A DNA stretch of 62,125 nt from Ignavibacteriales bacterium. Its GTDB lineage: Bacteria; Bacteroidota; Ignavibacteria; T3Sed10-11. The stretch is taken from positions 1 through 62,125 of the forward strand of contig PWTU01000135.1 in NCBI GenBank assembly GCA_003562775.1, given 5' to 3'. The position numbers and the translations under genes were made by a program. The notes under the pieces were generated by a model that made no database searches, was not told the DNA's origin, and saw only the letters and a list, made by a program, of their open reading frames with translations. Each line of letters begins with the position of its first letter. Within the stretch, counting starts at the first letter, position 1. Shown in pieces: positions 1-62,125 of this stretch.

Positions 1-1
1 A

Positions 2-1069
2 GCGGGCGGTTATGGATTGATAAATCTTGACGGTACGCTCACCGAACGCGCGATCAATGCCGGAAAGATTGCCGGTATTGTAGACCGCAATCAGGATTTG
101 TTCCTGTCATCAATACCTGCCAAGGCGGAAATCGGAATAGTGTACAACCCGCTATCGCAAATGGTCGGCGGGATGCAACGCCGTGATTATCCGAGAGCGC
201 ATACCAATTCGCTTATCGGATACTTTCAGACGTTTTCGGAACATAATGTGCCGGTTGATTTTATACATCGCGAGCATCTTGAACGGCAGGAGCTTTCGCA
301 ATACAAACTGGTGATCGTACCATGGCCGATTATGATCACGCGTGAAGCGGCGGAGGGTCTCCGGGCGTTTGTTGAGAACGGCGGCTATGTACTTGCCGAA
401 GCGCGAATCGGTTGGAATGACGAGCGGGGATTTGCTTCTGAAATTATACCGGGTTTGGGATTACACGAGGTCTTTGGAGTGCGTGAACACGAAGTTCGAA
501 TGCGTGAGGACGTTGCAATTGAAATTGTAAACACCAATCACCCTGCAACCGCCGGTTTGCAACCCGGAGATACATTGAAGGGATCATTTTACGCCAAATC
601 CGTCACACCACTCGATGGGAGATCAATCGATATTCTTGCTCAACTCAAAGACGGCAGTCCGGCTTTGGTGAGTTCCCGTTACGGTGAGGGTGAAGCAATG
701 ATTGTCGGCTCCTATCTCGGGTTAGCAAACCATCCCGACCCGATTCCGATGAATGAAGCATTTTTTATGAATCTTCTTAATTGGGCAAATATCGAACGTC
801 CTTTTACGACGTCACACGATGGAAACGCCGGCTCCCCGGTAGAAGTAATCCTGCAGAATAACGATGCCGGTTATGTTCTCTATATAATCAATCATAGCGA
901 AACGAATGAGGAGATAACTATCGATCTCCGGGTGAAAGAAGACGGAATGTATTCGTTATATGATCTTATTCGGGACGAAGAAAGTACTTTGGCATCGAAA
1001 GGTCAAACGTTGCATATCGGGACGTATATTGAAGCAAAGCAGGTGCAGGTGATCCGGATTCGCAAGTGA
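2..1069 (+). CDS. Beta-galactosidase GH42, C-terminal part (cut by window start)
   Basis: The reading frame is open from base 2, so this is the 3' part of a longer gene. The first ~35 residues (GLINLDGT, then RNQDLFLSS) match the end of the GH42 (beta/alpha)8 barrel. The next ~220 residues match the Rossmann-like trimerisation domain of GH42 beta-galactosidases, with the pattern of an IGIVYNP strand, a LVIVPWP strand and an ENGGYVLAE turn. The last ~75 residues form the small C-terminal beta domain. The family hydrolyses terminal beta-D-galactosides. Catalytic residues lie upstream of the window and cannot be checked. It is convergent with the GH92 gene, 15 bp away. A TTG at 17 is not the real start, because the homology continues upstream. 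Confidence 0.85.
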   Translation, partial: AGGYGLINLDGTLTERAINAGKIAGIVDRNQDLFLSSIPAKAEIGIVYNPLSQMVGGMQRRDYPRAHTNSLIGYFQTFSEHNVPVDFIHREHLERQELSQYKLVIVPWPIMITREAAEGLRAFVENGGYVLAEARIGWNDERGFASEIIPGLGLHEVFGVREHEVRMREDVAIEIVNTNHPATAGLQPGDTLKGSFYAKSVTPLDGRSIDILAQLKDGSPALVSSRYGEGEAMIVGSYLGLANHPDPIPMNEAFFMNLLNWANIERPFTTSHDGNAGSPVEVILQNNDAGYVLYIINHSETNEEITIDLRVKEDGMYSLYDLIRDEESTLASKGQTLHIGTYIEAKQVQVIRIRK

Positions 1070-1084
1070 GAAGTTGATATTTGG

Positions 1085-4015
1085 TTATCTAATAATAATC
1101 TCATCCACAAATATATACGCATCGCCCCCTGCGCCGAGGTGCCAGTCGGGTATGGTCCCGAAATTGGTTGCTTTCACCTTGACATACTGCGCCGATAAAT
1201 CGACTTCGGTGCCAAGATCTTTTCGATGCACGTCATAATCATCATACGGGACGGGGTTATCGATATGGAGTACTTCATTAAACGTTATCCCGTCGTCGGA
1301 GATGTAAAATGTAATGTCCACAGGCATCCATATCCACGATCGTATATCCTGAATAAAACCGGCAGCAAGATAATGAATCCGGTTAGTTGCACCCAGATCG
1401 ATGACCGCTTCAAAGTCTGTTCCCTGATATCCGTGCCATCCGCCAAGCCGCCAGTTATCCGGCCCCCGTACTCCATCGATTAGAGCTTCCGGGCCGCCGG
1501 CATGGTAGTTGGGATGATATGGTGTTCTGATCTCAATATTTCTGTCGATATCGATTTTTACAAATTCAGCTTTCACCGGAAAACTGTATCCGTAGCCGTT
1601 CTTGTATGCAATAGCTTGAACGGTTGTTGTTTCGTCTATCAGGATCGGTTGATTGTAGGGGGTTGCATCACGGTCCGGCGTTTTTCCATCGAGTGTATAA
1701 TAAATTTTGCAATCGGGAATAATCGTTTTTATCGCAATTTCTAAAACATCCCTGATTCGCCGATCTTCGGCTTCGATATACGGTACCGGTAAGATCAATT
1801 CATCGGTAATGTGTGTTACGGGGATTTCATCGTCGCTGCTGCCCCAGTTTATGTTTGGACTGTTTCCCATTTCAAAATGAAGGTGTCCTCCATTCATTAT
1901 TGTATCGTGCAGAATATACGACTTTGAATATGGTTGTCCGTTCAGCGTCGCCGTTTGTATGTAGATATTATCTTTTGAGACATTGCTTGCCGTGATTCTG
2001 AAAATGTTGCCGTTTTCGAGATGTATTTCCATCTCCGGAAACCATGGTGTCCCGATAACATATTCCGGCAAACCGGGGGTGACGGGATAAAAACCCATCG
2101 CACTCATAATAAGCCAGGCAGACATTTGTCCGCAATCCTCATTTCCGCTCAGACCGTCGGGGAGATGCGAATACAGCTCATCCATTATTTGCCGTACCCG
2201 GTATTGTGTTTTCCAGGGCTTATTGACAAAATTATATAAGTAAGCCATGTGATGACTCGGTTCGTTGCCCTGTGCGTACTGACCGATAAGTCCGGTAATG
2301 TCTTTCATATCTCTGCCGGTGATCTTATCCTCTGTTTCGAATAGTTCATCGATTTTTCGGGAAAGATTTTCTTTTCCTCCGTGAAGCTTATAGAAACCCG
2401 TCATATCCTGGGGTACATAAAAACTGTAATGCCAGGAATTTGCTTCGGTGAAATGCCAATCGACTTTTGTAGGATTGAACGGCGTAAGCCAGCCGCCGTT
2501 GAGCTTTGGCCGCATGAATCCGGTCGACGGGTCGAAGATATTTTTATAATATTGCGCTCTTCGAATATATTTACGGTAAATATCGTCACGCCTCATTTCT
2601 TTTGCCATCTGCGCAATACACCAGTCATCGTATGCATACTCAAGGGTTTTTGAAACTGATTCGTGCTCCTTATCTCCCGGTATGTAACCGTATTTTTTAT
2701 ACTCTTTCAAACCGAAATGATCCTGCGATGCGCTGTGTATCATGGCTTCCAGTGCTTTTTCATCGTCGAAGCCTCGAATGCCTTTCATATACGCATCGGC
2801 AATTACCGAAACGGCGTGATATCCGATCATCGTATATGTCTCGTTTGCTGCCAATTCCCAGACAGGTAACAAACCGCCTTTTTCATGCATATCAAGCATC
2901 ACATTTATATATTCACGGGTGCGCTTTGTATCTATAATTGTCATCAACGGGTGCCAGGTGCGGTAGGTATCCCATAACGAGAATACGGTATAGTTATCAA
3001 ATTCATCTGCAACATGAATATTGCGATCGATCCCGCGATACCGTCGATCGACGTCCATAAACATATTCGGTTGGAGGAATGCATGATACATTGCCGTGTA
3101 AAACGTAATCAGTTGTTCATCGGTGCCGCCGTTCACTTTGATCTTGCTTAATTCCGTATCCCAGGCATCGAATGCTGATTGTCGAATTTCCTCGAAGTTC
3201 CAACCGGGAATTTCCGCGTGCAGGTTTTTGTACGCCCCTTCTATATCTACGGCGGATAGCGCAACTTTAATCTCAATCTGCTCACCTTGTTGCGTGTTGA
3301 AACCTACGTATGCTTTTATATTCCTGCCGTCTGCATACTCGATGTCATCTACAAGATCGTTATCTACTGCAATCCCCTTGCGTTCGAACGGCTTCGAAAA
3401 TTCCATATAAAAGTACCATACAAGGTCTTTCGCCCAGTTGGTAGACCGGCGCAAACCCCGTATTTCAGTTTCGCTTACAAATTCAATCCACGATTCCAAC
3501 ACGCGGTCGCGATGCTCCAGGTCGATAATGAAATGAGAATTGTTTGTTTCAGGAAAGGTGTAACGGTGATATCCGACTCGTGTGGATGCCGTCAATTCGG
3601 ATTTAACTCCGGGTTTATCCAGAAAAACACGGTAGTATCCCGCTTCGGCATGTTCGTTTTCTTTCCGGAAACGAGACCGGTATTCGGTATTTATAAAAAC
3701 CGGTTCTCCGACCACCGGCATGATGAGAATATCATTGTAATCGCCGACGCCGGTGCCGTTTAATGCCGTGTGTGAAAATCCATATATGATTGAATCGCTG
3801 TAGTGATATCCCGATGCGGCATCCCAGCCGGTAAGCCGGGTATCGGGACTCAATTGAACCATGCCAAACGGCATGCTGGCGCCGGGATACGTGTGCCCGT
3901 GTCCATCCGTACCGATAAACGGGTTCACGTAAGCGGCGGGATTTTCGATCGCAATGCTGTGTTTACAAAAGAATATTATTATAACGAAAATTTGAAAGAA
4001 TAGAATTGATTTCAT
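1085..4015 (-). CDS. Secreted alpha-mannosidase, GH92
   Basis: A 976-residue protein with a hydrophobic signal peptide (about 1-22). The GH92 catalytic region follows: the N-terminal beta-sandwich has the hallmark GTDGHGHTYPGASMPFG segment near residue 35, and the (alpha/alpha)6 barrel contains the GNEPSHHMAYLYN motif near residue 580. GH92 enzymes are calcium-dependent exo-alpha-mannosidases, often acting on alpha-1,2-linked mannose of N-glycans or alpha-mannan. After about residue 760 there is a chitobiase-type C-terminal domain (YYTLDGKTPD) and then a galactose-binding-like (F5/8 type C) domain up to the end, giving ~200 residues beyond a minimal GH92. It is divergent from the DUF5916 gene and convergent with GH42. 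It probably acts in the periplasm or at the surface; linkage preference cannot be read from sequence. Confidence 0.92.
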   Translation of the reverse strand: MKSILFFQIFVIIIFFCKHSIAIENPAAYVNPFIGTDGHGHTYPGASMPFGMVQLSPDTRLTGWDAASGYHYSDSIIYGFSHTALNGTGVGDYNDILIMPVVGEPVFINTEYRSRFRKENEHAEAGYYRVFLDKPGVKSELTASTRVGYHRYTFPETNNSHFIIDLEHRDRVLESWIEFVSETEIRGLRRSTNWAKDLVWYFYMEFSKPFERKGIAVDNDLVDDIEYADGRNIKAYVGFNTQQGEQIEIKVALSAVDIEGAYKNLHAEIPGWNFEEIRQSAFDAWDTELSKIKVNGGTDEQLITFYTAMYHAFLQPNMFMDVDRRYRGIDRNIHVADEFDNYTVFSLWDTYRTWHPLMTIIDTKRTREYINVMLDMHEKGGLLPVWELAANETYTMIGYHAVSVIADAYMKGIRGFDDEKALEAMIHSASQDHFGLKEYKKYGYIPGDKEHESVSKTLEYAYDDWCIAQMAKEMRRDDIYRKYIRRAQYYKNIFDPSTGFMRPKLNGGWLTPFNPTKVDWHFTEANSWHYSFYVPQDMTGFYKLHGGKENLSRKIDELFETEDKITGRDMKDITGLIGQYAQGNEPSHHMAYLYNFVNKPWKTQYRVRQIMDELYSHLPDGLSGNEDCGQMSAWLIMSAMGFYPVTPGLPEYVIGTPWFPEMEIHLENGNIFRITASNVSKDNIYIQTATLNGQPYSKSYILHDTIMNGGHLHFEMGNSPNINWGSSDDEIPVTHITDELILPVPYIEAEDRRIRDVLEIAIKTIIPDCKIYYTLDGKTPDRDATPYNQPILIDETTTVQAIAYKNGYGYSFPVKAEFVKIDIDRNIEIRTPYHPNYHAGGPEALIDGVRGPDNWRLGGWHGYQGTDFEAVIDLGATNRIHYLAAGFIQDIRSWIWMPVDITFYISDDGITFNEVLHIDNPVPYDDYDVHRKDLGTEVDLSAQYVKVKATNFGTIPDWHLGAGGDAYIFVDEIIIR

Positions 4016-4181
4016 TTCATATCAATTAATTTGAGTAGTGACGGTAGAAGAGATTATTAAACTAAATATATCGGGTTGAGATATAATTGTCAAATAATTT
4101 TATGAGTGAGTATTTATGATTATATTGAAACATCGTATCCCGCTATTCGTATAAAAAAAAGAGTTGCTCTGAGAAAATTCA

Positions 4182-6722
4182 ATGTTAAAAACTCTCAAAA
4201 TGCGTATAAATATCGATAAAATTATGAACATAGTTGCTTCCGGTTTTTTTACGGTTTTCCTTTTTTTGATTGTGATCAATACAACATTGCTCTCTCAAAC
4301 CGACCCCTCTGTTCCGCAGGTAACTGCGGTACGGACACCTGAACCTCCCGTTATTGACGGCCGGGTTGACGATGAAGTTTGGCAACGTGCCCCTGTCATT
4401 GATACATTTTGGCAAAGGAGACCGGATGAAGGAGATCCTGCGACCGAGCGCACCGAAGTAAGGATTCTTTACGACGACAATGCTCTTTATATTTCATTTA
4501 TTTGTTATGATAGGAATCCCGACGAAATTGTTCGACGTTTAACGCGACGTGACAGGGACGTACCGTCCGATCGTGTTTCGATTGGAATTGACAGCGATTT
4601 TGATCGTAAAACTGCCTTTATTTTTGAGGTAAACGCTGCCGGGGTAATGCGTGATTTCTTTATGTACGATGACGGGAACGAAACCGATATGAACTGGGAT
4701 GGACTATGGCAGGCGGAGGTTGCAACTCGACCCGACGGTTGGAGTGCGGAGTTTAAAATTCCCTATCAGGCACTGCGATTTTCCGATCAAGATGAGCATA
4801 TCTGGGGTATTAATTTTGCACGAGAGATAGACAGAAAAAATGAATGGGTGTTCTGGTCGCTTATTCCCCGGGAAGCTCGCGGATGGGTTTCACGGTTCGG
4901 AATATTGCAAGGGATTCATAATATCGATCCGCCGCGTTCGTTGTTGTTTCTACCGTATACACTTGGTGGGGGAACAAGCTGGCCGTCGGGCCAAATACCT
5001 GCGCGTGTAAACGATTTCGATCACGAATTTCGTGCGGGATTGGATGTTGAATACGGGATATCTAACAATACGATTTTGAATATTACCCTCAATCCCGATT
5101 TCGGACAGGTAGAGGTCGATGAAGTCGTGCTGAATTTGACGGCATTCGAAACATTCTTTCCGGAAAAACGCCCGTTCTTCCTTGAACGCGCATCGTTGTT
5201 TGAAAATATCGGAGCGAATTTCGGGGAACCGATACAAACAAGATTGTTTTACTCACGCCGTATCGGGAGACAACCCGTACGCTATCATACCTGGCCCGAT
5301 ACACTGGATACCGATGAGTGGCAAATCGCTTCAAATCCTTCTGTTACGCCGATTATAGGTGCTGCAAAGTTAACGGGACGGACAGAAAGAGGATTGGAGT
5401 TCGGCATTCTGAATGCGACTACCGCAAGGACATATAAAGTTTTAAAGGGCGTGCATGATGAGCAATTACGGGTGAATACGGAGAAGGTTGCAAATTATTC
5501 CGTTGCACGGGGCCTTTATCAACTATCCGGTCCGGCTTCGTATATCGGTGGTATAGTGACCGGAGTTTTACGGGAAGGTGATAATGCATGGCAGGCATAT
5601 TCGGGGGGAGTCGATTGGCAATATAATACCGACGGGTATGGTTTTACAACCAATGGACTTCTTGCAACAACGTACCGAACAACCGGTGAGAAGCATGAGC
5701 AGGGATATCAACTATTTGCAAATTTCGGGTCGATGGGAGAACAAAGGTGGGTATGGTTAAGCGGGATTGGGTTGTCGACAAAAGACTTTAATACCAATGA
5801 CATCGGGTTTAATGTCATGAACAATTATGCCCTGGCACATTCGTGGATTCAATACAGAAAACTTGAAACTTTCGGTCCGATAAGAGAATTTCGTTTTAAC
5901 CAGAATTATTTTGCAGTGGCAACACTGGAATCCTGGCAATTCTGGATTGCCGGCATCAATCCTAATATATCCATTCAATGGAAGAATTACTGGAATACAA
6001 ACCTCGGGATGACAATCGAGATTGGCGGTAGAGATCCGTTTGAATCCCGCGGAATGGGTCTTTTTCAATTGCCAAATTCATTGAATACCTGGATCAATGT
6101 ATCGACGGATAATCGAAAAACGGTGGTTCTCAGTCCACGCTTCAGTTACAGTTTCAATGAATATGGAATGAGATCGTGGTCGTCCGGCATACCCGTAACG
6201 TTGAAAGCAGGGCATAGAACGGAAATGAGTGTCAATCCATCGATTAATGTTCGTTCGAAACAAACAGGTTGGGTTGCTAATGTGCGGGGTATCGACGGGG
6301 TAACTGAACGCGTTTCTGTATTCGGGCACCGTGACGTTCACCAGTTTAATTTAGTTTTTCGTGCGATTCATTCATTTTCGCGTGACCTGACACTGCAAGC
6401 ATATACACAATATTTCTGGGCTCGGGGAACATATAAGCGATTTTTCCGTCTTCTTCCGGACGGGACACTTGCTGAATTGCAGGATCAGTATGACCGGGAT
6501 ATATTTCCTAACCCGGATTTCAATAGGGGTAATTTAAATATAAATCTTATTCTTCGTTATGAATACCGTCCCGGTTCGACAATTTTCCTTGTCTGGACGC
6601 ATGGTCGTTCGATTTTGCTTCAGGATACAGGCATAGATGCGGGGGAATTTATAAATCATACCTTCAGATCACCGGCTACGGATGCGGTGTTGTTAAAGTT
6701 TACGTATGCGATCGGGATATAA
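4182..6722 (+). CDS. DUF5916 outer-membrane protein with CBM9-like N-terminal domain
   Basis: The 846-residue product starts with a basic N-terminus and a hydrophobic signal segment (about residues 17-38). Residues ~45-240 resemble the CBM9-like fold (PPVIDGRVDDEVW, later YDDNALYISF and WSAEFKIPYQALRF), which binds carbohydrate in other proteins. The rest (~280-846) is rich in alternating aromatic strands and ends with a hydrophobic/aromatic tail (KFTYAIGI), as in the DUF5916 beta-barrel family common in FCB bacteria. Its function is unknown; a surface role linked to glycans is an inference from the CBM9-like domain and nearby GH92/GH42. Its 3' end overlaps the convergent hydrogenase protease gene by 23 bp. 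ATGs at 4200 and 4224 are alternative starts, all before the signal segment. Confidence 0.85.
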   Translation: MLKTLKMRINIDKIMNIVASGFFTVFLFLIVINTTLLSQTDPSVPQVTAVRTPEPPVIDGRVDDEVWQRAPVIDTFWQRRPDEGDPATERTEVRILYDDNALYISFICYDRNPDEIVRRLTRRDRDVPSDRVSIGIDSDFDRKTAFIFEVNAAGVMRDFFMYDDGNETDMNWDGLWQAEVATRPDGWSAEFKIPYQALRFSDQDEHIWGINFAREIDRKNEWVFWSLIPREARGWVSRFGILQGIHNIDPPRSLLFLPYTLGGGTSWPSGQIPARVNDFDHEFRAGLDVEYGISNNTILNITLNPDFGQVEVDEVVLNLTAFETFFPEKRPFFLERASLFENIGANFGEPIQTRLFYSRRIGRQPVRYHTWPDTLDTDEWQIASNPSVTPIIGAAKLTGRTERGLEFGILNATTARTYKVLKGVHDEQLRVNTEKVANYSVARGLYQLSGPASYIGGIVTGVLREGDNAWQAYSGGVDWQYNTDGYGFTTNGLLATTYRTTGEKHEQGYQLFANFGSMGEQRWVWLSGIGLSTKDFNTNDIGFNVMNNYALAHSWIQYRKLETFGPIREFRFNQNYFAVATLESWQFWIAGINPNISIQWKNYWNTNLGMTIEIGGRDPFESRGMGLFQLPNSLNTWINVSTDNRKTVVLSPRFSYSFNEYGMRSWSSGIPVTLKAGHRTEMSVNPSINVRSKQTGWVANVRGIDGVTERVSVFGHRDVHQFNLVFRAIHSFSRDLTLQAYTQYFWARGTYKRFFRLLPDGTLAELQDQYDRDIFPNPDFNRGNLNINLILRYEYRPGSTIFLVWTHGRSILLQDTGIDAGEFINHTFRSPATDAVLLKFTYAIGI

Positions 6723-7206
6723 TGGGGTGATAGGATGATTCCCGCTTTTCCAATCTCCAACTTAATAATTTTTCCCTTGCCTTCTCGGTGAACTGTGGCA
6801 ATGCGTCTTCAATCGATGGGCTGAGGCACTCCTGGAAATCGAAGGGGTTTTCCACTTCCATTGCAAGTATATAGATTTTATCGGGGAATGCGATGTTTAG
6901 GTTTTCTGCAAGGCGGAAAATTTCGGGTATACCTACGTAATGAGGTGAGCAAGCAACGATATTTTTAAAGTCGTCTTTTGTTAATTCGAGAATAGTTCCC
7001 GGCGGGTGTTCACCGGTTACGATTGCATCAAGAAGAAGGACATACTTGTATCCTTCCATATATTCCATTAAAGCAAAACCGGCGACGGGTGCTTCGATAA
7101 CGTCTACTATGCCGTCGAACTCTTCCTTTATCCTTCTTGCCGTTAAGAGACCGACGGCATCGTCTCCCAATATGTCATTTCCGACACCGAGTACAAGTAT
7201 ACTCAT
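6700..7206 (-). CDS. [NiFe]-hydrogenase maturation endopeptidase
   Basis: The 168-residue protein has the HyaD/HycI/HoxW family signature at the N-terminus: LVLGVGNDILGDDAVG, with the acidic residues that coordinate nickel in the family. These proteases cut the C-terminal extension from the large subunit once the Ni-Fe centre is inserted. The adjacent large subunit, MvhA, ends with 25 residues after the DPCxxCxTH motif, so it has a tail for this enzyme to remove. It is the last gene of the hdr/mvh operon, 6 bp after mvhA. The accessory HypA-F proteins are not in the window and must be elsewhere. Confidence 0.9.
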   Translation of the reverse strand: MSILVLGVGNDILGDDAVGLLTARRIKEEFDGIVDVIEAPVAGFALMEYMEGYKYVLLLDAIVTGEHPPGTILELTKDDFKNIVACSPHYVGIPEIFRLAENLNIAFPDKIYILAMEVENPFDFQECLSPSIEDALPQFTEKAREKLLSWRLEKRESSYHPIISRSHT

Positions 7207-7212
7207 TTCATA

Positions 7213-8676
7213 TTATCTATGTATTTTTTTAATAAGATTTCCGTCTTTGTCGTTTATATGGATTGTCAGCGGCATCTGACCGGGAAGAGTGTGTGTTGCG
7301 CACGCGTTGCAAGGATCGTATGCACGAAATGCCATTTCAACCATATTGAGCAATCCTTCGGAGACGTTCCCGTTTTTTATGAGACCCTTTGCCGCCTTCT
7401 CCACGCTCATTGCAATTCGACCGGAGTTATTCTGTGTCGCAACAACGAGATTGGTTTTCACGATAAGCCCGTTTTCATCTGTTTCATAATGATGAAACAG
7501 TGTTCCGCGGGGCGCTTCTACTGCGGCAATTCCGATCGTCGGAGTATTTTTCGGAATTACCCGGATATCGGTACTTGTTATTTCGGGATCGTTCACGAGC
7601 TCATTCATTTTCTCCGCTGCATAAATCATTTCAATAACACGAGCCCAATGATTTGCCAATGTATGATGAACCGGTTTTCCGTTTAATGTTTTGTAGAACT
7701 CATCGTACGCTTTCTGCGCTTCGGGTGTTGTCAATCCTTCGGAGGCATTCAGCCGTGCAAGAGGTGCGACGGAAAATATTCCACTTTCCGCCCCGTCGGT
7801 AAATCCTTTCCATCCGATTTGCTTCAGGTAAGGGAAGTTGACATAGCTCCACGGCTCAACATGTTCTGCAATGTGTTCTGCATATTCCCGGGGATCGAAT
7901 TGAAGGATTTCATTGCCGTTCGGATCGACGACACGGATATCCCCGTCATAGAAGTTAAGATTGTTGTCTTTGTCTACTATTCCCATATAGTGGGTTTTAT
8001 GTGTAAATTCTTCCGATGTAATGAGTTCGAGATAGTTATTATTTTTAAGAACAATGTCTTTGAAAACTTGAAGTGTGAATAGAGCAAAATCAAGACCGTC
8101 TTTCGCCAGTTCTTTCAATTTTGGCAGCTCGTCCTTTTCTATGCTTTTAGCTACGCCGCCGGGGAGACCGAAGACCGGGTGTATGATTTTCCCACCTGCA
8201 TAGGAGATAAAATCCCGGAGCCGGCGGCGTATTGAAATAACTTTTTTCCCAACGTCCACACCAACTTTTTGAATAACACCAACAACATTTCTCAATTCTT
8301 TCGGAGCGTGTGGTCCGACAATAAAATCCGGCCCTCCAAGTATATAAACATGCAGGGCGTGATCTTCGAGTATGAACGTGTTGTAGATTAATTCACGGAT
8401 TTTTTTTGCAGCGGGAGGTGGTTCAACTTTATAGAGATCGTCAAGCGCTTTTGTTCCTGCCGTATGGTGGGCAGTCGGGCAAACGCCGCAAATTCTGCTT
8501 GTTATCTGAGGCATATCTTCAGCAGGCCGCCCGACGCTGAAAATCTCAAAACCCCGAAGTTCCGGGATTTGATAATATGCCTTTGCAACATTTCCTACAT
8601 CATCGAGGAAAATTTCTATTTTGCCATGTCCTTCAAGACGAGTGATAGGGTCTATCGTAATTTTTTGATTTTTCAT
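7213..8676 (-). CDS. mvhA: [NiFe]-hydrogenase large subunit, MvhA-type (group 3)
   Basis: The 487-residue protein carries both nickel-binding motifs: RICGVCPTAH at residues 61-70 and DPCNACATH at 454-462. The four cysteines needed for the Ni-Fe site are present. Twenty-five residues follow His462, the segment removed during maturation. Length and the neighbouring MvhG and MvhD genes point to the F420-non-reducing (MvhADG, group 3c) type, a cytoplasmic enzyme that passes electrons from H2 through MvhG and MvhD to HdrA. Assignment to group 3c rests on gene context as well as sequence; a phylogeny of the large subunit would settle it. Confidence 0.93.
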   Translation of the reverse strand: MKNQKITIDPITRLEGHGKIEIFLDDVGNVAKAYYQIPELRGFEIFSVGRPAEDMPQITSRICGVCPTAHHTAGTKALDDLYKVEPPPAAKKIRELIYNTFILEDHALHVYILGGPDFIVGPHAPKELRNVVGVIQKVGVDVGKKVISIRRRLRDFISYAGGKIIHPVFGLPGGVAKSIEKDELPKLKELAKDGLDFALFTLQVFKDIVLKNNNYLELITSEEFTHKTHYMGIVDKDNNLNFYDGDIRVVDPNGNEILQFDPREYAEHIAEHVEPWSYVNFPYLKQIGWKGFTDGAESGIFSVAPLARLNASEGLTTPEAQKAYDEFYKTLNGKPVHHTLANHWARVIEMIYAAEKMNELVNDPEITSTDIRVIPKNTPTIGIAAVEAPRGTLFHHYETDENGLIVKTNLVVATQNNSGRIAMSVEKAAKGLIKNGNVSEGLLNMVEMAFRAYDPCNACATHTLPGQMPLTIHINDKDGNLIKKIHR

Positions 8677-8707
8677 ATATTCTGTATTTTGTTTCAGGTT
8701 TAAAATT

Positions 8708-9679
8708 TTAATCCAGCGAGACCTTTCGTCTTAACAACGAACCGGCAAGTGCATACCGGTAGAATGTCCCGATCGGATCGGGTATTGTTTCAAGTACTTT
8801 CTCAATTTCATTTTCTTCCAACCCGGCAATAGCTGAGCACACGGAGGATAAAATTTTTGCTCCTTGATCTTTCACCCGTGAAGTAGGTCCAAAGCATCCG
8901 GTGCAGGGCATATTACCTATTATACAGCGTGCTTCACATCCGCCGCGTGTGGCGGGTCCCATACAGAATATTTCCTGTGCAAGAAAACATTTTTCCGGGT
9001 CGATATTTGTCCGGTGCGGCCGCTTAAATTGCGTATATTCTATTTCTTCCGGCTTGCTGTCTTTTTTCGGACAGTCATCGCACAGCGCAGTATTCGGTGC
9101 GAGCACTGAACCTTTCTCCGGCGCCTTTCCTTCAAGCAATGCAAACAACGCATTTTTTAATAGTTTCGGTGTTGGCGGGCATCCGGGAAGGTAGTAATCA
9201 ACGTCGATCACCTGATCCAGTGTTCGCACTACATTTCTGAACTCCGGGAGGGTAACCGAATAGCCATTATCTTTATATCTTACATCCGGCACTATTTTGT
9301 TCTTATTTACAACTGTAGGAGAATTGTGATAAACATAGTGTAGGATTTTGTCGCGTCCGAACTGGTTGGCAAGACCCGGAATTCCTCCTGTGTGTGCACA
9401 TGAACCGTAGGCGATGATGAGTTGGCTTTTTTTCCTCAGAAGTCGCGCCATTTCTTCCTGCTCCGATGTCCGTACCGATCCGTTTATCAACGTTGCGAGG
9501 ATCGACCCATCGTCCATTGCTTCAACATCCCTCTTTTTAAAATCCATTGCGACGGGCCAAAAGACTATATCAATGGAGTCAAGGACGGTGAGAATGTCTT
9601 CTGCTAAATCGACTACCGATTCTTCGCATCCTCCGCATGATGCGCACCAGTAAAAACCGACCTTCGGCTTATCAGGCAT
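8708..9679 (-). CDS. mvhG: [NiFe]-hydrogenase small subunit, MvhG-type
   Basis: The 323-residue protein starts with CASCGGCEES (Cys12, 15, 18), the proximal [4Fe-4S] ligands of cytoplasmic hydrogenase small subunits. YGSCAHTGG and PGCPPTP, conserved in the family, follow. The C-terminal third is cysteine-rich (CFLAQEIFCMG, GGCEARC, CTGCFGPT) and fits two further iron-sulfur clusters. There is no Tat signal, so the enzyme is cytoplasmic, as expected for MvhG. It overlaps the end of mvhD by 8 bp and lies 31 bp before mvhA, consistent with one transcript. It should relay electrons between the MvhA active site and MvhD. Confidence 0.92.
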   Translation of the reverse strand: MPDKPKVGFYWCASCGGCEESVVDLAEDILTVLDSIDIVFWPVAMDFKKRDVEAMDDGSILATLINGSVRTSEQEEMARLLRKKSQLIIAYGSCAHTGGIPGLANQFGRDKILHYVYHNSPTVVNKNKIVPDVRYKDNGYSVTLPEFRNVVRTLDQVIDVDYYLPGCPPTPKLLKNALFALLEGKAPEKGSVLAPNTALCDDCPKKDSKPEEIEYTQFKRPHRTNIDPEKCFLAQEIFCMGPATRGGCEARCIIGNMPCTGCFGPTSRVKDQGAKILSSVCSAIAGLEENEIEKVLETIPDPIGTFYRYALAGSLLRRKVSLD

Positions 9680-10184
9680 GTTGTACCTCCAAATTAGTAG
9701 TTAATTCGTGTTCCAGGTCGTCCATTTCCTTATCCCATTCTTTGAATTTTTCCGGGAGATTCAAGGGACCGAGCTCTTTAATTTTTTTGGTCATATCGTT
9801 CACGACCAGTTTCACTTTTTCACCTTCCGATGCAGAAATCCATTCTAGCCGGAGCCGGTCGTTTTCTATACCCATTTCCTTGAGCATTTTTTTGAGCATC
9901 AGAAATCGGCGAAACGTTTTGTGGTTACCGTTGAGATAGTGACAATCACCAAAATGACATCCGCCGATCAAAACACCATCGGCGCCTTTTGCAAATGCAC
10001 TGAGAATGAATTGTGGATCGACGCGCCCCGAGCACATCACACGAATAATACGAATGTTCGGTGCATAACGTAATCTCGATACACCGGCGAGGTCGGCTGC
10101 TGTATAGGTACACCAGTTACAGAAGAAAGCAATTATTCGTGGCTGCCATTCTGAGTGAGTTGATGTGTACTGCGAATTACTCAT
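9672..10184 (-). CDS. mvhD: Hydrogenase/Hdr-linking iron-sulfur protein, MvhD-type
   Basis: The 170-residue protein has the MvhD pattern: FCNWCTYTAADLAG with Cys22 and Cys25, then MCSGRVDP (Cys51) and GADGVLIGGCHFGDCHY (Cys76, Cys81). In MvhADG-HdrABC complexes this subunit carries a [2Fe-2S] cluster and is the contact that hands electrons to HdrA. The C-terminal ~45 residues (KIKELGPLNLPEKFKEWDKE and following) are acidic and helical. It sits between the GcvH-like gene and mvhG and overlaps the latter. Confidence 0.92.
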   Translation of the reverse strand: MSNSQYTSTHSEWQPRIIAFFCNWCTYTAADLAGVSRLRYAPNIRIIRVMCSGRVDPQFILSAFAKGADGVLIGGCHFGDCHYLNGNHKTFRRFLMLKKMLKEMGIENDRLRLEWISASEGEKVKLVVNDMTKKIKELGPLNLPEKFKEWDKEMDDLEHELTTNLEVQHA

Positions 10185-10202
10185 TGAATTACGTTCTCCT
10201 TT

Positions 10203-10883
10203 TCATTGATTCAAATAACTTAGGTCCGTAAATAAAGGATCGGTCTTAAAAAAATATTTAATGATATCTTCCCATTCATCGTCGGTGAATAACTCGCTTA
10301 CCCCTTCAATAATTTCGCCGCCATCGGTACAAACAGGACCTAAATCATAAGAAAAACGCCGGATAAGCTGTTCACGGGCTATATCCAACCATCGCAGGGC
10401 TGTTTCACCATGCAATAGGTTGTTCAGGTTTTGTCGAAGGGTTGAAGATTTAATTTTCAATATCCAGCCGGCTTCATAGGGAGATTCGTTTATTATGTCG
10501 GGGTTCTTAATCAGATTGGAATTAATCTCAACGACTTCACCGGTAACAGGCGACGATTGAGGCAATATTTTTGTGTTATGCCATAGTTTCCATACGGTTT
10601 GCCCCTGTTCAATATGTGTCCCGGTGGGTGGTACATCCAATCGTTGTACCTTTCCTATTACGCGCCGGGCAAAATCATTGACTCCGATTAAGGCGTAATT
10701 GTCGATAATTTTGACCCACGTATGACTTGGATGATAAAATAGTTTAGATTTCATAGCAGACGGTTTTGTCGATTGAAACGACGATTTAACTAAAGCCGCT
10801 TTTTCTCGTTCTTTTTTTCTCATTGAATAATAATCGATTATCAGAAAAATAATTACCGTAAGTATGAATAGTCCTGCTACCAT
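10203..10883 (-). CDS. Membrane-anchored GcvH-like protein, lipoyl lysine not conserved
   Basis: The 226-residue protein begins with one hydrophobic helix (residues 2-18) and a basic MRKKEREK stretch, so it should be anchored with its bulk in the cytoplasm. Residues ~48-150 align without gaps to glycine cleavage H protein: HPSHTWVKI, the GVNDFA turn, SPVTGEVVEIN and ESPYEAGWILKIK. In GcvH a lysine in ESVKAAS carries lipoate. Counting from the conserved glycine (94) to the proline of SPVTG (112), the equivalent residue is Thr104, and a lysine lies one place later (105). An extra C-terminal ~65 residues are acidic. No other glycine cleavage gene is present. Its position between hdrA and mvhD suggests a part in the Hdr/Mvh complex, perhaps tethering it to the membrane; that is inference. 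Confidence 0.8.
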   Translation of the reverse strand: MVAGLFILTVIIFLIIDYYSMRKKEREKAALVKSSFQSTKPSAMKSKLFYHPSHTWVKIIDNYALIGVNDFARRVIGKVQRLDVPPTGTHIEQGQTVWKLWHNTKILPQSSPVTGEVVEINSNLIKNPDIINESPYEAGWILKIKSSTLRQNLNNLLHGETALRWLDIAREQLIRRFSYDLGPVCTDGGEIIEGVSELFTDDEWEDIIKYFFKTDPLFTDLSYLNQ

Positions 10884-10895
10884 AACATTTCCTCA

Positions 10896-12893
10896 TTAGT
10901 ATTGCACGAGTAATCCGTCGATTTCGCTGAAGATTTCTTCATCGTCAAAAAGGTTTTGTATAATGGAACCGGATGGGCAGGCCGCAACGCACGTCCCGCA
11001 TCCTTTACACAGTGCTTCATTAATTTCTGCCTTCAACTTCTCTTCGATAAAGGAAATTGCAGAGTAGGGGCAGAGTGGGATGCATGATTTGCATCCTGAG
11101 CATTCTTCTTCGAAAATAGATGCGGTAACCGGCTCCAGTTCCATAAATCCCTTGTCGATCAGCGCCAATGCCTGAGCAGCGGCTGCACCTGCCTGAGCAA
11201 CCGAGTCCGGAATGTCTTTCGGACCCTGACAGGCGCCTGCAATGAATATTCCCTCCGAAGCGGTATCTACCGGCGCAAGTTTTGGATGTCTCTCAAGGAA
11301 AAAACCATCGGTTGCACATGATATGTTAAATAACCGGCGCATTTCCTGAGCGTTCTCCCGCGGTACGATTCCCACCGAAAGAACAACCATATCGACCGGA
11401 ATTCGACGCACCGCCCCGATAAGCGTATCCTCAACTCTGATGATAAGTTTATCTTCTTCTTCTTTTTCTGCCGCCCAGTCCGTTACCTCAGCAACCCTAC
11501 CTCGAACAAAGTGAACGCCCTCCTGTAATAATTTATCGTAAAACTCTTCATATCCTTTGCCGGGCGTTCTCATATCGATATAGAAATTGTATATTTCGGC
11601 GTCGCTGTGTTCTTTGATCAGGTGTGCAAGCTTTAAAGAATACATACAACATACCCGTGAACACCAATTATTGGTTTTTGCATCGCGTGATCCGACACAA
11701 TGAATAATACCCACTGTTTTGGGTTTTTTCCCGTCACGTAAAATTACCTCGCCGCCGGTCGGTCCAGCGGCATTCACAAGCCGTTCTACTTCGAGTGATG
11801 TATAGACATTCTTATATGTACCATATCCATAATAGGGAGTTTTTTCGGGATTGAAGGTTTGGAATCCAGTCGCCAGAATTGTGGTACCGATTTCTATCTC
11901 TTCGTATTTCTCTTGCTGGTCAAAATCGAACGCTTCGCGGTCGCACACTTCCACGCAGGTTTGTTTACATTTCCCTCTTTTGACCTGAATGCAATTTTCC
12001 GGATCTACGACCACGACCTGCGGGGTCGCCTGGGGAAAGGGGATGTAAATAGGTTTTCTGTTGCTCAAACCGACGTTAAATTCATCTTTGTATTTTGCTT
12101 CTTTGTAAACGCATGCGTCGATGCAATCGAGGCAGCCGACACATAAATCTTCATTGATATATCTTGGTTTTCGTTTTATTTTTGCCTTAAACGAACCGAC
12201 AAATCCGCTAAACTCGACTACCTCCGAATAGGTCCATAATGTGATATTCGGGTGCCTGTTTACATCGGACATTTTCGGTGTGAGAATACACGCGGCACAA
12301 TCGAGTGTAGGAAAAGTTTTATCGAATTGTGCCATGTGACCGCCGATAGTAGGATCACGTTCGACGAGATATACTTTTTTCCCTCCGTTGGCGAGTGTTA
12401 ATGCGGCGTGAATACCCGCTATACCTCCTCCGACTATTAACACATCAGGGTTGATCGGCACCTGCCTTTTTTCCAATGCCTTATGAAACGTAACCCGTTG
12501 TATAGCCGCGCGCGACAAATCGATCGCTTTTTGCGTAGCTTGTTCCTTATCCTCATGTACCCAGGATGCGTTTTCCCGGATATTCACCATATGGAAATAA
12601 TAGGGATTCAAACCGCCTTTTTCGGTCGCCAGCCGGAAGGTGTTTTCATGGAGGAGGGGGGAACACGAGGCGACGACAATCCGGTTAAGATTATGCTCTT
12701 TAATATCTTCCTGTAAAAGTTCCTGTCCGGGGTCGGAGCACATATATTTATAATCCCGGCAGACGACCACTGACGGTATTTTTTTAATTACTTCCGCAAC
12801 TGCGGCAACATCGATAGTTCCGGCTATATTGTGCCCGCAATGACAAATATAATATCCTATTCTGATTGATCCATTACTACCTGTGGAAGACAT
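10896..12893 (-). CDS. hdrA: Heterodisulfide reductase subunit A-like (FAD, electron bifurcation)
   Basis: I choose the ATG at 12893 (665 residues) because AAAGGAGG lies just upstream; the longer frame to 13031 would run 122 bp into hdrB. Features in order: cysteines 17 and 19 near the N-terminus, an FAD-binding VLIVGGGIAGIHAAL at ~151-165 with LVERD at the end of the second strand, the TLDCAACILTPKM cysteines (199, 202), a ferredoxin motif CVGCLDCIDAC (251-261), a second cysteine cluster (CKQTCVEVC), the GIFIAGACQGPKDIPDS flavin motif, and a two-cluster ferredoxin domain near the C-terminus (CSGCKSCIPLCP and CKGCGTCVAACP). This is the architecture of HdrA, whose FAD bifurcates electrons between a high- and a low-potential acceptor. 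Confidence 0.93.
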   Translation of the reverse strand: MSSTGSNGSIRIGYYICHCGHNIAGTIDVAAVAEVIKKIPSVVVCRDYKYMCSDPGQELLQEDIKEHNLNRIVVASCSPLLHENTFRLATEKGGLNPYYFHMVNIRENASWVHEDKEQATQKAIDLSRAAIQRVTFHKALEKRQVPINPDVLIVGGGIAGIHAALTLANGGKKVYLVERDPTIGGHMAQFDKTFPTLDCAACILTPKMSDVNRHPNITLWTYSEVVEFSGFVGSFKAKIKRKPRYINEDLCVGCLDCIDACVYKEAKYKDEFNVGLSNRKPIYIPFPQATPQVVVVDPENCIQVKRGKCKQTCVEVCDREAFDFDQQEKYEEIEIGTTILATGFQTFNPEKTPYYGYGTYKNVYTSLEVERLVNAAGPTGGEVILRDGKKPKTVGIIHCVGSRDAKTNNWCSRVCCMYSLKLAHLIKEHSDAEIYNFYIDMRTPGKGYEEFYDKLLQEGVHFVRGRVAEVTDWAAEKEEEDKLIIRVEDTLIGAVRRIPVDMVVLSVGIVPRENAQEMRRLFNISCATDGFFLERHPKLAPVDTASEGIFIAGACQGPKDIPDSVAQAGAAAAQALALIDKGFMELEPVTASIFEEECSGCKSCIPLCPYSAISFIEEKLKAEINEALCKGCGTCVAACPSGSIIQNLFDDEEIFSEIDGLLVQY

Positions 12894-12909
12894 GTGTATT
12901 TTTCCTCCT

Positions 12910-13788
12910 TTAATTAAAAACTTCCGATACGGGAATGAGTAATCTTTGCAAACCGAGTGTTTTTTTTGATAATCCGAATGCGATCCCCATAAGTTGAGTA
13001 AAATAAATAACCGGTATTTCGATATCGTCATTGTTATATCGCATAATATCGGTTTGATAACACTCGAGATTAAACTGGCACAGCGGACAGGTGGTCACCA
13101 TGACATCCGCTTCTCTGCGATGCGCTTCTTTCAGAAGCCGGTAATTGAGTCGCAATCCTGCTTCCTGGATTGTCCCCATAAGTGTTCCGCCGCAACAACG
13201 GGTTTTCAGAGGCCAATCGACCGCTTCAGCGCCAAGCGCCGTTACTAAATTGTCCATTGTCATCGGGTAATGCGCTTTGTCGAATGCTTCATAAGGACGA
13301 ATTATCTGACATCCGTAGTATGATGCAACTTTGATATTTTTAAGCGGATTTTTTACCCGTTTGGCAATCTCCTGATATCCAACGTCATTTACAAGAACAT
13401 CCAATGGGTGCCGGATTGTTATATTATTATTATTATCAAGGCCGATTTCTTGTAATCCCCGGTGAATTATATCTCTGACGCCCGAGTGTTCGGCAAGATA
13501 TTTTTGCGTTTTGAGAAGTACCAGGTAACAGGCACTACAGGGTGCAATAATGTGGGTTTCTCCATTGGGTTCCGAATTGTTCTGATGGGCTGCGAGACCG
13601 AGATTCCTTGCTGCGAGACCGAATGCTTTGAGCTCGTCCACCGCCATATATGATGTTGCCCCGCAGCAATTCCAGTCGTTGATTTCTTCAACTTGAATAT
13701 CGAGCGCTTTGAACACTGCAAGAAGGGACTCTTCGTAGGATTTACCACTGCTTTTCAGCGAGCATCCGGGATAATAAAGATATTTCAT
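12910..13788 (-). CDS. hdrB: Heterodisulfide reductase subunit B-like (two CCG domains)
   Basis: The 292-residue protein has two complete cysteine-rich CCG domains: Cys9, Cys41-Cys42, Cys84/Cys87 in the first and Cys160, Cys198-Cys199, Cys234/Cys237 in the second. In HdrB these bind two noncubane [4Fe-4S] clusters at the disulfide-reducing site. All ligands are present, so the subunit should be catalytically competent. The disulfide substrate is unknown: CoM-S-S-CoB is methanogen-specific and no other thiol cofactor genes are visible. The start codon follows the hdrC stop directly (TAAATG), implying tight coupling. Confidence 0.93.
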   Translation of the reverse strand: MKYLYYPGCSLKSSGKSYEESLLAVFKALDIQVEEINDWNCCGATSYMAVDELKAFGLAARNLGLAAHQNNSEPNGETHIIAPCSACYLVLLKTQKYLAEHSGVRDIIHRGLQEIGLDNNNNITIRHPLDVLVNDVGYQEIAKRVKNPLKNIKVASYYGCQIIRPYEAFDKAHYPMTMDNLVTALGAEAVDWPLKTRCCGGTLMGTIQEAGLRLNYRLLKEAHRREADVMVTTCPLCQFNLECYQTDIMRYNNDDIEIPVIYFTQLMGIAFGLSKKTLGLQRLLIPVSEVFN

Positions 13789-14436
13789 TTACCGTAGTTC
13801 CTCCTTTCGTGTTTCGACAGCCCGTAATAGTTTCTGAAGTCCTTTTTTATCTTTGATTCCGTTTTCAAATAATGAGAGTCTTCCTTTTATCATCAAGCGT
13901 AATGCCAGCCGTGCGTTTCGTAATAAGTTGAATGGGTTGGTCAGCAGATACAGAGTGATAATGAGACGGCTTTCATTTTGCCGGCCATGTTTGAGCACCT
14001 GTCGATAAAATTTGTTTGCAAGCATCGGGATGGCAAACCGTTTCGGGTAAACACCGGCAATGATAGCTTCTCGTTTGAGCGCATACATCACATCGGTAAT
14101 TTTAATTTCGCGGGGACATTCGGATGTGCAGGCGTAACACGATGCGCACAACCAAATGGTAAAGCTGTTTAATACTTCTTCCCGCATACCTTCTTTTACC
14201 ATGGCAATGATTCTTCGGGGGGTATAATCCATATAGTGACTCAATGGACAGGTAGCGCTGCATGTTCCGCATTGTATACAACTGAGTAGCTGCTCACCGT
14301 AAGCAACGGCGCCGATTTTTTCGATGAATGTCCGGTCTAATTCGGATTCATACTTAATGCGTCTTCGTACAGTCTTATCCTGTTCTATACGACTCGGCTT
14401 TTTGAATTTTTTTGAAATCAAGAAATGAAAATTCAC
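13789..14436 (-). CDS. hdrC: Heterodisulfide reductase subunit C-like (2[4Fe-4S])
   Basis: The 215-residue protein has two [4Fe-4S] motifs, CIQCGTCSATCP (Cys53-63) and CASCYACTSECP (Cys97-107), as in HdrC, which carries electrons from HdrA to HdrB. The start is a GTG at 14436 with AAGGAG seven bases upstream. The N-terminal ~35 residues are basic and the C-terminal ~100 residues are helical and basic. It is the first gene of an eight-gene minus-strand operon. HdrC has no membrane segment, so the Hdr part is the soluble HdrABC type rather than HdrDE. Confidence 0.92.
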   Translation of the reverse strand: MNFHFLISKKFKKPSRIEQDKTVRRRIKYESELDRTFIEKIGAVAYGEQLLSCIQCGTCSATCPLSHYMDYTPRRIIAMVKEGMREEVLNSFTIWLCASCYACTSECPREIKITDVMYALKREAIIAGVYPKRFAIPMLANKFYRQVLKHGRQNESRLIITLYLLTNPFNLLRNARLALRLMIKGRLSLFENGIKDKKGLQKLLRAVETRKEELR

Positions 14437-14763
14437 GTAAGAACTCCTTGGTTAGGCATAAACAGAATTTTATACAATGTGAGTAATGTTGGATGTTTCT
14501 TCCACGCGGAAATACCCATTAGGATATTTTTTGCAATTTATATGCCATTCTTAAATTTTATGATAATTCCGTATTACGGGGTGTTTGGAGCAGTTTTTTA
14601 TTATTAAGATTGTATGCTTGTATTTATCGTGTTGGAAATTCCCGCATAAAAATCGGATAACCCGACACGGTCATAAATAATCCGGGAGGTTTCTCAAATT
14701 GATATTAAAGCGATTTTTAGCTAATTTAATAGGTTGTTTATTTTGAAGTTGAGCGAACCTATT
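14437..14763. other. Divergent intergenic region between hdrC and uvrA
   Basis: About 327 bp that must hold the promoters of the hdr/mvh operon (minus) and uvrA (plus). I see the AAGGAG ribosome site of hdrC next to 14445, and an imperfect inverted repeat with arms CGTGTTGG and CCGACACG (one mismatch) around 14628-14670. No convincing -35/-10 pair and no gene were found. Confidence 0.45.
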
Positions 14764-17649
14764 ATGGATGGACAAAACAATACGATTATCGTCCGGGGCG
14801 CCCGCGAGCACAATCTGAAGAATATCGATGTAGATATTCCCCGTGAGAAACTTGTCGTAGTAACCGGTCTTTCAGGATCTGGTAAATCTTCACTCGCTTT
14901 TGATACCGTGTATGCTGAGGGACAGAGGCGGTATGTTGAGACTATGTCGGCCTATGCCCGTCAGTTTGTCGGTGTGATGGAGAAACCCGATGTTGATTAC
15001 ATCGAGGGACTCAGTCCGTCCATTTCCATAGAACAAAAATCCGTAGCACATAATCCGCGATCGACCGTCGGTACGGTTACCGAGATATACGATTATTTGC
15101 GGCTTCTGTTTGCACGGGCGGGAATGCAACACTGTTATAAATGTAAACGACCGGTGAAAAAACAAACGGTCGATCAAATCATCGACGGCATCATCTCATC
15201 TGCAAAAGGAAAAAAGGTATCGATTTTAAGTCCTGTCATTCGCGGAAGAAAAGGTCATTACCGGGAATTATTCGAGCAAATCCGGAAGGACGGTTTTCTC
15301 CGGGTACGCATCGACGGAAAGATAAAAGAAATTACTCCGGGTATGAAGACCAACCGTTATCAGATACATGATATCGAGATAATCATTGACCGTCTCGAGC
15401 CGTCGGAGAAATCCCGTTCGCGGCTTGCCGATTCGGTCGAAGTTGCACTGGAGTACGGCGACGGTATGCTCATTATGAGCGACGGTGAAGACGATCAAAT
15501 TTTCAGCCAGCATTTTGCTTGCGATATCTGCGGTATCGGTTATCCCGAACCGGCGCCGAGTTCGTTTAGCTTCAATTCGCCGTACGGCTGGTGCAACGCC
15601 TGTGAAGGACTTGGCCGCAAGCAAGAGTTCGATTTATCGCTTATTATTCCCGACGACTCGAAGAGTATCAATGAAGGCGGTATCGCTGCGCTTGGTAAAC
15701 CGCGGTCGACATGGCTCTATAGTCAGGTTCGTGCGGTTGCAAAAGCGCTCGATATCAATTTTGATACACCTGTCAAAAAATTAACGAAGAAACAGTATCA
15801 AACATTATTATACGGCGCCGGAGATGAACGCTTCGAAGTTAAATACACATATTCATCGTGCCGCACCGTTACGTACCGGCACCGGTATGCAGGTATTATC
15901 GAAACCCTGCGTAATTATTATGAGGAGACTTCATCAGGAAATATTCGCGGGTGGGTTGAGTCGTTTATGTCAACGCGTACATGCGAGATATGTAATGGTG
16001 GACGACTCCGGAAAGAAAGTCTTGCCGTTTTAATAAAAGATCAGGAAACCGGCATCGATTATACTATAGCCGATATAGTGCGCATGCATATTGTCGATAC
16101 GCAGCGATTCTTTAGAAGTATCCGGTTGACCGAACGACAGACAAAAATTGCACATCAGATATTGAAAGAAATTAATGACCGTTTAGCTTTTTTATTGAAC
16201 GTAGGACTGGGATATCTAACACTCGACCGGTCCGCCCGGACGCTTTCAGGGGGAGAGTCGCAGCGCATCCGTCTTGCGACACAAATCGGATCGCAGCTTG
16301 TGGGAGTGATGTATATTCTCGACGAGCCGAGCATTGGACTTCATCAACGCGATAATATAAAGTTAATCGGTTCGCTCAAGGAATTGCGCGATCTGGGGAA
16401 TACAATTATTGTCGTTGAACATGACCGGGAAATGATTCAAAGCGCCGATCATATTATCGATCTCGGCCCCGGGGCGGGTGAACACGGTGGATTTCTGGTG
16501 AGCAGTGGTGATCCGGCTTCGGTGAATGGCAGGTCACTGACTATGGAATATTTACGCGGTCATAAGAAAATTGAAACGCCGCGTAAACGGAGAAAAGGAT
16601 CCGGAAAAAGTATACGAATTCTCGGTGCTTCGGGCAATAACCTGAAGAAAATCGATGTGGATTTTCCGCTCGGGAAATTTATTTGTGTTACCGGTGTGAG
16701 CGGATCGGGAAAATCGACGCTGATTAATGAGACATTATATCCGGTTCTTTCCCGTGCGATATATAAATCCATTACGGTGCCGCTCGATTATAAAAAAGCA
16801 ACCGGAATCGAGTATATCGATAAAGTGATCGAAATCGATCAATCGCCGATAGGACGCACACCGAGGTCCAATCCTGCGACCTACACGGGACTGTTTACAC
16901 TCATTCGCGATTTGTATGCACAGCTTCCCGAAGCCAGGTTGCGCGGCTACAAACCCGGCCGGTTCAGCTTCAACGTAAAAGGAGGACGATGCGACGAATG
17001 CGAAGGCGACGGGGTAAGAAAGATCGAGATGAATTTTCTCCCCGACGTATATGTAACCTGCGACGCGTGCCGCGGTAAACGTTATAATCGCGAGACACTT
17101 GATGTAACGTATAAAAATAAAACTATTGCCGATGTTCTCCATATGACCGTTTCCGAAGCGCTCGATTTCTTCAAAGACCTTCCCCGACACAAACGGAAGC
17201 TCCAAACGTTATACGACGTGGGACTTGGGTACATACGGCTCGGTCAGCAGGCGACAACGCTGTCGGGCGGTGAAGCACAGCGGGTGAAGCTTTCGACGGA
17301 ATTATCGAAGGTAGGTACCGGCAAAACATTTTATATACTCGATGAACCGACAACCGGGCTGCATTTTGAAGATGTGAGGATGCTCTTGTCTGTTCTGAGC
17401 AAGTTAGTCGATAAGGGGAATACGGTGATTGTCATTGAGCACAATATGGATGTGATTAAGATGGCTGATCATATAATCGACCTGGGACCCGAGGGCGGCG
17501 AAGAGGGGGGGTACATCGTTGCGACGGGAACGCCGGAAGAAGTGGCCGCAATGCCGGAGTCGTACACGGGACAATTTCTGAAATCCGAACTCACCAAAGA
17601 AGGTATTGAGATTCCGGTAATTGCCAAACCCGGAAGAAGGGCGAAGTAA
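14764..17649 (+). CDS. uvrA: Excinuclease ABC subunit A
   Basis: UvrA recognises DNA lesions in nucleotide excision repair together with UvrB. The protein (~961 residues, usual length) starts [19 protein letters not shown]. It has two ABC ATPase modules: Walker [11 protein letters not shown] and [10 protein letters not shown], signature [11 protein letters not shown] and [11 protein letters not shown], and Walker [11 protein letters not shown] and [10 protein letters not shown]. Two zinc sites are visible ([11 protein letters not shown] with CNACEGLG, and [11 protein letters not shown] with CDACRG). I take the ATG at 14764; the frame is open back to a TTG at 14734 with no better ribosome site. 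The stop is 4 bp from the convergent glycosylase gene. Confidence 0.97.
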
Positions 17650-17653
17650 TAAA

Positions 17654-18256
17654 TTATATCACCGACAAAAACTCACTCCCCGCATCCACAAATCTCCATT
17701 TCTTATCGATTCCTTCTTTTATACCGATCCGTGGGGTAGTTTTAATTTTCGGCGGGGAAGTGTTCGGTGATTTTGATATAAATAGGGGCGGACGGTCGAG
17801 CGGAATGCCGTTCAACGACCGTTCGATGGCGAATGCCTGACACAACTTTGCCGGTCCGGAGAGTAAATCGCGAAGAGTATCCCTGTTCCGGTTCTTCTTC
17901 ATAATATTTATACCCTCAAGCGGTTCGGCGGCTCGTATCAATACGGCGCCCGCTGTTCTCCCCGTCCCTGCAACAACGTTAAAACAATAGTGCATACCGT
18001 AGGTGAAATACACATAAGAATATCCGCCGCTGTTGAACATCATTTTGTTTCGATCGGTTTTACCGCGATACGCATGCGATGCAGGATCATCTGAGCCGCC
18101 GTATGCCTCAGCTTCTACTATTCGGGCTGCAAGAATGTTATTGTCGATGATGCGAACGATCACTGTACCGATGAGTTTCCGGGCAAGCCGTACCGGCGAT
18201 ACTTCGTAAAAGGATTTCGATAATGGGGTATATGTAATCGTTGCAGCTTTTTTCAC
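17654..18256 (-). CDS. DNA-3-methyladenine glycosylase (AAG/MPG family)
   Basis: The 200-residue protein matches the AAG/MPG family: VSPVRLARKLIGT, IVEAEAYGGSDDPASHAYRG with the catalytic glutamate region, MFNSGGYSYVYFTYGMHYCFNVV, and AVLIRAAEPLEG. These enzymes excise alkylated and deaminated purines in base excision repair. Its ATG overlaps the stop of the aldehyde dehydrogenase gene by four bases (ATGA), so the two are translationally coupled although their functions look unrelated. Length is normal for bacterial members. Confidence 0.92.
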   Translation of the reverse strand: MKKAATITYTPLSKSFYEVSPVRLARKLIGTVIVRIIDNNILAARIVEAEAYGGSDDPASHAYRGKTDRNKMMFNSGGYSYVYFTYGMHYCFNVVAGTGRTAGAVLIRAAEPLEGINIMKKNRNRDTLRDLLSGPAKLCQAFAIERSLNGIPLDRPPLFISKSPNTSPPKIKTTPRIGIKEGIDKKWRFVDAGSEFLSVI

Positions 18257-19854
18257 CGGTACTTGCGTGCAAAATCTTCTATGATTCTCGATATTTCTTT
18301 TTCGGTTATTCCGGTTCCGAAGGTTTTTTCTTTTCCGATTTTTTCCGGCGCCGGTTTTTGCGGTCGTTCCTGAATTGGCATATTCCCCGCGCGTTGCAAC
18401 AGTCGGTCTTCTATCTGTTTAATCCAATCGGTGTGTGCAGCTTCTGCAGCTTTCGTTTCTTTTTTGGGAAAAGCGGTCTCGTTATCATCGAATCCTGTTA
18501 GGAACGGACGGGTTTCGTATGCCAACCGCTTGATGTTGATCAAATGCCGGGCGGTAATATTATCCGAAACGATCGAGCCGCCCAAAGTACCGGGACCGAG
18601 CGTCATGGATGGCTCCAATCCGGTGGTATATCCGACCGCCCCGAGTGCTGCCTGTGTGTTTACGAGGATTCTGAATGCCGGTTTCTCGAGTGCGAATTTC
18701 ATAATTATATCCTGATCCTTCGAGTGAATGACCATCGTATGACCGATCCCGCCGAAGTTCAGCAAATCGATGCAGCGATGACATCCGGCGAGCCAGCCAT
18801 CCTCGATGTAAAATGACAGCACCGGTGAGAGTTTTTCGCGTGATAAAGGTTCTTCTTTCCCGACGGATTTACATTCAGCTATTAGCACTTTTGTATCTGC
18901 CGGAAGATCGATGCCTGCTTTGTGTGCAATGAAGCTTGCCGGCTTTCCGACCATTTCGGGATTGAGAGCACCCCGATGATCGAACAGTAATCGTTCGAGT
19001 TTTAATTTATCGTCGCCTGTAACGAAGTAGCCGCCCTGTGTTTTGCATTCCGCCATCACCTGATCGCGAAGCGGAGCATCGCATATGAGTGCAGATTCGG
19101 TGGAACAGAGCGTACCGTTGTCGAATGTTTTTCCGGAAAGTATGTCGGCGACCGCTTTCCTCACGTTCGCCGTTCGTTCAATAAAGGCCGGAACATTCCC
19201 CGATCCGACGCCGTAAGCGGGTTTACCGGCGCTGTATGCGGTGCGTACCATAGGCGTCGATCCCGTTGCGAGGATTATGTCTACAAGCTTATGGTGCATT
19301 AACTCGTTAGTTCCCTCGATTGAAACGGTTTCCATACAGGAAAGCAGTCCGGCCGGTGCACCCTCGCTTTCGGCAGCTTCCTGTAAAATACGAACTGCTT
19401 CGGCAGTACATCGCACCGCACGCGGATGCGGGCTTGCTACCAGTGCATTGCGTCCTTTTACGGCGATTAATGCCTTGAACATAACCGTGGAGGTCGGATT
19501 CGTCGATGGAATAAGCGCCGCTACGACTCCCATCGGTTCGGCAATTTCAATAATGCGTTTTTCGTGATCCTCCCGGATTATGCCGACCGTTCTAAGATCT
19601 TTGATGCTCTCATACGTGTATTTCGTACCGAAAAGGTTTTTCAGTTTTTTATCTTCGGGTTTGCCGAAACCGGTCTCTTCGCATGCCATTACACCGAGTC
19701 GCTCCGAAGCTTCTTCACCGGCTTTTGCCATTGCGGCGACGACGCGATCGACGTTCGATTGCGGAAATTGTTTGAAATCGAGCTGCGCCGATTTTGCTTT
19801 CGCAACAAGACTGCGAACTTCCTGAATGGATTGAAGATCTTTATCGTAAGTCAT
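18253..19854 (-). CDS. CoA-acylating aldehyde dehydrogenase (EutE/PduP-like) with helical C-terminal tail
   Basis: Residues ~1-450 are an acylating aldehyde dehydrogenase: IPSTNPTSTVMFK for cofactor binding, GSGNVPAFI, and the catalytic cysteine at 250 in FDNGTLCSTES. Such enzymes convert an aldehyde, NAD+ and CoA to acyl-CoA, or the reverse. After ~450 there are ~80 extra residues: a charged helix, a proline/lysine-rich linker (MPIQERPQKPAPEK), then a short amphipathic helix at the very end (ITEKEISRIIEDFARKYR). That layout is typical of the encapsulation peptides that deliver aldehyde dehydrogenases into bacterial microcompartments. No shell genes are in the window. The next gene upstream encodes a PPC/DUF296 protein. 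Substrate is unknown. Confidence 0.88.
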   Translation of the reverse strand: MTYDKDLQSIQEVRSLVAKAKSAQLDFKQFPQSNVDRVVAAMAKAGEEASERLGVMACEETGFGKPEDKKLKNLFGTKYTYESIKDLRTVGIIREDHEKRIIEIAEPMGVVAALIPSTNPTSTVMFKALIAVKGRNALVASPHPRAVRCTAEAVRILQEAAESEGAPAGLLSCMETVSIEGTNELMHHKLVDIILATGSTPMVRTAYSAGKPAYGVGSGNVPAFIERTANVRKAVADILSGKTFDNGTLCSTESALICDAPLRDQVMAECKTQGGYFVTGDDKLKLERLLFDHRGALNPEMVGKPASFIAHKAGIDLPADTKVLIAECKSVGKEEPLSREKLSPVLSFYIEDGWLAGCHRCIDLLNFGGIGHTMVIHSKDQDIIMKFALEKPAFRILVNTQAALGAVGYTTGLEPSMTLGPGTLGGSIVSDNITARHLINIKRLAYETRPFLTGFDDNETAFPKKETKAAEAAHTDWIKQIEDRLLQRAGNMPIQERPQKPAPEKIGKEKTFGTGITEKEISRIIEDFARKYR

Positions 19855-19875
19855 GAAATGTTGTCATTTAGTTAT

Positions 19876-20322
19876 TTAAACAATCAGTTCTTTTCGGTAA
19901 TCCCACAAATACAACCCCGTTTTCTCATCGCGTTCGCGGACGATCTTTATTCCTTCGAATTCGTGAATCATAATCTCTGCAACATACACAATCGATCCTT
20001 CGGCAAGGTGGCCGCCGAATGCTTTTCCTTTCCTGTTGCCGAGCGTTACATGTACGTGAGCAAACGGATCGTAATCTCTGATCGAAATGTTGCCGTAAAG
20101 CGATAAAATTTCCAGATGCTCATCAAGCGTGATTGTTTCGTAATCTTCGGTATTCTGATTAAAATACTTTACCACCGCTTTCGAGACGGCGCCGAGACCT
20201 CGTATTTCACCGATCGTGATTTTATTTTTCACGATATAGTCGGTAATTCCACCGAGAAGGTCGGTTCCCCGTTTCAATTGACCTATGTAAGTCTGTTTTA
20301 ATTTATAACTGTGATGCGACAT
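19876..20322 (-). CDS. PPC/DUF296 domain protein
   Basis: The 148-residue protein is a single PPC (plant and prokaryote conserved, DUF296) domain: YIGQLKRGTDLLGGITDYI, GEIRGLGAVSKAVVKYF, FAHVHVTLGNRKGKAFGGHL and a closing strand near YVAEIMIHEFEG. The HVHVTLGN and GGHL segments hold the conserved histidines of the family. In plants the domain accompanies AT-hook DNA-binding proteins; in bacteria the role is unclear. It lies 21 bp upstream of the aldehyde dehydrogenase and 3 bp after ruvB, so it is probably cotranscribed with both. Confidence 0.88.
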   Translation of the reverse strand: MSHHSYKLKQTYIGQLKRGTDLLGGITDYIVKNKITIGEIRGLGAVSKAVVKYFNQNTEDYETITLDEHLEILSLYGNISIRDYDPFAHVHVTLGNRKGKAFGGHLAEGSIVYVAEIMIHEFEGIKIVRERDEKTGLYLWDYRKELIV

Positions 20323-20325
20323 ATG

Positions 20326-21384
20326 TCATAATCCCTCGATAAGCGGAAGTTGATTGTTTTCCCCCGGATCGGTTTTACGGCGATGGAAATGTTTGTATAC
20401 AATGTCTGTAACTTCCCGACCGCGCGCAGTTCTTTTTAAAAAACCCTCGCGTATGAGGAACGGTTCGTATACTTCTTCGATTGTGCCCGCTTCTTCTCCG
20501 ACAGTCACCGCAAGCGTGTTGAGACCGACCGGCCCTCCATTGTATTTATCTATTATAGATAGTAAGATGCGTTTATCCATGTCATCCAATCCAAGCTCAT
20601 CGACTTCGAGTTTCCTGAGAGAATAATCGGCGACTTCTTTGGTTATGATGCCGTTGTTATCGCGCAATGTTTCTTCGGCTTCGGCAAAATCCCTGCACCG
20701 GCGCAGCAGGCGGTTGGCGATACGGGGAGTACCGCGTGAGCGTCCGGCAATTTCCCGGGCACCGTCATCACGAACTTTTACCCCGAGGATCGAAGCGGAA
20801 CGTTGAATTATTTTAAACAATTCATCTCTATTATAATAGTCAAGGCGGTTGGTGATTCCGAAGCGGGCTCGAAGCGGCGCCGTCAATAAGCCGGCGCGGG
20901 TTGTAGCGCCGACAAGCGTGAAACGGGGAAGACTGAGTTGAATGCTTCGTGCATTTGGTCCGCGGTCGATCATGATGTCGATCCGGAAATCTTCCATAGC
21001 TGAATACAAATATTCCTCGACCGTGGGGTTTAAGCGATGTATCTCGTCGATGAATAAAACGTCACCCTCATTGAGGTTGGTGAGCAGCCCCGCCAGATCG
21101 CCCGGGCGTTCGAGAACGGGTCCGGAAGAGAGGCGCATTGTTGCACTGAGTTCGTTAGCTATTATGTATGCAAGAGAGGTCTTGCCGAGCCCCGGCGGTC
21201 CGGTTAACAACACATGGTCGAGCGCTTCACCGCGCTGTTTGGCCGCGGTTATGAAGACCTTCAGATTCGAGGTGATGGAATCCTGCCCGATGAAGTCGAC
21301 GAATGTCGGCGGACGTAACGTCTGATCGAATTCACGGTCGGTTTCAAACCGGTCCGGTGATGTGAAGTCGCTGTGTCGTGTCAT
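20326..21384 (-). CDS. ruvB: Holliday junction branch migration helicase RuvB
   Basis: The 352-residue AAA+ motor has [12 protein letters not shown] at the N-terminus, Walker [11 protein letters not shown], Walker [10 protein letters not shown], sensor GATTRAGLL and the C-terminal winged-helix region ([19 protein letters not shown]). With RuvA it drives branch migration before RuvC resolution. Length is normal. ruvA lies 68 bp upstream in the same orientation. Confidence 0.97.
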
Positions 21385-21452
21385 GATTTAATAAAGTAGG
21401 GAATTAGGTTCTTACAATCAATAGCAGATCCAGACTTGTCCGGCACGATAAT

Positions 21453-22052
21453 CTATTTACTCAATCGTCTAAGCGCAGCTTTGATTAGCTCCTCAATCGT
21501 AACATTTTCGCCGTTGCGTTCTGCAATTGCACCTCGTAATGCGTTCTCCGAAGCGTTTCTGGAATAGCCGAGCGTCGTGAGTGCAAGCAATGCTTCTGCC
21601 TGTATAGTGTCCGTTGTTTTGACGCCGGGATGTTCTTCTGCAAGCTGCACCTCGGTAAGCTTATCGCGCAGTTCGACGACCAATCGTTCGGCTGTTTTCT
21701 TTCCAACTCCCGCAATCTTATTGAGCTGCAGGACGTTTCCTTGTTGTATCGCACGGATAAGCTCATCGTATGATAATCCCGACATAACGGTTTGTGCAAG
21801 TTTCGGACCGACGCCGGAAATGGTAATCAGTTTTCGGAATAGTTCTTTTTCTTGCTTGGTCGAAAACCCGAATAATTGCATAGCATCTTCGCGAACATGA
21901 AGATGAGTAAAAATCGTAACCGTTTCACCGGTATCCGGCAGCCGGTCGAATGTTGTAACGGGGATGAAGACCTGAAAACCGACGCCGCCAACATCGAGGG
22001 TGGCTTCGGTCGGGGATTTTTGAAGAATTTTTCCGGTGATTTGATTGATCAT
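21453..22052 (-). CDS. ruvA: Holliday junction DNA helicase subunit RuvA
   Basis: The 199-residue protein has the RuvA OB domain (MINQITGKIL, VGGVGFQVFIP), helix-hairpin-helix motifs (LITISGVGPKLAQTVM and LNKIAGVGKKTAERL) and a C-terminal domain III (ALLALTTLGYSRNASENAL) that contacts RuvB. It tetramerises on Holliday junctions. The gene follows a small secreted-protein gene that separates it from ruvC. Confidence 0.97.
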   Translation of the reverse strand: MINQITGKILQKSPTEATLDVGGVGFQVFIPVTTFDRLPDTGETVTIFTHLHVREDAMQLFGFSTKQEKELFRKLITISGVGPKLAQTVMSGLSYDELIRAIQQGNVLQLNKIAGVGKKTAERLVVELRDKLTEVQLAEEHPGVKTTDTIQAEALLALTTLGYSRNASENALRGAIAERNGENVTIEELIKAALRRLSK

Positions 22053-22055
22053 AAA

Positions 22056-22559
22056 CTATTGCTCTATTTTATATACGACATCGCCGGGCGTTGTTGCAAG
22101 CCCGATTCCGGTTCCAATGAGTCCACCCACAATTCCCATCCCGAGACTTGATCCGATATAAATAAACGCGTCGCTTACCGATTCATCATCGCTTCGCTGA
22201 CCGACATAATGACTGCCGACCGGGATACCGGCGAAAAGTCCGATTATGCCTCCCCACATACCCGAACGTAATGCGTTCCGGCTTCTGTTGTATTCAATAC
22301 GGCAGTATGCAATATTATTTTCACCGATAGTATGTACTTCGCCGGCATCGTCCCGAACGGTAACCGTGTACATTTCATGGGCAATAAAATTACCGCTAAT
22401 CCGTTTCATATCTTTTAACAATATTGTAACACGGTCGTTCTCAAGAACCGGAATCTCGTCAAATGAACCGACTTGTTTATCGAACGGAATTTCCTGTGCT
22501 TCGAGAACCGTGATTAAAAATACTGATAGTGTAAATATACGTAAAATATTTATTTTCAC
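22056..22559 (-). CDS. Secreted/envelope protein with glycine-zipper segments
   Basis: A 167-residue protein I cannot assign to a named family. It has a signal peptide (LRIFTLSVFLITVLEAQE). Residues ~35-85 look like a small beta domain (ITILLKDMKRISGNFI, MYTVTVRDDAGEVHTI). Two glycine-rich hydrophobic stretches follow (GMWGGIIGLFAGIPVG and GSSLGMGIVGGLIGTGIGLA), which resemble glycine zippers that insert in or pack against membranes. The GTG start overlaps the ruvC stop (GTGA), and it ends 3 bp before ruvA, so it sits inside the ruvC-ruvA operon although it has no evident link to recombination. Confidence 0.75.
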   Translation of the reverse strand: MKINILRIFTLSVFLITVLEAQEIPFDKQVGSFDEIPVLENDRVTILLKDMKRISGNFIAHEMYTVTVRDDAGEVHTIGENNIAYCRIEYNRSRNALRSGMWGGIIGLFAGIPVGSHYVGQRSDDESVSDAFIYIGSSLGMGIVGGLIGTGIGLATTPGDVVYKIEQ

Positions 22560-23098
22560 TTTACAATTCTTTCCGGATGTGATTCGATGAACGATTTCCA
22601 GTTGTTAAACTGTTTCCGGTTGGGAGGTGAGAATACCCGGTGTATATGACAAATTGCGACGGCAAGTGCATCGCTTACGTCGCTTATCATTTCAATTTTT
22701 TTCAAATTAAGAATATTTCTTACCATATAAGCAACTTGTTCTTTTGATGCAGCACCGTTTCCAACAAGAGCCCGTTTGATTTCCCGCGGTGCATATTCGG
22801 TCGTGGGTAATTCATGCTGTACGGCTGCCAAAATCGATACTCCCCGGGCGTGTCCGAGTTTCATGGCAGATTGGACATTTTTACCGTAAAAGGCGGATTC
22901 AATTGCAAACTCATCGGGATGGTAGCGATTGATAACTTCTACGATCTTCGAATATATCGTATGCAGCCGTAACGGCATCGAATCGACGGAATTGTTTTTC
23001 ACCGTACCGAAATGTATCTGGTACAGTTTTCCGTTTTTCCATCCGACCACACCGAAGCCGGTCGACAGAGTCCCCGGGTCCACGCCAAGTACGATCAT
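22556..23098 (-). CDS. ruvC: Crossover junction endodeoxyribonuclease RuvC
   Basis: The 180-residue protein has the RuvC nuclease residues: VLGVDPGTLSTGFG (first Asp), FAIESAFYGKN (Glu) and the C-terminal DVSDALAVAICH (Asp pair). Together they bind the metals that cut Holliday junctions. Length is normal. It lies 30 bp after yebC, in the order yebC-ruvC-(unknown)-ruvA-ruvB. Confidence 0.96.
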   Translation of the reverse strand: MIVLGVDPGTLSTGFGVVGWKNGKLYQIHFGTVKNNSVDSMPLRLHTIYSKIVEVINRYHPDEFAIESAFYGKNVQSAMKLGHARGVSILAAVQHELPTTEYAPREIKRALVGNGAASKEQVAYMVRNILNLKKIEMISDVSDALAVAICHIHRVFSPPNRKQFNNWKSFIESHPERIVK

Positions 23099-23128
23099 GT
23101 TTTTCGTTTTGAGTTTATTGTTTCGAGT

Positions 23129-23884
23129 TTAATTTTCTTGTGCAAGTTTTTCAAATACTGCATCGTCGATTTCAAAGTTTGCATAGACGTTCTGAACATC
23201 GTCGTGTTCATCGAGTGCTTCAATGAGTTTGAGAACCTGTTCAGCTTCTTTCCCGTCTACACGGATGTTGCTGTTCGGTTCCATTCTTAACTCGGCTGAA
23301 TCGACGGGAATTTCTTTTTCGGCAAGCGCCTGTTTTACTTTTTCAAACTGTTCAAGACCCGTGGTAATTTCGTAGTAATCGTCGGTCGGCTGCATATCGT
23401 CTGCTCCGCTTTCGATTATGACGTGGAGTAAATCGTCTTCCTCGACTGCGTCGGTCGGTACGCGGATGGCGCCTCTTTTTGTAAACATCCATGCAACGCT
23501 CCCTGCTTTTTCCAGACGCCCGTTGTGTTTGCTCATTAGATGCCGTAGTTCTGCCACCGTGCGGTTCCGGTTATCGGTTACCGACTCCATAAGAATTGCT
23601 ATTCCGCCGGGACCGTACCCTTCATACACTATTTCTTCAAACTGCATACCGGGCAGTTCACCGGTTCCCCGCTTTATGGCTCTGTTTATATTTTCCTGAG
23701 GCATATTGGCATCTTTAGCCGTTTGAATTGCCAGACGGAGGCGGGGATTGGCTTCGGGATCGCCTCCTCCTTCACGTGCGGCGATCGAAATTTCTTTAAT
23801 AAGCCGTGTAAACAACTGGCCGCGCCGTTTATCATTGACCGCTTTTTTGCGTTTTATTTGAGCCCATTTCGAGTGACCTGCCAT
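23129..23884 (-). CDS. YebC/PmpR family protein
   Basis: The 251-residue protein opens with MAGHSKWAQIKRKKAVNDKRRG, the family hallmark, followed by LIKEISIAAREGGGDPEAN, YEGYGPGGIAIL and the acidic C-terminal part (LDEHDDVQNVYANFEI). Members are described as transcription regulators and, more recently, as translation factors that relieve ribosome stalling at proline stretches. Its place before ruvC is conserved in many bacteria. Confidence 0.95.
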   Translation of the reverse strand: MAGHSKWAQIKRKKAVNDKRRGQLFTRLIKEISIAAREGGGDPEANPRLRLAIQTAKDANMPQENINRAIKRGTGELPGMQFEEIVYEGYGPGGIAILMESVTDNRNRTVAELRHLMSKHNGRLEKAGSVAWMFTKRGAIRVPTDAVEEDDLLHVIIESGADDMQPTDDYYEITTGLEQFEKVKQALAEKEIPVDSAELRMEPNSNIRVDGKEAEQVLKLIEALDEHDDVQNVYANFEIDDAVFEKLAQEN

Positions 23885-23904
23885 GCTCTCACCCTGTCTT
23901 TTTA

Positions 23905-25680
23905 TTATTGATCTTTAATATCTTTAATGCGTAACTGTGTTGATACAACGCCGTTCCAATCGTTCTGATGAATAGTGTATACCATCTGAATCTCTTTTCC
24001 TTTTTTACTTACTGCGGGAAGTAAATGACCGAGGTTAAAACCGATTGCGTCGAATATCAAATCTTTCTGCCGCATCTTCATTAACAAATGATTCTTACCG
24101 ACGATTCTCGGTGAACCGACTACTTGCAGACTGTTGGAGTAGAAAGTAGGGTTCAGGTTTTCCGGTCCGAAGGGAGCAAACATTTCCAACAACCGTACGA
24201 ATTTTGGTGTGATCTCGGAGAAGGAGAGTAATGCGTCGATTTTTATTTCCGGGGTTAGAATATCCTCTGTTAGATATTCGCTTGCGACTTTATTAAATGC
24301 CTTGCGGAATTCATCCAGCCGGTCGATATCGACAGATAGACCGGCGGCATATTTATGACCGCCGAACTGCAGCGTGAAATCTTCCACCTTTTTCAACGCC
24401 TGATAAATATCGAAACCGGCGATGCTTCGCGCCGATCCTTTGGCGACGCCGTCGACGGTTGTCATTAAAATGGTCGGACGATAATATTTTTCCACCAAAC
24501 GGGATGCGACAATCCCGATTACACCCGGATGCCAATCATCTTGATGTAGTATCAGCGGAAACAGGTCGCCTGTGTCGTCGATATAACTTTCGGCAATCTG
24601 CATTGCCTGGTTGAAAGTTTCCTCGTCGATTTTCCGCCGGTTATAGTTTTCCGATTCCACAATTTTGGCAAACTCGCACGCCTGAGAAAAATCTTTGCAT
24701 GCAAGCAGTTCTACGGCACGTCGTGCATCACCGAGGCGGCCGACGGCATTGATACGGGGAGCGATGACAAAAACGATTTGACCGGTGTTAATTTTTCCCG
24801 GTCTTAAATTAGCGCTTTCTATAATTGCTTTAATGCCCGGGCGGGGATTGGTGTTGATAAGATCGAGTCCCATCTTAACCAAAATCCGGTTTTCCCCTAC
24901 AAGCGGGACTATATCTGCCGCACTGGCAAGAGATACATAATCCAGATATTCATATGCTTTTTCTTCATGGTCTAACTCGTGGGCCAGCCCCTGGACGAGT
25001 TTGAAACCGACGCCGCAGCCGCTTAAGTGTTTGAAGGGATAGTTGCAGCCCGGTTTTAGCGGGTTTAATATTGCATAGGCATTCGGGATCTCGTCGCCGG
25101 GTTCATGATGATCGCATATAATGGTGTCAACATTATGTTGGTTGGCATATTCTACCTGTTCATTTGCGGTTACCCCGCAGTCAATCGAAATAAGTAGACT
25201 TACGCCGCGCTCCATCGCTTTATCGATACCCGATGTCGAAAGCCCGTATCCGTCTTTTATTCTGTCCGGGATAAAATAAGACGCACTGCAACCGATCGAG
25301 TTGAGGTACATATACAACATCGCAGTGCCGTTTGTACCGTCGACGTCATAATCACCGTAAATCATAATCCGTTCGTTATTATCCCGCGCCTGAAGGATAC
25401 GGCGAATGGCGGTGCTCATACCGTCCATTAAATGCGGATCATGCAGATAGTTAACACCGGGACGAAAAAACTCCCGGGCTTTTTCAAAAGTATCGATACC
25501 ACGATCGACCAGGATAGTGGTGAGGGTTCTTCCTATGCCGAGCTTTTCCGCGAGGGGTTTGAGAATTTCCTCGGGAGCGGGATCGGCTAAGGTCCATCGC
25601 TTTGGTTCAAAAGTTGATTTGTTAGAAGTTTGATTTTCTTTAGGTAGAGATGCACCGGAGGTCCTTTGTGATTCTTCCAT
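23905..25680 (-). CDS. recJ: Single-stranded-DNA exonuclease RecJ
   Basis: I choose the ATG at 25680 (591 residues), preceded by AAGGGA; the frame extends to 25728 but that would run into the 3' end of the RNase P RNA. RecJ motifs are present: IYGDYDVDGTNGTAML, LLISIDCGVTANEQ, IICDHHEPGDEIPNAYAILNP (DHH), VGIVASRLVEKYYRP, and the DHHA1 motif QFGGHKYAAG, then an OB-fold C-terminus. RecJ degrades single-stranded DNA 5'-3' in recombination and repair, consistent with the ruvABC genes downstream. Confidence 0.95.
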   Translation of the reverse strand: MEESQRTSGASLPKENQTSNKSTFEPKRWTLADPAPEEILKPLAEKLGIGRTLTTILVDRGIDTFEKAREFFRPGVNYLHDPHLMDGMSTAIRRILQARDNNERIMIYGDYDVDGTNGTAMLYMYLNSIGCSASYFIPDRIKDGYGLSTSGIDKAMERGVSLLISIDCGVTANEQVEYANQHNVDTIICDHHEPGDEIPNAYAILNPLKPGCNYPFKHLSGCGVGFKLVQGLAHELDHEEKAYEYLDYVSLASAADIVPLVGENRILVKMGLDLINTNPRPGIKAIIESANLRPGKINTGQIVFVIAPRINAVGRLGDARRAVELLACKDFSQACEFAKIVESENYNRRKIDEETFNQAMQIAESYIDDTGDLFPLILHQDDWHPGVIGIVASRLVEKYYRPTILMTTVDGVAKGSARSIAGFDIYQALKKVEDFTLQFGGHKYAAGLSVDIDRLDEFRKAFNKVASEYLTEDILTPEIKIDALLSFSEITPKFVRLLEMFAPFGPENLNPTFYSNSLQVVGSPRIVGKNHLLMKMRQKDLIFDAIGFNLGHLLPAVSKKGKEIQMVYTIHQNDWNGVVSTQLRIKDIKDQ

Positions 25681-25724
25681 TTGTATCCCTTCCGAAGCTT
25701 CGCGGATGAGGGAAAAGAAGATAA

Positions 25725-26087
25725 ACAAACAGAAAATATCTGTAAGCCGAATTCTGTCTACTCCGACAAGTCGGAGGAGGCAGCCATTTATCTACGCGAC
25801 CTACCCGAGAGTAACTACACGACGCGGGCAACGTCGATTCCTCTCTTATTTGGTCTTGCTCCGGGTGGGGTTTACCATGCCCCCGACAGTCACCTGTCGG
25901 AGCGGTAAGCTCTTACCTCACCTTTTCACCCTTACCCCGCAATAGCGGGGCGGTATGTTTTCTGTGGCACTTTCCGTTCCCGATCACACCGGGACCTCCG
26001 TTTTCACAGAGCACCCTGCCCTATGGAGTTCGGACTTTCCTCCCTCCCGCACGGCGGGAGAGCGGCTGCCCGATATTTTCAGTTTGT
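25725..26087 (-). ncRNA. rnpB: RNase P RNA, bacterial class A
   Basis: Read on the minus strand, this has the conserved bacterial RNase P core: GAGGAAAGTCCGAACTCC near the 5' side (P4 strand), AAGGTGAGGTAAGAGCTTACC, GGTAAACCCCACCCGGAGCA, AGACCAAATAAG, and the 3' ACAGAATTCGGCTTACAG. The ends pair as a long P1 helix: 26072-26087 with 25725-25740, 15 of 16 positions complementary. These pairing limits set the boundaries I give. It cleaves 5' leaders from pre-tRNAs. recJ starts 44 bp downstream with no clear terminator between them. Confidence 0.95.
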
Positions 26088-26195
26088 AAATAATTCCTGT
26101 TAAATCCCTTATCAATCCGGATCGCTTCACGATAATTAATAAATATTTACTATTAAAAGTAATATATTAACAAACGGGATAAAGTTCAAGGTTAA

Positions 26196-26639
26196 TCAGA
26201 TAATAAGCGGAATTTTTGAGTCAATGCCGTTATTTGCGAGGCGGTCTGCTTCGCGGTTTTGTTCGCGTCTGATGTGCTTAAACTCGATTTTGGTGGGGAT
26301 AGACTGAATTAGCTCTTTTACCCGATAATGTAATTTTTTTAGTTCGGGTTCTTTTACTTTGTATTGTCCGGTGAGCTGTTTTATAATTAATTCGCTGTCG
26401 GAGTAAATTGTAACAGGTTCTGTTTTTTTTGAATTGCTTGCCGGGAGGAGTGAAGGTGATTTATTGATTTTGGTGAGGGCGGCGATCAGCGCGTTGTATT
26501 CCGCCTGATTGTTTGTCATTTTGCCGCTGTAACCGGCTGCTGAAAATAGTGTTTCTCCTTTGTCGGTTTTAATAAGAATACCAATCCCGGCTTCTCCCGG
26601 ATTGCCCCGGGAAGCTCCGTCTATATAAACGTTGATCAT
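26196..26639 (-). CDS. RNase HI family protein
   Basis: The 147-residue protein has the RNase H fold acidic residues: VYIDGASRGNPGEAGIG (Asp), NNQAEYNALIAAL (Glu), IYSDSELIIKQL (Asp) and REQNREADRLAN (Asp). It resembles the short YpdQ/Rv2228c-type RNase HI proteins that digest RNA in RNA-DNA hybrids. Its start overlaps the stop of the zinc-ribbon gene by one base (TGATG), so they are coupled. The set Nif3-like, C4 zinc ribbon, RNase HI, RNase P RNA is a recurring bacterial neighbourhood. Confidence 0.9.
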   Translation of the reverse strand: MINVYIDGASRGNPGEAGIGILIKTDKGETLFSAAGYSGKMTNNQAEYNALIAALTKINKSPSLLPASNSKKTEPVTIYSDSELIIKQLTGQYKVKEPELKKLHYRVKELIQSIPTKIEFKHIRREQNREADRLANNGIDSKIPLII

Positions 26640-27370
26640 CAGGCGACCTTATTAACCTCCGCAGCAATTTCTTCGGCAATCAATATCCGACCGCAGTTTT
26701 CACAAAAGCGTATCTCGTCGTTCTTACGGAGCAATAGATTGAGTTGCGGAGGAACGGTTTTGTAACAACCTCCGCATGCTCCCCGCTTAATCGGAACGAC
26801 TGCCTTCCCGTCTTTTGCCGATCGAATACGGTCATATACGGCGATTGTATCCGGAGATAACTGGCGCGCGATCTTATCCCGCTCATGCTGAAGCTGTAAC
26901 TCCTCCTCTTCGTGAATTTTCGATACCGATTGCAATTCGCTTTGCCGCTCGTCGAGGTCGTTTTCTATTGACTCGTGTTTTTCCTTCAGGTCATTCAGTG
27001 AGGATTGTAGTTCGTTTTGTTTACTTTCGTGTTCGTCGGCATTCACGAGCTTTTGTGTAATGTTGTTTTCGGCGTCGTTAATCTCTTTTGTGATGGCATC
27101 GTACTCTTTATTGTTGCGGACTTCATACAGTTGTTTCTTTAACGATTCAACACGGTCACTGAGTGCCTCGGCATCAAGGGTGGATTTTTCACTGGTGGTT
27201 ATATGCAGGTTAATATTGGTTTGTAGTTCATCGATCTGTGATTGAAGTTCTTTTAACTGATCGGATAAATTACGAACGATTCCCGGAAGATCTCCTTTCT
27301 CCTCTTCAAGATCCATAAGCTTGTGATCATACTTTTGCAGCAGATAAAGCAGTCTTATTGGGTTTTCCAC
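26639..27370 (-). CDS. Coiled-coil protein with C4-type zinc ribbon (DUF164)
   Basis: The 243-residue protein is a long helical coiled coil (residues ~10-175, heptad-rich, many E/K/Q/L) ending in a zinc ribbon: GACGGCYKTVPP and FCENCGRIL, four cysteines. This is the DUF164/C4-type zinc ribbon family, of unknown biochemical role and usually next to Nif3-like and RNase HI genes, as here. It starts 15 bp after the Nif3-like gene. Confidence 0.9.
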   Translation of the reverse strand: MENPIRLLYLLQKYDHKLMDLEEEKGDLPGIVRNLSDQLKELQSQIDELQTNINLHITTSEKSTLDAEALSDRVESLKKQLYEVRNNKEYDAITKEINDAENNITQKLVNADEHESKQNELQSSLNDLKEKHESIENDLDERQSELQSVSKIHEEEELQLQHERDKIARQLSPDTIAVYDRIRSAKDGKAVVPIKRGACGGCYKTVPPQLNLLLRKNDEIRFCENCGRILIAEEIAAEVNKVA

Positions 27371-27385
27371 AAATATCTCCTCCTC

Positions 27386-28489
27386 CTAACTGTACATTAT
27401 TGGATTAGTGCTTATCTTTGTTGGATAAAATTTAGTTTCCTGATCCTTAAACTTCGTTTTCAATCTGTTTGCTATTGCTTCTACTATAAATATTTCGGTT
27501 TCATAGTGACCGGCGTCGATAAGATGAATGACGTTTCGGGCTTCGTGAAAAGCATTATATTTCACATCCGCAGTGATAAACGCATCGGCCTTTTTGTGCA
27601 CGGCCGTGCGTATTAAATCGGATCCGCTGCCTCCGCATACCGCGACCCGTTTGATTGTTGTGCTTGCTCCGCTCGTCCGCCGTACGACCGGAATCCCCAC
27701 AGATTTTTTCACATGTGAAATAAATCCATCAACCGGCATCGGGTCCGGGAGCGAACCGAGTACACCGGCGCCGTACATCGGGTCTATTGCTTCATTCGGG
27801 TATATATCATATGCAACTTCGTCGTACGGGTGAGCGTCGATCATTGCTGCTACTACGGCAGTTGTTTTCCACACCGGCGCCACCATTTCAACCCGTACCT
27901 CGTTTTCATACTGCAGTTTACCGACTTCACCGCTGAAAGGTTGAGCGCCTTCAAGCGGACGGAATGTGCCGGTACCGCGAATTTGAAACGAGCACGCCTC
28001 GTAATCCCCGATAATTCCCGCTCCGGCTTTGGTCATCGCGTTTGTGACTTTTTCAACGTAATCATGGGGAACGAATACCGAAATTTTTTTCAATCCACCA
28101 CTTTCCTGGTATAAAAATTCCATTTCATTGAGGTTGAGCTTTTTCCCGAGTACAAAGTTAACACCATCCCGGGTAAAATCGAGATTTGTATGGGCGGCAT
28201 AAAGATGAAGATTATTACGGGCAATAGTAAGAGCAAGATCACCGGAAAGGGAATTTGGCGTCAGCGACTGAATAGGTTTAAAAATGAGCGGGTGGTGAGT
28301 GATAATGAGATTGCATTTTTTTTGCAGGGATTCCCGGATTACTTCGGGGGTTACTTCGAGTGCGATTAATACACCCGTTACGTCTTCGTTCGGATCCCCG
28401 ATCTGTAATCCGACATTGTCCTGCTTCCATGCAATCCCAGGAGGCGCCCAATCCTCAATTTCTTTAATAATATCCTTAATATTTAGCAT
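27386..28489 (-). CDS. Nif3-like dinuclear metal centre protein (YqfO type)
   Basis: The 367-residue protein is the long, two-domain Nif3-like form: ITHHPLIFKP and YAAHTNLDFTRDGVN supply metal ligands in the first half, an inserted PII-like domain lies in the middle (KISVFVPHDYVEKV and following), and VCGGSGSDLIRTA, DAFITADVKYN and LIDAGHYETE complete the dinuclear site. Some members act as GTP cyclohydrolase I type 1b or bind NAD-derived compounds, but the general role is unsettled. A strong hairpin followed by U residues lies just before its start codon. Confidence 0.92.
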   Translation of the reverse strand: MLNIKDIIKEIEDWAPPGIAWKQDNVGLQIGDPNEDVTGVLIALEVTPEVIRESLQKKCNLIITHHPLIFKPIQSLTPNSLSGDLALTIARNNLHLYAAHTNLDFTRDGVNFVLGKKLNLNEMEFLYQESGGLKKISVFVPHDYVEKVTNAMTKAGAGIIGDYEACSFQIRGTGTFRPLEGAQPFSGEVGKLQYENEVRVEMVAPVWKTTAVVAAMIDAHPYDEVAYDIYPNEAIDPMYGAGVLGSLPDPMPVDGFISHVKKSVGIPVVRRTSGASTTIKRVAVCGGSGSDLIRTAVHKKADAFITADVKYNAFHEARNVIHLIDAGHYETEIFIVEAIANRLKTKFKDQETKFYPTKISTNPIMYS

Positions 28490-28503
28490 AGTGTATACAA
28501 AAA

Positions 28504-28540
28504 AAAAGTGTCCGATTTTTTTGGAATGTCGGACACTTTT
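28504..28540 (-). terminator. Strong hairpin with U tract just upstream of the Nif3-like start
   Basis: The arms 28504-28515 and 28529-28540 are perfectly complementary over 12 bp around a 13-nt loop. On the minus strand the stem is followed by a run of U and then, ten bases on, the start codon of the Nif3-like gene. It has the form of an intrinsic terminator. Because no gene ends here (the flanking genes diverge), it would end a leader or small RNA, or act as an attenuator. Confidence 0.65.
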
Positions 28541-28810
28541 ATTTATTATTATATGTTTTATTAGTAACGCTTTCAGGCAAGGCCGTTGGTTCCTTGACCC
28601 GATAGTATTCGTAAATTCTTTTTAGTGGATGTTTGTTCAATCTCTGTTTCATTAGTGATAAATGTATTTTTGTTAGACCTTTAATATACGGTTAATATTA
28701 TCGAATTGCAATATTTAAATGACTTGATTTTGGGTGAAAAATAAACTAAATTACTAAATAGCTATATGGTAATATAAATTAATGTTCAACTTCAATGGAG
28801 ATATAATACT
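28541..28810. other. Divergent intergenic region, possible minus-strand leader RNA
   Basis: The rest of a 321-bp divergent gap. On the minus strand, just before the hairpin at 28504-28540, there is a more GC-rich stretch (~28565-28605) with a short CAAGG/CCTTG stem. That contrasts with AT-rich surroundings and could be part of a structured leader. I do not recognise a known riboswitch. The 28640-28800 part is AT-rich and should hold the plus-strand promoter of the FmdB-like gene, whose GGAGA ribosome site lies near 28797. Confidence 0.4.
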
Positions 28811-29041
28811 ATGGCAGTATATGAGTATCGCTGTCAGGATTGCGGATCGCTCTACGATATTTTGCATCTTGGTAAAGAGAAGTCGGAAGATATAATTTGT
28901 CCGAATTGTGAATCAAAGAACCATAAAAAACTTTTATCGGTGTTTAATTCATCCTCAAATTCGTCCGCGGCAGTCGATACTATGCCGGCGCCCTCCTGTG
29001 CCAGCGGCGCCTGTGGTATAGGCGGCAATTGTTTTAATTAA
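28811..29041 (+). CDS. FmdB-like zinc ribbon protein
   Basis: The 76-residue protein opens with MAVYEYRCQDCG and has ICPNCES, i.e. Cys8/Cys11 and Cys30/Cys33 forming the zinc ribbon of the FmdB/CxxC_CXXC_SSSS family. The tail holds serine runs and extra cysteines (SCASGACGIGGNC) common in this group. Its role is unknown despite the name, taken from a formamidase operon regulator. A rhodanese gene follows 21 bp later. Confidence 0.9.
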   Translation: MAVYEYRCQDCGSLYDILHLGKEKSEDIICPNCESKNHKKLLSVFNSSSNSSAAVDTMPAPSCASGACGIGGNCFN

Positions 29042-29062
29042 TTTTGATCGAAAAGGAAATTG

Positions 29063-29473
29063 ATGAAGCGACCCCTTATGATTACAGCAATTGTTGCCGG
29101 GGCGATTCTTGTATTTCTACTGGCAATTTCACAAACCGGCGATGATGTAATGCAATACTCCGTACAAGAACTGAAAAATAAGATAGATAATGGCGATACT
29201 ATGCTCATTCTCGATGTTCGAACGCCAATGGAATATTCAGGTGAGTTGGGACATCTGGAAAATTCGATTATCATTCCGATTTATGAATTGGAGCACCGGA
29301 TCGACGAGCTTGATCAATACCGCGATCGGGAGGTTGTTGCGATTTGCAGAACGCAGAACAGAAGCAGAGTAGCCGCGTCGATGTTAAAAGAAGCCGGATT
29401 CGAAAATATCGCATATGTGTACGGCGGAATGGTTGAGTGGAATCTACAGTTCGGTAATCCACAAAGAAAGTAA
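29063..29473 (+). CDS. Membrane-anchored rhodanese-like protein
   Basis: The ATG at 29063 follows AAAAGG; a TTG directly before it gives one extra codon. One N-terminal helix (LMITAIVAGAILVFLLAI) anchors or exports the protein, and a single rhodanese domain follows: LILDVRTPMEYSGELGHL, then the active loop CRTQNRSR with the catalytic cysteine, and AYVYGGMVEW. It may move sulfane sulfur at the membrane. It is flanked by an FmdB-like zinc ribbon and a small cysteine-containing membrane protein, suggesting a sulfur or redox theme, which is inference. Confidence 0.88.
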   Translation: MKRPLMITAIVAGAILVFLLAISQTGDDVMQYSVQELKNKIDNGDTMLILDVRTPMEYSGELGHLENSIIIPIYELEHRIDELDQYRDREVVAICRTQNRSRVAASMLKEAGFENIAYVYGGMVEWNLQFGNPQRK

Positions 29474-29478
29474 ATTAT

Positions 29479-29682
29479 ATGATGAAAAATATATTAATAA
29501 TAACAGGTTTGATTCTCATCGGTGCAGTAGCCGGCTATGGATATTATTACTTCATCGGATGCAATGCCGGAAATACCTGCCCTATTACAAGCAACCCGTT
29601 CTCAAGTATGGGATACGGAGCACTGCTCGGCGGCGTTATCAGTCTTAATTGTATCCCATCCAGGAAAAAGAATTCGGAATAG
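29479..29682 (+). CDS. Small DUF6132-like membrane protein
   Basis: The 67-residue protein has two hydrophobic helices (ILIITGLILIGAVAGYGYYYFIG and MGYGALLGGVISL) around the motif CNAGNTCPITSNPFSSMGYG. The CPITSNP segment is what I associate with the DUF6132 family, often next to rhodanese genes. Two or three cysteines on the loop might bind metal or sulfur. It starts 5 bp after the rhodanese stop. The family name is from memory and is the least certain part. Confidence 0.7.
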   Translation: MMKNILIITGLILIGAVAGYGYYYFIGCNAGNTCPITSNPFSSMGYGALLGGVISLNCIPSRKKNSE

Positions 29683-29750
29683 TTCCGGTTTTTTTCTATT
29701 TTTACTTATAATAAAGCAGGATCTGTACTCAATTTATGAGAACCTAAAAG

Positions 29751-30872
29751 ATGTTTACTCAATCCGTACGTTTGGGTAGGATACTTGGAATTCCTATCGG
29801 TGTTAATTATTCGTGGTTTATTATATTTGCACTTATTACTCTCACCCTTGGTACTCAGTTTGCATTTGTTTATCCGGAGTGGTCCTCCGCTGCCCATTAT
29901 TCTGCGGCTATTATTACCAGCGTACTCTTTTTCCTGTCGGTGTTATTACACGAACTCGGTCACAGTGTAGCGGCAAAACAAAAAGGCATAAATGTTCGTG
30001 CAATAACTCTGTTTATTTTCGGAGGGGTTGCACAGATAGCACGTGAGCCGGACAGACCGATGACCGAGTTTTATATTGCTATTATGGGACCGGTCGTGAG
30101 TATAATGCTTGCCGCTCTGTTTGCTGCGATAGCATTTATATTTCAACCGATGGGTGAGTTCATTGTCGCAATTACTCAATGGCTTGCCAGAATAAATTTT
30201 ATTCTCGTTCTCTTTAATATGATACCCGGATTCCCTCTCGATGGAGGCAGAGTGTTCCGTGCCATTGTATGGGGGTATGTCGGGAGTTATGAACGTGCAA
30301 CGAGAATTGCAACCGGGGTCGGACAGTTTGTGGCATATATGTTCATTATCGGCGGTATATTCTTAATTGTTGGAACCGGTTTATGGGTGAATGGTATATG
30401 GATTGCTTTTATCGGGTGGTTTTTGTTGACGGCTGCACAGCAGGTAAATCAATATGTAATGTTAAAAAGTGCATTGCGTGGCATTAAAGCGCGTGATGTA
30501 ATGGAGACCGATTGTCCGCGGGTCGATTCGGCGACGACTGTATCGGAGCTCATTGATGAATACATGTTGCGGACCGGTCGCCGGGCTTTTCTCGTTATCG
30601 AAAACGATTCCTTATCCGGGTTGGTGACGCTGCATCAAATAAAAAAGATACCTCGTGAAGAATGGCATACAATTACACTCGGTGCGATAATGACGCCGTT
30701 CAACAATCTGCACTGGGTTGCGCCGGATACGGAGATAAGCAATGTATTGGATATAATGAACGCGGAAGACGTGAGCCAGGTGCCGGTTGTCAGCGATGGT
30801 AAGTTAATGGGGATTATCGGTAGAAATCATTTACTGCAGATAGTTAAAACCCGGCTCGATATAGGCATATAA
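29751..30872 (+). CDS. Site-2 protease (M50) with two CBS domains
   Basis: The 373-residue protein has about six membrane helices and the zinc protease motif HELGH (67-71) with the second metal ligand in FPLDGGRVFRA (Asp164). Residues ~245-370 form a tandem CBS pair (ARDVMETDCPRVDSATTVSEL; SQVPVVSDGKLMGIIGR). Such intramembrane proteases cut membrane-bound regulators; CBS domains usually sense adenine nucleotides. No substrate, such as an anti-sigma factor, is visible nearby. Confidence 0.92.
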   Translation: MFTQSVRLGRILGIPIGVNYSWFIIFALITLTLGTQFAFVYPEWSSAAHYSAAIITSVLFFLSVLLHELGHSVAAKQKGINVRAITLFIFGGVAQIAREPDRPMTEFYIAIMGPVVSIMLAALFAAIAFIFQPMGEFIVAITQWLARINFILVLFNMIPGFPLDGGRVFRAIVWGYVGSYERATRIATGVGQFVAYMFIIGGIFLIVGTGLWVNGIWIAFIGWFLLTAAQQVNQYVMLKSALRGIKARDVMETDCPRVDSATTVSELIDEYMLRTGRRAFLVIENDSLSGLVTLHQIKKIPREEWHTITLGAIMTPFNNLHWVAPDTEISNVLDIMNAEDVSQVPVVSDGKLMGIIGRNHLLQIVKTRLDIGI

Positions 30873-30874
30873 AC

Positions 30875-31558
30875 TTATAAACTCGGATAATCCAGTTTCT
30901 CGAAATTAATATCCCGTAATTCGTTTATTTTATTTTCAATCTTTGCCAGATGATTTTCGAGCTTCGTTAGGTGTGATTTTTCCTGTTCGGAAAGTTTTTG
31001 TCGTTGAAGCACGTCAATTGAAATTTTAATTGCAGCCAGAGGGTTATTGAACTCATGGCAAATAGTAACGATAAGCGCTTTAATGGCATCCGTTTGTTTT
31101 TCCGCCATAAGTTGACGCTTATTTATTTTTTCCATTTGTTCACGAAGGCGGGCACGTTTGAGCGTATTGACGATAGTGCGGGAGAGGATTTCCATACCGG
31201 TGTCTTCTTTGACAAGGAAATCATCGGCGCCGATTTTCATTGCTTCCACCGCAACTTTTAGCTCTTTACTTGACGTGAGGAAAATTACCGGAATCTTTGT
31301 GGTAATTTCCCTGACCAGGCGTGTAATTTCAAGTCCGTCTGCAACCGGAAGAAAATAATCGGTTACTATTATGTCGATAGAATCGGCATTCTCTTTTAAG
31401 AACTTGATAGCATCTTCGCCGACCTTATACCATATAGTTTCAATTTTCTCGGGTTGATGTTTTTCTAAGAAGCGTCGCGCCTGATGGACATAATCTTCGG
31501 AACTATCTACAAACAACACCTTTATGAGAGCGTTTTCGGACGTCAAATTAAACTCCAA
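30875..31558 (-). CDS. Response regulator receiver fused to a HisKA-like helix, no kinase domain
   Basis: The 227-residue protein starts with a receiver domain (phospho-acceptor Asp67 in VTDYFLP, conserved Lys117 in DDFLVKEDT). Residues ~140-220 form a helical region with an H-box, TICHEFNNPLAAIKISIDVL (His168), as in histidine kinase dimerisation domains. The chain ends about 60 residues after that His, with no N/G boxes and therefore no ATP-binding domain. It could pass phosphate between proteins as a phosphotransfer factor, or be a cut-down kinase. The start is TTG (31558). Two other receiver genes lie on the opposite strand from 31732. Confidence 0.82.
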   Translation of the reverse strand: MEFNLTSENALIKVLFVDSSEDYVHQARRFLEKHQPEKIETIWYKVGEDAIKFLKENADSIDIIVTDYFLPVADGLEITRLVREITTKIPVIFLTSSKELKVAVEAMKIGADDFLVKEDTGMEILSRTIVNTLKRARLREQMEKINKRQLMAEKQTDAIKALIVTICHEFNNPLAAIKISIDVLQRQKLSEQEKSHLTKLENHLAKIENKINELRDINFEKLDYPSL

Positions 31559-31731
31559 TTAGTGACGGGAATTATTGCTAATACAAAAGGTACGGCTAAA
31601 TTAAATGAATTTCAATATTTTGTAAATTTGATTCACTATAATGTTGATTTTCAATGATTTATTGCATATAATTCAATAACTTTAAAATTAAGAAGTTACA
31701 GAACCACATTTTTGCAACAGGAGATCACCCA

Positions 31732-32100
31732 ATGCCGGAAAAAAACCGTATCCTTGTAGTTGATGATGAAGAGGCGCTCCGTACCGTTCTCAGTACGGAG
31801 TTATCAAGCGAGGGGTATGAGGTAAGTACAGCAGCCGATGGAAGTGAAGCCATTGACCTTGTAAAAGGCAACAACTTCGATTTAGTTTTACTCGATATAA
31901 AAATGCCCAATGTTGACGGTTTCGAAGTATTGAAGTATGTCAAAGAGAATAAACCCGATATTAAGGTCATAATGCTGACCGGTTTTGCAGATTTAAAAAA
32001 CGCTATCGAGTCGAAGCGTTTAGGGGCGGAAGACTTCGTCAGTAAGCCGTATGATCTTGTGGATTTGCTGACTACCATCGAACGAGTTCTAAGTGATTGA
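31732..32100 (+). CDS. Single-domain response regulator (CheY-like)
   Basis: The 122-residue protein is a complete receiver domain: VVDDEE acidic pocket, phospho-acceptor Asp in VLLDIKMP, MLTGFAD and KPYD with the conserved lysine. There is no output domain. An AGGAG site lies before the start. It is close in sequence to the receiver of the next gene (VLLDIKMP versus VLLDIRMP, similar TIER ends), suggesting a tandem duplication. Confidence 0.92.
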   Translation: MPEKNRILVVDDEEALRTVLSTELSSEGYEVSTAADGSEAIDLVKGNNFDLVLLDIKMPNVDGFEVLKYVKENKPDIKVIMLTGFADLKNAIESKRLGAEDFVSKPYDLVDLLTTIERVLSD

Positions 32101-32156
32101 TTTCCCGGTATACTTAAATTAAACCAAGCCACAACTTGCCTATCACTAGTTGTACT

Positions 32157-33557
32157 ATGGCGCAGCAATACAACATTCTCATCGTTGACGACGAGCACTC
32201 GCTCGTCCGTTTGTTGCAAGCGGAACTCTCTTCAAGCCAGCGATTCGATGTCGATATTGCATTTGATGGTGTAGAAGCAATCAACAAACTACAATCGAAT
32301 ATTTACGACGTTGTCCTTCTTGATATTCGCATGCCAAGAGTCGGTGGGATTGAAGTTCTGAAATTCCTCCAGGAGCAATCTCCGCAAACACAGGTTATTA
32401 TGTTGACAAACTATGCCGACATCAAAACCGCCATAGAGACAATAAAGCTCGGTGCATACGATTTCATTGCCAAACCGTACGACTATGATGAGCTGATTGC
32501 GACTATCGAACGCGCCATTGAACGGCGACGATTATTTATCGATAACGAATTGATGAAGAATCAACTGTACGGCAATCAAAAAGATTTAAAAATTATCGGC
32601 AAGACAAAAGAAATTAAAGAATTGATCGAGCGTGCCCGAAAAGTCGCCCAGACTGAGTCGATTGTCTTGATACAGGGTGCAAGCGGAACAGGGAAAGAAC
32701 TTATCGCACATTTAATTCACCGTGCAAGTCCGCGGTCGGATCGTCCGTTTGTTGCAATGAACTGTGCTTCGATACCCGACTCATTGCTTGAGAGTGAACT
32801 ATTTGGCTACGAGCGGGGTGCATTCACAAGCGCCTTCGGTACGAAACAAGGATTGGTCGAAGTGGCGCATGGCGGCACGTTATTTCTCGACGAGGTAGGA
32901 GATATCAGCCCGACCGTTCAACCGAAACTTCTTCGCTTTCTTGAAACCGGTGAATTTCGTCGGGTCGGTGGAACGAATCAGTTAAGAGTGAATGTGAGAA
33001 TAATATCGGCGACGAATAAAGATCTAACACTGCAGGCGAAGAAGGGGCATTTCCGTGAGGATCTTCTATACCGGCTAAATGTAGTAACGTTGAGCATCCC
33101 TCTGTTACGCGAACGCAAAAATGATATACCGTTGCTGGTTGACCATTTCCTCAATAAACACGTACGGACAAAACCACCTAAAAAGATGAGTCCGGAAGCA
33201 ATGAAAATTCTTCTTCAGCATGATTGGCCGGGTAACATTCGTGAACTTGAACATGTTATAGAAGGCGCCATTATTCTCTCTACAAAAGAAATTATCGAAC
33301 CGGAAGATTTAACATTGCACTCAAACCTTCATCAAACGGTAAAACCCAAAAAGGAGAAAGCCACACGGACAGAGTTGCAAAAAGGAAATTCTCAGGAGGA
33401 AGGAGATATTCTTTCGCTTGAGAATTTAGAAAAGATCCATATCGAAAGAGTGTTGAGGCAGAATGATTGGAGCAGGGTAAAAACCGCGCAAGACCTCGGT
33501 ATCACAGCGAAAACACTGTATCTGAAGATTAAACGATACGATATCGAAACCCCTTGA
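32157..33557 (+). CDS. NtrC-family sigma-54-dependent response regulator
   Basis: Starting at the ATG at 32157 (466 residues; a TTG at 32136 is the longer option), the order is: receiver (Asp56 in VVLLDIRMP), AAA+ ATPase (Walker A GASGTGKE 174-181, Walker B GGTLFLDEV at 239-247, arginine finger region FREDLLYRLN), and a Fis-type helix-turn-helix at the end (VKTAQDLGITAKTLYLKIKRY). It should activate promoters of sigma-54 polymerase. The loop that touches sigma-54 reads GAFTSA rather than the usual GAFTGA. No sensor kinase is adjacent; the divergent receiver-HisKA protein is the nearest candidate partner. Confidence 0.93.
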   Translation: MAQQYNILIVDDEHSLVRLLQAELSSSQRFDVDIAFDGVEAINKLQSNIYDVVLLDIRMPRVGGIEVLKFLQEQSPQTQVIMLTNYADIKTAIETIKLGAYDFIAKPYDYDELIATIERAIERRRLFIDNELMKNQLYGNQKDLKIIGKTKEIKELIERARKVAQTESIVLIQGASGTGKELIAHLIHRASPRSDRPFVAMNCASIPDSLLESELFGYERGAFTSAFGTKQGLVEVAHGGTLFLDEVGDISPTVQPKLLRFLETGEFRRVGGTNQLRVNVRIISATNKDLTLQAKKGHFREDLLYRLNVVTLSIPLLRERKNDIPLLVDHFLNKHVRTKPPKKMSPEAMKILLQHDWPGNIRELEHVIEGAIILSTKEIIEPEDLTLHSNLHQTVKPKKEKATRTELQKGNSQEEGDILSLENLEKIHIERVLRQNDWSRVKTAQDLGITAKTLYLKIKRYDIETP

Positions 33558-33564
33558 TGCCACA

Positions 33565-33768
33565 TCAAACAGCATGTAATACGTCATGCATTATCACCCA
33601 CAGAATCCCCACGGTAGCAATTAAAAATAGAATGAGCAGCAGAATTTGGATGAGTGCCCGCGTACCGCCCGTGGTATTTCCGCTCGCATTTCTCTGCAGC
33701 ATTGTATTACATTTTATACAATGAGTTGCATTATCAGCATTCAGTAAACCGCAATTTTTGCATTTCAT
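33565..33768 (-). CDS. Small zinc-ribbon membrane protein
   Basis: The 67-residue protein has an N-terminal zinc ribbon (MKCKNCGLLNAD and HCIKCNTML, two CxxC pairs) and one hydrophobic helix near the end (LIQILLLILFLIATVGILWVI). Such proteins are common and uncharacterised. It is convergent with the NtrC-type gene, 7 bp away, and stands alone on the minus strand. A GGAGAACGG ribosome site precedes the start. Confidence 0.8.
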   Translation of the reverse strand: MKCKNCGLLNADNATHCIKCNTMLQRNASGNTTGGTRALIQILLLILFLIATVGILWVIMHDVLHAV

Positions 33769-33844
33769 ATCCGTTCTCCTGGTAATTTAAAGCCGATTGA
33801 ATATATCAATTAATCCCGGTGAATGCAAGGGGCCGGCGTGACTA

Positions 33845-33873
33845 TTGACTTTTATTTATTAAACTCGTAATCT
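33845..33873 (+). promoter_or_regulatory. Sigma-70-type promoter of the symporter gene
   Basis: TTGACT (33845-33850), a 17-bp spacer and TAATCT (33868-33873) lie 55 bp before the symporter ATG. No operator-like palindrome is seen after it, unlike the sugar-gene promoters farther right. Confidence 0.55.
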
Positions 33874-33928
33874 TGGACTGTCATTTTTACAAAAGAAACC
33901 CATTACATGATTCTATAGACCAACCGAT

Positions 33929-35494
33929 ATGATCACTCTCCATTTTCTCGACTGGCTCTGGATAGTCCTTTTTCTCATTTTGATGATAGGTGCAGGGGTT
34001 CTTTTCTATAGATTGGGGAAACGTTCCGAATCCGACTTCTTTCTTGCCGGCCGCGGTTTACCGTGGTGGCTGCCTGCATCATCGGTTTACGCAACGCATA
34101 CTGCAACCGATACACCCATGTGGGTAACGGGCGTGGTTTATAAATATGGAATTGCCGGTATCTGGTACACGTTCTTTTCCGCCTGGTGTGCTATCAGCGC
34201 ATTTGTTTCCACCAGGATATTCCGCCGTTCGCTTGCCTATACCCAGGCAGAATGGAATACACTTCGCTTTGGCGGGCTTGGTGCAGAGTTGCTGCGTGGA
34301 TGGATATCCGGATGGCAGATATTTATGAATATGTTCATACTCGGGTGGGTCGGGATGGCAATGGGAAAGATTTGTGCCTACCTGTTTGGTTGGGATGAGT
34401 GGATAGGATTAGTGCTTTTCTCCTCACTATGTTCTATTTATGTACTCGCTGCCGGATACTGGGGAGTCGTTATGGCGGACTTTCAACAAAGCATCATTGC
34501 CTTTTCCGTTATTCTTATCGTTTCATTCTGGGGAATATTTGCAGCAGGCGGGCCGACGGAAATCGTTGCCAAACTTACCGAAATGGGAGAAGGATGGAGA
34601 ATAAATCCTTTTGCTTTTACGGGGTGGTTTACCGGCGATTTCCCTGCAGCATGGTTTCTGACGATGATGTTTATTGCGATACTGGGTGGATTGGGTATGG
34701 GAACGAGCATCGATTGGTATGTCGAAGCACAGCGCATACAGTCTGCACGGACGGTTCGGGATGCAAGTTACAGTATTTGGTGGGGAACGGCGTTGGTGCT
34801 TATGCGTAATGCAGTATGGGGCGTTGCCGCGCTTGCATTTTTTGTATTGTATCCGAATATCGAAAGTGCGGCGGAATATGAGATGGGTTGGTTCCGTCTT
34901 GGATTTGAATTTCTCCCGGTCGGGATGATCGGATTTTTCTTTGCTGCCATTCTTGCGATCCATATATCGACTATTTCGACGCATTTGAATCTCGGTGCGA
35001 TGTATGCAACGCGCGATTTATATCATCATTATATAAATCCAAAAGCCACACAGAAACAATTGGTGTGGGTCGGAAGATTTGTAACCGTGCTATTGTTGCT
35101 CGGTTCATTTGTGTACGGATTGATGATGGAGGAAATTACCGAATGGTTGATTTTTGCCTTATGGATTATGGCGGCCGGAATATGGCTTCCGAATATTTTG
35201 CAGGTTTTGTGGTGGCGATTCAACGCATGGGGATATCTCTCATCGTGGATGGCGAATCTGGCGTTTAGCTGGCTCGTCGTGTGGGTGCTGCCTGCATTCG
35301 GGGTTCTCCCGGCGCTTCAGGATTATCAACAGTTCTGGTTGTTGATGCTGCTCGGTGCACTGGTTTATTTCCCGGTAACCTTCCTTACAAAACCGGAAAA
35401 TATGGATCATCTTGTGAAATATTATGTAATGTCAAGACCGCTGGGATGGTGGGGGCCGGTCAGGCGTGAAGCGGAGAATCGCGGCCTGCTTTGA
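33929..35494 (+). CDS. Sodium:solute symporter family transporter
   Basis: The 521-residue protein has about 13 hydrophobic helices and the SSS-family N-terminal pattern (SESDFFLAGRGLPWWLPASSVYATHTATDT). Sodium-site serines/threonines occur in the first and eighth helices. The solute cannot be read from sequence; the family covers sugars, amino acids, vitamins and acids. It is followed by three small membrane proteins in one run, which may be accessory subunits. The sugar locus begins ~900 bp further on, so a carbohydrate or organic acid substrate is possible. Confidence 0.9.
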   Translation: MITLHFLDWLWIVLFLILMIGAGVLFYRLGKRSESDFFLAGRGLPWWLPASSVYATHTATDTPMWVTGVVYKYGIAGIWYTFFSAWCAISAFVSTRIFRRSLAYTQAEWNTLRFGGLGAELLRGWISGWQIFMNMFILGWVGMAMGKICAYLFGWDEWIGLVLFSSLCSIYVLAAGYWGVVMADFQQSIIAFSVILIVSFWGIFAAGGPTEIVAKLTEMGEGWRINPFAFTGWFTGDFPAAWFLTMMFIAILGGLGMGTSIDWYVEAQRIQSARTVRDASYSIWWGTALVLMRNAVWGVAALAFFVLYPNIESAAEYEMGWFRLGFEFLPVGMIGFFFAAILAIHISTISTHLNLGAMYATRDLYHHYINPKATQKQLVWVGRFVTVLLLLGSFVYGLMMEEITEWLIFALWIMAAGIWLPNILQVLWWRFNAWGYLSSWMANLAFSWLVVWVLPAFGVLPALQDYQQFWLLMLLGALVYFPVTFLTKPENMDHLVKYYVMSRPLGWWGPVRREAENRGLL

Positions 35495-35555
35495 GATAGT
35501 TTATAGTTTATGGTTAATGGTTATTTGCCGATAAAAATATAAAAGGAATTAAATC

Positions 35556-35855
35556 ATGTCATTTATTCGACGAACGTGGACTGCGCGCGAGGCGGACGAG
35601 TGGACTAAGGAAGATTGGATCACGATTGTTATTTCACCTTTGTGTTACATTATTCTCACACTGGGTGTCATATGGAGTTTATTACTCCAGCCGATCGGGT
35701 TCATTTTACTTGTTGCCGGCGGTGTATTGACTTTTTTAATGCACTGGATTATCGATCCGAAATTAAAGTCGATTTCCGAAGAGTATGAAAAGAAGCAAAA
35801 AGAATATCTCGAAGAACTTGAGCGGTTAGTCCGCTGGGAGGATAAAAATGGATGA
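35556..35855 (+). CDS. Small membrane protein with C-terminal coiled coil
   Basis: The 99-residue protein has an N-terminal aromatic/charged segment (RRTWTAREADEWTKEDW), two close hydrophobic helices (ITIVISPLCYIILTLGVIWSLLL; FILLVAGGVLTFLMHWII) and a charged coiled-coil tail (SEEYEKKQKEYLEELERLV). I do not recognise a family. Its last eight bases overlap the start of the next tiny gene, and it lies 61 bp after the symporter, so a role as symporter partner is plausible. Confidence 0.7.
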   Translation: MSFIRRTWTAREADEWTKEDWITIVISPLCYIILTLGVIWSLLLQPIGFILLVAGGVLTFLMHWIIDPKLKSISEEYEKKQKEYLEELERLVRWEDKNG

Positions 35856-35967
35856 AGGATTCTCAATGGTGATTGGTATGACGATTGCTTATGCGGTATC
35901 TATGCTCGGATTGATTCTCGCCTGGATATCGTATCGCAAACACGGAAAGAAAGGAGAGAGAAAATGA
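35848..35967 (+). CDS. Single-helix mini-protein (39 aa)
   Basis: An ATG with GGGAGGA eight bases upstream opens a 39-residue frame: MDEGFSMVIGMTIAYAVSM and so on, one hydrophobic helix followed by a basic tail (SYRKHGKKGERK). It overlaps the previous gene by eight bases and the next by four (ATGA), the pattern of translational coupling. The acidic start and basic end predict the N-terminus outside. No family is recognised, but the ribosome site, the overlaps and the clean membrane-helix character argue against a chance frame. Confidence 0.6.
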   Translation: MDEGFSMVIGMTIAYAVSMLGLILAWISYRKHGKKGERK

Positions 35968-36074
35968 ACCTCATTGGAATAATTATTCCCGCGATTATTT
36001 TAGCATTTTCATTTATTTTCACATTTGTTCTCTATCGACATTTTTCACGAGGGCAAACAGGAGGTAAAAAGTAG
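35964..36074 (+). CDS. Single-helix mini-protein (36 aa)
   Basis: This 36-residue frame (MNLIGIIIPAIILAFSF and so on) is one hydrophobic helix with a basic tail (YRHFSRGQTGGKK). Its ATG overlaps the stop of the 39-residue gene (ATGA), and AAAGGAGAG lies just upstream. It is the fourth member of the symporter run. Tiny single-helix subunits are known for some transporters, for example KdpF, so a stabilising role is possible; that is inference. Confidence 0.6.
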   Translation: MNLIGIIIPAIILAFSFIFTFVLYRHFSRGQTGGKK

Positions 36075-36194
36075 TTAATTAATGACGCATCTTGCAAAGA
36101 AATAATCTTTAAAATCACTTCTTCATCGGTTTCGATAACAGATGGTACCTTTAAACAGTCGAAATTTGTCACATCAGGATGCGGAACCCTCACC

Positions 36195-36250
36195 GAGGTC
36201 TTGAAAAAAAATTATGAGGTCTTGACTTTCTCGATTTTATTCATTATTTA
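36195..36250 (+). promoter_or_regulatory. Promoter of the first GPH transporter, with upstream direct repeat
   Basis: TTGACT (36222-36227), 17 bp, TATTTA (36245-36250). The 10-mer GAGGTCTTGA occurs at 36195-36204 and again at 36216-36225, a 21-bp period (two helical turns), with the second copy covering part of the -35. The sequence from about GAGG to the -10 resembles the promoters at 41481 and 61452. It lies in the 355-bp gap before the transporter, which holds no gene I can support. Confidence 0.65.
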
Positions 36251-36260
36251 CTTATTAATT

Positions 36261-36273
36261 AATCAATTTGATT
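36261..36273 (+). promoter_or_regulatory. Palindromic operator AATCAA-T-TTGATT
   Basis: A perfect 13-bp palindrome (six-base arms, one central base) ten bases after the -10, where a bound repressor would block transcription. The same palindrome recurs at 41524, 56114 and 61496. The leader from here to the ATG at 36430 is ~155 nt, AT-rich and featureless. Confidence 0.65.
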
Positions 36274-36429
36274 TATAGGTTAATTAATTTTTCGATATTT
36301 ATTAAGTACATATACTCACCTGTGATGGATAACAAATCATATACCTTTCTCAAAACCGTGAACTTCCGGGAAATCAGAAAAAGAATTATAACTCCATCAT
36401 ACACAATGTAACCCTCAATTTCAAAGAAT

Positions 36430-37857
36430 ATGAATCAAGTAAACGAACCCAAACAATTATTACCGCTAAGTGAAAAAATCTCATATGGTTTCGGGGACCT
36501 TGGCTCGGTACTATACTGGCAAACTTTCATGTTGTATTTCACATACTTTTACACTGATGTATTTTTACTTCCCGCTTCAATTGCGGCAACGATGTTTCTT
36601 GTTGTTCGGATTTTCGATGGTATAAACGATCCGCTCATGGGCATACTAGCCGACAGAACCAGAACCAGATGGGGGAAGTTCAGACCGTATCTTCTGTGGT
36701 TATGCGTGCCGTTTGCTGTTGCCGGCGTTCTTGCTTTCACCGTACCGGATTTTGGTACGACAGGAAAGATTATCTGGGCGTATAGTACGTTCATCCTTAT
36801 CATGGTACTTTATACAGCAATAAATATTCCGTATACTGCGTTACTCGGAGTGATATCCCCGAACTCTCAGGACCGGACAGCGGTATCATCGGTTAAGTTT
36901 ATTTTTGCATTTGCTGCAGGTATCATTGTATCTGCAACACTTTTACCGATGACTCAATGGCTCGGCGGCGACGATGTTGCTCAAGGATGGCAATACTCAT
37001 TTATAATTTATGGTATCGCCGCCGTTATTTTTTTTCTTATTGCCTTTAAGGGAACACGAGAAAGAGTCCTGCCTCCGAAATCTCAACAGTCTTCTATTAA
37101 AAAGGACATCCACGAACTGATAACCAATAAACCGTGGGTCATTGTTCTCATAACAACGATAATGTTCGTCCTTTTCGTTGCTGTCCGCAGCAGTGTAACA
37201 GCACACTATTTCAGATATTTTATCGGAGTGCAGGAACTCAGTCTTCCGTTCCTTGGAACACGAATATATAGTTTCGAAGTTCTGGTTTCGGCGTATAATA
37301 CTGTCGGTCAGGTCTCTTCATTATTAGGTGTACTTGTTATTCTGTGGGTATCTAAAAAGCTGGGGAAAAAGCGAACCTTTATTACATTCTTTCTTATTGC
37401 GATCTTCAGTACCGGATCAATATACATCCTTACAGCCGATCAGCTGCCTATAATATATTTACTGCAGATTATCGGTTCAATGACCGGAGGTCCATTAAGT
37501 GTTTTACTCTGGGCTATGTATGCCGATACAGCAGATTACAATGAGTGGGTTCGCGGCAGAAGAGCGACGGGACTGATATTCTCAGCATCCACGATGTCTC
37601 AAAAATTCGGTTGGGCGATAGGTGCATATATTGCTTTAACCCTGATGGCGAGTGTCGGATTTGAACCTCATGTGGTTCAAACTGCCGAGAGTCTTCATGG
37701 ATTAATACTCCTCTTCAGTATAATCCCGGCAGGACTCGGCTTATTAGCGCTTGCTATATATCTCACATATCCTCTTCACGAAGAAAAAGTTAAGCAAATG
37801 ACTGCCGAGCTTGAAGCAAGAAGGGCAGAGCGTGGGGAATCGGTGGATATGTCGTAA
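36430..37857 (+). CDS. GPH-family sugar:cation symporter (MFS)
   Basis: The 475-residue protein has ~12 hydrophobic helices and the glycoside-pentoside-hexuronide family motifs: KISYGFGDLGSVLYW near the start, FDGINDPLMGILADRTRTRWGKFRPY in the second loop, and ADYNEWVRGRRATG in the later loop. Such proteins take up oligosaccharides or glycosides with H+ or Na+. It is first in a run with the GH94 phosphorylase, so beta-glucosyl disaccharides such as cellobiose are likely cargo. A paralogue lies at 44272. Confidence 0.92.
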   Translation: MNQVNEPKQLLPLSEKISYGFGDLGSVLYWQTFMLYFTYFYTDVFLLPASIAATMFLVVRIFDGINDPLMGILADRTRTRWGKFRPYLLWLCVPFAVAGVLAFTVPDFGTTGKIIWAYSTFILIMVLYTAINIPYTALLGVISPNSQDRTAVSSVKFIFAFAAGIIVSATLLPMTQWLGGDDVAQGWQYSFIIYGIAAVIFFLIAFKGTRERVLPPKSQQSSIKKDIHELITNKPWVIVLITTIMFVLFVAVRSSVTAHYFRYFIGVQELSLPFLGTRIYSFEVLVSAYNTVGQVSSLLGVLVILWVSKKLGKKRTFITFFLIAIFSTGSIYILTADQLPIIYLLQIIGSMTGGPLSVLLWAMYADTADYNEWVRGRRATGLIFSASTMSQKFGWAIGAYIALTLMASVGFEPHVVQTAESLHGLILLFSIIPAGLGLLALAIYLTYPLHEEKVKQMTAELEARRAERGESVDMS

Positions 37858-37909
37858 CCATTTTGAATTATTTAACAGTACCTTCTTGATCTATACAGGT
37901 TAAGCCATT

Positions 37910-40303
37910 ATGCAATACGGAATTTTTGATGATGAGAAAAAAGAGTATGTAATAACGAATCCCGCAACACCAGCTTCCTGGAGCAACTATCTTGGATCGA
38001 CGAAGTATGGTGCTATCATAACCAACAATGCCGGCGGGTATAGTTTCTATAAGTCTGCCGCCCGGGGACATTTCATGCGCTTTCGCACCAACACCATCCC
38101 GATGGATCAACCGGGGAGGTATATTTACATACATGACCGGGAAAATAAAGATTACTGGTCGGCGTCATGGCAGCCGGTGGGAAAACCCCTTGAAAAATAC
38201 AAATCGATTTGCCGTCACGGATCGGCGTACACAATTATAGAATCGGAATACTCAGGTATTAAGAGTGAGACGACGTATTTTGTTCCCCTTGAAAAAGACT
38301 ACGAATACTGGCTCTGTAAGCTCACAAATGAGAGCGATAAAAAACGGAAGCTCAGATTGTTTACTTTTGTCGAGTATTCCAATCACTGGCTACTGTATCA
38401 GGATATCGTGAATATGCAGTATTCACAGTACATTATTAAAATGGATTGCACGGATAACATTATTGAGCAGGGTATCAATGTAAACTTGCAACCAAACAAT
38501 GAAGATATCGTCGATGAGGGAACTTCAAAATATACATTTCTTGGTGTTGCCGGCGCCCGGGTAACCGGTTTCGATACTGACCGCCAGGCATTTCTCGGTT
38601 TGTATCGTACATATGCAAATCCGGTTGCCGTAGAACGTGGAGAGTGCTTCCAATCGATTGCAGTGGGGGATAACGGCTGCGGCGCACTGCAAATTGACGT
38701 TGAACTTGAACCCGGTGAGAGTACGGAATGTGTCGTTGTAATGGGAATCGGGACGGCATCTACGACCGGTAAAAAAGCCATTGAGGAAGCAAGCGACCTC
38801 AAACTTGTAAAGACACGTTTTACTGAACTGGTATCATACTGGCATTCACGGTTAAACAATTTTATTATCGAAACTCCCGATACAGACTTTAACAGCATGA
38901 TAAATATGTGGAGTGCGTATAATTGTTTAATAACTTTTGCGTGGTCGAGAGCCGCCAGTTTGATTTATGCGGGTGAGCGTGACGGATACGGATACCGCGA
39001 TACCATACAGGATATGCTCGGGATTATACATATTCTCCCGGATGATGCGCGGGAACGGCTGGAGCTGATGATGACAGGCCAGGTATCCACCGGCGGTGCT
39101 ATGCCGGTGGTGAAATTTTTCGATCATAAACCCGGTCAGATGAAACCGCCCGAGGAATCTGAATACCGCTCCGACGATTGTATGTGGTTATTTAATGCAA
39201 TACCTACGTATGTAAAGGAAACCGGCGATATTGAATTCTACAATAAAGTTCTTCCTTATGCCGATACGGGAGAAGATACCGTGCTCGGACATATGAAACG
39301 CGCCATCGAGTTTAACCTTGCTCGCTCCGGTAAACGCGGGTTACCATGCGGGCTGCTGGCAGACTGGAATGATTGCCTCGAGCTGGGACACGGGGGCGAA
39401 ACCGTGTTCGTGGCGTTTCAACTCTACTATGCACTTGGCGTGTATGCGGAGATTTGCGACATGCTTGACAGGCCGGAAGAGAGTGCATGGGCAAACGATC
39501 ATCGTGAGAAACTGGGTATTAATATAGAAGATCATGCGTGGGACGGAGATTGGTATCTCAGAGCATACAGCGAGGATGGACTGGTCTTCGGTTCACATAG
39601 AAACGATGAAGGATCGTTGTGGCTGAACCCCCAAACGTGGTCGGTTATAAGCGGCCACGCCGGTAAGAAAAGAAGTGAGAAAGTGCTCGATATAGTTCAC
39701 AAACGGCTGGCAACCGATTATGGTCTGAGTATCTGTGATCCGCCGTATACAAAAGAAAAGTTAAACGTAATCAGAGCGGTTCTTTTCAATCCGGGAATGA
39801 AGGAGAACGGTGCGATATTCAATCATACCCAGGGATGGGTAGTCATGGCTGAAGCAATACGCGGCAATGGAACACGGGCATTTAATTATTATAAGTCAAC
39901 GCTGCCTGCCGCTTACAATACAGAAGCCGATCTACGGGAAATCGAACCATATGTCTATAGTCAATCGACTCACGGGAAGCACAGCCCGCGTCACGGTGCA
40001 TCCCGGTTACCCTGGCTGACCGGTGCGGCAACGTGGGCATATTACGCCGGACTGCAATATATCCTTGGCATCAGACCCGAATATAACGGTATCACAATCG
40101 ATCCGTGTATCCCGAAAGATTGGGATCAATTTAGAATAAAACGGGTTTTTAGAGGTAAAACGTTGGACATAGAAGTACGCAACCCCAATCAGGTTGAAAA
40201 GGGAATAGACAGATTTGAAATAAATGGTGAAGTGATGGAGGGGAATTTTATTCATGAAGATAAGTTGAAGGAAACGAATTCTATAGTAGCTTATCTTGGT
40301 TAA
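37910..40303 (+). CDS. GH94 phosphorylase (cellobiose phosphorylase-like)
   Basis: The 797-residue cytoplasmic protein matches GH94 over its full length: N-terminal beta-sandwich (YGAIITNNAGGYSFYKSA), (alpha/alpha)6 barrel with the general acid Asp485 in LLADWNDCLELG, and the phosphate-site region with HTQGWVVMAEA and STHGKHSPRHGASRLPW. Family members split cellobiose, chitobiose or related beta-glucosides with phosphate to an alpha-sugar-1-phosphate. Length and overall pattern are nearest to cellobiose phosphorylase, but the acceptor preference is not certain. It follows the GPH transporter by 52 bp. Confidence 0.92.
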   Translation: MQYGIFDDEKKEYVITNPATPASWSNYLGSTKYGAIITNNAGGYSFYKSAARGHFMRFRTNTIPMDQPGRYIYIHDRENKDYWSASWQPVGKPLEKYKSICRHGSAYTIIESEYSGIKSETTYFVPLEKDYEYWLCKLTNESDKKRKLRLFTFVEYSNHWLLYQDIVNMQYSQYIIKMDCTDNIIEQGINVNLQPNNEDIVDEGTSKYTFLGVAGARVTGFDTDRQAFLGLYRTYANPVAVERGECFQSIAVGDNGCGALQIDVELEPGESTECVVVMGIGTASTTGKKAIEEASDLKLVKTRFTELVSYWHSRLNNFIIETPDTDFNSMINMWSAYNCLITFAWSRAASLIYAGERDGYGYRDTIQDMLGIIHILPDDARERLELMMTGQVSTGGAMPVVKFFDHKPGQMKPPEESEYRSDDCMWLFNAIPTYVKETGDIEFYNKVLPYADTGEDTVLGHMKRAIEFNLARSGKRGLPCGLLADWNDCLELGHGGETVFVAFQLYYALGVYAEICDMLDRPEESAWANDHREKLGINIEDHAWDGDWYLRAYSEDGLVFGSHRNDEGSLWLNPQTWSVISGHAGKKRSEKVLDIVHKRLATDYGLSICDPPYTKEKLNVIRAVLFNPGMKENGAIFNHTQGWVVMAEAIRGNGTRAFNYYKSTLPAAYNTEADLREIEPYVYSQSTHGKHSPRHGASRLPWLTGAATWAYYAGLQYILGIRPEYNGITIDPCIPKDWDQFRIKRVFRGKTLDIEVRNPNQVEKGIDRFEINGEVMEGNFIHEDKLKETNSIVAYLG

Positions 40304-40448
40304 ATGAATGTACTATAACATAGTGATTTAACGATTTTGTTAATGGTTATTTGGTTGATCGTTAATCGGAGCGTTCAGCAGCAACAACAATTAACCAATA
40401 TCAATTAACGATTAACAAGAATACGAAACACAAAACAAAAAACAAACC
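40304..40448 (+). repeat. Intergenic repeat and imperfect inverted repeat
   Basis: The 15-mer GTTAATGGTTATTTG at 40339-40353 also occurs at 35513-35527, in the gap after the symporter. Next to it, arms 40354-40367 and 40403-40416 are complementary with two mismatches and could fold as a long hairpin. The end of the gap is A-rich before the GH130 start. Confidence 0.5.
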
Positions 40449-41438
40449 ATGAAAACAATTATCGGATCCTCACTCCCGAATCTCCCATGGGAGGATAAAC
40501 CAAAAGGGAGTATCGCGCCTGTGTGGCGTTATAGCAAAAATCCTATCATTGGGTGGAATCCCACTGAATCCATCGCAAGAGTTTTTAACAGCGCCGTGCT
40601 TCCGCACGATGGAGCATTCATCGGTGTATTCAGGGCGGATCATAAAAACGGCCGTGCGAACATACACTTCGGTCGAAGCAGGGATGGCATTAATTTCGAA
40701 ATCGACGATAACGTCATTCCATGGGTAGACCGGGATGGAAAACCTTTTCCGGTAAGCTATGCATACGACCCGCGTTTTGTAAAAATCGAAGATATCTTTT
40801 ACGTTGTATGGTGCGACGATATGCATGGAGCATCGATAGGAATGGGCTATACCAGGGATTTGAAAAACTGGATACGATTGCCGAATCCTCTCATGCCATT
40901 TAACCGAAACGGCGTGTTGTTTCCCCGGAAAGTAAATGGAATGTACAAGCTGTTGAGCCGGCCCAGTGACAGCGGACACACACCGTTCGGTGATATATTT
41001 ATTAGCGAAAGTCCCGATCTCATTTACTGGGGTAATCATCATTGGGTAATGGGAAAAGGCGGACTCGGCTGGTGGCAGGGAACTAAGATCGGTGCGGGTC
41101 CGGTACCGATTGAGACAACCGAGGGGTGGTTGCTGTTCTATCACGGTGTTTCGAATACCTGCAACGGTTTTGTGTACAGCATCGGTGTTGCAATTCTGGA
41201 TATCAATAAACCGGAAAAAGTAAAGTACCGTTGCGGCAATTATTTGCTGACTCCGGAAGAACAATATGAAGTGAGCGGCTTTGTGCCCAATGTTGTTTTT
41301 CCGTGTCAGAATCTGTACGATGCCGATACCGGTCGTATTGCAATTTATTACGGGGCGGCCGATACATATACTGCAATAGCATTTTGTCAGGTGGATGAAA
41401 CAATAGAGTATGTGAAGAAACATAATGAGGTTATCTGA
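40449..41438 (+). CDS. GH130 beta-mannoside phosphorylase (GH130_2-like)
   Basis: The 329-residue protein matches the shorter GH130 type in a five-bladed beta-propeller: FNSAVLPHDGAFIGVFRAD, YAYDPRFVKIED with the catalytic Asp107, and a late ISTTEGWLLFYHG-like phosphate region (ETTEGWLLFYHGV). GH130_2 enzymes phosphorolyse beta-1,4-mannooligosaccharides or Man-GlcNAc to mannose-1-phosphate. There is no signal peptide, so it is cytoplasmic. A 325-codon frame on the other strand is a shadow of this gene. Confidence 0.9.
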   Translation: MKTIIGSSLPNLPWEDKPKGSIAPVWRYSKNPIIGWNPTESIARVFNSAVLPHDGAFIGVFRADHKNGRANIHFGRSRDGINFEIDDNVIPWVDRDGKPFPVSYAYDPRFVKIEDIFYVVWCDDMHGASIGMGYTRDLKNWIRLPNPLMPFNRNGVLFPRKVNGMYKLLSRPSDSGHTPFGDIFISESPDLIYWGNHHWVMGKGGLGWWQGTKIGAGPVPIETTEGWLLFYHGVSNTCNGFVYSIGVAILDINKPEKVKYRCGNYLLTPEEQYEVSGFVPNVVFPCQNLYDADTGRIAIYYGAADTYTAIAFCQVDETIEYVKKHNEVI

Positions 41439-41480
41439 GAGATCCATAACATTGAAATAAAGAAACCATTTGATGAGGAC

Positions 41481-41536
41481 TTGACTTTTTCAATTTAATT
41501 TATTAAATAACAGTGTGTTTTTCAATCAATTTGATT
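41481..41536 (+). promoter_or_regulatory. Promoter and palindromic operator before the second GH130 gene
   Basis: TTGACT (41481-41486), 17 bp, TAAATA (41504-41509), then the palindrome AATCAATTTGATT at 41524-41536. From TTGACT to TTGATTTATGAA it is nearly identical to 61452-61512, including the whole spacer. It lies in a 390-bp gap (41439-41828), so the genes from 41829 on have their own start point. Confidence 0.7.
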
Positions 41537-41755
41537 TATGAATTACTTGTGATAGCACACCTGATGTTACTGTGCTTTATAGGAAGTAAGTATGTCGATC
41601 GATAAAGTGCAGCAAGCCGGCTCGTACGGGGTAGTATTTGATGTATCTATTTTCCCACATGGAATCCATTTCCACTTCTACTGGCGAAGGGCAAGCTACT
41701 TTAAAAGTGAAGAAAATGGAATTCATCAAATAACGAGCATGCTTTTCCTTGTAAA

Positions 41756-41783
41756 CAGGGGAAGCAATACTTCCCTTCCCCTG
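41756..41783 (+). terminator. Leader hairpin, possible attenuator
   Basis: CAGGGGAAG (41756-41764) pairs perfectly with CTTCCCCTG (41775-41783) around a 10-nt loop, followed by ATATTTATT. It lies in the transcribed leader 45 bp before the GH130 start. It could end some transcripts, protect the mRNA 5' end or expose/hide the ribosome site. The U tract is imperfect. Confidence 0.45.
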
Positions 41784-41828
41784 ATATTTATTCGCTTATC
41801 GCTCTCACTTTTAACAATTGTCTAATAG

Positions 41829-43034
41829 ATGAATGAAACCAGTATAAATACAATATTCAGAAGCCGCCGTGCAGAAGTAGAATCAGCTTATGAAAAGTTA
41901 CTGAAGCAAAATAACAAAGAAATACCGGGCGGTAACGGCATTTTCGATAGATACAAATATCCAATATTGACCGCGAAGCACACGCCGCTTCATTGGCGAT
42001 ATGATTTCAATCCGCAAAAAAATCCTCATTTCATGGAACGAATGGGAATTAACGCAGTGTTCAACCCCGGTGCTATAAAATATAACGGCAAGTATATACT
42101 TATAGCCCGGGTTGAAGGAGCGGACAGAAAATCCTTTTTTGCCATTGCTGATAGTTCCACTGGTATTGATAGTTTCAGGTTTCGTGACTTTCCGATACGA
42201 ATGCCGGAGACTGAAACCCCCGATGTGAATGTTTATGATATCCGGTTGACGAAACACCAGGATGGCTGGATTTATGGTGTCTTCTGTACTGAACGGAAAA
42301 ATCCGGACACACCAATTTACGATACTTCGAGTGCTATTGCTCAGACGGGAATTGCCCGGACAAAAGATTTAGTGAATTGGGAACGGCTTCCCGATTTGAT
42401 TGCACCATCAAAACAACAGCGAAATGTCGTGCTTCATCCGGAATTTATTGATGGAAAGTATGCTTTTTATACACGTCCACAAGATGATTTTATTGAAACT
42501 GGAAAAGGAAAGGGAATCGGTTGGGCATTATGTGATGATATCGAGAATGCCCGTGTTGAGAAGGAAGAAATAATTGACGAACGAATATATCACACTATAA
42601 AAGAACTAAAAAATGGACAGGGCCCACCTCCTTTAAAAACACCGAAAGGATGGTTGCACTGTGCGCACGGTGTACGCCGCACTGCAGCAGGGCTTCGCTA
42701 TGTTTTATATTTGTTTCTATCCAATTTGAATAATCCCTCTAAAGTTATTAAACGCCCTGCCGGACTCTTTATCGGTCCGAAAGGCGGAGAGCGGATCGGT
42801 GATGTATCCAATGTTGTGTTTTCAAACGGTTGGATCCTGGATGAAGACGGAACGGTATTTATTTACTACGCATCTTCCGATACACGTGTACATGTCGCAA
42901 CCTCTACCATTGATAAATTATTGGACTACGTATGTAATACTCCACCAGATCTTTGCCGATCGGCTGCAAGTGTGGAACAACGCTGCGATCTGATTGAGCG
43001 AAATCTAAAGCTACTGAATAAGGGTAATACATGA
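41829..43034 (+). CDS. GH130 4-O-beta-mannosyl-glucose phosphorylase-like (GH130_1)
   Basis: The 401-residue protein matches the longer GH130_1 type: [53 protein letters not shown] with catalytic Asp137, and [11 protein letters not shown] with [15 protein letters not shown] near the end. GH130_1 enzymes cleave Man-beta-1,4-Glc with phosphate to mannose-1-phosphate and glucose. The next gene, overlapping by four bases (ATGA), is an epimerase that makes that substrate from mannobiose, which supports the assignment. Cytoplasmic, no signal peptide. Confidence 0.92.
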
Positions 43035-44257
43035 ATGCAGTAGATTTACAGTTACAATTGAGAAAAGAGCTCGATGCTGAATTGCGAAAACATATCCTTG
43101 AATACTGGATGACCCATGCAATAGATCATGAGCACGGAGGATTTTACGGTCGTGTGAACCGGTATAATCAACCGGTAGAAAATGCATTGAAGTCGGCTGT
43201 TCTGAATACCCGAATATTGTGGACCTTTGCGGCTGCGTATCGTATGATTGACAATGTAAAATATCGTTCGGTGGCAGATGATGCTTTCGATTATATTGAT
43301 AAAAGGTTCTGGGATAAGGAATATGGTGGAGTCTACTGGCTGGTCAATGATACGGGACAGCCGTATGATAGAAAAAAACATATTTACTCCCAGGCATTTG
43401 CATTATATGGGTATAGTGAATATTACCGGGCTGCCGGTTATCAAAATGCATTAGAACGCTCGATAGAAATTTTCAACCTCATGGAGAAATATTGTTTTGA
43501 TGACGAGAATAATGGATACCATGAGGTGTTTAATAACGCCTGGAATCCACTGCCTGATGCTAAACTAAATGATGAAGATATAGTCGTTGTCAAGCGAAGT
43601 TTAAATACCCATCTTCATATTATCGAGGCGTTTACGAACCTCTATCGAATATGGCCCGATAATATTTTGTATAATCGCCTGAAGATGCTCATTGAATTAT
43701 TCTTAGGTCCGATTTATGATACGAAGCACCATCATCTGTATCAGTTTTTCGATGAACAGTGGAATGTTACCGATACTGTTTATTCATACGGACACGATAT
43801 CGAGGCAAGCTGGCTGCTTTCCGATGCGGCAACCGTATTGAACGATGCCCGGCTTATCGCTGCAACGGATAAATTAGCAGAAGAAATTGCATACACGACA
43901 CTTATCGAAGGTATGGACAAAGTGAACGGAGGTCTTTCCAATTCAGGTAAAGATGGAGAAGTCGTTGATACCGATAAGCAATGGTGGGTTCAGGCAGAAG
44001 CGATAGTCGGTTTTTTTGATGCATATCAAAAAACCGGTAATGAGGAGTTTTTAAATGCTGCTGTGCAAATATGGTCGTTTGCAAAAGATAAAGTAAAAGA
44101 TCATAAATATGGAGACTGGTTTTTCAAAATTTCACAGAATGGAAAACCGTATCTGAACGAAGATAAAATCGGTCCCTGGAAGTGCCCATACCACACTGTC
44201 CGTGCCTGCATAGAGGTAATTCGGCGCACAGAGCATGTCTTATCACCTACAGGATAG
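43031..44257 (+). CDS. AGE-family epimerase, cellobiose/mannobiose 2-epimerase-like
   Basis: The 408-residue protein is an (alpha/alpha)6-barrel of the N-acylglucosamine 2-epimerase family. Catalytic histidine motifs are present: [43 protein letters not shown] and [15 protein letters not shown]. Cellobiose 2-epimerases of this type convert mannobiose to mannosyl-glucose in the mannan pathway, feeding GH130_1. Coupling with the preceding GH130_1 gene fits this exactly. It has no signal peptide, unlike its paralogue at 51007. Confidence 0.92.
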
Positions 44258-44271
44258 ACATAATATCAAAG

Positions 44272-45678
44272 ATGATGAATAATAGAATTGAACAAATGCC
44301 GCTCAAATTGAGAGAAAAAGTCGCATACGGAGCAGGCGATTTTGCATCTTCCATGTTCTGGAAGCTTTTCTCGATGTTTCTTCTCTTTTTCTATACCGAT
44401 GTTGTCGGTATTTCTGCCGCTGCCGTCGGGACTATGTTTTTGGTTACAAGAATCTGGGACAGTGCAAATGATCCGATCATGGGATTGATTGCAGACCGGA
44501 CAAAAACACGATGGGGAAAATTTCGTCCCTATCTCCTGTTTGTTGCAGTACCCTTTGCTATAATCGGTATTTTAACATTCACATCTCCGGATTTGAGTGC
44601 AACGGGCAAAATTATTTATGCGTATGTTACCTACACATTAATGATGATGGTCTATACGGCGGTAAATGTTCCATACGCGGCATTGATGGGAGTTATGTCC
44701 GCAAATACAGTAGAGCGCACTTCTTTAGCCTCGTTCAGGTTCCTCGGTGCATTCAGCGGCGGATTATTTGTCACTGCAACAGCGACTTATTTAATCGAGT
44801 ATTTCGGCAACGGGTTGGATAGTGCCGTGGGGTATCAGTTTACAGTCGCTATTTATTCGGTGTTAGCTGCTGTATTATTTATTTTCACCTTTGCCGGAAC
44901 GAAAGAACGGTTACGGCCTCCCGTTCAGAGAAACAAACTCAAAGACGATCTGAAAGATATTATAAAAAACGGACCCTGGTTCATTATGCTGGCGGCAAAC
45001 ATATCGTTTCTGATTTTTAACTCCCTTCGTGAGGCGGCTATGATATTTTACTTCCGGTACTATGTCGGTCCGCAGGATGTAATCTATTTTGGTTCGGTGA
45101 GTCCGTCGGTGTTGGTATCCACCTATATGTCGCTTTGGTTGGCAGCCAATATTGTGGGGGTTTTGTTGGCTAAGCCTGTTGCAAAAAGGCTGGGAAAGAA
45201 AAGAACATTCTTCTCGTTCATGGTCGCAACAACAATATTGAGTTTTTCATTATATTTTGTCCTCCCACATCAGGTTGAACTGATGTTCTTACTTAATTTT
45301 ATTATAGGCGTTACAACAGGTATTAACCTGCCTATTATCTGGTCGATTTTTGCCGACATAGCCGATTATTCGGAGTGGAAGAATAATCGCAGAGCGACCG
45401 GATTAATTTTCTCGTCGTCATCTATGTCGCAGAAATTCGGTTGGACCCTCGGCGGTGCATTCAGCGGATGGATACTGGCAGCATTTACCTATCAACCCGG
45501 AGTCGAACAAAGCGATCTGTCGATACTTGGCATTCGGTTACTTATTAGTGTTTTTGCCGGTATAGGTGCGTTGTTATGTGTTATCTGTATATATAATTAC
45601 AAACTGGATGATAATACCATGAAAGAGATAACAGCAGAATTAATGAAACGGCGAAATGAAGAAAATGCGAAAGAATAA
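44272..45678 (+). CDS. GPH-family sugar:cation symporter (MFS), second copy
   Basis: I take the ATG at 44272 (MMNNRIEQMPLKLREKVAYG, 468 residues), 14 bp after the epimerase stop; the frame extends upstream only as a shadow of that gene. It has ~12 helices and the same GPH motifs as the transporter at 36430 (WDSANDPIMGLIADRTKTRWGKFRPY; ADYSEWKNNRRATG). Placed with GH130_1 and the epimerase, it probably imports manno-disaccharides. Its 3' end overlaps the GH3 remnant. Confidence 0.92.
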   Translation: MMNNRIEQMPLKLREKVAYGAGDFASSMFWKLFSMFLLFFYTDVVGISAAAVGTMFLVTRIWDSANDPIMGLIADRTKTRWGKFRPYLLFVAVPFAIIGILTFTSPDLSATGKIIYAYVTYTLMMMVYTAVNVPYAALMGVMSANTVERTSLASFRFLGAFSGGLFVTATATYLIEYFGNGLDSAVGYQFTVAIYSVLAAVLFIFTFAGTKERLRPPVQRNKLKDDLKDIIKNGPWFIMLAANISFLIFNSLREAAMIFYFRYYVGPQDVIYFGSVSPSVLVSTYMSLWLAANIVGVLLAKPVAKRLGKKRTFFSFMVATTILSFSLYFVLPHQVELMFLLNFIIGVTTGINLPIIWSIFADIADYSEWKNNRRATGLIFSSSSMSQKFGWTLGGAFSGWILAAFTYQPGVEQSDLSILGIRLLISVFAGIGALLCVICIYNYKLDDNTMKEITAELMKRRNEENAKE

Positions 45679-46501
45679 TGAAAAAACTCAAGCATTAATA
45701 GATTCTGAATTCAATGGGACAATTGGTATCATCGGGCCTACTGAAGGAGAGGACATGAAGAAAGTACTTGTCCGGAATATCGATGGAGTGCAGAACACAC
45801 TTGATCAGCTTGATGCGAACGAAGCGTTAACGATAGTCGGTGCGTTAATAGAGGCTGCCGGCGAAACACACATGACTTATGTCGAGGGGGCGGTTTTTAA
45901 ACGAACAGACAATGAAACGTTTCCGATCTGTATTATAACCGATATCGATAAAGCGGTAACTGCAGCTGAACGAGCGGATGCAATCATTCTTACGTTAGCC
46001 GAACCTTCATATTGCGAGACAGAAGGGAATATCGATGATCTTACTATTGACGATTCTCAGATACAACTTGCGAATGCAATGATTGAAACCGGCCAACCTG
46101 TTATTCTTGTGCTTGCACAGGGAAGACCCTGCACTATTTCATGCTTCGTGGATGGTGTAGATGCAGTGGTAATTGCCGGACTTCCGGGAATGGAGGGAGG
46201 TCGGGCAATCTCGGATATTTTATACGGCGACGTAAATCCGTCGGCAAAGCTGCCCTATTCCTATCCGATTGCGCCGAACGCTCTTACCCCGTACGATCGT
46301 AAACATATTGAAGCTGATACCTATAATCCTCAGTGGGAGTTCGGTCATGGATTGTCGTATACTACGTTTGAATATTCCGACCTGCGGCTCAACAGGTATA
46401 CACTTTCACCCGACGAGTCAATGGAAGTTTCGGTGCAAGTTACGAATACAGGTAATCGAAAAATAAAAGAAGTAGTTCATTTGTCAACATCATATCTATG
46501 A
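45656..46501 (+). pseudogene. Truncated GH3 glycosidase (C-terminal domain only)
   Basis: The 281 codons match only the second, (alpha/beta)6 domain of GH3 beta-glucosidases (IGIIGPTEGEDM, ADAIILTLAEPSYCETEG, GQPVILVLAQGRPC, GLPGMEGGRAISDILYGDVNPSAKLPYSY, EFGHGLSYTTFEYSDL) and the first strands of the FnIII-like domain (VQVTNTGNRKIKEVVHLS). The ~300-residue (beta/alpha)8 domain with the nucleophile is absent, and the FnIII domain stops early. It begins inside the end of the transporter gene. It is most likely a remnant of an internal deletion, although the frame is still open and might make a non-catalytic protein. Confidence 0.75.
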
Positions 46502-46520
46502 AATAGTATCGGGAGGTCCG

Positions 46521-48944
46521 ATGAAAAACATTGACCTTGCAATCAGATTACTACCGGTTATTTTATTAAGCTTCGTAATAATTGTACCGGGAAGCACCGT
46601 ACCGACAATTGCACAAATCCCGTATCTGCTGAACGAACCCGTTGATGTAAGTAATGATTTCAGGAATTTCGCAAACACCTATTTTCTCGCCGATGAACTA
46701 ACAGCATTCGAACCGGAAACCGCAACCGGTGCAATAACGTATCAGCGGGCAAAATATACAACTTCAATGGCATTTAACAATTTGCGTGCGGTTCTTTCTC
46801 CGGTCGGACCGGATGAATTTCCATCGGGAATATATGCCGCCAATCCCGAATTATCTTTTGAAATACATTTCGTTTCCCCCCGAACGATGAGGATAAAACT
46901 GCAGACATCAAATAGTGCCGTACCAAGGAACGATGAAGAATCGATCATGCTCGACGGAAAACCATCTGCGGATGATTCGTGGAAGTATTCTCAAACAGGT
47001 AATGGGCATCGATACGATAGTAAGTACGGTGCCGTGATTGTAAACAACTATCCATTCTATATAAAATTCCTGGACGCAGAAGGAAATCTTCTGACCAGAA
47101 CCAGGCATGTGACCGATAATCAAACAACATTTTTTCCTGCGTTGCCTTTTTCGTTTGTTCGTCGTGCATCGAATTATTCGAGAAGCGTTGCTGCCGTATT
47201 TTCACTTCTACCCGATGAACGAATCTACGGATTGGGTGAATCATTTACAAAATTAAATAAAGTCGGTCAACGGGTCATCCTCTGGGTTGACGATGCACAC
47301 GGCGCCGAGAACGAGTCCATGCATAAACCGGTCCCGTTTCTGATGAGTAACCGCGGTTATGGGATGTTCATGCATACAACATCTCCCATAACATGCGATA
47401 TAGGTGCGACATTCCACGAAACCAACACGCTGATGGTTGGTGATGATGAGCTCGATCTTTTTGTATTTCTCGGCAAACCGAAAGAAATACTCGATGAGTA
47501 TACGGAACTTACCGGTAAATCGCCTATGCCGCCGCTCTGGTCTTTCGGTTTGTGGATGAGTAGAATAACATATTTCTCGGAAACAGAAGTGCGGAAAGTA
47601 GCCGCAAAACTTCGCGAGCATAGAATACCTTCCGATGTGATCAACATCGACACGGGCTGGTTCGAAGTTGACTGGATGAACGATTTCCTGTTTTCAACCG
47701 AGCGTTTCGATGATCCGGAAAGAATGATGCAGGATCTGAGGGATATGGGATTCCATGTTTGTTTGTGGACGCTCCCATACTTCGCGCCCGGTAACCGGTT
47801 GTTCGGTGAGATAATGGAAAGCGGATTTGCAATACGGGATGCAAAAGGCAACAATCCGAACGAAGATGCAATCATCGATTTTTCCAATCCCGATGCAGTT
47901 GTCTGGTATCAGGGCCATATCAGAGACCTACTTGAAATCGGAGTAAGTGCTATTAAAGTAGATTTCGGCGAGGCGGCGCCGCTTACGGGATTGTATTATT
48001 CGGGCAGTACCGGTTTCTACGAACATAACTATTATCCGCTCAGGTATAATAGAGTTTTAGCTGAAATTACCCGTGAGGTTAGCGGGGAAAATATTATCTG
48101 GGCACGCAGTGCATGGGCAGGAAGTCAGCGATATCCGGTACATTGGGGCGGCGACGCTGCAAATACGAACATAGCGATGTCGTCGACACTGCGGGGTGGA
48201 CTCTCACTCGGGATTAGCGGATTTTCGTTCTGGAGTCACGATATCGGGGGGTTTGTAACGCAAACTCCGGAAGAATTGTATCGAAGATGGCTGCCGTTCG
48301 GAATGCTCTCTTCCCATAGCAGAACGCATGGCCACCCTCCGAAAGAACCGTGGCACTATGGTGAAGATTTTACGGATGCCTTTCGTGATGCAGTCGAATT
48401 GAAGTACAAACTTATGCCGTATGTCTATGCTCAGGCAAAACACAGCAGCGAGAACGGGCTGCCGATGGTGCGTGCACTGTTTATCGAGTATCCGGACGAT
48501 CCGGGTTCGTGGTTAATCGAGGATCAATACCTGTTCGGTTCGGATATTCTGGTGGCACCTTTATTCGAGGACGAGATGACAGATCGTAGTGTGTACTTAC
48601 CTCCCGGCAAATGGATCGATTATCAAACCGGTAAAAGTTATCCGGGTGGGTGGCATCGCATTGCTGCGGGCGATATTCCGATAGTAATGCTCGTGCGTGA
48701 TGGCGCCGTAATCCCCCATGCACAAACTGCGCAAAGTACAAAAGATATTAACTGGTCGGAACTCGATCTTGTAGTCTTTGCCGACGATGTTGACAGCGTT
48801 TCGGGAATGATATGTCTGCCTGAGGACAATGTGCTGACTACTATTATATTGGATAGAAAAGCAGATACGTTTTCTCTGATCGAAGATCCTTATAAAGACA
48901 GGATCCGGTATACTATTGTACGGTATAGCGATTTTAAATATTAA
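46521..48944 (+). CDS. Secreted GH31 alpha-glycosidase
   Basis: The 807-residue protein has a signal peptide (LLPVILLSFVIIVPGSTVPTIAQ), the GH31 N-terminal beta-sandwich, and a (beta/alpha)8 barrel: PPLWSFGLWMSRITYFSE, the nucleophile Asp481 in IKVDFGEAAP, and the acid/base Asp545 in HWGGDAANT. Family members are alpha-glucosidases, alpha-xylosidases or alpha-galactosidases; the KVDFGE type is common in alpha-xylosidases, so xylosyl or similar side chains are possible. A GGGAGG ribosome site lies before the ATG. Periplasmic or extracellular. Confidence 0.9.
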   Translation: MKNIDLAIRLLPVILLSFVIIVPGSTVPTIAQIPYLLNEPVDVSNDFRNFANTYFLADELTAFEPETATGAITYQRAKYTTSMAFNNLRAVLSPVGPDEFPSGIYAANPELSFEIHFVSPRTMRIKLQTSNSAVPRNDEESIMLDGKPSADDSWKYSQTGNGHRYDSKYGAVIVNNYPFYIKFLDAEGNLLTRTRHVTDNQTTFFPALPFSFVRRASNYSRSVAAVFSLLPDERIYGLGESFTKLNKVGQRVILWVDDAHGAENESMHKPVPFLMSNRGYGMFMHTTSPITCDIGATFHETNTLMVGDDELDLFVFLGKPKEILDEYTELTGKSPMPPLWSFGLWMSRITYFSETEVRKVAAKLREHRIPSDVINIDTGWFEVDWMNDFLFSTERFDDPERMMQDLRDMGFHVCLWTLPYFAPGNRLFGEIMESGFAIRDAKGNNPNEDAIIDFSNPDAVVWYQGHIRDLLEIGVSAIKVDFGEAAPLTGLYYSGSTGFYEHNYYPLRYNRVLAEITREVSGENIIWARSAWAGSQRYPVHWGGDAANTNIAMSSTLRGGLSLGISGFSFWSHDIGGFVTQTPEELYRRWLPFGMLSSHSRTHGHPPKEPWHYGEDFTDAFRDAVELKYKLMPYVYAQAKHSSENGLPMVRALFIEYPDDPGSWLIEDQYLFGSDILVAPLFEDEMTDRSVYLPPGKWIDYQTGKSYPGGWHRIAAGDIPIVMLVRDGAVIPHAQTAQSTKDINWSELDLVVFADDVDSVSGMICLPEDNVLTTIILDRKADTFSLIEDPYKDRIRYTIVRYSDFKY

Positions 48945-49012
48945 GTTTAAATCGAAACTAAAGTTTTAAATACATAATATTGATATCACATTGATTAGTA
49001 AAGGGGCCTGAT

Positions 49013-51001
49013 ATGAAATTTACATTCATATTTCTTTTCATCTACATCGCGTTGGTCCAGAACACCGTGTTTACAACTGAATCAGGCTCGTATACACTTC
49101 AATCACCCGACGGGCTGATCGAAGTGCATATCGATATCACTCATGCTATTACATGGCGAATGGACTACAAGAACGATCCCGTCATTGCTCCGTCTGCGAT
49201 TTCGCTTAAATTATATAACGGCAAGCACCTCGGAATAAATCCGGAACTTTTACGAACAGAGACCGAAACGGTAAATGAGATCATTGAAATACCAATCTAT
49301 AAGAAAAGCGAAATCGTCGATCACTATAACCAATTGACCTTTTATTTCGCGAACGACTTCGGGCTGATTTTCCGTGCGTATGATGAGGGTATGGCATACC
49401 GGTTTTTTACAACGATCGATGAGGAGATAACGATTGAATGGGAATACGCAGATCTGAATTTTACAGCCGATCATCATCTGTTCGTACCGTATGTCGAATC
49501 GAGAGAGCAGGATGAGTATGCTTCGTCTTTTGAAAGTCTGTATTCGTATATCAGGATATCGGAGTTCGACGATGAGCGATTTGTTTATACACCTTTCCTT
49601 GTAGAGCTGAACGAAACGAAAAAAGCCGTTATTCTTGAAGCCGACCTGGAAGATTATCCCGGAAGATTTCTCCGTATCAACAAGGAGATCCGCCGGGGAT
49701 TTGTAAGTGATTTCGCACGATATCCCCTCGAAGAAGAGCAGGGCGGTCATAATAATCTTCAGGCATTCGTCACGAAGCGTGCCGATTTTATCGCAAAAAC
49801 CGACGGTAACCGGAAGTATCCGTGGCGTGCAGTTGTGGTGAGTACCCACGATAAACAATTGCTTGATAACGATATGGTATACAAACTCGCAACGCCGTCG
49901 AGAATCGATGATATATCATGGATCAAACTCGGACAGCTTGCCTGGGATTGGTGGAATGACTGGAACATTTCACGGATAGATTTCCGGGCGGGGATCAACA
50001 CCGACACATATAAATATTACATCGACTTTGCCTCCGATAACGGCATCGAATATATCCTGCTCGATGAGGGATGGTCGCAGGGTACCAATCTGATGGAAAC
50101 AATTCCTGAAATAGATCTCGAGGAGATCATATCCTATGCTGAGAAGCGAAACGTCGATGTGCTGCTCTGGGCCGGCTGGCTTCCCCTCGATCGGGATATG
50201 GAAAAAGTGTTTGCTCATTATGCAGCAATGGGAATTAGGGGATTTAAAATAGACTTTATGGACAGGGACGATCAGCGTGTGGTGAACTTTTATTACCGGG
50301 CCGCAAGAAAAGCGGCTGAGCACCAAATGATTCTGAATTTTCACGGCTCATATAAACCGACGGGTTTGCAGCGCACCTACCCGAATGCCATCACATACGA
50401 AGGGGTGCGCGGGCTGGAATATCACAAGTGGGAAAACGAAGATATGCCGCGAAATAACGTGACAATTCCGTTTATTCGCATGATGGCCGGTCCGATGGAT
50501 TATACTCCGGGAGCCATGAGGAATGCAAACCGGGATAATTTCCGGCCGGTATACTCAATGCCGATGAGTCAGGGGACACGATGCCATCAACTCGCGATGT
50601 ACATTGTGCATGAATCCCCGCTTTCTATGCTTGCCGATAATCCTACCGCATACAAGCGTGAACAGGAGAGTGTGGATTTCATAACGAGTGTTCCGACCGT
50701 ATTCGATCAAACCGTACCGATCGCCGGGAAAGTCGGTGAATATTTGGCTATTGCACGCCGCAAAGACGATACCTGGTACGTGGGAGCGATGACCAACTGG
50801 GATCCCCGTAAACTGACAATTGATTTTTCGTTCTTACCCGAGGGTAAATACCGGGCTGTCATTTTTAAAGACGGCATAAATGCCGACCGTGATGCAACGG
50901 ATTACATAAGGGAAGTACGTACCGTAACCCGCACCGAGGTGTTAAACATCGAGCTCGCAACCGGCGGCGGCTGGGCTGCACGGCTTGAACGGGTGGAATA
51001 A
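49013..51001 (+). CDS. Secreted GH97 glycosidase, retaining type (alpha-galactosidase-like)
   Basis: The 662-residue protein has a signal peptide (FIFLFIYIALVQNTVF), the GH97 N-terminal domain (YTLQSPDGLIEVHID) and barrel (WDWWNDWNI, YILLDEGWSQGTN). An aspartate, Asp414, in GFKIDFMDRDDQ sits where the retaining GH97 subgroup has its nucleophile, and the acid/base candidate is Glu463 in ITYEGVRGLEY. That subgroup includes alpha-galactosidases, whereas SusB-type inverting alpha-glucosidases use glutamates. This would release galactose from galactomannan, and a galactokinase gene lies downstream. It starts 68 bp after GH31 and ends 5 bp before the next gene. Confidence 0.9.
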   Translation: MKFTFIFLFIYIALVQNTVFTTESGSYTLQSPDGLIEVHIDITHAITWRMDYKNDPVIAPSAISLKLYNGKHLGINPELLRTETETVNEIIEIPIYKKSEIVDHYNQLTFYFANDFGLIFRAYDEGMAYRFFTTIDEEITIEWEYADLNFTADHHLFVPYVESREQDEYASSFESLYSYIRISEFDDERFVYTPFLVELNETKKAVILEADLEDYPGRFLRINKEIRRGFVSDFARYPLEEEQGGHNNLQAFVTKRADFIAKTDGNRKYPWRAVVVSTHDKQLLDNDMVYKLATPSRIDDISWIKLGQLAWDWWNDWNISRIDFRAGINTDTYKYYIDFASDNGIEYILLDEGWSQGTNLMETIPEIDLEEIISYAEKRNVDVLLWAGWLPLDRDMEKVFAHYAAMGIRGFKIDFMDRDDQRVVNFYYRAARKAAEHQMILNFHGSYKPTGLQRTYPNAITYEGVRGLEYHKWENEDMPRNNVTIPFIRMMAGPMDYTPGAMRNANRDNFRPVYSMPMSQGTRCHQLAMYIVHESPLSMLADNPTAYKREQESVDFITSVPTVFDQTVPIAGKVGEYLAIARRKDDTWYVGAMTNWDPRKLTIDFSFLPEGKYRAVIFKDGINADRDATDYIREVRTVTRTEVLNIELATGGGWAARLERVE

Positions 51002-51006
51002 AGGCC

Positions 51007-52332
51007 ATGAAAACTATATCCATAATGGTAATAATCCTTTTCGGAATAGTTATCACTTCCTGCGGCGATGCAATCAAATCGGAAAAAGAGATACTGATAC
51101 GTCAATTTGAAAAAGTATTAAAGGAAAACGTGCTGGATGCCTGGTATCCGGTTGCGATTGATACGTTGTATGGCGGATTTCTCAGTGATTTTACCTATGA
51201 CTGGCAGCCATCCGGTGAACAGGAAAAAATGGTGGTGACACAAACCCGGCATGTATGGACAACATCGGAGGCGGCGCTGTTTTTTGATGAGGAGAATTAC
51301 CGGCACATAGCTGAACATGGATTCAGATATTTGCAAGATACGATGTGGGATGAAACGTACGGTGGATTTTACACCCTTAGAGATCGATATGGTTATCCAA
51401 TCCCCGGACCGGAAAGCGATACCAAAACAGCGTATGGCAATGCGTTCGGTATCTATTCGCTTGCGGCGTATTATAAACTGACCGGTGATAGCGCGGCGCT
51501 CAATCTGGCAAAAAATACTTTCCTTTGGTTGGATAAGCATAGCCGCGACCCGGAATATCCGGGATATGTCGACCGTATGAACCGCGACGGCTCCTGGCTA
51601 TATGACCGGTACCTCAAAGACTATAATTCTTCGATACATTTACTCGAAGCGTTTACGGAACTATACCGGGTTTGGCCGGACAAACTCGTGCAAGAACGTC
51701 TTCTTGAAATGCTTACATTGATTCGGGATACACTCACACATGAAAAAGGATATTTGTTGTTATTCTTTGAACGAGACTGGACTCCCGTATCCTATCGGGA
51801 TTCATCCGCTGCCATCCGTGAAGCAAATTACTATTTCGACCATGTTTCGTTCGGTCACGATGTTGAAACAGCATATTTAATGATTGAGGCATTGCACGCT
51901 CTCGGCATCGAAAATGATAAACACACAGTAAGCATTGCGAAGAAAATGGTGGATCATGCCCTCGACTACGGATGGGACGAGGAAAATGGTGGGTTTTACT
52001 ATCAGGGATATTATTTTGATGAGTCGGATACATTGACCATCATTAACGATGTTAAGACGTGGTGGGTGCAGACGGAAGGTCTCAATACGCTTTTGCTGAT
52101 GTCTCAATTGTTCCCCAAAGATGAACGATATTATAATTACTTTATAAAGCTATGGGAATATATAGACACGTATCTTATCGATCATGAATACGGAGGATGG
52201 TATGTCGAAGGAATTGATAACAGTCCCGGAGCACAAAACGCCCCAAAAGCTACAATATGGAAAGTGAATTATCATAACACACGGGCACTGATGAATTGCA
52301 TTACCATGTTGCGCGCCGGGTTCACCATGTAG
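51007..52332 (+). CDS. Lipoprotein AGE-family epimerase-like protein
   Basis: The 441-residue protein has a lipoprotein signal (MVIILFGIVITSCGD, lipobox cysteine at 19), then a full AGE-family barrel: VTQTRHVWTTSEAALFF, SIHLLEAFTELYRVWP, FGHDVETAYLMIEA, WWVQTEGLNTL and VNYHNTRALMNC. The catalytic histidines seen in the cytoplasmic paralogue at 43031 are kept. Family members are normally cytoplasmic, so a membrane-attached, exported one is unusual. It may act on oligosaccharides in the periplasm or at the surface before uptake. It follows GH97 by 5 bp and precedes GH5. Confidence 0.88.
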   Translation: MKTISIMVIILFGIVITSCGDAIKSEKEILIRQFEKVLKENVLDAWYPVAIDTLYGGFLSDFTYDWQPSGEQEKMVVTQTRHVWTTSEAALFFDEENYRHIAEHGFRYLQDTMWDETYGGFYTLRDRYGYPIPGPESDTKTAYGNAFGIYSLAAYYKLTGDSAALNLAKNTFLWLDKHSRDPEYPGYVDRMNRDGSWLYDRYLKDYNSSIHLLEAFTELYRVWPDKLVQERLLEMLTLIRDTLTHEKGYLLLFFERDWTPVSYRDSSAAIREANYYFDHVSFGHDVETAYLMIEALHALGIENDKHTVSIAKKMVDHALDYGWDEENGGFYYQGYYFDESDTLTIINDVKTWWVQTEGLNTLLLMSQLFPKDERYYNYFIKLWEYIDTYLIDHEYGGWYVEGIDNSPGAQNAPKATIWKVNYHNTRALMNCITMLRAGFTM

Positions 52333-52372
52333 TGAACTCAGCCGGTTCGTAAAGAAGAAAGGATAATATGTA

Positions 52373-53473
52373 ATGAAAAGACGAGAATTCATAATAACAA
52401 GCGGTGCACTTCTTGCCGGTACGATCACCGGCTTGAATTTAATGTCGTCTACAAATATGCAAACGCCGCAGCTACCGTTCCCGCGCTATCGCGGATTTAA
52501 TCTACTTGAAAAATTCCGCGGAACCGGTCCGAGAAGGAAATTCCGGGAAGAAGATTTCGAGATCATGATTGAATGGGGATTCGATTTTGCACGAATACCG
52601 ATGTCGTACTGGCAATGGACTTCACCCGACGATTGGTTTAGCATTGATGAGGATGTGTTGGAGGATATCGATGAGGTGGTTGAACTGGGCAATCAATATA
52701 ATGTTCATATCAGTCTCAACCTTCATCGTATCCCGGGGTATTGCATTAACCGGCGGGAGCTGGAACCGTACGATCTTTTCGACGACACACCGGAGAATAT
52801 GCAAAAAGCTCTTGACGGAGCGCTGTATCACTGGAAGTTATTTGCCGGGAGATATAAGGGCATTCCTTCCTCCCGGTTGAGTTTTGATTTAATCAATGAG
52901 CCGCCATCGTTCGATGATACATCACGTTTTGTTGAGGTTACCCGTTCACTTGTCCGGGCAATCCGGGAAAAAGATCCGGACCGATTGATAGTTTCAAATG
53001 GTGTCGATATAGGCAGAACCCCGGTATTTGAACTTGCCGATCTCGGACTTGTGCAGAGCACACGGGGATATGATCCCATGAGTGTCAGTCACTATAAAGC
53101 GACCTGGGTACCCAAAAACGAATTTGAAACATTTAACCCGCCGACTTGGCCGTTACATGGAGATGACGGCAAGAAATGGGACAAAGCATCTTTAAAAGAA
53201 AAGTTGATTGATACATGGAAACCTCTTGAAAAAATGGGTATCCCGGTGCACGTTGGAGAGTGGGGCTGTTACAATAGGACTCCTCACGATGTCGCACTTC
53301 GGTGGATGCGCGATATTCTTTCTCTCTGGAAAGATGCCGGATGGGGACACGCATTATGGAATCTGAGAGGTAATTTTGGTGTACTTAACAGCGGTCGAGA
53401 AGATGTAAAATATGAAAGTTATAAAGGACATAAACTTGACCGAAAGATGCTGGAGTTACTAAAAGAATTTTAA
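52373..53473 (+). CDS. GH5 endo-glycanase with Tat-like signal
   Basis: The 366-residue protein begins MKRREFIITSGALLAG, a twin-arginine-like signal. GH5 residues follow: RIPMSYWQW, the acid/base Glu176 in DLINEPPSF and the nucleophile Glu296 in VHVGEWGCYN. Family members cut beta-1,4-glucan, mannan or related polymers inside the chain. Subfamily and backbone specificity cannot be fixed by eye; the neighbouring mannan enzymes favour glucomannan. It would work in the periplasm or at the surface. Confidence 0.9.
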   Translation: MKRREFIITSGALLAGTITGLNLMSSTNMQTPQLPFPRYRGFNLLEKFRGTGPRRKFREEDFEIMIEWGFDFARIPMSYWQWTSPDDWFSIDEDVLEDIDEVVELGNQYNVHISLNLHRIPGYCINRRELEPYDLFDDTPENMQKALDGALYHWKLFAGRYKGIPSSRLSFDLINEPPSFDDTSRFVEVTRSLVRAIREKDPDRLIVSNGVDIGRTPVFELADLGLVQSTRGYDPMSVSHYKATWVPKNEFETFNPPTWPLHGDDGKKWDKASLKEKLIDTWKPLEKMGIPVHVGEWGCYNRTPHDVALRWMRDILSLWKDAGWGHALWNLRGNFGVLNSGREDVKYESYKGHKLDRKMLELLKEF

Positions 53474-53562
53474 TCAATGACAACAGACAAGTAAAAAGCG
53501 ATTATATAGAGTCGGATATTAAATAACTGATTTTTTTCATGTATTATGTAAGAGGATCTCTT

Positions 53563-56034
53563 ATGTTTACTACTATATCTATTTTGTTATTCGGACTTCT
53601 ATCAGGTGGAAACGATTTAATGAATGATTCGTCTCCTGTATTGAGTGTAAACGACGAAGGATATTACGAAACAAGGGGTTTAAATATAATGATGTTCGAT
53701 GATTTTTATCCGGAGGGTCATCAGGGTGGATTGACAATAGTGATGTGCGATAGACGGGTAGCCGCGAGCGGCGATCTGCGGCTTGAGCCGACGCCGGGGC
53801 AATGGTCGCCTGTACCCGCGGTCGGCGAACGGCATATCGATAGAGACAACGGAATTATTTCAGTTAATCTCTGGTATCCCGATTCAAGTAAAGACCGGAG
53901 AGGTTTCAATCCGATAATCTACCCGGATCTCCATTTTCATTATTCGATCAGAACCGAGGCAGTCGGGAGCGGCATAAAAGTGATTGTCGATCTGGAGGAA
54001 CCATTACCCGATGAGTGGGCGGATAAGGTAGGTTTTAACCTCGAGTTGTTCCCGGGATATTACTTTGGTGAATACTATTATATGGATGATAAGTCGGGCA
54101 TGTTCCCCCGGCAGGCACACGGACCGATGGAAACTGATGCGGATGGAGAATTGCAGATAAAACCGTTCGCAACCGGTCGTGAGTTGATCGTTGCGCCCGG
54201 ACAGAACGAGATGGAAATTCGAATCGCGACAAAGACAACCGATCTGCAGCTCATCGACGGAAGAGGTTTACATAACAACGGATGGTTTATCGTACGTTCA
54301 ACAATTCCGAAAGGCGTTGTCAAGAACGCTGTCGAATGGCTCATCACGCCGGCCGTCAATAGCGATTGGGTATATCAACCGGTTATACAAGTGTCACAGG
54401 TTGGTTATCATCCCGAACAAGATAAATTTGCTGTCATTGAACTCGATAAAAATACGGATGTTTACCAACCGCTCCGGCTTATTCGAATTGATAGAGAGTC
54501 GGAAACGGTAGTCAAGAGCGATATGTCCCCGGGACCCTGGGGGCAGTTCCTGCGTTTTCAATATATTCGTTTTGATTTCAGCGAGATAGCCGACGAGGGA
54601 TTATACAAAATACAATACGGCGACATCGAATCGCATGTGTTTGAGATTAAACCTGATATTTTTTCGCGACATGTATGGCATCCAACTTTGGAATATTTCC
54701 TGCCGGTACAGATGTGTCATATGCGGGTAGAGGACAGATACAAAGTATGGCACGGACTCTGTCATATGGACGATGCATTGATGGCACCGGTAAATCATAA
54801 TCATTTCGACGGATACATTCAGGGTGAATCAACTCTGACGGATTTTGAGCCGGGAGAACACGTGCCCGGTTTGAACATCGGAGGATGGCACGATGCAGGT
54901 GACTATGATATCCGTGTAGAGTCGCAGGCAGAAACCGTATATAAACTTGCACTTGCTTATGAATTATTTGAAGAAGATTATGACGCCACAACTATCGATC
55001 AGGATAACAGAGTAGTAAGACTGCTCACGCCGGATGGTAAACCGGATATTCTTCAGCAAATTGAACACGGTCTGCTTTCTATAGTAGGTGCGTATGAGAC
55101 AATGGGAAGATTTTATCGGGGGATCATTTCACCAACTTTGAAGCAATATGTTCATCTCGGCGATGCAGCGACAATGTCGGATAATCTTATCTATCGTGAG
55201 AACGAAAAGGATCCCATACTCGGTAAGCCGCTGCCGATGGATGACCGATGGGTTTTCACCGAAGATAATCCGCGGCGTGAACTTTATATTGCTCAACGAC
55301 TCGCAGCTGCAAGCATGTCGTTGTACGAGTTTAATCCTTCATTGGCTGAGAAGAGTTTACGGATCGCCGGAGAAGTATTTGAAAAAAATCGATCGGCAAA
55401 TATTCGAAGTCGCCTGAATACCGCCGCGGAATTATATCTCACAACTTCAAAAGAAGAGTATAAGAATATACTGCTTCACAATAGTGATGTGATTGCGGAG
55501 AATATTTTCGAATACAGCGAAGTGATAGGAAGAGTTACCGAAAAATTGAATGACCCGAATTTTACACGGACGATAGAAGAAGCCGTGAAGGCAGCATACG
55601 AAACGGTAACGGAGCAACAAAAAGAGAACCCGTATGGAGTTCCGTATCGCCCCCATATATGGGGAGCGGGTTGGGGTATACAGGCCTTCGGTGTAAAGCA
55701 GCTTTTTCTTCATCTCGGTTTTCCGGATATATTTCCATCCGACTACGCATTCAATGCACTTAATTTCGTATTGGGTGTTCATCCCGGCGAGAACACTGCC
55801 TCGTTTGTTTCCGGTGTCGGCGTGCATTCGTTGCTGGTGGCATACGGAACCAACAGAGATGAATGGTCGTATATACCGGGCGGTGTAGCAAGCGGTACTG
55901 CTTTGATTCGTCCCGATCTTCCGGAACTGAAAGTATGGCCCTATTTCTGGCAACAAACGGAGTATGTCCTGGGAGGGGGGACAATGGATTTTATGATTCT
56001 TGCAATGGCGGCAGATAATATATTCTCCCGTTAG
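53563..56034 (+). CDS. Secreted GH9 glycanase with extra N-terminal domain
   Basis: I choose the ATG at 53563 with AAGAGG seven bases upstream (823 residues; an earlier ATG at 53539 adds eight). After a signal peptide come ~260 residues I cannot assign, then an Ig-like cellulase N-terminal domain (~280-375; VIQVSQVGYHPEQDKFAVIEL), then the GH9 barrel with Asp444 and Asp447 in GGWHDAGDYD and the general acid Glu800 in QQTEYVLGG. VLGVHPGENTASFVSGVG is the usual late GH9 motif. GH9 enzymes cut beta-1,4-glucans by inversion; a few act on other beta-glycosides. It ends the glycosidase run. Confidence 0.9.
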   Translation: MFTTISILLFGLLSGGNDLMNDSSPVLSVNDEGYYETRGLNIMMFDDFYPEGHQGGLTIVMCDRRVAASGDLRLEPTPGQWSPVPAVGERHIDRDNGIISVNLWYPDSSKDRRGFNPIIYPDLHFHYSIRTEAVGSGIKVIVDLEEPLPDEWADKVGFNLELFPGYYFGEYYYMDDKSGMFPRQAHGPMETDADGELQIKPFATGRELIVAPGQNEMEIRIATKTTDLQLIDGRGLHNNGWFIVRSTIPKGVVKNAVEWLITPAVNSDWVYQPVIQVSQVGYHPEQDKFAVIELDKNTDVYQPLRLIRIDRESETVVKSDMSPGPWGQFLRFQYIRFDFSEIADEGLYKIQYGDIESHVFEIKPDIFSRHVWHPTLEYFLPVQMCHMRVEDRYKVWHGLCHMDDALMAPVNHNHFDGYIQGESTLTDFEPGEHVPGLNIGGWHDAGDYDIRVESQAETVYKLALAYELFEEDYDATTIDQDNRVVRLLTPDGKPDILQQIEHGLLSIVGAYETMGRFYRGIISPTLKQYVHLGDAATMSDNLIYRENEKDPILGKPLPMDDRWVFTEDNPRRELYIAQRLAAASMSLYEFNPSLAEKSLRIAGEVFEKNRSANIRSRLNTAAELYLTTSKEEYKNILLHNSDVIAENIFEYSEVIGRVTEKLNDPNFTRTIEEAVKAAYETVTEQQKENPYGVPYRPHIWGAGWGIQAFGVKQLFLHLGFPDIFPSDYAFNALNFVLGVHPGENTASFVSGVGVHSLLVAYGTNRDEWSYIPGGVASGTALIRPDLPELKVWPYFWQQTEYVLGGGTMDFMILAMAADNIFSR

Positions 56035-56100
56035 GATTGCTTATAAGTGTAATCCACTCTTACCGGAAAAGCGGAAATTCATGTTACTATGATTGGGGGC

Positions 56101-56126
56101 TATAATTAAAATAAATCAAATTGATT
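56101..56126 (+). promoter_or_regulatory. -10 box and palindromic operator before the ROK regulator gene
   Basis: TATAAT (56101-56106) is followed seven bases later by the palindrome AATCAAATTGATT (56114-56126), the same operator as at 36261, 41524 and 61496. The -35 is weak (TTCATG at 56078). A one-mismatch copy (AATCATTTTGATT) lies at 56243-56255. Both are in the 309-bp gap before the repressor gene, which suggests autoregulation. No gene is seen in the gap. Confidence 0.6.
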
Positions 56127-56343
56127 GATATGTAGCAAATAATCAATAACAATATTATTAAAAAGAATTGATTAATGTAAATATTTTCATTAATATGTAT
56201 ATTAAGATTGAAAAGTATCATATAGCGGGAACCATACTAGTAAATCATTTTGATTATAGATATAAAATTTAAGGAAACCGTGTAATCAATCAGGAGAAGT
56301 ATCCGTTGCTATATTTCAAACCGAATTGAGGAGAGAGTATTTA

Positions 56344-57576
56344 ATGTTGACAGGAACCAATCTCGAATATGCAAAAACATATAATTTAAGAATAGTCCTT
56401 CAGACTATCCGGTTATATGGTCCGCTTTCACGTGTCGAGATCGCACGCCGCACACGTCTTACTGCGCAAACAGTGACAAATATAACAAGGAAATTGATGC
56501 AGTCGGGCATGATACTTGAAGCGGCGCGCTTGCAGGAGGGACGCGGCGCACCCGCTATATTACTCAAAATAAATCCCGACGGTGCGTTTTCGATCGGGTT
56601 AGATCTTGACAAAGACCATTTGACCGGTGTTCTTGTCGATCTGCTCGGTACTCCTCGTCAACATATCAGTAAGGATTTGAAATTTCCGTCATCAGATGAA
56701 GCGATGGTAATTCTCGAAAAAACGGCAAAAGAATTAATTGAGCGTGAGGGGGTACCGCATGAGAAAATATGGGGTGTTGGATTGGGTTTGCCGGGTCCTT
56801 TTTCAGTATCGGAAAACAGAGTTGTGAGTCCGATTGGGCTTCACGGGTGGTCGAATGTTCCGGTACGGGATATACTGAGCAAGAAGCTTTCGCTTCCTGT
56901 TTTTATTGAAAATAATGCTACGGCTGCGGCGATTGGAGAATTGTGGTACGGGGCCGGTCGTCACATCGCTACATTCTTTTATGTTTATTTTGGCGCTGGT
57001 CTTGGTGGTGGGGTTGTTATCAACAGTCAGCCCTATTATGGATATAACGGCAACGCTGGAGAATTGGGGTATTACCCGGCGCAACAAAGTTTTTACCAGG
57101 AACAAAATTCTGAAATACCGCACCTTGGTCAATTGTTCCGCATAACAAGTTTATATAAAAGTCTGAACGCCAAAGGATACGATGTATCAAATCTCGCCGG
57201 GCTTGAGCAATTATATCATCAACACAATGAAGATATCATGTCATGGATCGATGATGGAGCGACGCATCTTGCACCGATCATACTCGCAATTGAGTATTTG
57301 ATCGATCCACAAGCGATATTTTTCGGAGGAAGATTACCCAACCCGATAATTAATAAGCTTATGGAAAAGCTTAAAGAGATTTTACCGCAACTGCGAATAA
57401 AACAGAAAACGACATATCCGGATCTCCTCAACGCAGCAGCGGGTGCTGACGCCGGTGCTCTTGGTATTGCAACAATCCCGGTGTATGAATCGATGGCACC
57501 GTTGCCCGGCTTGCTTATGAAAAAGTCAAATAACAATTTTCAACCGCTGGGAACGCCTGTTTCTACAGCATCGTAA
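56344..57576 (+). CDS. ROK-family transcriptional repressor
   Basis: The start at 56344 has GAGGAGAG nine bases upstream (410 residues). Residues ~8-75 are a winged helix-turn-helix (RIVLQTIRLYGPLSRVEIARRT RLTAQTVTNIT region), followed by a ROK/ASKHA fold (SIGLDLDKDHLTGVLVDL, GVGLGLPGPF, IENNATAAAIGELWYGAG, YFGAGLGGGVVI). The family's zinc signature CxCGxxGCxE is missing: the segment after GNAGELGYYP holds no cysteine. It should bind a sugar or sugar phosphate and repress carbohydrate genes, probably via the AATCAA-N-TTGATT palindromes. Confidence 0.9.
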   Translation: MLTGTNLEYAKTYNLRIVLQTIRLYGPLSRVEIARRTRLTAQTVTNITRKLMQSGMILEAARLQEGRGAPAILLKINPDGAFSIGLDLDKDHLTGVLVDLLGTPRQHISKDLKFPSSDEAMVILEKTAKELIEREGVPHEKIWGVGLGLPGPFSVSENRVVSPIGLHGWSNVPVRDILSKKLSLPVFIENNATAAAIGELWYGAGRHIATFFYVYFGAGLGGGVVINSQPYYGYNGNAGELGYYPAQQSFYQEQNSEIPHLGQLFRITSLYKSLNAKGYDVSNLAGLEQLYHQHNEDIMSWIDDGATHLAPIILAIEYLIDPQAIFFGGRLPNPIINKLMEKLKEILPQLRIKQKTTYPDLLNAAAGADAGALGIATIPVYESMAPLPGLLMKKSNNNFQPLGTPVSTAS

Positions 57577-57672
57577 TGTTGTTTCGGAGATATCGGGACG
57601 GCTATCCCATTGTCGGTTTAATCCAATCATACCGAATAAATATATCGTCTGTTATATAGGAGTGACCGGTTG

Positions 57673-58722
57673 ATGAAGAAACATAATAGGTCTCGCCCAC
57701 GTAAGCCAAATCGCATAACAGCAGAAGATGTTGCGCGGGAAATAGGCGTATCGGTAATGACGGTATCTCGTGTATTAAATAAAAAAGCAAATGTGGCCGA
57801 AGGTACTCGGGAGAAGGTTTTACACACCGCTATGCGACTTGGATACGTTCCAAATCGTATTGCACAAAGTTTGGTAACAAGAAAATCATTCACTATCGGA
57901 GTTATTGTACCGGAAATTTCTCACTCATTTTTCCCGGATGTCATTCGAGGTATTGAAGAGGTAGTGTATACTACCCGATATAATCTGTTGTTTATTCATT
58001 CTGCGGAAGATCAGAAACGTGAAGAAGCAGCAATTCAGACGTTAGAAGAGAACCAGGTCGACGGAATATTAATATCAATGGCCCAAACGGTAAAGAAATA
58101 TACCATATATCGGCGGGTTGTTGAAAGCGGTAAACACATTGTCTTCTATGACCGGTGTGCAAGGCGATTGGGGATGAGCTGTGTGAGCATTGACGACATC
58201 GAGACTGCCCGGCAATTAACCGGTCATCTTATCCAACATGGATACAAGGAAATTGCCCATTTGAGCGGGTCGTTGAAAGTATCCATTGGACGGGATCGTC
58301 TCAAAGGATACCAAAAAGCTCTGATTGAGCACAACATTGCGATGAACGATGAGTTAATCGTAGAGTCGGGTTTTCACGAAATGGGTGGTTATAATGCGAT
58401 GAAAGTATTACTTGAGAGTTCAAAGAAAAAAATACCGCGTGCCGTTCTGGCGGTAAACGATCCCGCTGCGTTTGGCGCTATGCAGGCGATACTTGACATG
58501 GGATATCGCATTCCGGAAGATATTGCCATTGTCGGATTTTCAAATGATGTCCGTTCTGCGTTTGCGCCGACACCGCTCACGACTGTAAATCAGCAGCCAT
58601 ACGATATCGGCAGAAAGGCAGCTCAGAAATTACTTCGGCACATAGACAATCCTGATGAACCGGTTGAGCATATAATTGTTAATACAGAACACATTATTAG
58701 ACGTTCATGCGGCTGCCCGTGA
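57673..58722 (+). CDS. LacI-family transcriptional regulator
   Basis: Starting at the ATG at 57673 (AGGAG upstream; 349 residues), there is a LacI helix-turn-helix at ~17-40 (ITAEDVAREIGVSVMTVSRVLN), the hinge helix region (RIAQSLVTRKSFTIGVIVPEI), and a periplasmic-binding-like effector domain (DGILISMAQ, AVNDPAAFGAMQAILD, TPLTTVNQQPYDIGRKAAQ). It should respond to a sugar. A palindrome with a central CG lies 148 bp after its stop, before the epimerase/galactokinase genes, which are its likely target. Confidence 0.93.
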   Translation: MKKHNRSRPRKPNRITAEDVAREIGVSVMTVSRVLNKKANVAEGTREKVLHTAMRLGYVPNRIAQSLVTRKSFTIGVIVPEISHSFFPDVIRGIEEVVYTTRYNLLFIHSAEDQKREEAAIQTLEENQVDGILISMAQTVKKYTIYRRVVESGKHIVFYDRCARRLGMSCVSIDDIETARQLTGHLIQHGYKEIAHLSGSLKVSIGRDRLKGYQKALIEHNIAMNDELIVESGFHEMGGYNAMKVLLESSKKKIPRAVLAVNDPAAFGAMQAILDMGYRIPEDIAIVGFSNDVRSAFAPTPLTTVNQQPYDIGRKAAQKLLRHIDNPDEPVEHIIVNTEHIIRRSCGCP

Positions 58723-58829
58723 ATCTGATCACTTCTTTTAACAGGCGAAAACACTCAATTACTATATTGGTAAATTTTTTGTGTTAATCTTATTGTATTA
58801 AAATCTTTTTGAATTAATCATATCAGCTA

Positions 58830-58858
58830 TTGACTTTTAAAAGATTTTTTTGTAAAGT
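58830..58858 (+). promoter_or_regulatory. Promoter of the aldose-epimerase-like/galactokinase pair
   Basis: TTGACT (58830-58835), 17 bp, TAAAGT (58853-58858). The 10-mers AAAATCTTTT (58800-58809) and AAAAGATTTT (58839-58848) are exact inverted repeats flanking the -35. It lies in a 340-bp gap with no gene. A second palindrome, TTCCCGGGAA, is at 58935-58944. Confidence 0.55.
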
Positions 58859-58870
58859 CTTGTAGTTCTA

Positions 58871-58884
58871 TGTTAGCGTTAACA
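58871..58884 (+). promoter_or_regulatory. LacI-type operator, TGTTAGCGTTAACA
   Basis: A 14-bp palindrome with one mismatch and a central CG, fitting the general LacI/CcpA form TGWNANCGNTNWCA at every fixed position. It starts 13 bases after the -10, just downstream of the LacI gene and upstream of the epimerase gene, so a bound repressor would block the promoter. Confidence 0.65.
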
Positions 58885-59062
58885 TTCATTTTCCCGGTGT
58901 TCCCTGCATAATAGCTCATCTTCTATGCAAGTTATTCCCGGGAAGTGTGTGAAGAAACACCAATTACAGGTGTCTTTTACATGACAACGATTTCTTTATA
59001 TGGCCGCATTACAACTCAAATCAATAAAAAATTTGATTTAAACAATAAATATATTTCCGTAT

Positions 59063-60037
59063 ATGAACGCCGTTGTAATAAATAATGATAAAAACCAATA
59101 TACACGGTTGATATTAGATAATGATATAATTGAGATTGAAATCATTCCGGAGTTGGGGGGGAAAATTTTTCAACTTACTCAGAAAACGACCGGCGTAAAA
59201 TATATTCATGAACCGGAGATTGGTCTTTGCAATATACCGAGACCGAAGTACGGGGATGCTTTTTTGCCTCCCTATGATTTCGGTTTTGATGATTGTTTTC
59301 CGACAGTATCGCCAAGTAAATACCGATTACAGGAACAGGACATTTTTTTCCCCGACCATGGTGAGCTCTGGTCAAGACCGTGGGAGTATGATATACAGGA
59401 CGATGGAATTGATTTTAAAATATACGGTATACATTTGAGATACCGGTTTAAAAAGAAAATTATACTGGATAAAAATAAATTAACCATGCACTATTCTTTG
59501 CGTAGTTTAGAGACGCTGCCATTTCATTATATCTGGTCTTCTCATCCTTTGTTAGTCATTGAACCGGATGATGAAATTCTTGTCGAGGATCGAATCGATG
59601 ATGTATTTGTGAATTGGGCATCCGATGATAGGTACGGCCGATATGGAGACATGGTTCCCTGGCCCCGACAGGTAGTATCTGGAAATAATATAGATTTATC
59701 GAAAGTACAAACAAAAGATCTTTCTGTGGCAATGAAGTTATTCTCCGGTAAATTGAGAAAAGGATGCACAGGATTATATCGCCGGAGGGTAGACAATTCT
59801 ATTGTATTTCACTTTGATGAAAGAATCATCCCCTATATCGGGATATGGCTGTGTTACGGCGGCTGGCCGGAAAATTATACTGATCCGGCATATACGATTG
59901 CCCTTGAACCGGCAAGCGGCAGGCCGGATTCTCTTTCTGAAGGAATAAAAAGAAATGAAGTATCATCGATTATGCCCGGTGAAGAGAAAACATGGTCGTT
60001 ATCTGTCAGTATCATAGATGGGAAACATCTGTATTGA
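59063..60037 (+). CDS. Aldose 1-epimerase-like protein
   Basis: The 324-residue protein has the galactose mutarotase-like beta-sandwich pattern: IEIIPELGGKIFQL at the start, FPDHGELWSRPWEYD with the conserved histidine, LRYRFKKKIILDKNKLTMHYSLR, PFHYIWSSHPLLVIEPDDEI, and YTIALEPASGRPDSL with the glutamate expected at the end of the site. There is no signal peptide. It may interconvert sugar anomers before galactokinase, the next gene 28 bp on. Sequence divergence from classic GalM leaves the substrate open. Confidence 0.82.
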   Translation: MNAVVINNDKNQYTRLILDNDIIEIEIIPELGGKIFQLTQKTTGVKYIHEPEIGLCNIPRPKYGDAFLPPYDFGFDDCFPTVSPSKYRLQEQDIFFPDHGELWSRPWEYDIQDDGIDFKIYGIHLRYRFKKKIILDKNKLTMHYSLRSLETLPFHYIWSSHPLLVIEPDDEILVEDRIDDVFVNWASDDRYGRYGDMVPWPRQVVSGNNIDLSKVQTKDLSVAMKLFSGKLRKGCTGLYRRRVDNSIVFHFDERIIPYIGIWLCYGGWPENYTDPAYTIALEPASGRPDSLSEGIKRNEVSSIMPGEEKTWSLSVSIIDGKHLY

Positions 60038-60065
60038 ATCCTGTACCCGATTAATTTTAATAATT

Positions 60066-61343
60066 ATGAAAGAATATCCGAAGATGATGAGTGTATTGGA
60101 GAAAAATATTGAATATCTGTATGGGAATGATCCTGCAATACTTGATCGCCAGAAAAAGCGGTTCAATTCATTATGCAGGAATTTTCAGGATCGGTACACA
60201 GGGGAAGACCTGCGGCTGATAAGTACGCCGGGACGAACGGAGATAAGCGGTAATCACACCGATCACAATAACGGAAAAGTTATAGCCGCAAGTATAGATC
60301 TCGATACCGTCGGTGTTGCTGCTCGTAACGATGTGAGAAACGTTGTTCTGTATTCCGGTGAGTTCCAAAAAGAATTCATTGTTAGTGTCGATGATCTTGA
60401 TGCCCGTCAGGAGGAGCGGGAAAGCACAACTGCCTTAATGAGAGGTATATTAAAGGGATTTAAGGAAAACGGTTATGCGATCGGTGGCTGTACCTGTTAT
60501 CTCCAGAGTGATGTGCATGTTGGGTCAGGATTAAGTTCGTCTGCATCGATTGAAGTGTTAATCGGTTCTGTACTCAATGTACTTTATAACGACGGCAAGA
60601 TAGACCCGCTTGAAATTGCACGTATCGGACGGTACGCCGAGAATGAATATTTCGGCAAACCGTGCGGTATGATGGATCAGGTTGCGTGTGCGTACGGCGG
60701 TGTTGTAGGAATAGATTTCGAGAATCAGAACAAACCTAAAATTGAAAAACTTGAATTTGACTTGCGTACGTATGGTTATTGCTTATTGATTGTCGATACG
60801 GGGAGCATTCATAATGATCTGACATCCGAGTACGCTTCGGTGCCGGGAGAAATGCGTAAGGTTGCGGAGGCATTTGGTAAGAGAAATTGCAGGGAGATCT
60901 CACGTGAAGAATTTTTTTCGCACCTACCCGAATTTCGCCGAACATTACATGAGCGCCCTCTTCTGCGGGCATTGCATTTTCTCGAAGAAAATGAGCGGGT
61001 TGAAAAACAGATAGTATTTTTGAAGCAGGGCAGGTTCTATGATTTCTTAGCTCTCGTCAATGAATCCGGTAACTCATCGATAAAACTTTTACAGAATATA
61101 TATCCGCCAAACAATGCGCTGCAACAACCATTATCACTCGGTTTGGCGCTTACGGAACGATATATATCCTCGGTCGGTGAAGGTGCAGTTCGTATCCATG
61201 GCGGAGGGTTTGCAGGGACCTATCAGGTGTTTTTACCTTCGCGGCATATTGTTCACTATCGAAATCTTATTGAACCGTTATTTGGAATTGATTGTGTAAA
61301 AAATCTGAAAATCAGGAAGCAAGGAGCATTTACACTATTGTAA
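60066..61343 (+). CDS. galK: Galactokinase (GHMP family)
   Basis: From the ATG at 60066 (425 residues) the GHMP kinase motifs are: STPGRTEISGNHTDHNNG (sugar site, 56-70 region), GSGLSSSASIEVLIG (ATP loop) and VRIHGGGFAGTYQVFLP. The catalytic Asp is in FGKPCGMMDQVACAYGG. The reaction is galactose + ATP to galactose-1-phosphate. GNHTDH replaces the GEHTDY seen in many galactokinases but is common in bacterial ones. No galT or galE is in the window. It is probably under the LacI-type operator upstream. Confidence 0.9.
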   Translation: MKEYPKMMSVLEKNIEYLYGNDPAILDRQKKRFNSLCRNFQDRYTGEDLRLISTPGRTEISGNHTDHNNGKVIAASIDLDTVGVAARNDVRNVVLYSGEFQKEFIVSVDDLDARQEERESTTALMRGILKGFKENGYAIGGCTCYLQSDVHVGSGLSSSASIEVLIGSVLNVLYNDGKIDPLEIARIGRYAENEYFGKPCGMMDQVACAYGGVVGIDFENQNKPKIEKLEFDLRTYGYCLLIVDTGSIHNDLTSEYASVPGEMRKVAEAFGKRNCREISREEFFSHLPEFRRTLHERPLLRALHFLEENERVEKQIVFLKQGRFYDFLALVNESGNSSIKLLQNIYPPNNALQQPLSLGLALTERYISSVGEGAVRIHGGGFAGTYQVFLPSRHIVHYRNLIEPLFGIDCVKNLKIRKQGAFTLL

Positions 61344-61451
61344 TTTAAACAGGTTATGTATTCGAGATATTATACCTGGAAAATAAAATGATGCCAAAAT
61401 ATTTAGCTACTGCATTGAAAGATAACAAATTTTAAAATTTTTTATTGGGAC

Positions 61452-61508
61452 TTGACTTTTTCAATTTAATTTATTAAATACTTAGTGTGTTCATCAATCA
61501 AATTGATT
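61452..61508 (+). promoter_or_regulatory. Promoter and palindromic operator of the TonB receptor
   Basis: TTGACT (61452-61457), 17 bp, TAAATA (61475-61480), then AATCAAATTGATT at 61496-61508. The whole block matches 41481-41540 almost base for base. It lies in the 380-bp gap before the receptor and leaves a ~215-nt AT-rich leader with a small GTACG-TT-CGTAC hairpin near 61583; no gene is seen there. Confidence 0.7.
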
Positions 61509-61729
61509 TATGAAATATTTAAAAACACATACCTGTTGGAACCCCAGATGCACTTCACATTTTCAAAAAAAAAACGTCAGTAAAGTACGTTCGTACACAA
61601 GTACATTTGATTCACATTAGACAAGATCTATATGAGATTAATCAAGCATACCATCAGGTTGCAGGTTATAGTGATAAAATTAATTTTCATTTTTTATTAA
61701 ACCAAATTTGAACAGGCGGGTATATGTAT

Positions 61730-62125
61730 ATGAAAACAAGCAGAACAATTATAAAGTGCTCACTTATTATAGCAATCCTGCTCTGTTTGCATGCGGTTGC
61801 AGAAGCACAGCCGGGGCAGATTGTGGGACGGGTGACTGATAGAGAAAGCGGAAGTCCTTTACCCAATGCAAACATCTTAATTAAGGGTACCACCATAGGG
61901 ACAGCTTCCGACATTAATGGCAATTACGTCGTATCAAATGTACCGCCGGGAGAGCATGAAATCATAGTACGGTATCTTGGTTACCAGGAAATTACCTTTA
62001 CCGTTGAAATTAGTGCAGGCGAGAGGGTGGAGCAAAATGTAGGGATGATACCCCAGGCGCTGAGAGGAGAGGAAGTAGTGGTGACCGCACAGGCGGAAGG
62101 TCAATGGCAGGCGATCAATCAGCAG
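61730..62125 (+). CDS. TonB-dependent receptor, N-terminal part (cut by window end)
   Basis: An open frame runs from the ATG at 61730 (AGGCGGG nine bases upstream; another ATG at 61724) to the window end. It encodes a signal peptide (IIKCSLIIAILLCLHAVAEAQ), a carboxypeptidase-regulatory-like domain (GQIVGRVTDRESGSPLPNAN to IIVRYLGYQE) and a TonB-box-like stretch (EEVVVTAQAEGQWQAINQQ) before the plug. This is the SusC-like type that imports oligosaccharides through the outer membrane. It shares its promoter and operator with the sugar genes, so it probably brings in the same glycan. No SusD partner is visible yet. Confidence 0.88.
   Translation, partial: MKTSRTIIKCSLIIAILLCLHAVAEAQPGQIVGRVTDRESGSPLPNANILIKGTTIGTASDINGNYVVSNVPPGEHEIIVRYLGYQEITFTVEISAGERVEQNVGMIPQALRGEEVVVTAQAEGQWQAINQQ

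What the first reader, a model, noticed from the sequence alone, without database searches (positions are those of the whole stretch)
10203..10883. Membrane-anchored GcvH-like protein without lipoyl lysine inside an hdr/mvh operon
The protein aligns without gaps to glycine cleavage H protein across the lipoyl region, but Thr104 replaces the lipoylated lysine and Lys105 sits one place later. It adds an N-terminal membrane helix and an acidic C-terminal extension, and lies between hdrA and mvhD with no glycine cleavage genes nearby. Lipoate-binding GcvH homologues (LbpA) are known partners of the sulfur-oxidising sHdr system; this one seems to be a different, probably non-lipoylated, membrane-tethered partner of a bifurcating Hdr/Mvh complex.
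Basis: partly seen in the sequence, partly recalled or inferred. Interest (0 to 1): 0.7.

Follow-up and report, generated by a model that had tools for sequence, protein, structure and literature searches.

The report
Relocated non-lipoylated GcvH-like respiratory subunit
A membrane-anchored protein shaped like the lipoate carrier GcvH, but without the lipoate-attachment site, sits inside a hydrogenase/heterodisulfide-reductase operon of one soda-lake bacterium; it is a displaced copy of a widespread, apparently undescribed family that normally accompanies quinone-linked (NrfD-type) respiratory complexes and their two-component regulators.

Summary
On the minus strand at 10203-10883 there is an intact 226-aa protein: one N-terminal membrane helix, a gap-free GcvH fold (Pfam GCV_H E=3e-25; AlphaFold2 pLDDT 89), Thr at the lipoyl position and a C-terminal extension. 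It lies between hdrA and mvhD of an hdrCBA-mvhDGA operon.

The interpretation needs changing. In 34 of 34 orthologous hdrA loci, one from the same genus, hdrA runs straight into mvhD: the association with Hdr/Mvh is confined to this lineage. The protein is a paralogue (support 99/97) of a TM-GcvH-like family ('GHL', my label). Across the class that family is encoded with a HmcB/HybA-like Fe-S protein and an HmcC/HybB-like NrfD protein (26 of 28 sampled non-genus loci), usually with a histidine kinase, a sigma-54 regulator and an archaemetzincin. Some relatives carry a receiver domain (REC-GHL).

The family is not lipoylated as a rule: 17 of 17 true GcvH of the class keep the lysine, only 16 of 135 GHL do, none in the EAVK motif.

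Best reading: a non-catalytic adaptor on the cytoplasmic membrane face, duplicated from an NrfD-complex subunit and captured by the hdr/mvh operon. Function is inferred, not shown.

The parts
10203..10883 (-). GHL_A1-type protein: N-terminal TM helix (aa 2-32), non-lipoylated GcvH domain (aa 47-147, T104 at the lipoyl position), C-terminal helical extension with DGG motif (aa 187-189)
10896..12893 (-). hdrA. The 711-aa ORF opens at 13031 inside hdrB; orthologues suggest the real start is near 12893 (MSSTGSNGSIRIGYYICHCGH)
12910..13788 (-). hdrB (two CCG domains)
13789..14436 (-). hdrC (Fe-S subunit)
9672..10184 (-). mvhD (FlpD domain); follows hdrA directly in all 34 other orthologous operons
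8708..9679 (-). mvhG, [NiFe]-hydrogenase small subunit
7213..8676 (-). mvhA, [NiFe]-hydrogenase large subunit (VhuA/VhuU-like)
6700..7206 (-). hydrogenase maturation protease

Best explanation
The gene encodes a lineage-specific paralogue of 'GHL_A1', a TM-anchored, non-lipoylated GcvH-fold protein. GHL_A1 is normally the first gene of a GHL_A1 - GHL_A2 - Fe-S(HmcB/HybA-like) - NrfD(HmcC/HybB-like) - GHL_B - histidine kinase - sigma-54 regulator - archaemetzincin operon. Shown here: the homology, the phylogeny, the operon context, loss of the lipoyl motif, and absence from all other sampled orthologous hdr/mvh operons. Inferred: the GcvH fold is a docking (adaptor) domain on the cytoplasmic face, held to a membrane partner by a strongly conserved helix, and not a swinging lipoyl arm. 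In this species the copy has been captured as a cistron of the hdr-mvh operon. There it most likely holds the soluble Hdr-Mvh complex at the membrane, near the NrfD-type menaquinone complex.
For: Tree: window + genus A1 clade 99/97, A1 versus A2 split 100/100 (one search agrees). Operon: 26 of 28 sampled non-genus loci have FD/NrfD within 3 kb, HK in 20, RR in 19, archaemetzincin in 15, several contigs being truncated. FD and NrfD best match HmcB (224 bits) and HmcC (332 bits), both below NCBIfam cut-offs. Lipoyl site: K in 17/17 true GcvH versus 16/135 GHL, Fisher p=9e-14. Confident GcvH-fold model, target-normalised TM-score about 0.8-0.9 to H proteins. Positive-inside topology C-in for 47 of 68 GHL_A, N-in for 7. 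14 of 15 genus-invariant TM residues kept versus 52 of 77 in the two soluble domains, p=0.035. Compact operon junctions with a ribosome-binding-site-like sequence.
Against: No direct evidence of contact with Hdr, Mvh or NrfD. The association with hdr/mvh is seen once, so it may be a passenger. TM helices are the most conserved part in the whole genus, so their retention is only a weak hint. The gene is on a long branch (0.57) with lower GC (0.394 versus 0.43-0.47 for the operon), which fits relaxed constraint as well as a new role. The genome is a fragmented MAG (85% complete, 7% contaminated).
Confidence: 0.5

Rival explanations
1. Passenger: the GHL copy landed in the hdr operon without a functional link to Hdr/Mvh. 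It still works with the genome's own NrfD complex (contig C382) or is drifting.
For: No other orthologous hdr operon has it. Orphan GHL pairs away from FD/NrfD exist in the genus (L062-L064). Long branch and lower GC. Its hairpin residues G103, K104 and R105, invariant in the genus A1 set, are all changed.
Against: 38 of 45 conserved A1 positions are kept, the ORF is intact, and it is fitted with 12- and 18-bp spacers between two co-directional genes.
Confidence: 0.3
2. Regulatory adaptor: GHL domains are output/docking modules of the two-component systems encoded beside NrfD complexes. In this species the copy places Hdr/Mvh under such control.
For: TM-REC-GHL and REC-GHL fusions, whose receiver residues look intact, sit in operons with a CxxCH-bearing histidine kinase, NrfD and multiheme cytochromes. 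HK and RR genes are also in the standard operon.
Against: The window protein has no REC domain and no HK/RR beside it. Operon co-location of HK/RR may only mean transcriptional control.
Confidence: 0.15
3. An LbpA-like lipoate-binding protein serving Hdr, lipoylated on Lys105 or by a dedicated ligase.
For: GcvH fold beside hdr genes; Lys105 is one place from the site.
Against: Position 105 is Arg in 58 and Lys in 35 of 135 relatives; the EAVK[AT] context is gone. The LbpA paper reports a strictly conserved lysine, two cysteines in most, and LplA/radical-SAM genes in the cluster (PMC6067878); none is seen here.
Confidence: 0.03
4. Ordinary glycine-cleavage H protein.
For: Pfam GCV_H above gathering score.
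Against: No lipoyl lysine, score below the GcvH equivalog cut-off, membrane helix and DGG extension, and a separate canonical-length gcvH in the genome.
Confidence: 0.01

Closest known systems
Glycine cleavage system H protein (GcvH; PF01597, TIGR00527)
   Same: Fold (target-normalised TM-score about 0.8-0.9), H-x-W and PY-x-x-GW motifs, gap-free alignment
   Different: No lipoyl lysine motif, N-terminal TM helix, C-terminal DGG extension, no gcv context, below the NCBIfam cut-off
LbpA of the sulfur-oxidising sHdr system (PMC6067878)
   Same: GcvH-like protein encoded beside hdr genes
   Different: LbpA keeps the lysine and has its own ligase; the operon here is hdrCBA-mvhDGA with no lpl or radical-SAM genes alongside; this protein has a membrane helix
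GcvH beside Hdr/[NiFe] genes in the Culexarchaeia Ehe cluster (PMC9723716)
   Same: GcvH-family gene co-located with HdrA2B2C2 and hydrogenase genes
   Different: Authors propose it carries a disulfide/lipoyl moiety for HdrB; an archaeal membrane-bound hydrogenase cluster; no claim of lysine loss in the passages read
Hmc / Hyb / Qrc (NrfD-family) menaquinone complexes (PMC6303296)
   Same: The family's usual neighbours are HmcB/HybA-like Fe-S and HmcC/HybB-like NrfD subunits
   Different: No GcvH-like subunit is described for these complexes in the passages read; scores are below family cut-offs
NF045810 GcvH_rel_desulf
   Same: One of the nearest named non-GcvH relatives (about 40 bits)
   Different: Far below its 150-bit cut-off

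Membership tests
GcvH (glycine cleavage H protein) | GCV_H domain/fold | tested here: met
GcvH (glycine cleavage H protein) | Lipoyl lysine in an ExxK hairpin | tested here: not met
   T104, and W101 in place of Glu; 17/17 true GcvH of the class have both
GcvH (glycine cleavage H protein) | Equivalog score cut-off | tested here: not met
   75-88 bits versus 116-117
LbpA (sHdr) | Strictly conserved lipoyl lysine | tested here: not met
   definition from PMC6067878
LbpA (sHdr) | Cluster with shdr genes and LplA/radical-SAM maturation genes | tested here: not met
   hdrCBA-mvhDGA only, no such genes alongside
GHL_A1 (defined here) | N-terminal TM helix + GcvH fold without ExxK + C-terminal DGG extension | tested here: met
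GHL_A1 (defined here) | Phylogenetic placement in the A1 clade | tested here: met
   99/97 and 100/100
GHL_A1 (defined here) | Operon with Fe-S + NrfD | tested here: not met
   Window copy is in hdr-mvh; the usual context is held by the C382 paralogue. The membership claim rests on sequence and tree, not on context
HdrABC-MvhADG complex subunit | Conserved presence in the operon | tested here: not met
   0 of 34 other orthologous operons
HdrABC-MvhADG complex subunit | Physical association | not testable with these tools
   needs pull-down or a complex structure

The most novel reading that the evidence does not exclude
GHL proteins are a new class of non-lipoylated, membrane-anchored GcvH-fold adaptors for NrfD-type quinone complexes, sometimes switched by phosphorylation (REC-GHL). 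In this species one was recruited to tie a soluble electron-bifurcating Hdr-Mvh hydrogenase complex to the membrane quinone pool.
Probability: 0.25. Interest if true: 0.75.

Novelty: new variant of a known kind. Interest (0 to 1): 0.52.

Why it matters
Genes with a GCV_H domain outside glycine cleavage are easily read as lipoate carriers. This family shows a whole branch that lost the lipoyl site and sits with NrfD-family respiratory complexes, and in some families is fused to receiver domains. If GHL is a docking or regulatory domain, it gives a handle on how anaerobic Ignavibacteria-like bacteria connect cytoplasmic redox enzymes with menaquinone. The window copy, a natural transplant into a bifurcating-hydrogenase operon, is a testable case of such a connection.

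Tried and rejected
First query used the + strand and failed. Search of genome contigs with the broad alignment had no pattern stretch; the narrow alignment found only genus members, so spread outside the phylum was not measured. In a phylum sample of 396 genomes 51 of 52 positives were in the own class. Plasmid tblastn gave only weak GcvH-type matches. PADLOC: nothing. PDB profile search: GcvH and generic lipoyl/biotinyl domains, the rest weak. NF045810 search in the genome and 14 control genomes: none over cut-off. Literature: no held paper contains both NrfD and GcvH. Considered and rejected: true GcvH, LbpA, lipoylation on K105, and bin contamination as the source of the window copy (the window's uvrA is 87% identical to genus members; contig C469, by contrast, is 99.4% identical to relative G004 and is probably contamination).

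Full report
WHAT IS THERE. The reported ORF is real, intact and on the minus strand (10203-10883, 226 aa). It matches Pfam GCV_H at residues 49-162 (E=3.4e-25), aligns gap-free with solved H proteins, and falls below NCBIfam's GcvH cut-offs. It is the fourth gene of hdrC-hdrB-hdrA-GHL-mvhD-mvhG-mvhA-protease, separated from its neighbours by 12 and 18 bp, with a ribosome-binding-site-like GAGGAAATGTT before its ATG. The AlphaFold2 model from 46 family sequences is confident (mean pLDDT 88.9): helix 2-32, H-protein fold to about 146, then helices 149-154, 159-176 and 201-212. Foldseek's 22 matches at E<=0.001 are all GcvH or GcvH-like structures.

LIPOYL SITE. In the class, 17 of 17 true GcvH proteins read I-E-[AT]-V-K-[AT] here. 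Among 135 GcvH-like relatives without that motif, position 104 is mostly N, G, D or K and only 16 have K; position 105 is R in 58 and K in 35 (Fisher p=9e-14 for K104). Neither Lys104 nor Lys105 is conserved, and R/K exchange at 105 argues against a modified lysine. The relatives were grouped as those without the motif, so the counts describe the family and are not an independent test of membership.

WHERE THE FAMILY NORMALLY LIVES. The own genome holds further copies: a tandem pair on C382 followed by a Fe-S protein, NrfD, histidine kinase, sigma-54 regulator and archaemetzincin, a set on C84 next to a QrcB-like molybdopterin subunit, and an ordinary-length gcvH on C30. Across the class the same order recurs: GHL_A1, GHL_A2, Fe-S, NrfD, GHL_B (Cys-rich N terminus), HK, RR, archaemetzincin. 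Of 28 sampled loci outside the genus, 26 have FD/NrfD within 3 kb and none has hdr/mvh; of the two exceptions, L150 is an ordinary gcvH and L137 ends at a contig edge. The Fe-S and NrfD proteins are nearest HmcB/HybA and HmcC/HybB, relatives of the menaquinone-reducing QrcD (PMC6303296). Most of the Fe-S proteins lack a Tat signal; some paralogues have one.

RECEIVER FUSIONS. In other families of the class the GHL domain is fused to a response-regulator receiver domain: TM-REC-GHL (380-400 aa) and REC-GHL (about 265 aa), both parts well above Pfam cut-offs. They lie with Tat-type Fe-S, NrfD, 13-heme cytochrome and a CxxCH-bearing histidine kinase. This ties the GHL domain to two-component signalling as well as to NrfD complexes.

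THE WINDOW COPY IS A ONE-OFF. HdrA orthologues (E<=1e-290) occur in 35 of 391 class genomes, the window's included. All 34 others were read: in each, mvhD follows hdrA with no GHL match between; the same-genus G004 operon (hdrA 75-76% identical) is among them. A tree puts the window protein with the genus GHL_A1 proteins (99/97), outside both genus paralogue groups (93/94 for those two together), on a long branch; the A1/A2 split is 100/100. So a GHL_A1 duplicate entered this hdr operon. In G002 and G005 the uvrA side of the window is syntenic but the hdr operon is not next to it, and no close hdrA was found in those genomes, so the operon itself has moved or been lost.

FUNCTION. Shown: homology, context, loss of the lipoyl motif. 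Predicted with good support: membrane anchoring with the domain inside. Inferred: without the lipoyl site, the GcvH fold serves as a binding surface. The anchor keeps 14 of 15 genus-invariant residues while the hairpin G103-K104-R105 is altered to N-T-K and the soluble domains keep 52 of 77. This fits an unchanged membrane partner and a changed soluble one, but the TM helix is the most conserved part in the genus generally, so the hint is weak. I favour an adaptor placing Hdr-Mvh at the membrane (0.5), against a passenger (0.3) and a phosphorylation-linked regulator (0.15).

NOVELTY. No held paper contains NrfD together with GcvH, and no model in the libraries searched names these proteins as a family of their own. 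Known neighbours are LbpA (PMC6067878) and the Culexarchaeia Ehe GcvH (PMC9723716); both are read by their authors as lipoyl/disulfide carriers. I rate this a new variant of a known kind: the fold is known, the family and its respiratory/two-component context appear undescribed. Absence from an open-access library is not proof of absence from the literature.

LIMITS. The genomes are MAGs, many fragmented; distribution outside the phylum was not measured; no complex modelling was possible; neighbourhood counts depend on contig ends; ORF calls in relatives are mechanical.

Noticed in passing
L039:1531-2733, L193:967-2115, L210:10888-12048, L211:8846-10048, L213:7939-9081: TM-receiver-GHL fusion proteins (380-400 aa), with shorter receiver-GHL proteins beside them, in operons with a CxxCH histidine kinase, Tat-type Fe-S, NrfD and 13-16-heme cytochromes.
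   Followed up: partly
L075, L072, L071, L133, L138 and others: Archaemetzincin gene at the end of the GHL-NrfD-HK-RR operon in 15 of 28 sampled non-genus loci; role unknown.
   Followed up: partly
L011:6834-14288 (own genome, contig C84): QrcB-like molybdopterin subunit, cytochrome, Fe-S, NrfD and three GHL proteins, with Cys-rich N-terminal parts, in one cluster.
   Followed up: partly
GHL_B proteins, e.g. L075:10438-11235, L070:3560-4294: Conserved N-terminal cysteine motif (C-I/V/L-W/Y...G....C-D/E...C..C..D) that could bind a metal or Fe-S cluster.
   Followed up: no
window 12893-13031: The 711-aa hdrA ORF start overlaps hdrB by about 120 bp; the true start is probably near 12893.
   Followed up: no
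G000 contig C469 (L010): 99.4% identical over 3.4 kb to relative G004 contig C5: probable bin contamination or shared strain.
   Followed up: yes
window 14436-14734: Beyond uvrA the hdr-mvh operon is absent in G002 and G005 although the other side is syntenic: the operon's location varies in the genus.
   Followed up: partly
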